64,000 nt of DNA from NCBI GenBank assembly GCA_009760855.2, contig WPIO01000126.1, forward strand, positions 864,001 to 928,000. The letters run 5' to 3'. The stretch is from Cristatella mucedo (taxonomy: Eukaryota; Bryozoa; Phylactolaemata; Cristatellidae). A model generated the notes under the pieces. That model saw only the letters and a program-made list of their open reading frames with translations. It was not told where the DNA came from and did not search any database. Every line of letters begins with the position of its first letter. Position 1 is the first letter of the stretch. Of the stretch, positions 1 to 64,000 are shown piece after piece. The position numbers and the translations under genes are program-made.

Positions 1-701
1 GCCATTGTAATTCACTGCTAAAATGGGCGTGGCGTTTTTAGGACTCGTACCAGTGGTATTTCTGCCGCTCGGTGTCCCACTCCGTTCCACTTCCTGAGTG
101 GGAGAATCTAAGGACTTCGGTATTATGACAAAGACTGCCCATGCCAGAGCTATGCACAGATTCAGTATGAACAGCGACCGAAAAAAGGCGAAGTAAGACG
201 CCACGCCCGCACCGTAATTTCCTGCAACGTGAAATAAATAAATAAATGCACGATATAGCCATACAAAAGGCTCCTGTACTTTCACACAGAAACCCATGCA
301 AGCACCCAGAAACATTTCCCTGAGTCTTGAAGACAGCTTTTAGTACATTTATTTTTCTACGTCATAATAATATTGTATTAATTGCAAAGAAATTTGCAGA
401 AAGATCTCAGATGAAGGAAAAGAAATACAAAAAAACTGGCACGGCGTTAATTTAAAAAATACTTCGCGAATGATAGAGAACTTCGGCCACGCTAGAGCAA
501 ACAGAAATTGAAGACACGATGGAATATCCAATGAGTGCCGTACAGCTGAAGTTCAGGAAAGCCATTGGTTTACCTTCTATATTCTTTATCACGTTGCTCC
601 ACAGCTCCATTCTTCCGACCGCGGCGGCTAATTTTTGTCGCCACTTCTTCGTCGCCTGAAACGACCACAGTTTCGCGTGATTGCCCACTAAATCGATGCC
701 G

Positions 702-860
702 AGCTGGTTTGTTCTAGCGGTTAAGGTGCTCGCCACGACCAAGGTCTGACTGAGGTCGTGGGCTCGAGCCCCGAGGCATATGTGAAGCGCCTGAATAGAG
801 ATTAAGTTCTCTTGGGGCGCTATATAAATGAATTTTATATACATGTATATAAACGAATTA
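702..860 (+). mobile_element. SINE family A, full-length copy
   Basis: tRNA-like head with a B-box-like GGCTCGAGCCC. A tail follows with AGCGCC and GGCGCT arms around an AGAGA/TCTCT inner stem, then an AT-rich end. At least six other copies in the window share head and tail. Confidence 0.85.
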
Positions 861-1544
861 TACACTGTTTGCAGCACCAGCTGGTCCAAGTCAAGCGGCC
901 ATAATTGTGGACATAATTTTAGTCACGCGTTAGCCCCTCAGACACGATTTTGGCGTGTTCGTGCTATGGCGGACTTCCGATATAAAGCCTAGCGTACAGT
1001 TACTTAATCTACAGCCGATAAAATCATATCTGAGAAATGCGCGTCACAAAACTATGCGTAGTCCTATTCCCAACAATAACTCCACTGGAGTGACGAGTAA
1101 CCTCTAGCAACTTACATAGCATGGCTGATTTGACAAGCTAACTTTTCAAATTCTTTTATAGCTTACGTAGCTCGCCAATAACAGTGCTTAGCTCTCACAG
1201 GTATTTTATAAGCCCGTTGATATTCGCACTATGGCAACCGGGAGTGTTAAGTATAGGTTTAAATAGGCTTTCTCTGACGACAATAAAGCAAGTTGCTGTA
1301 TGGATGAGAAAGGGAACTTCAGCCATTTTGATAGGGCCGCAATAGCTCGTGGACTACAAAGGAGCTTGATTCGTCTGAACTGTTCTTCCTATTCTACAAT
1401 TCTGCATGTTTTTGGCAAAACTACGCAGCTGGTGGGTGCCTGGCCTCGCAAGCCTCTTGTTGTCCTGAATGTGAAAGCGCCCAGTTTTTCAACAAAGTGG
1501 AAGAATAAATAACATTGTAATAATAGTGTTAGGTCGTTTTGTAG
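861..1544. other. No gene recognised
   Basis: AT-rich sequence with only short open frames. The same holds for 1-701, 2961-3544, 4611-5238 and 6331-6717. Confidence 0.6.
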
Positions 1545-2960
1545 CGCCCTAAGAGAGCTTAATTCAATCAGGGTTCTTTGCAAATCTCTGCAAGAGAATC
1601 AATATCCATGAGGCTAGTGACATGCAGGGTATCAAGCATGCAAACGCAAGCAAGCAAGCCAGCATGTTATTGGAAACCTGGCTAGTGTGCCCACTGGCAA
1701 ATGACACGCACTTAAGTGCGCACAGGTACGCACGTCAAGCACGTAAGAACAAAAAAGACAAGCTCGATAGGGCAAATGGAAAGCTGCCTAGAATGAAGGA
1801 GTCTGAAACTGATACTTAAAAAGATACAAATTCATCGCAGGAACTGAGGTTAGCCGAAAGGGGTTTCCAGACTTTTGGTGCACACGAGATGAATGCTTAA
1901 TCACAAAAACATTTCAGTTTACTTAGAAGGATGGTGCCATGACTAGATATTGAGGTGCGGGTGGTGTATAAGCGCACTGGCAGGCCGAGGAGGTCATATA
2001 GGTAGGCTGGTACGTGCGAGTTACGTGACCTTTAAACCAAACTGAGGATCTTTAAATAGATTAGATGGTTTATATGAGCCCAGCGAAGCTCAAACAAAAG
2101 CGCGGCAGCTACACCTTTGAAGACAGACCAGATGAGCTGCAGAGTTTTGCACGTGATTTTTAGCATAGGGTGGGTGTCTTGAATAAAGGGAATTGCAATA
2201 ATCTAGACGCGATGTCACAACTTCGTGAACTAGTTAAGCTGTCGATCTTATATATCTGAGCAGGCTCTGGTTTCGCCGACGTTCCTAGACTTATATTCGG
2301 CCGACTTGACAGTGGAGAAAACCTGCTAATAATAACACAGCTTTGCTAATAACTAAGCATAATAACAAGCAGCTTGGAATAGTGCACCTGGATAGCGGGC
2401 AGACGTAGTGGGTGTGACTCTAGCTTGACTAATATTGATGGTAAGGTCTTCCAGCTTTCGAGTGACACCAGGTTTTCCCATAAAGATAGCATGGAATTTT
2501 TTGTCGTTAAGCTTTAAGACATGAACAGCCTTCCAAACGCGAATATCGTTGCAGCAGGCAGTAAGGGAATTAAGTGAGTCATATTTTAGGAGCCAAGTTT
2601 AGATGGGTCGAATGATATGTAGACCTTGGTGTAATCGGCCTAGAAATAAAAGTTAAGATTGTGTTTGGCGAAGAAATACACAAGATGGAGAGTAGGGATA
2701 GTGAGGAGAATGGGTCCTAAGACCGATTCTTGTGACACTTGATACTTACAATGCTCTATCCAGATAACCAACAACAACTTACTTCTACTTTCTGATAGCT
2801 CTCACTTAGGTAGGACCTACCGAAGTTTAGCACTGCGCCAGTGATACATATGCCTGTGGAGAGGTACTCTAGAAGGATCCGGTGGTCGGCTGTGGTGTGT
2901 CACACGCAGCTGATAAATCTAGGAGTGCCGTCCAAGATTTTTCACAGTGTCAGCAATGCT
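1545..2960 (-). mobile_element. Decayed LINE, antisense
   Basis: The tail-like motif at 1545-1680 is shared with 26930-27085 and 45160-45245. Around 2640-2740 the minus strand reads SVLGPILL and AKHNLNFYF, degraded reverse transcriptase. Confidence 0.55.
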
Positions 2961-3544
2961 GTCGAAAGAGTACTTGATCATTATCTTGCAGAATTAAGTG
3001 CTTGAGCGTCTTACCTGCGTCTTCTGCTCCAAAATTGTCATGAGCGTTCGCTTGGGTCGTATCGAAAACCTGTGCAGTAGTATCTTATTCCTGTGTTAAA
3101 GACCATAGAACTTGCAAGCGTACAAGATTATAAATGTCAGCAGCCACTGGCCAACGAAGCATCGTCATGATTTGCTCTCTCTTTCTCGTCCTCCCTCACA
3201 CAGATTGAATTCCTCCCACACAGCACTGTACGATGTAAAAATGCTCTTATCGGCGGACGTAGCTAATATGAATTCATTTTCTAAGATAGTTTAACGGCTT
3301 ATCACTTAAATCTAATCCTAAAAATCTATATGATAGGGTCCCCCTGTCATAGTTTATCGCGCTGTGACGACCACGACTGTTGTTGTCAGCAGGTCTGTTA
3401 ATCTGAGCAGTTAGTTTTGCTTCATGACAACGTATCTCGAACGGGCGAGATCTACGAACCCCTGATCCCGGAGCTGGCATGCACAGCCAAAGGGGTTTCT
3501 CTCCATCTTATGTGGTAACAGATGAGCCGCAGTTTATAAGCAAA

Positions 3545-3818
3545 AACCCATCTATGTATAACAGCATTTAGTGGATCCCTGTGATTCGTCCTTTACGTGC
3601 TTATGCGCTTAGACACTGATGCATGCTGCCACTAACCACACTTGCACGCTGACCCTGTGCCAGTCACCCCAAACCATGCTATTCTTGTCTTTATTGAGTA
3701 TGCTAACATTAACCATTCGATCGTGCTTCCTTTACAGCAAATGTAAAGTGCCTAGAAAGAGATTGAGTTCTCTGAGGGCGCTAAATCACATGTATTACTA
3801 TTATTATTACTATTAATG
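3545..3818 (+). mobile_element. LINE 3' end, main family
   Basis: Matches the 3' UTR of the 55846-57035 copy, with the AGCGCC-type stem-loop (one change) and an ATT-type tail. Confidence 0.8.
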
Positions 3819-4129
3819 CTAACTAATTACTCGCTTGATTGCAAGGCCATCCAAGCTTACTATAAATTAAAATACCACGCTGAATTTAAATAATAGCATG
3901 CAATATATCTGTGCAAGTGATTTCCCAATTATTCGTGGGTGTAACAGGATTGAAGCCTTGACCCCTTTTTACCATTTTAAGCAGAGGGGCCACATACATT
4001 TCCCCGTCTACCACCATGGGAACTTGATTTTTGGCTGCCAACTTTTCCAAGGCCATCCACTCTATATCAACTGCAAAGTGCTTGCTAACCCCCTCATGAT
4101 ATATACGAAATCTAGGTATCCTGTTCTAG

Positions 4130-4610
4130 GCCACCTATCACTAGGCGACCAAATTTGCTCCACAGTCAAGGCTGCCCACTCTCAGCTGCTTAACATTATA
4201 TAATTAGAGCCGGCTTATTCAGGGATATTACATCCAAATTGACTTATGCATTTGTGACATCCCCTTGAGTTTTGTTACTTGGTGTTTGCTGGTCTACTGG
4301 CATGTGAAATCAGGCGCTTACTGTTGTCGCAAACCTCTCGTGTTGGGTTTTTCTGCCGTGAGCCTGGCAGCTATTACATCGCAGCACTTCTCGCCAATCT
4401 GCACTGCTTCACAATCTAGAAGCGTTTAGAATTCGCGGTTTTTTCACTCACTTTTAGGTCCATTCATTCTCTAGATTAGCATGCATATCTGAGCCACTCT
4501 CAAAACAGGGTCTGCATCGTACCACCCGATTTTCTTACTCTAATCGCTTACCCTAACTCACCTCGAACAAACGTCGAATCATCTGATTCGAGGTCCCTGG
4601 TCCGAGACAA
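4130..4610 (+). mobile_element. Decayed LINE reverse transcriptase fragment
   Basis: LGDQICSTVKAAHSQLLNII corresponds to [20 protein letters not shown] of the best copy; later degraded segments follow in the same order. Confidence 0.65.
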
Positions 4611-5238
4611 CCGCACGAGCCTCTGAATAATTATATTTCTCTCCTCTAACAAAAATACTTAATTATTTAACTACTACTTGCATTGTCTGCTATTGTTTTA
4701 TATCTTAGCTTCAATTTATTTTGGTACTTTTAAAAATACTGTACCATTTTAAATTGATACACCACCACTGACTACGGGTAGCTCGAGTGAAACTGTCGGC
4801 ACGTCAGCAGCAATATTATGATCGTATGGTGAGACTTAGGCCACAGCCCAAAAGAGCTGTGAGCTAGCTTCCGGCCTTCTTGTCGCTCGCATATCGTAAG
4901 ACACGGTACTTCTCTAGAAAATTACTATTGGTGACTAATAAAAACTATAGAATGGAAATTATCAATACATTTTATGCTGAGGCAGAGAGAAATTAATAAT
5001 AATATTATTAGATTTCTAGTGTCCTCTGAGAACTTAATCTCGTTTAGGCACTTTAAAATATGCTGTAAAGGAAATGATCAAACGGTTAGTGGTAATATCC
5101 AGACTTCAACAAGAATCATATTGCTTGAAGTAATATGCACAGTTTCAAAGCACATAAGCGCATACTGGGATATAGGATAAAGCACAAGGGCACACCAAAT
5201 GCTGCATGAAACATGTGTTTTTTAGCTTCCTTTTAAAA

Positions 5239-5370
5239 TAATATAATTCGTTTTTATAGTGCCTCAAGAGAACTTAATCTATATTCAGGCGCTTCACATG
5301 TGCCTCAGGGCTCGAGCCCACAACCTCAGAAAGACCTTGGTCTGGGCGAGCACCTTAACCACTGGACCAT
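5239..5370 (-). mobile_element. SINE family A copy
   Basis: Antisense copy with the stem-loop tail at the left and the tRNA-like head at the right. It abuts LINE sequence at 5371, so it probably inserted into that LINE. Confidence 0.8.
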
Positions 5371-6330
5371 ATCTGATAGGTAGGCTGGAGCCAGAGAATG
5401 ACCTAAAATAGAGCTACAGAACTTTGAATTCAATACGCTGCTGGATTGGGAGCCAGTGCAGGTTGGTGAGAGTGGTGTGATGGGGAAACTGCGACACTCA
5501 TGACAGACAAGCCTAAAATGAGAGGTTTTCGCCAACAGTAAGCGCCTAGATGCATACGCTGGTAGCACCAGCAAGCACCGAGTAACAAAACTCGAGGCGG
5601 AATGTCACACTCAAGGACCAATTTTGATTTCGTAGCTTTTTCTAGGCAGGCCCAAGTTTTAGCAATCTTGCGTAGTTGAAAGTAGGCAGAATTGAACATG
5701 GTGCTGATGTGGTCTTCTAGTGAGTGGTCATTTTGGAACATGGTGCATAGATTTCGTGAGATGCTACAAGAGATACAGTGACCGCGCTGATTGTGAGTGT
5801 TAAGCATTCCAAATTATGTGCGACATTTGGTTATGCTCATAAACAGTACATTAGTTTTATGGTCTTTCAATTTGAGAATGTATGCTGCCATCCAAGTGCA
5901 GATGTTAGCAATGCATGCAGCTGGGGATTTGCAAGAGTTTGACGTGGGGGAGGGATCAAAGCGTAGATACAGCTTTGTGTCATCTACATAGAAGTGAAAG
6001 CCTAGATTTTGCTTGGCGATCATACCGGCCAGGGGGAGAGTATAAACTGTGACAAGAAGCGGACTTAGCACAGAACCCTGAGGTACCCCGTACTTTATTT
6101 GTTCTTTGTACAATCTTTGTCCATTTACATCAAACCTATTGAGTCTCCCACTGAGATAGAACCTAGACTATTGCAGGGCACTAGTGGCGATGCCCAGGTG
6201 AGATGAGAGGCACTTGAGAAGGACTTTGTGATCAATAGTATCAAACGCTGCAGGAAGATCACTTGAAGTAAGTAGAGAGACTTTACTTTAGTCTGCATTC
6301 CTGAGAAAGTTCGTATACGCTCGAGCAACG
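5371..6330 (-). mobile_element. LINE reverse transcriptase fragment, CR1/L2 type
   Basis: The minus strand carries RT motif A (DLPAAFDTIDHKVLL), then YGVPQGSVLSPLL and the catalytic box as YVDDTKLYL, in order but with frame breaks. This is the most 5' RT sequence seen for the main family. Confidence 0.85.
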
Positions 6331-6717
6331 CTCACTGAGTATTTGGCAAGGTTGGTAAGCATTTTTACCAACAGCAAGATAGTGAGTGGCAGAAGGAAGA
6401 CGGCTCTCCTGCTGCTAGCGTTGGCAGGCGAAGACGAATTGTCTGAGCTTAACACAATTCTATCCCGAAAGTACACGATCTGCATTTCAAAGACTCAGCA
6501 GTGACTTTGAAGCGGCGACTTTGTGACGGCGACCAAAGTAGAAAAGACCGTTAGAGAGCTACTGCAGCCGTACGTACATGGCTTCCGTAACTCATTCTGG
6601 TGCAGTGCCTGACATCAAATAAACCCGACAATAGGAAGACAGGGTGACTCGAACAAGCAGCCGTATGAGTTAAATATATGACATAAATCAGGTATGCATA
6701 TACAGTATACAAGCCAC

Positions 6718-6872
6718 TAGCTGATTTAACAGCCTCTTCTGTATAGCGACAGAAAGCCTTTACAGCTATCACCACCACTTGCAGCAGCAATAAAAGATCG
6801 CCCACCGCAGGATGCGAACCCACGACCTCGGGACGGAGGTCATGAAAAGCAACCGCCTTACCTAGCGTGCCC
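6718..6872 (-). mobile_element. SINE family B copy
   Basis: tRNA-like head with a canonical B box (GGTTCGCATCC on the minus strand). The body is shared with copies at 29037-29180 and 63384-63540, ending in a TTAAATCAGC motif. Confidence 0.7.
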
Positions 6873-8275
6873 TATCTGCAACCAGCATCTATATACAGGA
6901 TTTGATATGGCAGCGAAACTGCTATTAGCCAGCCTATAGGGCGTTTTGTTAGTCTTAGCAGATTATCTTCATTATTTATGTAATGCCCTTGCATCACGAA
7001 TTACCAACGGAAACTTTCTCTCGATAAATATCATGCTCAGCGTGTTTGCATGGGTTATTCACTTGAAGTTGATACAGTTTTGCTACTTTTTCATTTAGCC
7101 ATTGTTCAATAACTTCAACCATTGAGCAAATATTTACAGCCTTAGTTCAACATTCAAGGCATTCTTTTCGCTAGCAACTCTGATGCACTCCGCATTCTCG
7201 TGGCCCGGAGACTTAAAATGTATGCATCATGTAACCCTAAAATTCACAGCCAACCACGAGGTTACGAAACTATTTCGTTGGGGACAAATAAAAATCATAC
7301 TGCTTGTAGACTTAAAACCCAAATCGTCAGAAGCTAAGATGATTGACATTAACATTTGGCAGCAGTGCAGCCACCTGTTTCATTTCGATATCAGGCTCAA
7401 TTAGTGGCATCTATTCTGCCCCTGCTCTGCGGCCATTATTCTAAGCTCATATATAAGCAGACCTTGACGATCGGACAATCGGATGCCCAAACTATTTAAA
7501 GACAAAATTCATCCAGAGATTGGCCTGTAAGTTAACAGCTGTAAGTTAAACGACCGAGAAAGTTAACATTCCGTCAGTTGATTGAATGTGGTGGCATGAC
7601 TCAGTAGGCCATTTCTCAACAGACAGCTCTACGTCCGGCTCAGGACAGTGGGGTCCCGTAGCAGTGGCGTCAATGTGTAGCAACAATGTTTACCACACTG
7701 CTAAACTACGACATTGATGGGCATCACACAATGCTATCGAGTCTTCATTTTATTCTATGGAAAAGGCTCCTTTAAACCTCTATTAGACTGTTAAGCATTA
7801 TTGTTTAGAGAGGCTGAAGGTCCGGTTCGAAGGCGCGAGCCCAAAAGCTTCATTCTACGCATTTGTCAAAAATATGTGCACGCTCATTCTGAGTGCCTGA
7901 AGTAACTGTCGACTCAGAGCAAGGCTTCATCGGACCTTTCTTAAAAGAATGATTCTATAAAACCCTTACAACACGATTAAATCCTGTATAACCGCGGCAA
8001 TTTATCGGACGAAACGACCCGAATCATCGGAGGAGCGCTCACACAGCTTTAGCTTTATCTGAAAAAGAGCGCGAAAGTGGCCCTCTCTAGAGAGATAGAT
8101 TCAGGCTTTCCGTAGCTGGCCAAAAAGCAGCTACAACCAGTGTCTAAGCTTGGTAGCTACCCCCCTTTCCATCGAAGCCTGATAGCCAGCCATGAGGGTC
8201 TCCCACGTTCCGGCGGCAGGACTAAAAGTGTAGGGGTCGTCTCCAGCTTAGCGCCCGGATAGTTGACGAGCGCGC

Positions 8276-8382
8276 GTGGGCGTAGCATCGCCACCGTGTT
8301 GCCCCGCTCTAGCCTGACAGGGCAGTAGTGCATAACGTCTCTGCGGCCGGGCGGGGCAACACGGTGGCGATGCTACGCCCAC
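8276..8382. repeat. Perfect 32-bp inverted repeat with 43-nt spacer
   Basis: Arms 8276-8307 and 8351-8382 are exact reverse complements (GTGGGCGTAGCATCGCCACC...). No target duplication is visible at the outer edges. GC-rich compared with its flanks. Confidence 0.95.
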
Positions 8383-10887
8383 AAAAGCAGCGTTCTCGGC
8401 GGCACGCCCGCCGAGCTCCGTCGTCTGCCCTCTTTTCATGATTCTATCTGAAGCTTCCAACAAGCCCGACAGCAAGGGACTGGCTCTTATTTTATGCAAT
8501 TTTAATGTAGTAGACCATTTACCGTTCACCTTTAGTCTCAGTTAGGGCCGCTGCGCATTCTCGGTTAAATCGGCCGTTCTTCTAGACATCATCTCTCGAA
8601 AAAAAAACCGCTGCTTCAGATTCCAAAGAGGCTGAACGGCGGCAGCACGAGCTGAGGTAGGGCATCCTCTTCAGCCAGAACGCTGGGGTTTGAGACCATA
8701 GGTGCAACCCCCCCCCCGTGCGGCCCTGACAGTGACCAATAACCTCTCCAACTACTATGATCGACGCAATTTTAATGCAGGCTGGGTACTTCCTGCTCGG
8801 CATTTCGACGTGTTAAGCGCTCAGAGCTGTATACCTCAGCCGACGCTTTTGACCAATTCCGATTGTCATTTGGCGAATAAGGCTTAAATCCAAAAAGGCG
8901 AGCGTCTCTCTTCGCGTAGAGCCAAAGTCGGACGATATGAGCACCCTTGGGCACCTGCTGTCCGTCAGCTGAACACTAGCACCCTTAAAAGCAAAGACAT
9001 GTGTTTGTGAGAACTCGAACGAGTGAAGTAGATCTTTCGACAAAAACTTTCAGTACCGAGCCTAATGTTAGGTGAGATATTTGCAGTCATTGCAATGATT
9101 CAGTAGCTGCAACACGCCTAATTGGTAATTGCGTCTAAAATCGATCATACCACGGCGAACTTAAGACGGTATAATCTCTTTTAATTAACTTCAGCTAAAA
9201 GCATTTTCAAAAAATGCTAAAACAAAAATAAGAGGCTGCCTAGATTAGCCACCAGGTCAGTAGCCAGCTATTATGAGCAGTGTCGCGAGTTCACATATTT
9301 TGCTTTAATGATTTGGGATTTAATACATAGATACGCGTTTCAGAAAAAGGTCTGGCTCTTTTAGCCTATTCATAATTTCAACGATAAAGCCTAGATCTGC
9401 TAAATATCTAGGAAATTTGACTGAGCTAAAAAGAAATCCCAAAATTCAGCTTGAACAAAATATGATTCGGTCAAAGGCTGGCTACTTTTATTATTACATT
9501 AGACTTAATCAATGAAGCTGTAACTAGATCTCGCAAGGGGAAAACCAAATGCATTCCTGCCGTCGATGGCTTACGTGGTGCCTCATGCAATATTTTTTTG
9601 TCCAGCTACGACGCTGCAGATGTGATAAGTGTCACACTCAAAACACATGTGAGTAGCTATACTAATTTGCATGTGAAGCTTTTGCAACATGGACTCTCGT
9701 AGTTTAAATTGTACTTTGAACCCTGCAATTTATCATGAAATAAAGATGAGCAGGTTTTTAAATAAGCTTGATTCATTAAGGTTTGAAAACTCCGTGGTCA
9801 CAATCTCTTAGCAGCTGGGATAAAAACGACGAGCCTGACAGAGTTTGTCAGTCTGAACGCCGGTCCGCAGGTCGGCGAGCCATTGCTGCGACACCTTTGC
9901 AAAGCTATACGCTTTTTATACGTGGTTTTTTATTGAATATCTTCCCCGAGATGTTACTCGGCAGAAAGTTTTTTCGCGATTTTTTGCGGGTATCCAGTGG
10001 GTGCCTCTTCCTCCAATTAGGCAAAGCTGTGGAGAGATAGCTGGCCGATGTCGCTCGGCCGGTCAAAACTCTTAGCTGAACACATTGGAGGACGTTTGGA
10101 TAAGATTGGCGAAGCAAGTAAGCTATTCCTTCAATGCAATATTTTGGTTAAGTTACTTTTTCGTGCTAATATTTTGTCGGACCTTACGTACTTCCTTCGT
10201 AATGGTTGCTAATGTGCATGGTCATACATATATTCCGGTCTTACGTGTATCACTCGTTCGTGACATAGATTTGCACATTGGCGTTAATTCTTTAAAATGG
10301 AGTGCTCATAATTTTAAAGTGTTTTCAGTTGCTATTTGTATATGCTTGCTATGCTAATAGCCCTGTATCTGATTCAATTGGTTATGCTCGCATCATTCAA
10401 CCTATAGTAGGAATGTATCTACCCGAGCCAGTCTCAGGACATGGTCAGTGGTGTGCTGCATTGGTTTGAAACCGGGACAGTCAATCTTAGCAAGCTGCTG
10501 CCGATCTAAGATGCGGCTGAGTGTTTGTACAGCTCTGTCTTGCACGCATCGTCTTTTATTTTTATAAAGTATATCTCGTGCACGCGTGATTTTTCGCGGG
10601 TACACACTAGTTCAAAATAATTGTCAACGGCGAATGGACTGCTGCCACAAATGCAGCTGAAAATGTGGATGAATACATTTAGCTTGGACCCAATGAGATT
10701 AGTTAACTGACTCGCAGTTAAATTATGGATCGATTCCAATTGCTCCAGGAAGGTTATTCTCGAGTTGCGTAAATGCGGCGCAGCACGCCGACGTCGCCTC
10801 CGATGGTAGGCATTCAAGGGACGCCCCCTTCTAGAAGTGACTCAGAGACTCCCTCGCGGCGGAAGCTCACCGTGTCGCCTGCTCACG

Positions 10888-11130
10888 ATGAAGAGCATCG
10901 AGGATTATCTTCGCGAGGAGCTTGAGCTGAGGCTAGTTTAAACCGATCAGAAGAGTAAAGAGAAGACATCCGATATCATTCAGGCCGCAGTCCGCGCCAC
11001 CAAATCTTGCCTGAAAGGGTCATCCATTCAGGAACAGCTGCGATCGCTCGACGGCGCGACGGTTGGGATGGGAGGGTTCGAGGATGGCACGCTACGTACC
11101 GTCGCGATGAGACGCGACAGTCGATAGCAC
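10888..11130 (+). other. Possible decayed coding fragment, unknown
   Basis: From an ATG at 10888 the frame reads MKSIEDYLREELELRLV, a stop, then TDQKSKEKTSDIIQAAVRA and about 40 more charged residues. It looks more protein-like than its surroundings but matches nothing I recognise. Confidence 0.25.
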
Positions 11131-12525
11131 GCTACATTGTCCCATTGGCCCAGCGTTCTCTTGTGTCACGGGTAAGAATGTTGAGAGAAGTTAAACGTTT
11201 TTCGTCGCTCTCTACTGGTTGAATGTCGACTTCTAGGCCTTTCGAAAAGCCTAGGTGTCAGTGGCTCAATCGCATGATGAATCACCATTTCAAGAGCCAC
11301 TTATGAGCTGAGAGGGCTAGTCACTTTACTCAAATTTCTACTTTATCGGCATTGGCAAGCTGAAGTGATTTTAGTGGACACACTGTGGTGACAATATCGG
11401 GATGTTGTATTACTACTAATTTAATATTCCATGCTATCTGCATACACATATTTCACGACAATGGAGAGTATCACTAAGACGGTTTTGGCGGTTCGAGTAT
11501 ATTAGAAACACTGACTAACAATGAACAATGACGTGTAAAACAATTTGTTGTCAGCTAAAAGTCTTACGTTGATTTTCGATGTCATTTGAGCAGGACTAAT
11601 TTGGTTCTTCATGGATTGATGATTGCTTCTCTGAATATTTCACCTGCTCAATAAAGAAAATTTTGAGATAATTATTTTTACTCAAGCATTCAACCTTCAA
11701 ATGCGACAACCCACCAGGAAATTTTTTAACAACTAGCAAAATACTCACTGCTGGGTCTATCACGCATTCTCATACTGTTCTCTGATTGGCGTACACTCTT
11801 CTTGATACAGAAATCTCTACAGGTGCGCACATAAACGCCTAAATTCACTGTACATGTATGCAAGCTTGATGAACAGAATATGCTCAAACACCCCATCAAT
11901 TTCTCCTGCGTTTCAAGAGAGCATAAGGAAAATATTTAGCCGCTCCTATAATAGATCCGTTGTCAATCTGTCGTGAGTAATGTGCATGTATAGCAACCTT
12001 TAGCAGGTTTCCAGCGCGAATTACATAGAGAGAAATCGTTGGGACAATTTAAGTTTTTTTCGGAAGCTGACAAACACACGCGAATGAAGCAGTAGCTGTT
12101 TACCAAGTATTTGCGCTGGCTTAAAAGTCTAGGCTTGTGAATACCGTAGAGGCTCATTTCATTCTTTACTGAAAGGCTTGGTTGCTATTGTGTCTCCAGG
12201 CTCAGCCAGTGTCCGAGGTCACATCCTCTCTGTCAGAGATGCTGGGCCCTTTTAATAGTCAACTCTTGTGGAGTTATGTTCGGAGTACTGCAAGGCTAGT
12301 TAAAAGAAAAACTTGCCCACAATCCTACAGTGCCCACGCCACAATGGACCATGAGCCGAGCAGCGGATCAGGCATCATCTGGTAGATAACCATTCCAAAC
12401 TTAATTTTTGTACCAGAGTATCTAATTGCAATTAAAAAGTACGCGAACATTCAGCCACTGCACAATGACACAGCTCTAGCACTTAAGTGGGAATGTTTAG
12501 CAGTTTACAAAACTTATTTCTCAGG

Positions 12526-12528
<3 letters not shown>

Positions 12529-12575
<47 letters not shown>
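12529..12575. repeat. (TA)n microsatellite at a SINE 3' end
   Basis: About 23 TA units with one C interruption, contiguous with the SINE A tail at 12575. Confidence 0.95.
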
Positions 12576-12640
12576 ATTCATTTGTATAGCACCCTAAGAG
12601 AATCTCTATTCGGGCGCTGTACATATGCCACGGGACATGG
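12575..12640 (-). mobile_element. SINE family A tail fragment
   Basis: Only the stem-loop tail is clear. Its 3' end runs straight into the TA microsatellite at 12529-12575. Confidence 0.6.
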
Positions 12641-12859
12641 ATAGCTATTGTGTTGTCCCAAGAGGATCCGAAGGAGCAAAGAGGATGAAAATGCTGCAGC
12701 AACTTCGCTAGGTATGTAAAATACCACCTGTGGGATACCTTGGGGGTCAAAGTATCCTCTGATCTATCAGGAGCCTTAACAGCTCCTAGAGAAAAAGTGA
12801 CTGCTAACTTCATTTCTTGTACTTAACACCAACCGTTTTATCATCTTCAGAGTCAGTCG

Positions 12860-15440
12860 CTTTTAACCTCTGCCACGGCTAAGCGGTAAATCAGTCTAGC
12901 CAAGTCTTGACCGTGGAGCCAGTAGGATCTATAGCTAGCCATTTTGGTGAGAAGTCCGAAAGGGTCAAACAAGAGGACTGGCTGTTGAGGCGGTCTTTTG
13001 ATAATGACGTTTAAACGTCAGTCTTTCATCAAAGAAGACATCAAAATCACGAGAACTGTTATGTGGAAGCACTACGGAATCCAAGATTAAGAAAATTAAG
13101 TAACTTTCTCCAGCCCCACGCTTAGGGTTTTCTATTAGGACTACTTTGGTTTTATCAACATTTAGTTGAGGTAAATGGGCCTATACATGCGACTGAAAGC
13201 AGGCAGCATTTTTGGTGAATCGATTGCCAAAGCTGTTCTGAGCTCTTGAATGACAAGTACGACTGTGCCACGTCGGCTTAGTAGCAAAAGCCGATGACAC
13301 GCCCGGCTCTCATAAGCAGCGGACAGATCGTTGTACTAAATCGCTCAATCCATTAGGTTTCGATCAATAGAACTGAAAGCTGCCGACAGGTTGAGAGCAA
13401 GACAAGGGTAGTAAAATGTATTAAATGTTGGCCAGCTGAATCTGCCAGATTATAGATGCTATACTACAAAATTTCAGTGGTTTACCAAGTTGAAATCATC
13501 AGGAAACAGATGTCATAACCCATGTCGTTGATCCTATGAACAAGCGATCCGAAGTGACAATTAGCCGGTCGTACGTTTTTTCTTTGCTCGCTTACAGATT
13601 TGGCCCTCTCGCATGTAGGAATATACAGCCCAAAATGAATAGACATATTGGTGAGGTGTGGAGTACTCATGAGTGCTATTATAACCTGCTATTGTCAACG
13701 TAGCTGCATACATCGGCTCTGCTTAGACACTTGGTAGCCATGCTCCAAAGCTCCAGGTCAGCCAGCAACAGGGGTCAAGGCCAGATCAAGCGGCCACAGT
13801 CACGTTGCAGCCCGGTTTCATACAAAGCAAGTTTTGGAGGAAAAAATTCAGCTCCAAAACCACTTTGCGTGTTCCTAACGTTACCACATTGATGTTGCTT
13901 AGGGCGTCAGTATTCACACGGGAAAGAGCCGTTTAGGTGAAAATGGCCAGCTTGATTGATGATTGAAATCTTTCCGATAAACCATCCGTTCTTGTCCATG
14001 CATTTCTCGGAGCCATTTACGGCATTTTTAAAGAATCTTCAACAGAATATGAAGAAGAGAGAAGACAATAGCTCACTAGAAAATGAGATAAAAAGCGAGG
14101 ATTTTAATAATCAGCCAAAAAGTGGCTGACTGGATTGCTTTAGAAGAATCACTTTATCGAGAGAAGTAATAAAAAAACCTGCCAAAAACCTGACGTGGCC
14201 CTAGCAAAATATTCCTGGGCTGCTACTAATTGTGGCAAGCAGTGAAGACAATTGAGGCGTTTTCTATGGTTAACAGGCAAGGATCTCTTTACTGACTTTA
14301 ACTACATATTTGTCGTACAGTAAACATCGTGCACATATTAGACTTTCCTAAAGAAGGTTGCAAGACACAAGTCAATGCATGCAGCAAGTAAAGGTGGAAT
14401 TACGGAGGCACTATATGTGCACTTTTTTAGAGACTCAAAGAAAACAAAATTTCTACCATTCAGTTAACACGCAGGAGTATGATTGGTTAGCAATGCCTAG
14501 AAAATGACCGGCCATATATAATATTGCTTAGCAGTGAGGCTGCCAAGACAACAGCTTAGACTAGCATAAATGAAAGTTTGGCCTTGTAAGTTTTTGAGTG
14601 CCCCTACAGATGTAGCCTTTGAACCTGATCATTTGCAGTTAACAGGATCATTTTCAGAGATAGTTTTTTAAAGACGATTAACATCTTTAAACTACGCAAT
14701 TTTTCTAGATTCTATCAGCGAATAGAAAGATGGTTCTGTGGGTACTTCTATGAACAACCTATAAGGAATAGCACTCTGCGAGAATTACCTAGTTGAAGTC
14801 GCCCATGGCAGACTTGCGGGATTTGAATGAATCTCGCTGTAGAATGAAAGAACCATCAACGAGAAGAGATTGCAAAAACTCTCTTCGTGACTGTTTTCAT
14901 TAATTCTTCGTCTTCATAACTGATCAAGTTCTAAGCTAACGCGCGACGCCGAGCCAAGGTCCAAGATTTTAGGCAATCAAAAACTGCTACTAAACATTCT
15001 AAGTGATCGCCAAATCTAGAATACGACCGTTAACATAAATAGCACGATCAAAGCTTTGGACCAAGCCAAAGGTCACCATAGTGTCAATGAATGAGCGCAG
15101 CTGACCGTCGATAGGTTAACTAAAGAACGTGCTAAAATTTCCAACAATTATCAATGGCCAATAGCCCGGAACAGATTTTGGTGAACAATGCCGAGCAGTC
15201 TTTATCAATCGAGGCTAGGTTGCTAGAAGAGGCCGAAGGAGTTAGATCACAACCGTGAGACAACAAGGCTTTAGTGAGGACCTGATAGCCAGCCGTCAAA
15301 AAAAGACGTGAGAAAGACCAAAAGCATCCACTGAAATATTGACTAGATGGTAGATTAAAGATTTCATTTGATCTTGTGGCCTTCATTTCCTAGTTGAAAA
15401 ATTGGTGACTTCAGAAATTCAACTTATCGAGTGAGAAAAG
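12860..15440 (-). mobile_element. Old LINE copy with endonuclease and RT traces
   Basis: Near 15000-15120 the minus strand reads FGLVQSFDRAIYVNGRILD, resembling the end of an APE-type endonuclease domain. Near 13345-13400 it reads ALNLSAAFSSIDRNLMD, RT motif A. The sequence between is too decayed to follow, so one element is inferred. Confidence 0.5.
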
Positions 15441-15777
15441 ATAATGTCTATGTCGTCTCTGGTAGTCGAGCGACTCAAATGTGTGTCCCAGAAGCAGTAT
15501 TGCCACGATTTTATTTTAGAAAGGCTTAATCTTGACCATTTAGTAGAAATACAAATCACTGAAAGGCGGGCGATATTTCAGAGCGTCCCGCCGACCGGCC
15601 AGCCAAACTTGTTGGGGTTGACCCAAGAAGGGCGTGGAGGCCTCCACTTCCCCCCCCCAGCGCTTCCGGCTTACAGCATCGGCTACGAGCTTTAGAGCAG
15701 CCGAATTGTCTGAGATCAATTTCCATTTGACATTCAGGAAGTGCAGAAAATTTTTTGTGAACTTTAGGACCTCACAG

Positions 15778-16045
15778 GCTAATAATAACAAGAATAACAA
15801 TAGTACGAATTTCTCTTCGCCACAAGATACCTAATACTCTTTTAAGGTCCTTTAAATATGCTGGAAAGAAAGCATGCCAGTTGGTTAGCGATAACTTACA
15901 GAGTCAGCACTGCAAACATATAAAGGATATTTCGCCTGGAAGGAGCGAATGCTGTGAGGAGTGGGTGTGTTTTTAGTTTTTTTTTAATTTTTCGTCAAGT
16001 CAAGAGGAGATGCAATGAGTTCCAGGCTCTAGATGCATAGTAAGA
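15778..16045 (-). mobile_element. LINE 3' fragment
   Basis: Matches the antisense 3' UTR and C-terminal coding tail of the main family (gcatgccagttgg, gttccaggct blocks), strongly diverged. Confidence 0.6.
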
Positions 16046-17677
16046 GCATACTAATATACATATTGCGTGCACAGGCTAGAATATTTTATGGGGGCATTAA
16101 ATAAATGTAAAGTAGAGCAAAAGTAAATTTGGCTGATTCAATAGTATCGTTCATTTTGCGATGGAATCACCTAAACGGATATTTATCGCTTGTGTGGGCC
16201 ATGAAGGATTGCTTGCTGTAGTCCTTGAATGAATGACCTGGATAGTAAAGTATGCGAGCTTTACCCATGATATAACACCCAGTCGCGAACCAGAAGTAAT
16301 CGCACTGCGACGTCATCCCACCAGTACCTCAGTCCTCATAGCATCGCGAGCCGAGCGCCGACGTGCTCCCTTCTAAGCTCGTCTTACCTCGTAGCAAAAC
16401 TATGCGGTTGTTGCGAGGGTTTCGCAGACGCAGTTTCTCGTTTTCAGCTACATTTCGGATAAGCTAGTAATATAGATTATAGCTGGAAATACTTGAACTA
16501 TTTCCAATAAACTTTAAATAAAGCTGTGGGAGGTTTTGCAGTATATCGTAAATCTACTGTTCATTTGACATTGCTGCAGCACCCTGGCGGCAGCAACCAA
16601 GAGGTTAATATTAAGATCTCGGCGAATAATAAAAATCACCACATGCTCAAGAGTTATCGCTGCTGTAAACTCCGCCATTAGACTAATTCTACCTACGCGA
16701 TTTCGCTTAAGCAAAATCCGTAGAAATAAAGTCGACAAGCTAAAAGTAGTTCAGGCTACAATCAGCAGTAGCAAGCACGTTTATTTTATTATGCTTGAGT
16801 CTAAAAGTAATAATTTAATAATATTTAATTGAAGTATGGTCACATGTCTAGATCAGCCTCCTGCTTATTGATGCTATTCATGTCGACGACATGGAAAAAG
16901 TGAACAAATTAAATGGGCACGAGAAATAGGCTACTGGGGCTCGTGTCTGCATGATTTTTGATTAAAATCGCTGCAGTATCGATTTAGATGCTGACATTTT
17001 TAGCTGCGAGATAGTACACAAGAAAGCGCTGTCAGCTTTACCCACCTGCAAATTGCCGTGACGAAGGTACTGGCGCGAAGGCGCGGAGGATGCGCTAAGA
17101 GCTAGACAATGCCTGCCTCAGCTATGCACAATCGCAGCCAGTAATTGGACGATCTGGCCTACGCCCAGCTAGTCGGCTGGAAAGTAAGCCGAGCGATCGC
17201 GGCCAGTCAACCGCAATTTTCCGAACGGGCGCTACCTCCGCGACTCCAAGTCCTTCAATCACGTAGACAGCTTCAGCGAAATAGCCGGCCTCCGCTACTG
17301 GAGACGTGGTAGCTAGCAAGTACAACCTGAGCTGCTCACGGGGCACTAGCTTGCTGTGGCGATCTCCGTCTCGGCGGAGATCGTAGCTCTTCGGTACACC
17401 GTTTTTCAAATATTTTTCAGAGGCTGCAGTTTGCTGATGGCCGCCATTTACAACACTTTTACAATAAGCACGCCGTGTTTGGGAACTAAATATCTAACGT
17501 CGCCTCTGGCAAAGATGCAAATAAAAACCAACGGTTAGGTTTTGAGATTAACTTAAAAGCAAATTCGTGGGCAGTGAGTGGATGACAACTGAGATGCTGC
17601 TACCGCGCCACATCTTGTGGGCTGGGCCCGAGCGTGTCTGGTCGGTCGTCCGCCGCGGGTCTGGCGATGAGATTGTA
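16046..17677. other. 5' flank of TYW2
   Basis: No gene recognised. Base composition becomes more GC-rich from about 17040, plausible for the TYW2 promoter; no TATA box is convincing. Confidence 0.4.
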
Positions 17678-22100
<4,423 letters not shown>

Positions 22101-22824
22101 ATACTGGGCATCGACTGGGCTGGCTGCTTAGAAATGACCGCTAACGGAATGCTTGCGTTTCTGCCGGACCTCTTTTGGTCATACAGCAGCAGCCGCCACC
22201 GTTTTAAAACCCCGGTGCCAAGTCACTGGCGCCCCGGTGTGCGTGTGTATGCATGTGCATAATTGGGGTTGCAACAACGGACCACTTGGCCGGCTGGTTT
22301 CTCGGTGCAGGAGTGCAGCAGCCAGACGCCGAGAATTGCACAAAATAGCTTTTCTTTATTAGTTAGGGTAGGCGCTGTCGAACGGGACAAGCTGCAAACG
22401 CATCTTTTCTGACTCCAGCAGGAGCTGTGCTCGTGCGGAAACAGCTCCGTTGGCTTGCCGAGGGCTAGCCTCTGGGCGCTCACCCATGTGGCAGCGCTAG
22501 CAGCTGCTGCTTAGCAGCCTGAGTGCTTGCACCGGGGCCACCTCGCCGCTGCTGCTACTGCACCGAACGTCACGAGGTGCTCATTCACTGTCAGCGTGGG
22601 CTCCGGCTTTCGGGAACACCTTTGACGACGAATATTGTTAGCCTCACCCGTAGCAGCCAGGCTCTTGTCGGTTTGTCATGTCCAGCGTGACAAAGGGCAC
22701 TTTCAGGACATGACCGCGTCCGCTCGAAGCACGAGGCACTAGCACGGGACAGAAGGGAGACAGTAACATGGTGCACCCCACGGCACGTAGCCATTGGATA
22801 TGGCATAGATCTAGATGATCTAGG
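22101..22824. other. Convergent 3' region of TYW2 and TBC1D23
   Basis: No coding evidence. Holds the minus-strand AATAAA at 22355. The nearest plus-strand AATAAA is at 22959, inside the TBC1D23 gene. Confidence 0.6.
22355..22360 (-). promoter_or_regulatory. Poly(A) signal AATAAA, likely for TBC1D23
   Basis: An AATAAA on the minus strand 464 bp beyond the TBC1D23 stop, followed by a T/G-rich stretch. If used, it leaves about 255 bp to the TYW2 stop. Confidence 0.6.
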
Positions 22825-46547
<23,723 letters not shown>

Positions 46548-47295
46548 CTAAAATAGTTGACGTTCTATAAGCTCACTGCTTTACAGGAAAAACCAAGCCC
46601 GACAGTTGTAACCATGATTACCATGAGGTAACGTCCACCGACTCGGCACCAGCCATAATCGTTTAAAGGCCTTATTGGTGACGCAGCGGAAGCTCCAGTA
46701 TCACTTCCGACAACGTGCTGCGTGATAACTGTCCTAGATAGATTGTGTGACCTCAGCAGCTGTTGCAAGGAGCATCTGTGACTGCCTCAAAAAATTATTC
46801 TATCATTGAAGTTAAAGAGTATTTTCAGGTGTCTGATCTCAATCGTGATGGTATGGCTTGATTGGTGACCTCCCAGATCAAGGTAGGACGGCGGGACGTC
46901 TCTATAGCAACACCACGGTGTACAGCCGTTTGACTAACCGTAGTCTTTCGACTCTATACCCAATAACAACCCTATTCAATGTATAAATTTCATTATTGTG
47001 GATTTTCGCGATAAAATAATCGAATTGGTAAACTTCGTGCATTATCTACCTCGCGGTATTTACCGCCAGCTTTCAGGAACTTGGCGCTTCACAATTCCAA
47101 CGAACTTGGGAGTTCCCTTGTTGAAACAGATGACGGCCACTTGTTTGTATTGAAGAACAAACTCAGTTAGAGCCTTTAAAATATCCGAGACGATTGTAGA
47201 CAGTCAGGAAACAGCATACACTTGGACTAATTGATCTTCAATCGCGAATTTTGGAAAAAGTTGTTTTATTGTGCCGTTACTAAGGCAGACGTAGT

Positions 47296-47461
47296 CAAAG
47301 GTGGAGTCACGGGCGGGGGGGAGCAATTGCCCCCTCCCCCCAAGGACAGAGGGACGTACCTGTATCCTAGGGTCATTTCCCCAGGCCTTGGGGGAGGGCA
47401 AGGACTCTTGCCCTCCAACCTGAACCCTTGCCCCAAGCTAAAACTCCTGGCTCCGCCCCTG
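47296..47461. mobile_element. hAT-like non-autonomous element (MITE)
   Basis: 166 bp ending in imperfect inverted termini: CAAAGGTGGAGTCACGG at the left and CAGGGGCGGAGCCAGG on the opposite strand at the right, typical of hAT ends. Flanked by similar 8-mers gacgtagt and tacgtagc (6 of 8 match). Rich in G and C runs, no coding capacity. Confidence 0.7.
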
Positions 47462-47654
47462 TACGTAGCGGAAGCGTCGCGTAGGAAGCACTGCGACATC
47501 TCGGCTTATGAGTGTCAACTTGCGACTGTTTCGAGATACGAGCTGTCTCTCGGCCGATTTTTGTTTGAGTTGCTAGCTAGAATCCGGTTTGCGAGCCAGT
47601 TTTAGATACTCCACCGCTAGCTGCCACTGCGAACGTCACACTGTGTGCGGTTAC

Positions 47655-47782
47655 TCGATTACTCGGGCCATTAAGTGTAGGGCAGCGAACGACGTTCCAT
47701 TGCAAGACGCTGCCCTACGACCCGGGTGTGACGCCAAGCGCAGGTCTGTTGCTTCACTCTCAGACACGCTCGAGCGAGCCAT
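47655..47782 (-). CDS. TBC1D23: Candidate TBC1D23 first coding exon
   Basis: An open frame from an ATG at 47782 (A at -3, G at +4) runs 42 codons plus two bases to a possible donor gtaacc at 47654. That phase is exactly what the next exon (46547) needs. The peptide starts MARSSVSESEATDL and ends MARVI before joining ESTDLEIALLEGCDF. It is not recognisably conserved, but family N termini vary. A second ATG at 47671 has weaker context. This is inference from phase and position only. Confidence 0.35.
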
Positions 47783-50458
47783 CGTGGTGCTTGGACGCAC
47801 AATCGCCAGACTCCCGTAGTAAATCCGACTACGGCAGGAACGGCTAAGTACGTACTGTACTCTATTTAGGCAATATCGTCGTGTGAGAGATGATCGCATA
47901 ACTGATAACAATCGGCGCGTCCGCGTAAATGCCCAACCAATAAACTGAAAGCGAGGAAAGCCCGGCGAAAAAGGCAAAAATCGGCGAAGAAGATTCAGAT
48001 ATTCATTTCAGCCTTTCTCCTCTAACTCTATTAGCATCTTCAAGTCGTCTGCTCTTCAAGTTGCTCCTTTACATTATGATTAATCGAACTATTTTATTAC
48101 AAGACATTCTATTGTATTGTTTTTAAAACAATATTCGTTATTTTGAGTCCATTTTTAATTTAAAAATGTGACACAAATTGCAGCTTTTTGGGGCTGCGGG
48201 ACGGATTAATGGTATTTCGATTCATTTCAATGGAAAACATTGATTTGACATACGAGTAATTTGAGTTACGAGCTCTGGAATGGAAGGAATGAAACTGGCA
48301 AGCCGAGATACCACTGTATAGGCGACTAAAAAATTGCTGTTTTAGGGCTTGCATTCATATCACCTGTATCTTTTTTTCTAGAAATCACGTTGTGTCTTTT
48401 ATTAAATGAACGTGCCTTCTAGTCACTATCTCAATATTTATACATATATATTTTTTACCTCAATATCCCAGTAACCGTCTCCCACAACACGCGACGATCG
48501 TCATGTCTATTAACTCTTAATCTCCACTGCCGATATTCTCACCAGCTGCCTAAATTTTAAAAGCTTGATTCAGAAGACTGTTTCTACAGCTAGCCATCAC
48601 GGTCGATTTCTATGTAAGATTAGGAGCTGTCTTCCACGGTGGCTTGCAAAGAGTTTAACTGGCTCCTTAGTTCTATCTCGGCTTGATTCTTGTAATTCCC
48701 TTTTGGTCAGGGTTTACCGAAAAATGCAACTAGGCTACTGCAGATGGCTTAAATGTGGCTGCAAGGCTAGTTAGCCAATCTCAGAGGTTTGACCACATGT
48801 CTCCTTTATTAAAAGAGTTAGGATGGCTGCCGGTTGATCAACGGATACAGAGCTAAGTTCTGACGCTGACCCACAAGGCCCGCCATGGCTTGGCTCCTCC
48901 GTACCTAGCTGAACTGCCAGTCTGCTTAATAGAGGCAAATTCATTGTTCATAAGGGTAATATGTAGCACGAAGCTGCAGCTGTATTCAAGGCCCTAAATT
49001 TGGTCAAATAAAATGTATTCCGGTCAGATCAGACTCGGAACTAGGTTTATATGTTTACTTAAATATCGCCTTAAAGGTACAAAACACTAATTTAGTACTA
49101 GATGCAAAACAAAACAATTTCCGTTTTTCAAAACCAAAATTCAGTGATCTTTGACTTTAAAGTGGAAAGAAGATGATGAGGTTGTATAAAATCAAAATTA
49201 TATTTGCAATGCAAAATACTGAGAAGAATTAAAGTAGGCCGTTCAGGTAAGAATATAAAAAGTCACGAGTTTCACGAAACTACAGAGCATCTGTAAGCGA
49301 TTTTCGCCTTCTCACGCTGACATACACTTCCGTACAAATAGTTGCATTAACAAAAGTTCACTTCAATTAGTGTGTAAATCCTTATTTTCAGAATTTCTTT
49401 GCTATTTGGCAAGCTGCAAGGATACGCACCCGTTTCGCCACCGCATGGCTTCAGAAACCGGAAAACCCGAACTTAGATACTTGATACAGCGACTCCACTT
49501 ACAAAACTTCTAATATGATCTGACTACTAACTGCACATGCCCATTCGTAGCGCTATCTGCTTTCAAGTGCCCAGGAAACACTGGTGCTAGTGGCGTTGTG
49601 CCTATTTAGCCAGCTTTTGTTGCTTATCTGTGTGTTGACTGAGCAGGTAATTAATGGTATACACTTCGCTGTGCAATCTGTGATATTGGTGAGGGTTAAT
49701 CAGTGAATATACCTAATTGTGATTGCTAGTTAGCCCACTTCGAAATTCATAAACGCGAACACTTACGTGCCAACTGCGATCGGAAAATGGCCGAGTGTTC
49801 TGGATGGTAGACAAAAGTGCTGGTGATTTAATTGCAATCTAATGGGTGGCCAGTGCATAGAGGGTTGTCAACATTGCTTAACGTTTTGTCCTCTAATCTT
49901 ACGCACGGCTTTGACTGCTAAAAGGCGACCAAAAAAGTCGATTACAATTTTTAAGCGTTCTGAATGTCTTCTTAAATTAGAGTAATTTCGTAGGTTTATT
50001 TTGTTAAGTTACGCAACGACATCTAATCTGCTGCCGGCTTTGGTGCATCCTTTGCAGCCGCCCTGAGCCGCTACTTCCGTGCTACTCACTACCTCAAATG
50101 CTCTCCTGACTCAGCTATACTTTCGCACTTTCTCTTTATTGCATGAGGTGAAGCTACCGAGTACGAGCAGAAAGCCGCTTAGGCTTTGAGTGCGAGCTGT
50201 ACACAACTCTAATGCCTGTAACACCCACATAGTCTTCTTGCATTTGTAGAGTTACAGACGGAGATACATGCATGCATACATACATACATGCATACACACA
50301 TACATACAAGTGTGTCGTTGACAGACAAGCGAGTCCCATGTTCTAAGAATGAATCACGCCAGGTTCCAAAGCTTTAGTTGATTGTCCCGCAGTCATTTGC
50401 GTGGTGTAGCTCATCGACAAGTGCAATTGTGGATATCTGCCGTATTTTATCTTTCCAG
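47783..50458. other. Divergent intergenic region, TBC1D23/AAR2
   Basis: Holds a second-family LINE fragment (48540-48960) and a CATA-type tetranucleotide tract at 50260-50310. No other gene seen. The sequence near 47590-48000 is relatively CpG-rich. Confidence 0.5.
48540..48960 (+). mobile_element. LINE fragment, second family
   Basis: LSRLDSCNSLLVRVYRKMQ and ELGWLPVDQRIQ correspond to the RLDFCNSLL and [10 protein letters not shown] blocks of the main family. Lies between TBC1D23 and AAR2. Confidence 0.7.
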
Positions 50459-50625
50459 ATGGACAGCGATAAAGCAAGGAAACTGTTCCATGAGGGTGCA
50501 ATGCTGATATTGCTTGACGTACCCCCTCGGACAGAGTTTGGCATTGACCTAAACTCATGGGTGGTCGGAGAAAAGTTTAAGGGTGTTAAAATGATACCTC
50601 CCGGATTGCATTTCGTTTTCCTAAG
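50459..50625 (+). CDS. AAR2: AAR2 coding exon 1
   Basis: [18 protein letters not shown] to LHFVFL; aligns with human MDPELAKRLFFEGATVVIL. Donor gtaaga at 50626, phase 2. No in-frame ATG lies upstream of 50459. Confidence 0.94.
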
Positions 50626-53600
50626 GTAAGAGGCCTATGCTAACGAGTTGAGGGTTTGTGTGCGATGAGTTGAGATTTCTTGAATTCCAGGAATCTAGTC
50701 AATGAAGATTAATTGTGCCGATTATGCACATATGGCTTTAGTAACGTAGGGGGTAGGCAGTGCATTTATTTATATATTTTTTATGTGTCAGCAGTTGTGG
50801 CACTATATACGACCTGATGTAATATGCATGCACTCACACTAGTGCAACTTTATGCCTGATCGTGCATATCTTCAATAGATGCTTGCATATGTGCTTGCAT
50901 GCTGGAAAGTAAACAGTGCAGCCAGTCTTGTACAATGTACTTAGGCCCATAGGTTGTCAGGGCATTTCACAATTATGAAGCCAAGATAAGATCTTCAAGG
51001 GAAGTTAGTCGTGATTGTTCGATGGCTGATCTCATCCAGGTTACTCGATAACTAGTTTTTTTATTGGGGCTATATGTAATTCACAATGAAGTTCTTAGCC
51101 ACTGGCTATTGTGAAGCTATAGACTCGCTCTAACAGACCAACCCAACCCAGAAACTGATCTAAGCTCACATCAACTGATCTTGAACTGTCGGAAGCTAGC
51201 CATGATCATTGTTCTCTCTGCCAATGCTTGTAGTAAACTGGAGTAACATTTACTATCAAGTGAAGATGGATGAGACAGAAATGCAATGCATAAGCAGTAT
51301 CACGAGTTCAGGCCACAGGGGTTGAAGCAGCCGGTGGTTAGTGCTGAGACCGTGAGTGTAGGGCAAAAATTCATCCCACAATAATTTATAACAATTATAA
51401 AAATCATAATAAGGATAAAATATTTGAATAACGCCCTGAGAGAACAAAGACTTTTTCTAGTCGCTTTAAATTAGCAGGAAAGGAAGCATGCCATTTGGTT
51501 AGGGATGGTACGCACAATTTAAGCTTGCATAAGTGCACAGGACAATTTACGAGGACCCAGCAAATACTGTGAGTAGTAGGTACGTTTTTCTAGCTTCTGT
51601 CAAATGTCTTCATGTCAGGAAATATCGTGACAGTCGTGAGTTCCAGGCTTAGAGGACTTACGAACTATTATTATAGAAGCAAATTTTCTAAAACTATACG
51701 ATGATAAAACTAACTTACTAGTTATGGGCAAACCCAGTGTGATTCAGAAATTGGAAAGGCTGACGCTCAAAATTGGCTCTGCCAGCATATCTCCTGTTAA
51801 ATCAGCTCGAAATCTAGGGGTCATGTTCCAAAGTGACCTCTCGTTAGACGACCAAATCAGCTCCACAGTCAAATCTGCCTAATTTCAGCTACATAACATT
51901 GCTAAAATTCGGGCTTGTTTAGATAAGGATACCACGTCTAAGTTGGCCCATGCGTTCGTGACATCCGTCTCGACTTCTGCAACTCACTGCTTACTGGCCT
52001 ACCGACATGTGCGATCAGGCGATTGCAGCTGGTGCAAAACTCCGAAGCTAGGCTTGTCTGTCGTGAGCGTCGCAGTTGCCACATCACACCACTTCTCGCC
52101 GACTGCACTGGCTACCAGTCAAACAACGGATCGACTTCAAGGTTTTGTCGCTCACTTTTAGGTCCCTTCATTCTTTGGCTCCAGCATGTCTTTCAGATAT
52201 ACTACCCCATCAGGCCAAGCATCGTACCACCCGCTTTTCGGAATCCAACAGTCTAGAAATACCTCGTACAAACCTGAAATCGTTTGGAGACCGTGCATTT
52301 AGTTCGTATGCTCCCAAAGCCTGGATCTCCCTCCCGACTTGCGTCAGAACATCCCCTGACTTGACCACATTTAAAAAGAACTTAAAAACACCTATTTAGG
52401 ACAGCACATAGTGAATCCCTGTGATTCGTCCTTAATGTGCTTATGCGTGCTGACACTGCGCATGCTGCCACTAACCACATTTGCATGCTGACCCTGTGCA
52501 TGTCATCCCAAACCATGTTATTCGTGTTGTTTGTTTATCAAGCATGATATTACTCACCATTGAATTGCATTTCCCCTTGCAGCAAATGTAAAGCGCCTAG
52601 AACAAGATTGAGTTCTCTGAGGGTGCTTTATCAAGTGCATTATTATTATTATTACCAACTAAAGGTGCGGTCTCCAAAGGTCAGTTAGAGGCTCAGCTAA
52701 ACGACTTAAGACAGGGGAGCAGATGGGACGATGGTGAGCCTGCCTAGGATGAACCTCATGTTGCTAGGCCAGAGCAAGAGATTGAAGGGACATAATAAGT
52801 GACAGAACCTTGAAGTTGATAAGCTGCTAGGTGGGAGATAACTGAGGAGCATTGAAACGTTCACGACAGACTGGCAGCAGGTGTTATTGCACAGGCACGA
52901 AGACTTGGTAATCATATGACAGAAGTCTAGATGGAGAGTTATAAATGCACGTGCCAGTTTGATGTGGCATGCCTATCTATTTCTGTGTAGCACCATGTTT
53001 ATCCACTACCAGTTTACAATGCAAATGAGTCATTGGTGTTTGCTGTGCAGCTCTTTGCATTCAGCTGCATTGCTGTGTCGAGATGGTTTGATCACATCAA
53101 TTGATACGGTTGGAGCTTTATGTTTTCAACAAAGGTAATTGTTTGTCAACAACTGTAACACCAGGATGTATTACATTACCGTATAGATGCTTCTGCGGGT
53201 ATGTGTACTTTAAGCAGGTTGTAATAATAATGATATAATGATAATAACTTGATAAAGCGCCCTCAGAGAACTTAATCTCGTTCTAGGCGCTTTACATTTG
53301 CTGCAAAGGGAAATGCAATTGAATGGTAAGTAAAATCATGCTTGAAAAACAAACACAATTAATAATATGGTTAGGGGTGACATGCACAGGGTCAGCATGC
53401 AAATGTGGTTAGTGGCAGCATGCACAGTGTCTGCACGCATAAGCACATGAAGGACGAATCACAGGGATCCACTATATCTTTCAGATATACTACCCCATCA
53501 GGCCAAGCATCGTACCACCCGCTTTTCGGAATCCAACAGTCTAGAAATACCTCGTACAAACCTTAAATCCTTTGGAGACCGTGCATTTAGTTCGTATGCT

Positions 53601-53928
53601 CCCACAGCCTGGAACTCCCTCCCGACCTGCGTCAGAACATCTACTGACCTGACCACATTTAAAAGGAACCTAAAAACACACCTATTTAGGACAGCATTTA
53701 GTGGGTCCCTGTGATTCGTCCCTGATGTGCTTATGCGTGCAGACACTGTGCATGCTGCCACTATCCACATTTGCATGCTGCCTCTGTGCATGTCACCCCT
53801 AACCATATTATTCATTTTGTTTGTTTTTCAAGCATGATTTTACTTACCATTCAATTGCATTTCACTTTACAGCAAATGTAAAGCGCCTAGGGAGAGATTA
53901 AGTTCTCTGAGGGCGCTTTATCAAGTGA

Positions 53929-53965
<37 letters not shown>

Positions 53966-56900
53966 GCTGTCCTAAATAGGTGTGTTTTTAAGTTCGTTTT
54001 AAATGTGGTCAGGTCAGGGGATGTTCTGACGCAGGTCGGGAGGGAGTTCCAGGCTTTGGGAGCATACGAACTAAATGCACGCCTAACTAAACGCAGTTGA
54101 ACGAATAACCTTGCGATGTCGACCTACTGCAGGCATTTCTCATTATTTATTTATTGTTCATTATCGTATCATTTATTGTTCACATACATTTTTTATGTTA
54201 CCTTCGTGTTCACTGTAGACTTCTCGGCAGTGATTGATTTCTGTGCACGTGTGCATCAAGTTGGTGGTTGTACCGTCATTACTGGAATGTAGCTCTATCA
54301 GCTGGTCCAGATTTACTGTTTGCTATCACTGGCTTGTACCTCAAGTTTGTTGATAATGGCCGATGCTGTTAATTCTATAGGAAAAATGCCAGCATTATAC
54401 CCGAAGCAGTGGGCCTGGTCGTATATTTCTACCCTGTCAGTTTTCGGTGTTCACACTGCCGCTGTTCTTCGCTAAGGGATTTCAGGCTTGTTGTTTGGTC
54501 GCTTCAGCGCTCGAAGTAAGGAGGGCGATACCGGTGTGAGAACAGGATTCCTCTATAACTTCACACACAGTGAGACTGTGGTTCGTCGGTGGGACAGATG
54601 TCAGGAGGACTTCTCCGAACTTCCCATTAGTGAGGAGGAGCTGGAGCGGTTTAGAACTTCCCGTGAAGAGCTCGACAGGTTCTGTGCACCCTATCCTCAC
54701 GAAGGGTACGTACTGTATGCCCAGAAGGTAGTTGATTGCGACTGTTGCAGTTCCCAGCTCACCTTGGCCATACTCTCGGTAAGAGGAGCTCCGATTTTTG
54801 CTGCACTGGCCTATTTACTGCTTTGTTTTACCAGTCTTGCTTCACGTTGAGGCAGCAGAGTGCAGTGGTGACAAGTGTACGACAAGTACGACTGGCCGTG
54901 CAAGTCGTACTTGGCATCGGCTCAGTTCTTGATATATCCAAGAAGTGATGGATAGACATACAGTGTTCTGCATAAATGAGCTGTCGCAACGTCATCTCTT
55001 TGACTAGGCGCCATTTAAAATAAAATCTTTCAAGTGTACCTGTTGCTGTCAGCCTTGGCTCCATTCGGGTGAACTGTCCTTTGTTTCCAATCAGAATAGG
55101 CCCGTATGTACCCCATCCCTCTGCTCTTGTGACTTTGGTCATTAAGCTGTGCCTGTAACCAATCTTAAATTTTTTTGGAGACCTTTCCTTTGGTTTGCAT
55201 GATCCCAAAGCTCGGAAGTAACTCCCGATTGACATCACGACATCCCCTGACTCGGCATTAAGAAAGAACTGAAAATGTACATTTTCTCTTACAGCTTTTG
55301 CTGTGTCTGTGTGAGTTGTCTCTCTGCGTGCTTATGCATGCTGACACGGTGCATGCTATCACTAATAAATTGGCATTTTTCCTTTACAGCATATGTAAAG
55401 GGCAAAGAAAGAAATTTGGTTCTCTTGTGGCATCATGCAAATGTCTTTCTATTATTTTTATAACTATTATTTGTATTCCCATGTCCTGAAATTGTATATG
55501 TTATAACTAATCAATTGATAGTATTTTCTTTCATAACATTTATTGTACCTATAAAGAGATTCGGTTCACTTGGGAGTGCTCTACAAATGTTTTAGTCGTA
55601 ATATTATTAACGGCACAATGCAAACCTACTTTGACTGTAAAGCGGTATGTAGTTGACACATAGCTGCCACTACCTCTGTGCATCCATCTCTCTCATGTCT
55701 ACTTTTTAAAGACTCTTTCAATATACATTAGACGATGACATACTATATCCTGGTTTGGCTCAGGGTAAGGTGCTTGCCTTCAATAATCAGGGTTGTGGAC
55801 TCGAACCCTGCTGGACATATAAGACGCCTAGATAGAGATTAGGCTCTGTGCTAGGTCCGGTCCTTTTCACCGTTTATACTCTCCCTCTCGCTGATGTGAT
55901 TGCCAAGCACAATCTAGGCTTTCACTTCTATGCGGATGACACTCAGTTGTACCTTTGCTTTGATCCCTCCCAGCCTTCGAGCACCTCAAATTCTCTCAAC
56001 TCACTTGCTGCATGCATTGATGACATCCGATCATGGATGGCAGCAAATTTTCTAAAACTAAACGATGATAAAACTAACTTACTAGTTATGGGCAAACCTA
56101 TTATTCAGAAATTGGAAAGGCTGACTTTCAAAATTGGCTCTGCCAGCATATCTCCAGTTGCATCAGCTCGAAATCTAGGTGTCATATTCCAAAGCGACCT
56201 CTCGTTAGACGACCACATCAGCTCCACAGTCAAATCAGCCTATTTTCAGCTTCATAACATTGCTAAAATTAGGGCTTGTTTAGATAAGGATACCACGTCC
56301 AAGTTGGTCCATGCATTCGTGACATCTCGTCTCGACTTCTGCAACTCACTGCTTACTGGCCTACCAGCATGTGCGATCAGGCGATTGCAGCTGGTGCAAA
56401 ACTCTGCAGCTAGGCTTGTCTGTCGTGAGCGTCGCAGTTGCCACATTACTCCACTTCTCGCCGACCTGCACTGGTTACCAGTCAAGCAACGGATTGACTT
56501 CAAGGTTTTGTCGCTCACTTTTAGGTCTCTTCATTCTATGGCTCCAGCCTATCTTTCAGAGATACTACCCCATCAGGCAAAGCATCGTACCACTCGCTTT
56601 TCGGAATCCAACAGTCTAGAAATACCTCGTACAAACCTTAAATCCTTTGGAGACCGTGCATTTAGCTCGTATGCTCCCACAGCCTGGAACTCCCTCCCGA
56701 CCTGCATCAGAACATCCCCTGACCTGACCACATTTAAAAGAAACTTAAAAACATACCTATTTAGGACAGCATTTAGTGGGTCCTTGTGATTCGTCCTCGA
56801 TGTGCTTATGCGTGCTGACACTGTTCATGCTGCCACTAACCACATTTGCATGCTGACCCAGTGCACGTAACCCCTAACCATGTTATTCATTTTGTTTGTT

Positions 56901-57427
56901 TTTCAAGCATGATTTTACTTACTATTCTATTGCGTATCACTTTGCAGCAAATGTAAAGCGCCTAGAAAGAGATTAAGTTCTCTGAGGGCGCTTTATCAAG
57001 TGCAATGTTATTATTATTATATTATTAAGGTCTGTTAGGGCAATATACAAATATTATTTTATTTATCTATTTCTTATAAATTTATGTCTGCTATGGGGAA
57101 TGTGTTTGTATCATTAGGAGTATATTGCTTGAGGTAATGCTGGGTAAGCACTTGATCGCCTGTGAGATATCTCATACGTTGTGTGCAGGTATGTGCTTAT
57201 GCCGAATAATGACCATTGTATTATACCATAGGCATATTGTATTGGTTAGAAGGAGAGGGAAGAGAGAGCGAATGAGTGAGAAAGAGAGAGACAGGATAGA
57301 GATACAGTGGGAAGGAAGAAGAATGACTGGTTTTGGTAGAGGAGAGGAGAGATAAGGAGTGAGAGCAGAGAAGTGAGAGCAGAGAAGGGGAAGCAAGAGA
57401 GAATGTGGGAAGCAAAATGACTGAGTT

Positions 57428-57522
<95 letters not shown>

Positions 57523-59441
57523 GGTAAAAAAGAGTGAGAGAGAGAACAAGGGAAAGAGAGATAGAATGGTAGCAAGACGAGTGACTACCACCACGTCGTG
57601 CATTTGTTCTGGGCTTGCTGGATCACGAGGACTAATTGTTCTCGGTATGTGAGCAACCACGGGCTTGGAGGCATTTCCTTGCAAAGCATGTTTGTTATGT
57701 GTTTCTTGTCTCGATGTTTGGCATAATTCATATCAAAATAAAGTAAATGGACATCCTTGTATAAGTGCAGAAGATGTCCTTCACGATGTGGGCTTGACTA
57801 TAGGTTGGCTTGGAGGCACTCACAATGCCATCTATGGTATGTGCAATTTCTCTGCTGTCTACTTTTGCTAGGTTTTCCGAGAATGTGCTCGGTGTGCTGT
57901 GGTTGGTAGCTCCTGTCCTCACGACGTCGAAATCGCCTGTGCATATGTGTAGTTGCAGTCCCCTGGTCTGTAGTAGTATACTCAAAGTATAAGTATAGTA
58001 TACTAGGCAAATGTGGAGGGAAAGGGCCAGCTCGGCTCTGGCGCCGATAAATCGATCGAACGGATCAATCGAATTGGGCCGCCAGACTGGTCTCTTCAAC
58101 CTTTTTATGTCATGTCGTGGTAGCATCAAGGCCTGGCCCTAGCTCTCTGGCATAATGTTTGCTCTGGCCATCCGGCTTAGATGAAGGCAAGAGTTAAGCT
58201 GCCGTAGAGAGATTGATACACCGTATGCAGTAAACGCAGGCAGGTAGCTGCCGTAATGCAAATGCAGCTAAGGTTAATTTAAGATCTGTCAGGTGCTCTT
58301 CAGCTCTACAGACGGTCGCCAGTCTTTTTCCTTTGGAAGGTAAGATATTGCACCGCCGTAGTCACATAGTCTGTATCGCGAGAATATCTTGGACACTTGA
58401 GGCACACGACTTTAAAAATCACTCTCATAACTTCGACTGACAGTTGTTGCATTCGTTTAACGAAGCTTTCGTAGAGGCAGGTTGTTTTCCTCATCTGCTA
58501 CGCTTTTGCTTCAGTTGGACGAAGAGCCCATTACGTTCATCGAGCCTGTTTGCATAAACCCTGCACACTCCTTAAAGCATGCAGCTCGTGTGCGTTCCAT
58601 GAGTTAAATGTCGATGCTTCACTGTCAGCAGTTACATTCACTTCAGATTGGCTTTCTGTCTCCTGGCAGTTATGACAAGTGGATCTCGCTGACGAACTAC
58701 ATGACAGCCGAGCTGGCGAAGCAGTTGCAGCCAATCAACGGCAGAATATCGTCGGCGACCATGCTCTCCTCGCCCGGCAGCACGACGGCCAGCCGCAGGA
58801 GAGACGCAGCGGAAGCTGCCGCTGCGGCCGCCGCAGCAGCTGCAGGCAGCTCGGCTGCGAGAGCGCAGGGCACCGGTGGCCTACCCGACATGGCGCCCTT
58901 GCCGGGCACCGCCATGCGCTTCACGCCGATACCGGGCCGGCGCGTGCCGGCCGGCGCCGCTCTGCCGGACGTGACGCGCTTCGGCATGGACGCGAGCTAC
59001 GTGCTGACGCAGCTGCTGCAGGCGTGCTCCGGTCGCTGGCCGGACGTGCTGGGCGAGATCCAGATGGCGTTCGTCTGCTTCCTCGTCGGCATGCAGTACG
59101 ACGCGTTCGAGCAGTGGAAGCGGCTGGTGCACGTGCTCTGCTCGTGCCAGGAGGCCGTGGCCGGCGCTGAGGAGCTGTACGACGGCTTCATTCGCGTGCT
59201 CCACTACCAGGTCCGCGAGGTGCCCGAGGACTTCTTCGTCGACATCGTGTCGTCGCACAACTTCCTGACGAGCAGCCTCGGCTCGTTCTTCAGAAATCTG
59301 GAGGACAGCGGCGCGAGCCAGGCGCTGAAAAGCCGCGGCTCGGCCTTCCAGAAGCATCTGACGGGCAAGTTCAAGTGGGACTTTCTCGGAGACTTGCCCG
59401 AAGATGCTCCAGTCGTCGTCGAGCTGGAAGGCGCCGGATGA
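50459..59441 (+). CDS. AAR2: AAR2 splicing factor homologue, three coding exons
   Basis: Exons 50459-50625, 54508-54705 and 58670-59441 join in frame to 378 residues (human 384). AAR2 binds the RNase H domain of PRPF8 and holds U5 snRNP in a precursor form. The N-terminal beta-rich domain reads [17 protein letters not shown] and GVKMIPPG. Exon 2 gives RTGFLYNF and the helical linker. Exon 3 begins [11 protein letters not shown] and carries the C-terminal helical domain ([62 protein letters not shown]). Exon 3 also has a Ser/Arg/Ala insertion with an uninterrupted ten-Ala run. The ATG directly follows a good splice acceptor (ctttccag), so a non-coding first exon is possible. Divergent from TBC1D23. 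Confidence 0.96.
51388..51671 (-). mobile_element. LINE copy, left part of an interrupted element
   Basis: Diverged tail, UTR and C-terminal coding up to the cgaacta block; continues at 52656 after an opposite-strand insertion. Confidence 0.75.
51672..52655 (+). mobile_element. LINE copy nested in an antisense LINE
   Basis: Begins within [11 protein letters not shown]-equivalent coding and runs to the stem-loop and ATT tail. About 1 kb, close to the 55846 copy but with frameshifts. Flanked by aacta on both sides. Confidence 0.88.
52656..52985 (-). mobile_element. LINE copy, right part of an interrupted element
   Basis: Resumes at aactaaaggtgcggtctcc and runs through coding for the IDFKVLSL region on the minus strand. 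Confidence 0.75.
53221..53473 (-). mobile_element. LINE copy, left part of an interrupted element
   Basis: AAT-type tail, stem-loop and 3' UTR, stopping in the gggatccactat block; continues at 53961. Confidence 0.8.
53474..53960 (+). mobile_element. LINE copy nested in an antisense LINE
   Basis: Begins in the [17 protein letters not shown] coding region and ends with the stem-loop and a long ATT run. Confidence 0.87.
53961..54082 (-). mobile_element. LINE copy, right part of an interrupted element
   Basis: Resumes with the block following the ccactaaatgctgtcc motif, in register with 53221-53473. Confidence 0.8.
54508..54705 (+). CDS. AAR2: AAR2 coding exon 2
   Basis: Starts after gcttcag; one base completes the Ser codon, then [18 protein letters not shown]. 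Ends FCAPYPHEG at donor gtacgt (54706). Phase 2 out. Confidence 0.94.
55030..55470 (+). mobile_element. Diverged LINE 3' fragment
   Basis: Recognisable ggagacc...gatcccaaagctcggaa block, UTR and a decayed stem-loop. In AAR2 intron 2. Confidence 0.6.
55750..55845 (+). mobile_element. Diverged SINE family A copy fused to a LINE
   Basis: tRNA-like head with B box GACTCGAACCC and the first half of the tail stem-loop, broken in mid-tail where LINE reverse transcriptase sequence begins. Confidence 0.65.
55846..57035 (+). mobile_element. Best-preserved LINE copy, CR1/L2-type RT C-terminal half
   Basis: An uninterrupted 313-codon frame (55848-56789, preceded by SVLGPVLF-like sequence) holds the catalytic box [10 protein letters not shown] at about residue 27. 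It continues through the thumb and C-terminal region ([38 protein letters not shown]) to a stop. A 3' UTR, the stem-loop near 56955-56995 and an ATT tail follow. The 5' end, endonuclease and motif A are missing, so it cannot move by itself. The intact frame suggests a recent insertion. In AAR2 intron 2. Confidence 0.92.
57428..57519. repeat. (GA)n microsatellite
   Basis: About 45 units with one GG break, in a purine-rich 350-bp stretch of AAR2 intron 2. Confidence 0.97.
58670..59441 (+). CDS. AAR2: AAR2 coding exon 3 and stop
   Basis: Acceptor cctggcag. The junction gives [12 protein letters not shown] as in human KKWISLTN. GC-rich compared with its flanks. The stop TGA at 59439-59441 shares its last base with AATAAA. 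Confidence 0.96.
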
Positions 59442-59446
59442 ATAAA
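59441..59446 (+). promoter_or_regulatory. Poly(A) signal AATAAA overlapping the AAR2 stop codon
   Basis: The hexamer starts at the A of the TGA stop and is followed by a T-rich then G/T-rich stretch typical of a downstream element. Use of this site would leave a 3' UTR of about 20 nt. Confidence 0.55.
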
Positions 59447-62107
59447 CCTTTTTCGGTGGCTTGCTTCGGGTCGCACTCTCTCGACGTCTTGATCTCCTAC
59501 GTCGCGCTTGCGAGCTCGGCCGCTGAAGCAGCAGCAGCGTCGCTCGAGACAGTTGTTGCACCGGTGAGCGCAGATGGCGTCGCCCTCCCATTTGTCCCTA
59601 AGGCGGCTTGCTCGCTTACTTGTTTCTGTGTTGGCGTGCCGCTGTCTACACGAAAGCACAAGTCTTGCATCATTTGAGGCAGCCGACTAAAGCAGCAAAT
59701 AGATCACGGTCAGCTGTCCGTATGATGGACGTGGCAATGTCGACGACCCCTTAATTATTTATTGGTAGACAGTGTTTCTGGCTCATCTACAGCTCTGACC
59801 GGTCAATACTTGGGAGTAAATAGAATCATCAGCTGGCAGCTGTTTAAAGAGAAAGAATTCCAACTGGCAAAAGTAGCTCGATCTTGTTCGTAGTTATGAT
59901 GGGCAAATATCTTTTCCTACTGGAGCAGCTGCAGTGTCGAAACCATTGTCGTGTGCTGGTATTTCGATTGTCCTTGACGACTTCACGTTTAAAATTCTTT
60001 TATTCAGAAGACCATCACCTTTGATTCTTATCCAGGATTAGGGCTGCTTGCCACAATGGGTAGCTGAAGATCAGACCAGCTCTCTGGCATTAGCAGAACT
60101 GCAGAAACAATCCCATTCGGTGTCAAAAGTTGGTGCTGAATGAGAAAGAGGTACTACTTTACGAAATTTGGTTGAGCCTTTTGGTTCCTGCCTTGCTTGA
60201 AGGAGCTGCAGTGGTTCTCGGTTGTTCAATGGATACAGAGCACCATCCTTAGCTTGATCCACAAGGCTTCGCTTCTTCGAACTCAGCTTAACTGATGTAG
60301 AAGCAGGTTCAGCCTCTTCGCGGTCCCAGGGCCTCCCAGTTAAGTGCTTTCAATCTAGCGCGATTAGAAGCAGAATCTGTTGTTATGTGGGTCTTAGGCT
60401 TTGTACTTCCCCTTCTGCCGAGGCTCGCAAAATAAACTACACAAACCCAGTTCCTAGCAGTCTGCTTCCTTTTCTTTTTGTGCTTATGTCCTTGCACAGC
60501 GCGAATTTTACTCCATCTTTTATATCTATATCAATACTAACAAGCCTGGTGGGGCCGGCTTGGGTAATTAAACAATGACAGCTTCAGCAGCATGCATGCA
60601 TGATTCTATATTTGACTTTCCAGAAGCCTGTCAAGGCATGCGGTGATGTTCGAAAATCGAATTGATAAATACAGAAAGGACAACTAAAACAGCTGCTTTG
60701 AGGCCCTTTCAAGTGACTGAGCTAACTTGCTTTCTGTAACACCAATTGGAGGATTACTAGCATCAGGCCACCCAGCCTATTTTGCACTTGCCTACCATGA
60801 ACAGTCAAGGAAAACTGAAACTTCTTTGTTTTGCATCGGCACCTCAGCGATTGCCATGCATATACATACACATGTATATCGTAATGAATATATGGAAGAA
60901 TATTTATATGGAAGAATTGTATGTACCGACATTATAATTCCTCTCTTTTGTATAGAATCTGCTCCTTGCAATTGACTCTTAGTTAAATGCTCATTTCTTA
61001 GAAAATACTCGTTAATTACACAGAATAAATTGATTCAAGTTATGCATCTTAACGTCACCGTTAACTCGTGTTGGATGGTTGCAGTCCCAAGTTATGAGGC
61101 ACTGGCAAGCTCTGTTTGTCCAGTCTGCTCTTATTCCGAGTAACAGCAAAAATGATAAGGTGTCAGTGGTGTTAAGAAGACGACAATGATGCATACATTA
61201 ATGTTAACTTTGATCTGTCATTGAGGATAGCATAAGTTTTTATCTACATTTGTGCGACAGGGTATACACATGAATCACATAGCTATGCAGTACTGACTGG
61301 ATGCACAACTGTTATATAGTTTTCTTAGCTAGTTTAAATGAATTTTTTTCGGTTTCCACATGCTGCTAACATCTCAATGATTTTGATCAGATAAAAATAT
61401 GGTTTTAAACCGTGTATTTGGCGAGTCACTTTTAAAGTCGTTAGCGGCAAGAGACGGATAATCTTGAAATATTGCTGATGGTCAGCACATTTGATGGGAG
61501 CATTTGAAATTTACCTCACATAGACACAATTTCGTCAGCGCTGTTCATAATTCTGGAGTATCCACTCAACTCATTCGATTCGTAAACAAACGAAACAAAA
61601 AATCAAGGATCTAGGATCGAAATGTCTCAAACTGTCAACAGACTGGGGTCGAAAGCTTCGAATTCAAAACAGCCTGTAATGCCTTATTAAGCTCAGTACC
61701 GTCACTTCCAATAATGTAGTCTCATTGTAAAGCTCGAATCCTAGAATGATCGAAACTTATTGCACAGATGCCATGGAGTACTGCATTCGTTTCGGCAGTA
61801 GTCATGTAAATGTCCTTTATAAGCCAAGGCTATGAAAATCCTGAATCGAGTTGTATCAGACAAATAAAACGGCCATCGTGCCGAGTGATTAGCAATAACA
61901 GACCAATGTAGATGCCGTTCTGCAAGAAACCTGCAGCAACGACGTGCCTCAGCAAAGGCGGTCCGTGGATGTCAGCACACAAGATGCAATGATGACCTCA
62001 CGCAGCAATCTAGTGCTACACACAAAGTAGGCAAGTGAGCCAACGGGGCAATATTGCAAAGAGCAAAATGTGCAGCAGAAGTGTCTTCGTCGTCTGCACA
62101 TCTATGC
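59447..62107. other. Region between AAR2 and TOP3B
   Basis: Only a decayed LINE fragment near 60060-60310 is recognised. No exon is supported. Confidence 0.5.
60060..60310 (+). mobile_element. Decayed LINE fragment, second family
   Basis: The ggttgttcaatggatacagagc and following bases match the WLPVDQRIQ region of the 48540 copy. Confidence 0.5.
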
Positions 62108-62269
62108 TCAGTGACGTCTTAATCGGCCACGTCCTCGTCCTCCGAAGGACCTGCCTCGCCCAGATTTGGACATGCGTGCATAATGCAGGCCCACGTAGGG
62201 CTTTAACACCGGGTCACAGTGAATGCAGCCAGAATGCTCGGTGGCGCCACCTGGCAGCGGCGTCTTTTC
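62108..62269 (-). CDS. TOP3B: TOP3B (DNA topoisomerase 3-beta) C-terminal exon, partial gene
   Basis: A minus-strand exon of 53 codons plus stop follows a strong acceptor (poly-T then ag at 62270). It reads EKTPLPGGATEHSGCIHCDP, then VLKPYVGLHYARM, then an RGG-type tail ending GRGRLRRH. Human TOP3B has KSPLPGDETQHMGCVFCDPVF followed by an Arg/Gly-rich box, so PLPG, the spacing to the CxxC pair and the RGG tail all agree. TOP3B is a type IA topoisomerase acting on DNA and RNA with TDRD3; the Cys pair belongs to its C-terminal zinc-binding region and the RGG box binds RNA. The tail here stops earlier than in human. Upstream exons should lie at higher coordinates; I found none before the window edge. 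Confidence 0.82.
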   Translation of the reverse strand, partial: EKTPLPGGATEHSGCIHCDPVLKPYVGLHYARMSKSGRGRSFGGRGRGRLRRH

Positions 62270-62766
62270 CTAAAAAAAAGTCGAGAGCTGGCGGTAAACA
62301 AATGCACTGCTCGCTGAAAGCTGACCGATTTCACACAAGCAAAATTCTGAGTGCTAATACGACTGAGATGGCAAAACAATGCAGCGAGCTGCCACTGCCA
62401 AAATCCAAAACTACCATAACACTACACAGTGGATTTTAATTTGATTTTTCTGTCCGTAGGTACAAATAGTATTTTCCTAATCCCTGCCTAAAATAAAAAG
62501 GCAACTGTTTCAAAAAAGCTTTGTTTCTGTGGTCAGGACTATGCTATTTTGAAAATTTCTGGTTTTGCCGATGCAAACATCAGGTTTCCATGTGTAGCAG
62601 GCGTTGTGCCGAAACCCGAATAAGTGAGGGTCAGGCAAACGTAACACAATGGGGTAGTATAAATAGAATAGTAACAGTGCAGATACCTCCGTGGAAAATT
62701 TTTAGTGCATGCTACTGCCAAGAAAGAGATTAGTGAATAGCTATATTTGATTGACATGAAATCAAA

Positions 62767-62904
62767 ATATAATTCATTTATATAGCGCCCCAAGAGAACT
62801 TAATCTCTATTCAGGCGCTTCACATATGCCTCGGGGCTCAAGCCCACGACCTCAGTCAGACCTTGGTCGGGGCGAGCACCTTAACCGCTAGACCAAACCA
62901 GCTC
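62767..62904 (-). mobile_element. SINE family A copy
   Basis: Near-consensus antisense copy, 0.5 kb upstream (in gene sense) of the TOP3B last exon and so probably intronic. Confidence 0.85.
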
Positions 62905-63383
62905 GAGGTCGCTTGCATCCAAAAGATGCACTTTGCTAAGCGTGGACAATTTATAAAGACAAGAAAGTACTCTTTGAGAGCCTCTGTCAAGGTGTGCAAG
63001 GCCAATCAAGCATACTGAAGACGACCCCTGGGCACATCATTTCACATGTAATTACTACATGAGAGCTCTTAAAGGTAAGGTGAAGTATTTACTGCTCGCT
63101 AGATAGGATTTCTTGCCCAATATAAGGTAATACGTGAAATATTATTCTTAATTTATTCAATTCCGGTATGTTTACAGGCTGGTTCAGCAGAGAACAGAAA
63201 TGCAAAGTTTGGTATTCAGGGAATTTGGCAGGAACTGACTGACCACTTAATTAAGCAACTGCTAGTTCTGCATGACAGACCTTTCGGAAGCAAGCAAGCC
63301 TCCCTATCAAGTATCCACACATTCCTTCCTCTATTACCTCGTTACCATACTGGCTTAAGCTCCCAGTTCCCAACCTTCAGCAG

Positions 63384-63540
63384 AGGTCTTAGCCCAGGGA
63401 TAAGACGCTCACACTTGAAGACCAGGGTTGCGAGTTCGAGTCCCGCAGCGGGCAATGCATCATTGCCTGCTGCAAGCAGTGGAGATAGTTAATAAGTCTC
63501 TTCTGGAGCTATATAAATGAGGCTATTAAATCAGCTAACC
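63384..63540 (+). mobile_element. SINE family B copy, tRNA-like head best preserved
   Basis: Head contains GAGTTCGAGTCCCGC (B box). The tail has CTATATAAATGA then TTAAATCAGC as in the other B copies. It is not a functional tRNA gene: no clean acceptor stem is seen. Confidence 0.65.
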
Positions 63541-63744
63541 TTTACTTTTTACTTTTAGAGGGACCAGTCATCATCAGGACAAGGCGGACAAGTTAGACAG
63601 CTAGGAGTATATTGCAGATCCACATTTCCCTTTAACAGATGGGGCCGAGGAGAGAAAGCTTTCCTTTCCTTACCGGAAACACATACCCCTATCTGAACAG
63701 AGACCTTAGTCAGAGATCAAGTCCAATGCTGAACTTTTCACATA

Positions 63745-63835
63745 TTAAACTATTTAACGTATTAACATATTTAACATATTTTACTAACATATTAAACATA
63801 TTAAATATATTTAACATATATTTTAACATATTAGG
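63745..63835. repeat. AT-rich short repeats
   Basis: Irregular repeats of TTAACATATT-like units; no coding potential. Confidence 0.8.
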
Positions 63836-64000
63836 CTCAAGAAGTCGAACTTGTATGATGAAGTGTGAAAATAATAGGTCAGGTAAAAACATCACCGGCG
63901 CTTTCCATCATCTTCAATCGGTAAGATGGGCCGTGCTTTTTTGAGACTATAGTAATCACATATAACCCGAATAAGTGATGCTTCATAGATAGCTTATCGA

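Follow-up and report, generated by a model that had tools for sequence, protein, structure and literature searches.

A LINE and a short element, SINE A, in the genome of Cristatella mucedo end in the same 3′ hairpin, and the reading that explains this best, which we hold with considerable confidence, is that of a stringent L2-type LINE with SINE A as its partner. The hairpin is very probably common to both because SINE A uses the copying enzyme of this LINE or of a close relative. Relatives of the two elements cover 22% of the window (the whole 64-kb stretch of DNA that was analysed), and the assembly that was searched comprises 572 Mb in 688 contigs.

The shared tail is 59 nt long, with outer arms AGCGCC/GGCGCT, inner arms AGAGA/TCTCT and the loop UUAAGU; as RNA it consists of an outer stem (AGCGCCU/GGGCGCU), a 4 × 2 internal loop, an inner stem (AGAGA/UCUCU) and the hexaloop, and the outer stem of the LINE is four pairs longer than that of SINE A. 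The reference LINE copy is young and 5′-truncated (55842–57027, plus strand); it holds the reverse transcriptase (RT) part of the ORF (RVT_1 match), the 3′ UTR, the tail and ATT repeats, and it starts at nucleotide 2024 of a 3.2-kb stretch from another copy, L045. Its tail occupies 56948–57006 on the plus strand (pattern and covariance model; folding z −3.24), where 56954–56963 pair with 56986–56995 in the outer stem and 56968–56972 with 56979–56983 in the inner stem, around the loop at 56973–56978. When the LINE was used as a query, 56941–56999 proved homologous to 770–828 in a SINE A copy (E = 2.2e-6), and the LINE tail at 56948–57006 can be aligned without gaps with the SINE A tail at 777–835 over 59 columns, so that the homology of arms and loop extends into the flanks. 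The hairpin pattern, allowing at most three mismatches, was matched nine times in the window and never in 100 dinucleotide shuffles. The initial annotation, which had proposed a common 3′ fold, is thus borne out on this point, and the idea that a common inverted repeat arose twice by chance or convergence, to which the shortness of the arms might lend some colour, is refuted by the shuffles and by homology over the whole 59 nt, and can practically be set aside. The loop had been called similar in the two families; this is true of the hexaloop, whereas the internal loops differ.

A covariance model trained on the copies of the hairpin tail found by pattern had 23 hits in the window at E < 0.001, of which 7 belong to SINE A, 13 have a LINE body upstream and 3 have neither. 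Further LINE tails lie at 53873–53931 (plus strand; identical hairpin type, z −3.85) and 53242–53300 (minus), both found by pattern and covariance model, and older copies lie at 3738–3796 (plus) and 28081–28144 (minus), likewise found by both, and at 52583–52641 (plus) and 27118–27176 (minus; arms AGCACC/GGTGCT), found by the covariance model. No match to the LINE body lies within 200 bp of the tails at 19734, 25757 and 30018; the first of these (19734–19792, minus strand; pattern and covariance model) is of the LINE type with the loop UUGAGU. Within 53225–54130, LINE copies nested in one another and oppositely oriented make up a long inverted repeat (53247–53477 versus 53696–53926, 94%). Host gene exons (TYW2, AAR2 and a rhodanese domain) are also present in the window, at 19815–20411, 58608–59441 and 31709–31993.

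SINE A is represented at full length at 699–838 (plus strand; folding and covariance model), with a tRNA-like head at about 699–775, a LINE-type tail at 777–838 and the hairpin at 786–821, and at 62767–62905 (minus; pattern, folding and homology search). Folding and homology search also support a copy with a weakened hairpin at 5242–5376 (minus) and one with a decayed hairpin at 18318–18453 (plus), and homology search alone identified older copies at 19321–19471 (plus; longer head) and 37886–38015 (plus); a tail without a head lies at 12572–12637 (minus; homology search and covariance model). An older SINE with a divergent head (55751–55848, plus; homology search) has its hairpin interrupted by the young LINE described above, the remainder being placed by eye at about 57028–57063, and the insertion is flanked by the duplication AGGCTCTG/AGGTCTG, also read by eye. 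In the reverse arrangement, a SINE A copy in L059 interrupts the tail hairpin of a LINE at almost the same position (by eye). A preference for nested insertion was considered and rejected, LINE or SINE DNA being present in the next 100 bp of 4 of 17 young LINEs against the 22% coverage of the window, which is no enrichment.

When six window copies were folded, the hairpin was the minimum-energy structure in four, with z scores of −3.2 to −4.0, and the stem energy amounts to −19 to −22 kcal/mol. The other two are decayed SINE copies (z −1.47 each), one of which (5245–5300) keeps a weakened hairpin and the other (18380–18460) adopts another fold. All four places for which the hairpin had originally been claimed do hold the element, but the one at 18390–18450 is decayed and folds otherwise, its arms at 18393–18451 reading AGCGTC/GGTGCT (outer) and AGAGC/TCTCT (inner). 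The hairpin is also better conserved than the UTR before it: in 30 older LINE copies compared with the young copy, identity amounts to 85% in the hairpin, 84% and 72% in the two halves of the preceding UTR and 80% at the end of the ORF, and the hairpin value is above the UTR mean in 27 copies and above that of the ORF end in 25. The compensatory changes in the arms that the initial annotation proposed as a check turned out to be weak. The 75 tails used were taken from 152 hairpin places after removal of 11 incomplete ones, 30 whose length was not 59, 31 identical ones and a further 5 (2 near-duplicates from a sister contig and the 3 weakest). Both sides had changed in 6 of 15 pairs and in 10 of 1125 cells, values reached in 46 and 16 of 500 shuffles, respectively, and the covariation score was also reached in 16. 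Slid pairings gave similar numbers of double changes, but their covariation score was lower and they left far fewer cells paired, and RNAalifold recovered just 4 pairs in the tail alignment. The paired changes can be CpG decay that mimics compensation, since the arms contain CpG. Because the arms offer no convincing compensatory changes, the fold of the tail rests on energy, conservation and precedent. Hairpins and flanks are near-identical on different contigs in L031/L032 and L034/L036, which are perhaps unmerged haplotypes.

The LINE encodes, in copy L045, an AP-type endonuclease (PF03372, E = 6e-13) and a reverse transcriptase (PF00078, E = 1e-31), the two pieces having been searched separately and the ORF disruption between them left as is. 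The solved structures closest to the protein are L1 ORF2 proteins, followed by R2, with no other LINEs among the PDB matches; a PDB search with the ORF of the window returned nothing useful. Between endonuclease and RT, the segment LWFTTDIKLTRSTKRKLEKAYKR is basic at all six positions (R376, K379, R383, R387, K390 and K391) that characterize the tail-binding region of zebrafish ZfL2-1 (PMC4176376). This six-of-six pattern occurs in one of the 663 23-aa windows of the L045 RT ORF, the next best having four, and it was also present in both of the long-ORF LINE copies that were read. The equivalents of W325 and E341 are kept, whereas P324 and W344, two residues conserved in the tail-binding regions of L2 elements, are replaced by L and Y; a strict search for the PW...W motif therefore gave no match, the LINE reading LW...Y at that place. 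These replacements count against the preferred reading; W344A abolished binding in ZfL2-2 (PMC4176376).

A genome search with the tail-binding segment gave 13,080 first-look candidates. Of the 150 that were scored, 111 shared one identical score and 11 lay in open frames of at least 1,000 aa. Eleven LINE copies, picked for open frames of 870–1085 aa, were fetched, and all of them end in ATT repeats; the consensus hairpin is intact in 10 and has a single 3′-arm change in the other, and the mean divergence among the 11 3′ ends is 0.7%. Because copies with long ORFs keep the consensus hairpin and the ATT repeats, and because most of the scored matches share one score, the LINE is young and, to judge from its sequences, probably active. 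Young copies begin at 16 different 5′ start points and have one common 3′ end with ATT repeats (16/16). Among LINE-body matches with downstream DNA, 59 of 73 are followed by a hairpin match; of the other 14, 12 cover the 240-base body query no further than position 227, whereas the remaining 2 reach positions 234 and 235 and are followed by a decayed hairpin of 56–65% identity. On one contig (G000:C497, 1350421–1358518), three LINE matches in the same orientation lie about 3.8–4.0 kb apart and may form a head-to-tail array. A second LINE-like family (L042, 219–277 and 1245–1301; L049, 3102–3164) has another 3′ UTR and the same hairpin, two of these three tails having the loop UUCAGU.

Target-site duplications (TSDs) are short in both elements. 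For 16 LINE copies the mean is 4.38 nt, compared with 2.97 ± 0.36 nt in shuffled flanks, and was reached by none of 1000 shuffles; for 20 SINE copies it is 3.85 nt, compared with 3.15 ± 0.31 nt, and was reached by 12 of 1000. In a looser test on 25 SINEs, the observed value was reached by 4 of 500 shuffles. SINE duplications of at least 4 nt number 10 of 20 against 6.5 expected (53 of 1000 shuffles), which is not significant by itself. The duplications of the L2 clade are reported to peak at 3–5 bp, those of L1 at 13–15 bp and those of RTE at 10–12 bp (PMC4245944). The LINE is called L2-type here because of its short TSDs and its tail-binding motif.

SINE A is also young. A search with 140 bp yielded 992 first-look candidates, of which 40 were scored and found to be 96–100% identical; 20 of these were fetched, and the mean divergence among 21 copies, chosen as closest matches, is 1.4%. 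Scored against the usual consensus of the Pol III boxes, the head in L056 (about 77 nt) matches box A exactly and box B at 6 of 7 positions, and the head of the window copy at 699 has no exact box A and a box B match of 6/7. ARAGORN reported no tRNAs in the window, and a search of Rfam up to E 10 gave no tRNA match for the SINE. SINE heads are regularly followed by the hairpin: a head-only query on the fetched DNA, which consists mostly of LINE surroundings and is thus a non-random sample of the genome, found it behind 37 of 38 heads. For the 18 heads fetched without the hairpin in the query, likewise mostly from around LINEs, the figure was 17 (one being the query copy itself), a sample that bears on the genome-wide refuting condition of the initial annotation; the lone exception, in L047, continues without a hairpin.

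The terminal repeats were only partly as initially described. The ATT repeats of the LINE were confirmed, whereas SINE A ends not just in AT or TA repeats but in a mixture of (TTTA)n, (ATT)n, T runs and TA. In the SINE copies L055–L074 and window copy 699, two head variants, with and without GCCACGACC, are linked to the ends GAATTAT and GAATTTT, and GAATTTT creates a T4 run that resembles a Pol III stop. The association of tail type with head variant (3/4 against 1/17, Fisher p 0.012) points to inheritance of the A/T tail types from source copies, and disfavours their de novo origin from a Pol III U-tract.

The clearest difference between the two tails lies in the internal loop. Tails were sorted by the upstream SINE head or LINE body and not by the best hairpin model. 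Behind a LINE body the internal loop reads AGAA or AGAG/GA in 43 of 52 tails and GAAT/TG in none, whereas behind a SINE head it reads GAAT/TG in 26 of 31 and AGA[AG]/GA in none, 19 of these 31 tails having been fetched as close matches of one SINE. SINE A may therefore have taken its tail from this LINE group long ago and now depend for its copying on a sister LINE lineage whose internal loop is SINE-like, in which case the young LINE would be a cousin and not the driver. This variant of the main reading, to which we give a minority chance, is favoured by the fact that internal loops were never exchanged between the 52 LINE-anchored and 31 SINE-anchored tails, by the resemblance of the SINE 3′ end CTATACAAATGAATT to older LINE tails, CTATACAAATGTATT, and by the coexistence of several hairpin-bearing LINE lineages with the loops UUAAGU, UUGAGU and UUCAGU. 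It is opposed by the lack of a GAAT/TG loop in any of the 52 LINE-anchored tails examined and by the apical loop UUAAGU, which SINE A has in common with the young LINE and which corresponds to the part that confers specificity in zebrafish L2 LINEs (PMC4176376). In the 3′ flank of L078, an inverted tail with a SINE-like CTCTTAGG internal side lies beside a LINE, possibly from a sister LINE lineage.

The other way to account for the differences in internal loop and 3′ repeats is that the LINE protein ignores these parts, and we prefer it because the zebrafish data favour loop-specific recognition. It is conceivable, though doubtful in this full form, that one LINE protein mobilizes both elements through the inner stem and the UUAAGU loop while tolerating a different 4 × 2 internal loop and different 3′ repeats, and that the lineages with UUAAGU, UUGAGU and UUCAGU form a series along which the loop and the tail-binding region evolved in concert, as has been proposed from the zebrafish work (PMC4176376). 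Free tolerance of the stem is, however, at odds with UnaL2, which needs a bulge in its stem (PMC4176376). The LINE loop has shifted from UUGAGU in many older copies to UUAAGU in the young ones, and SINE A has UUAAGU in 20 of 25 younger but 3 of 8 older ungapped copies; these are too few to support a joint switch, and the idea was dropped.

According to the preferred reading, of a LINE and SINE A served by the same or a closely related enzyme, the LINE protein, with its AP-type endonuclease, basic tail-binding region and RT, would recognize the hairpin at the 3′ end of its own RNA, and target-primed reverse transcription would begin just past the hairpin, leaving the ATT repeats. SINE A would be a short element, probably transcribed by Pol III, whose head is tRNA-like and whose 3′ 60 nt descend from such a LINE; it would present the identical inner stem and UUAAGU loop and so be copied by the LINE protein. 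Binding of the hairpin by this protein is expected by analogy with zebrafish and eel work, and we infer both the trans-mobilization of SINE A and the identity of the LINE lineage that is its present partner. The earlier proposal of an autonomous/non-autonomous pair with an RT-recognized tail is supported by the shared tail, the endonuclease and RT, the tail-binding motif, the short TSDs, the variable 5′ and fixed 3′ ends and the youth of the elements. A role of the hairpin in 3′-end formation, RNA stability or export, for which SINE A would have kept it, appears improbable. LINEs and SINEs are expected to use different polymerases, and in the insertions the hairpin marks the fixed 3′ end, with repeats and short TSDs behind it, both of which count against such a role, even though the stem is stable and a sequence does not name its binding partner. 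In L2 LINEs, moreover, the hairpin is bound by the LINE protein (PMC4176376).

Partnerships of this type are already established, and eel, carp and plants are among the organisms in which a SINE and a LINE are known to end in a common stem-loop (PMC4176376, PMC2653535, PMC3747384). The closest parallels to the protein are zebrafish ZfL2-1 and ZfL2-2, which have an endonuclease, an RT, a 3′ stem-loop and a tail-binding region, with the six basic positions as in ZfL2-1 (PMC4176376); the tail-binding region of ZfL2-1 binds the stem-loop of the tail, mutation there stops retrotransposition (PMC4176376), and its TSDs are short (PMC4245944). The LINE described here differs from both in having L and Y at the equivalents of P324 and W344. 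The pair as a whole resembles HAmo SINE/HAmoL2 of carp and UnaL2/UnaSINE1 of eel, in which a tRNA-derived SINE and an L2 LINE have the same 3′ stem-loop, with short tandem repeats after it; a slippage model has been put forward for the HAmo type (PMC2653535). That type has the loop GGAUA and the repeat TAAATG, whereas here the loop is UUAAGU (UUGAGU in many older LINE copies), and the repeat is ATT in the LINE and mixed A/T in the SINE. A search of Rfam up to E 10, which presumably holds the UnaL2 family, gave no UnaL2 match, and the sub-threshold matches to other families were not useful. Searches of open-licence literature, PMC10294476 and PMC6887750 among it, turned up no account of this pair; since many relevant papers lie outside that literature, no priority is claimed. 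Since both partners are young and numerous, and long LINE frames and several lineages with small changes in the loop are found in one genome, co-evolution of the RNA loop and the tail-binding region can be tested by sequence comparison, and in this lies the value of the pair. From stringent LINE/SINE pairs in general, where a LINE dependent on its own 3′ end has supplied the 3′ end of the SINE (PMC3747384), it shows no basic difference, and it is a further member of this group, young and numerous.
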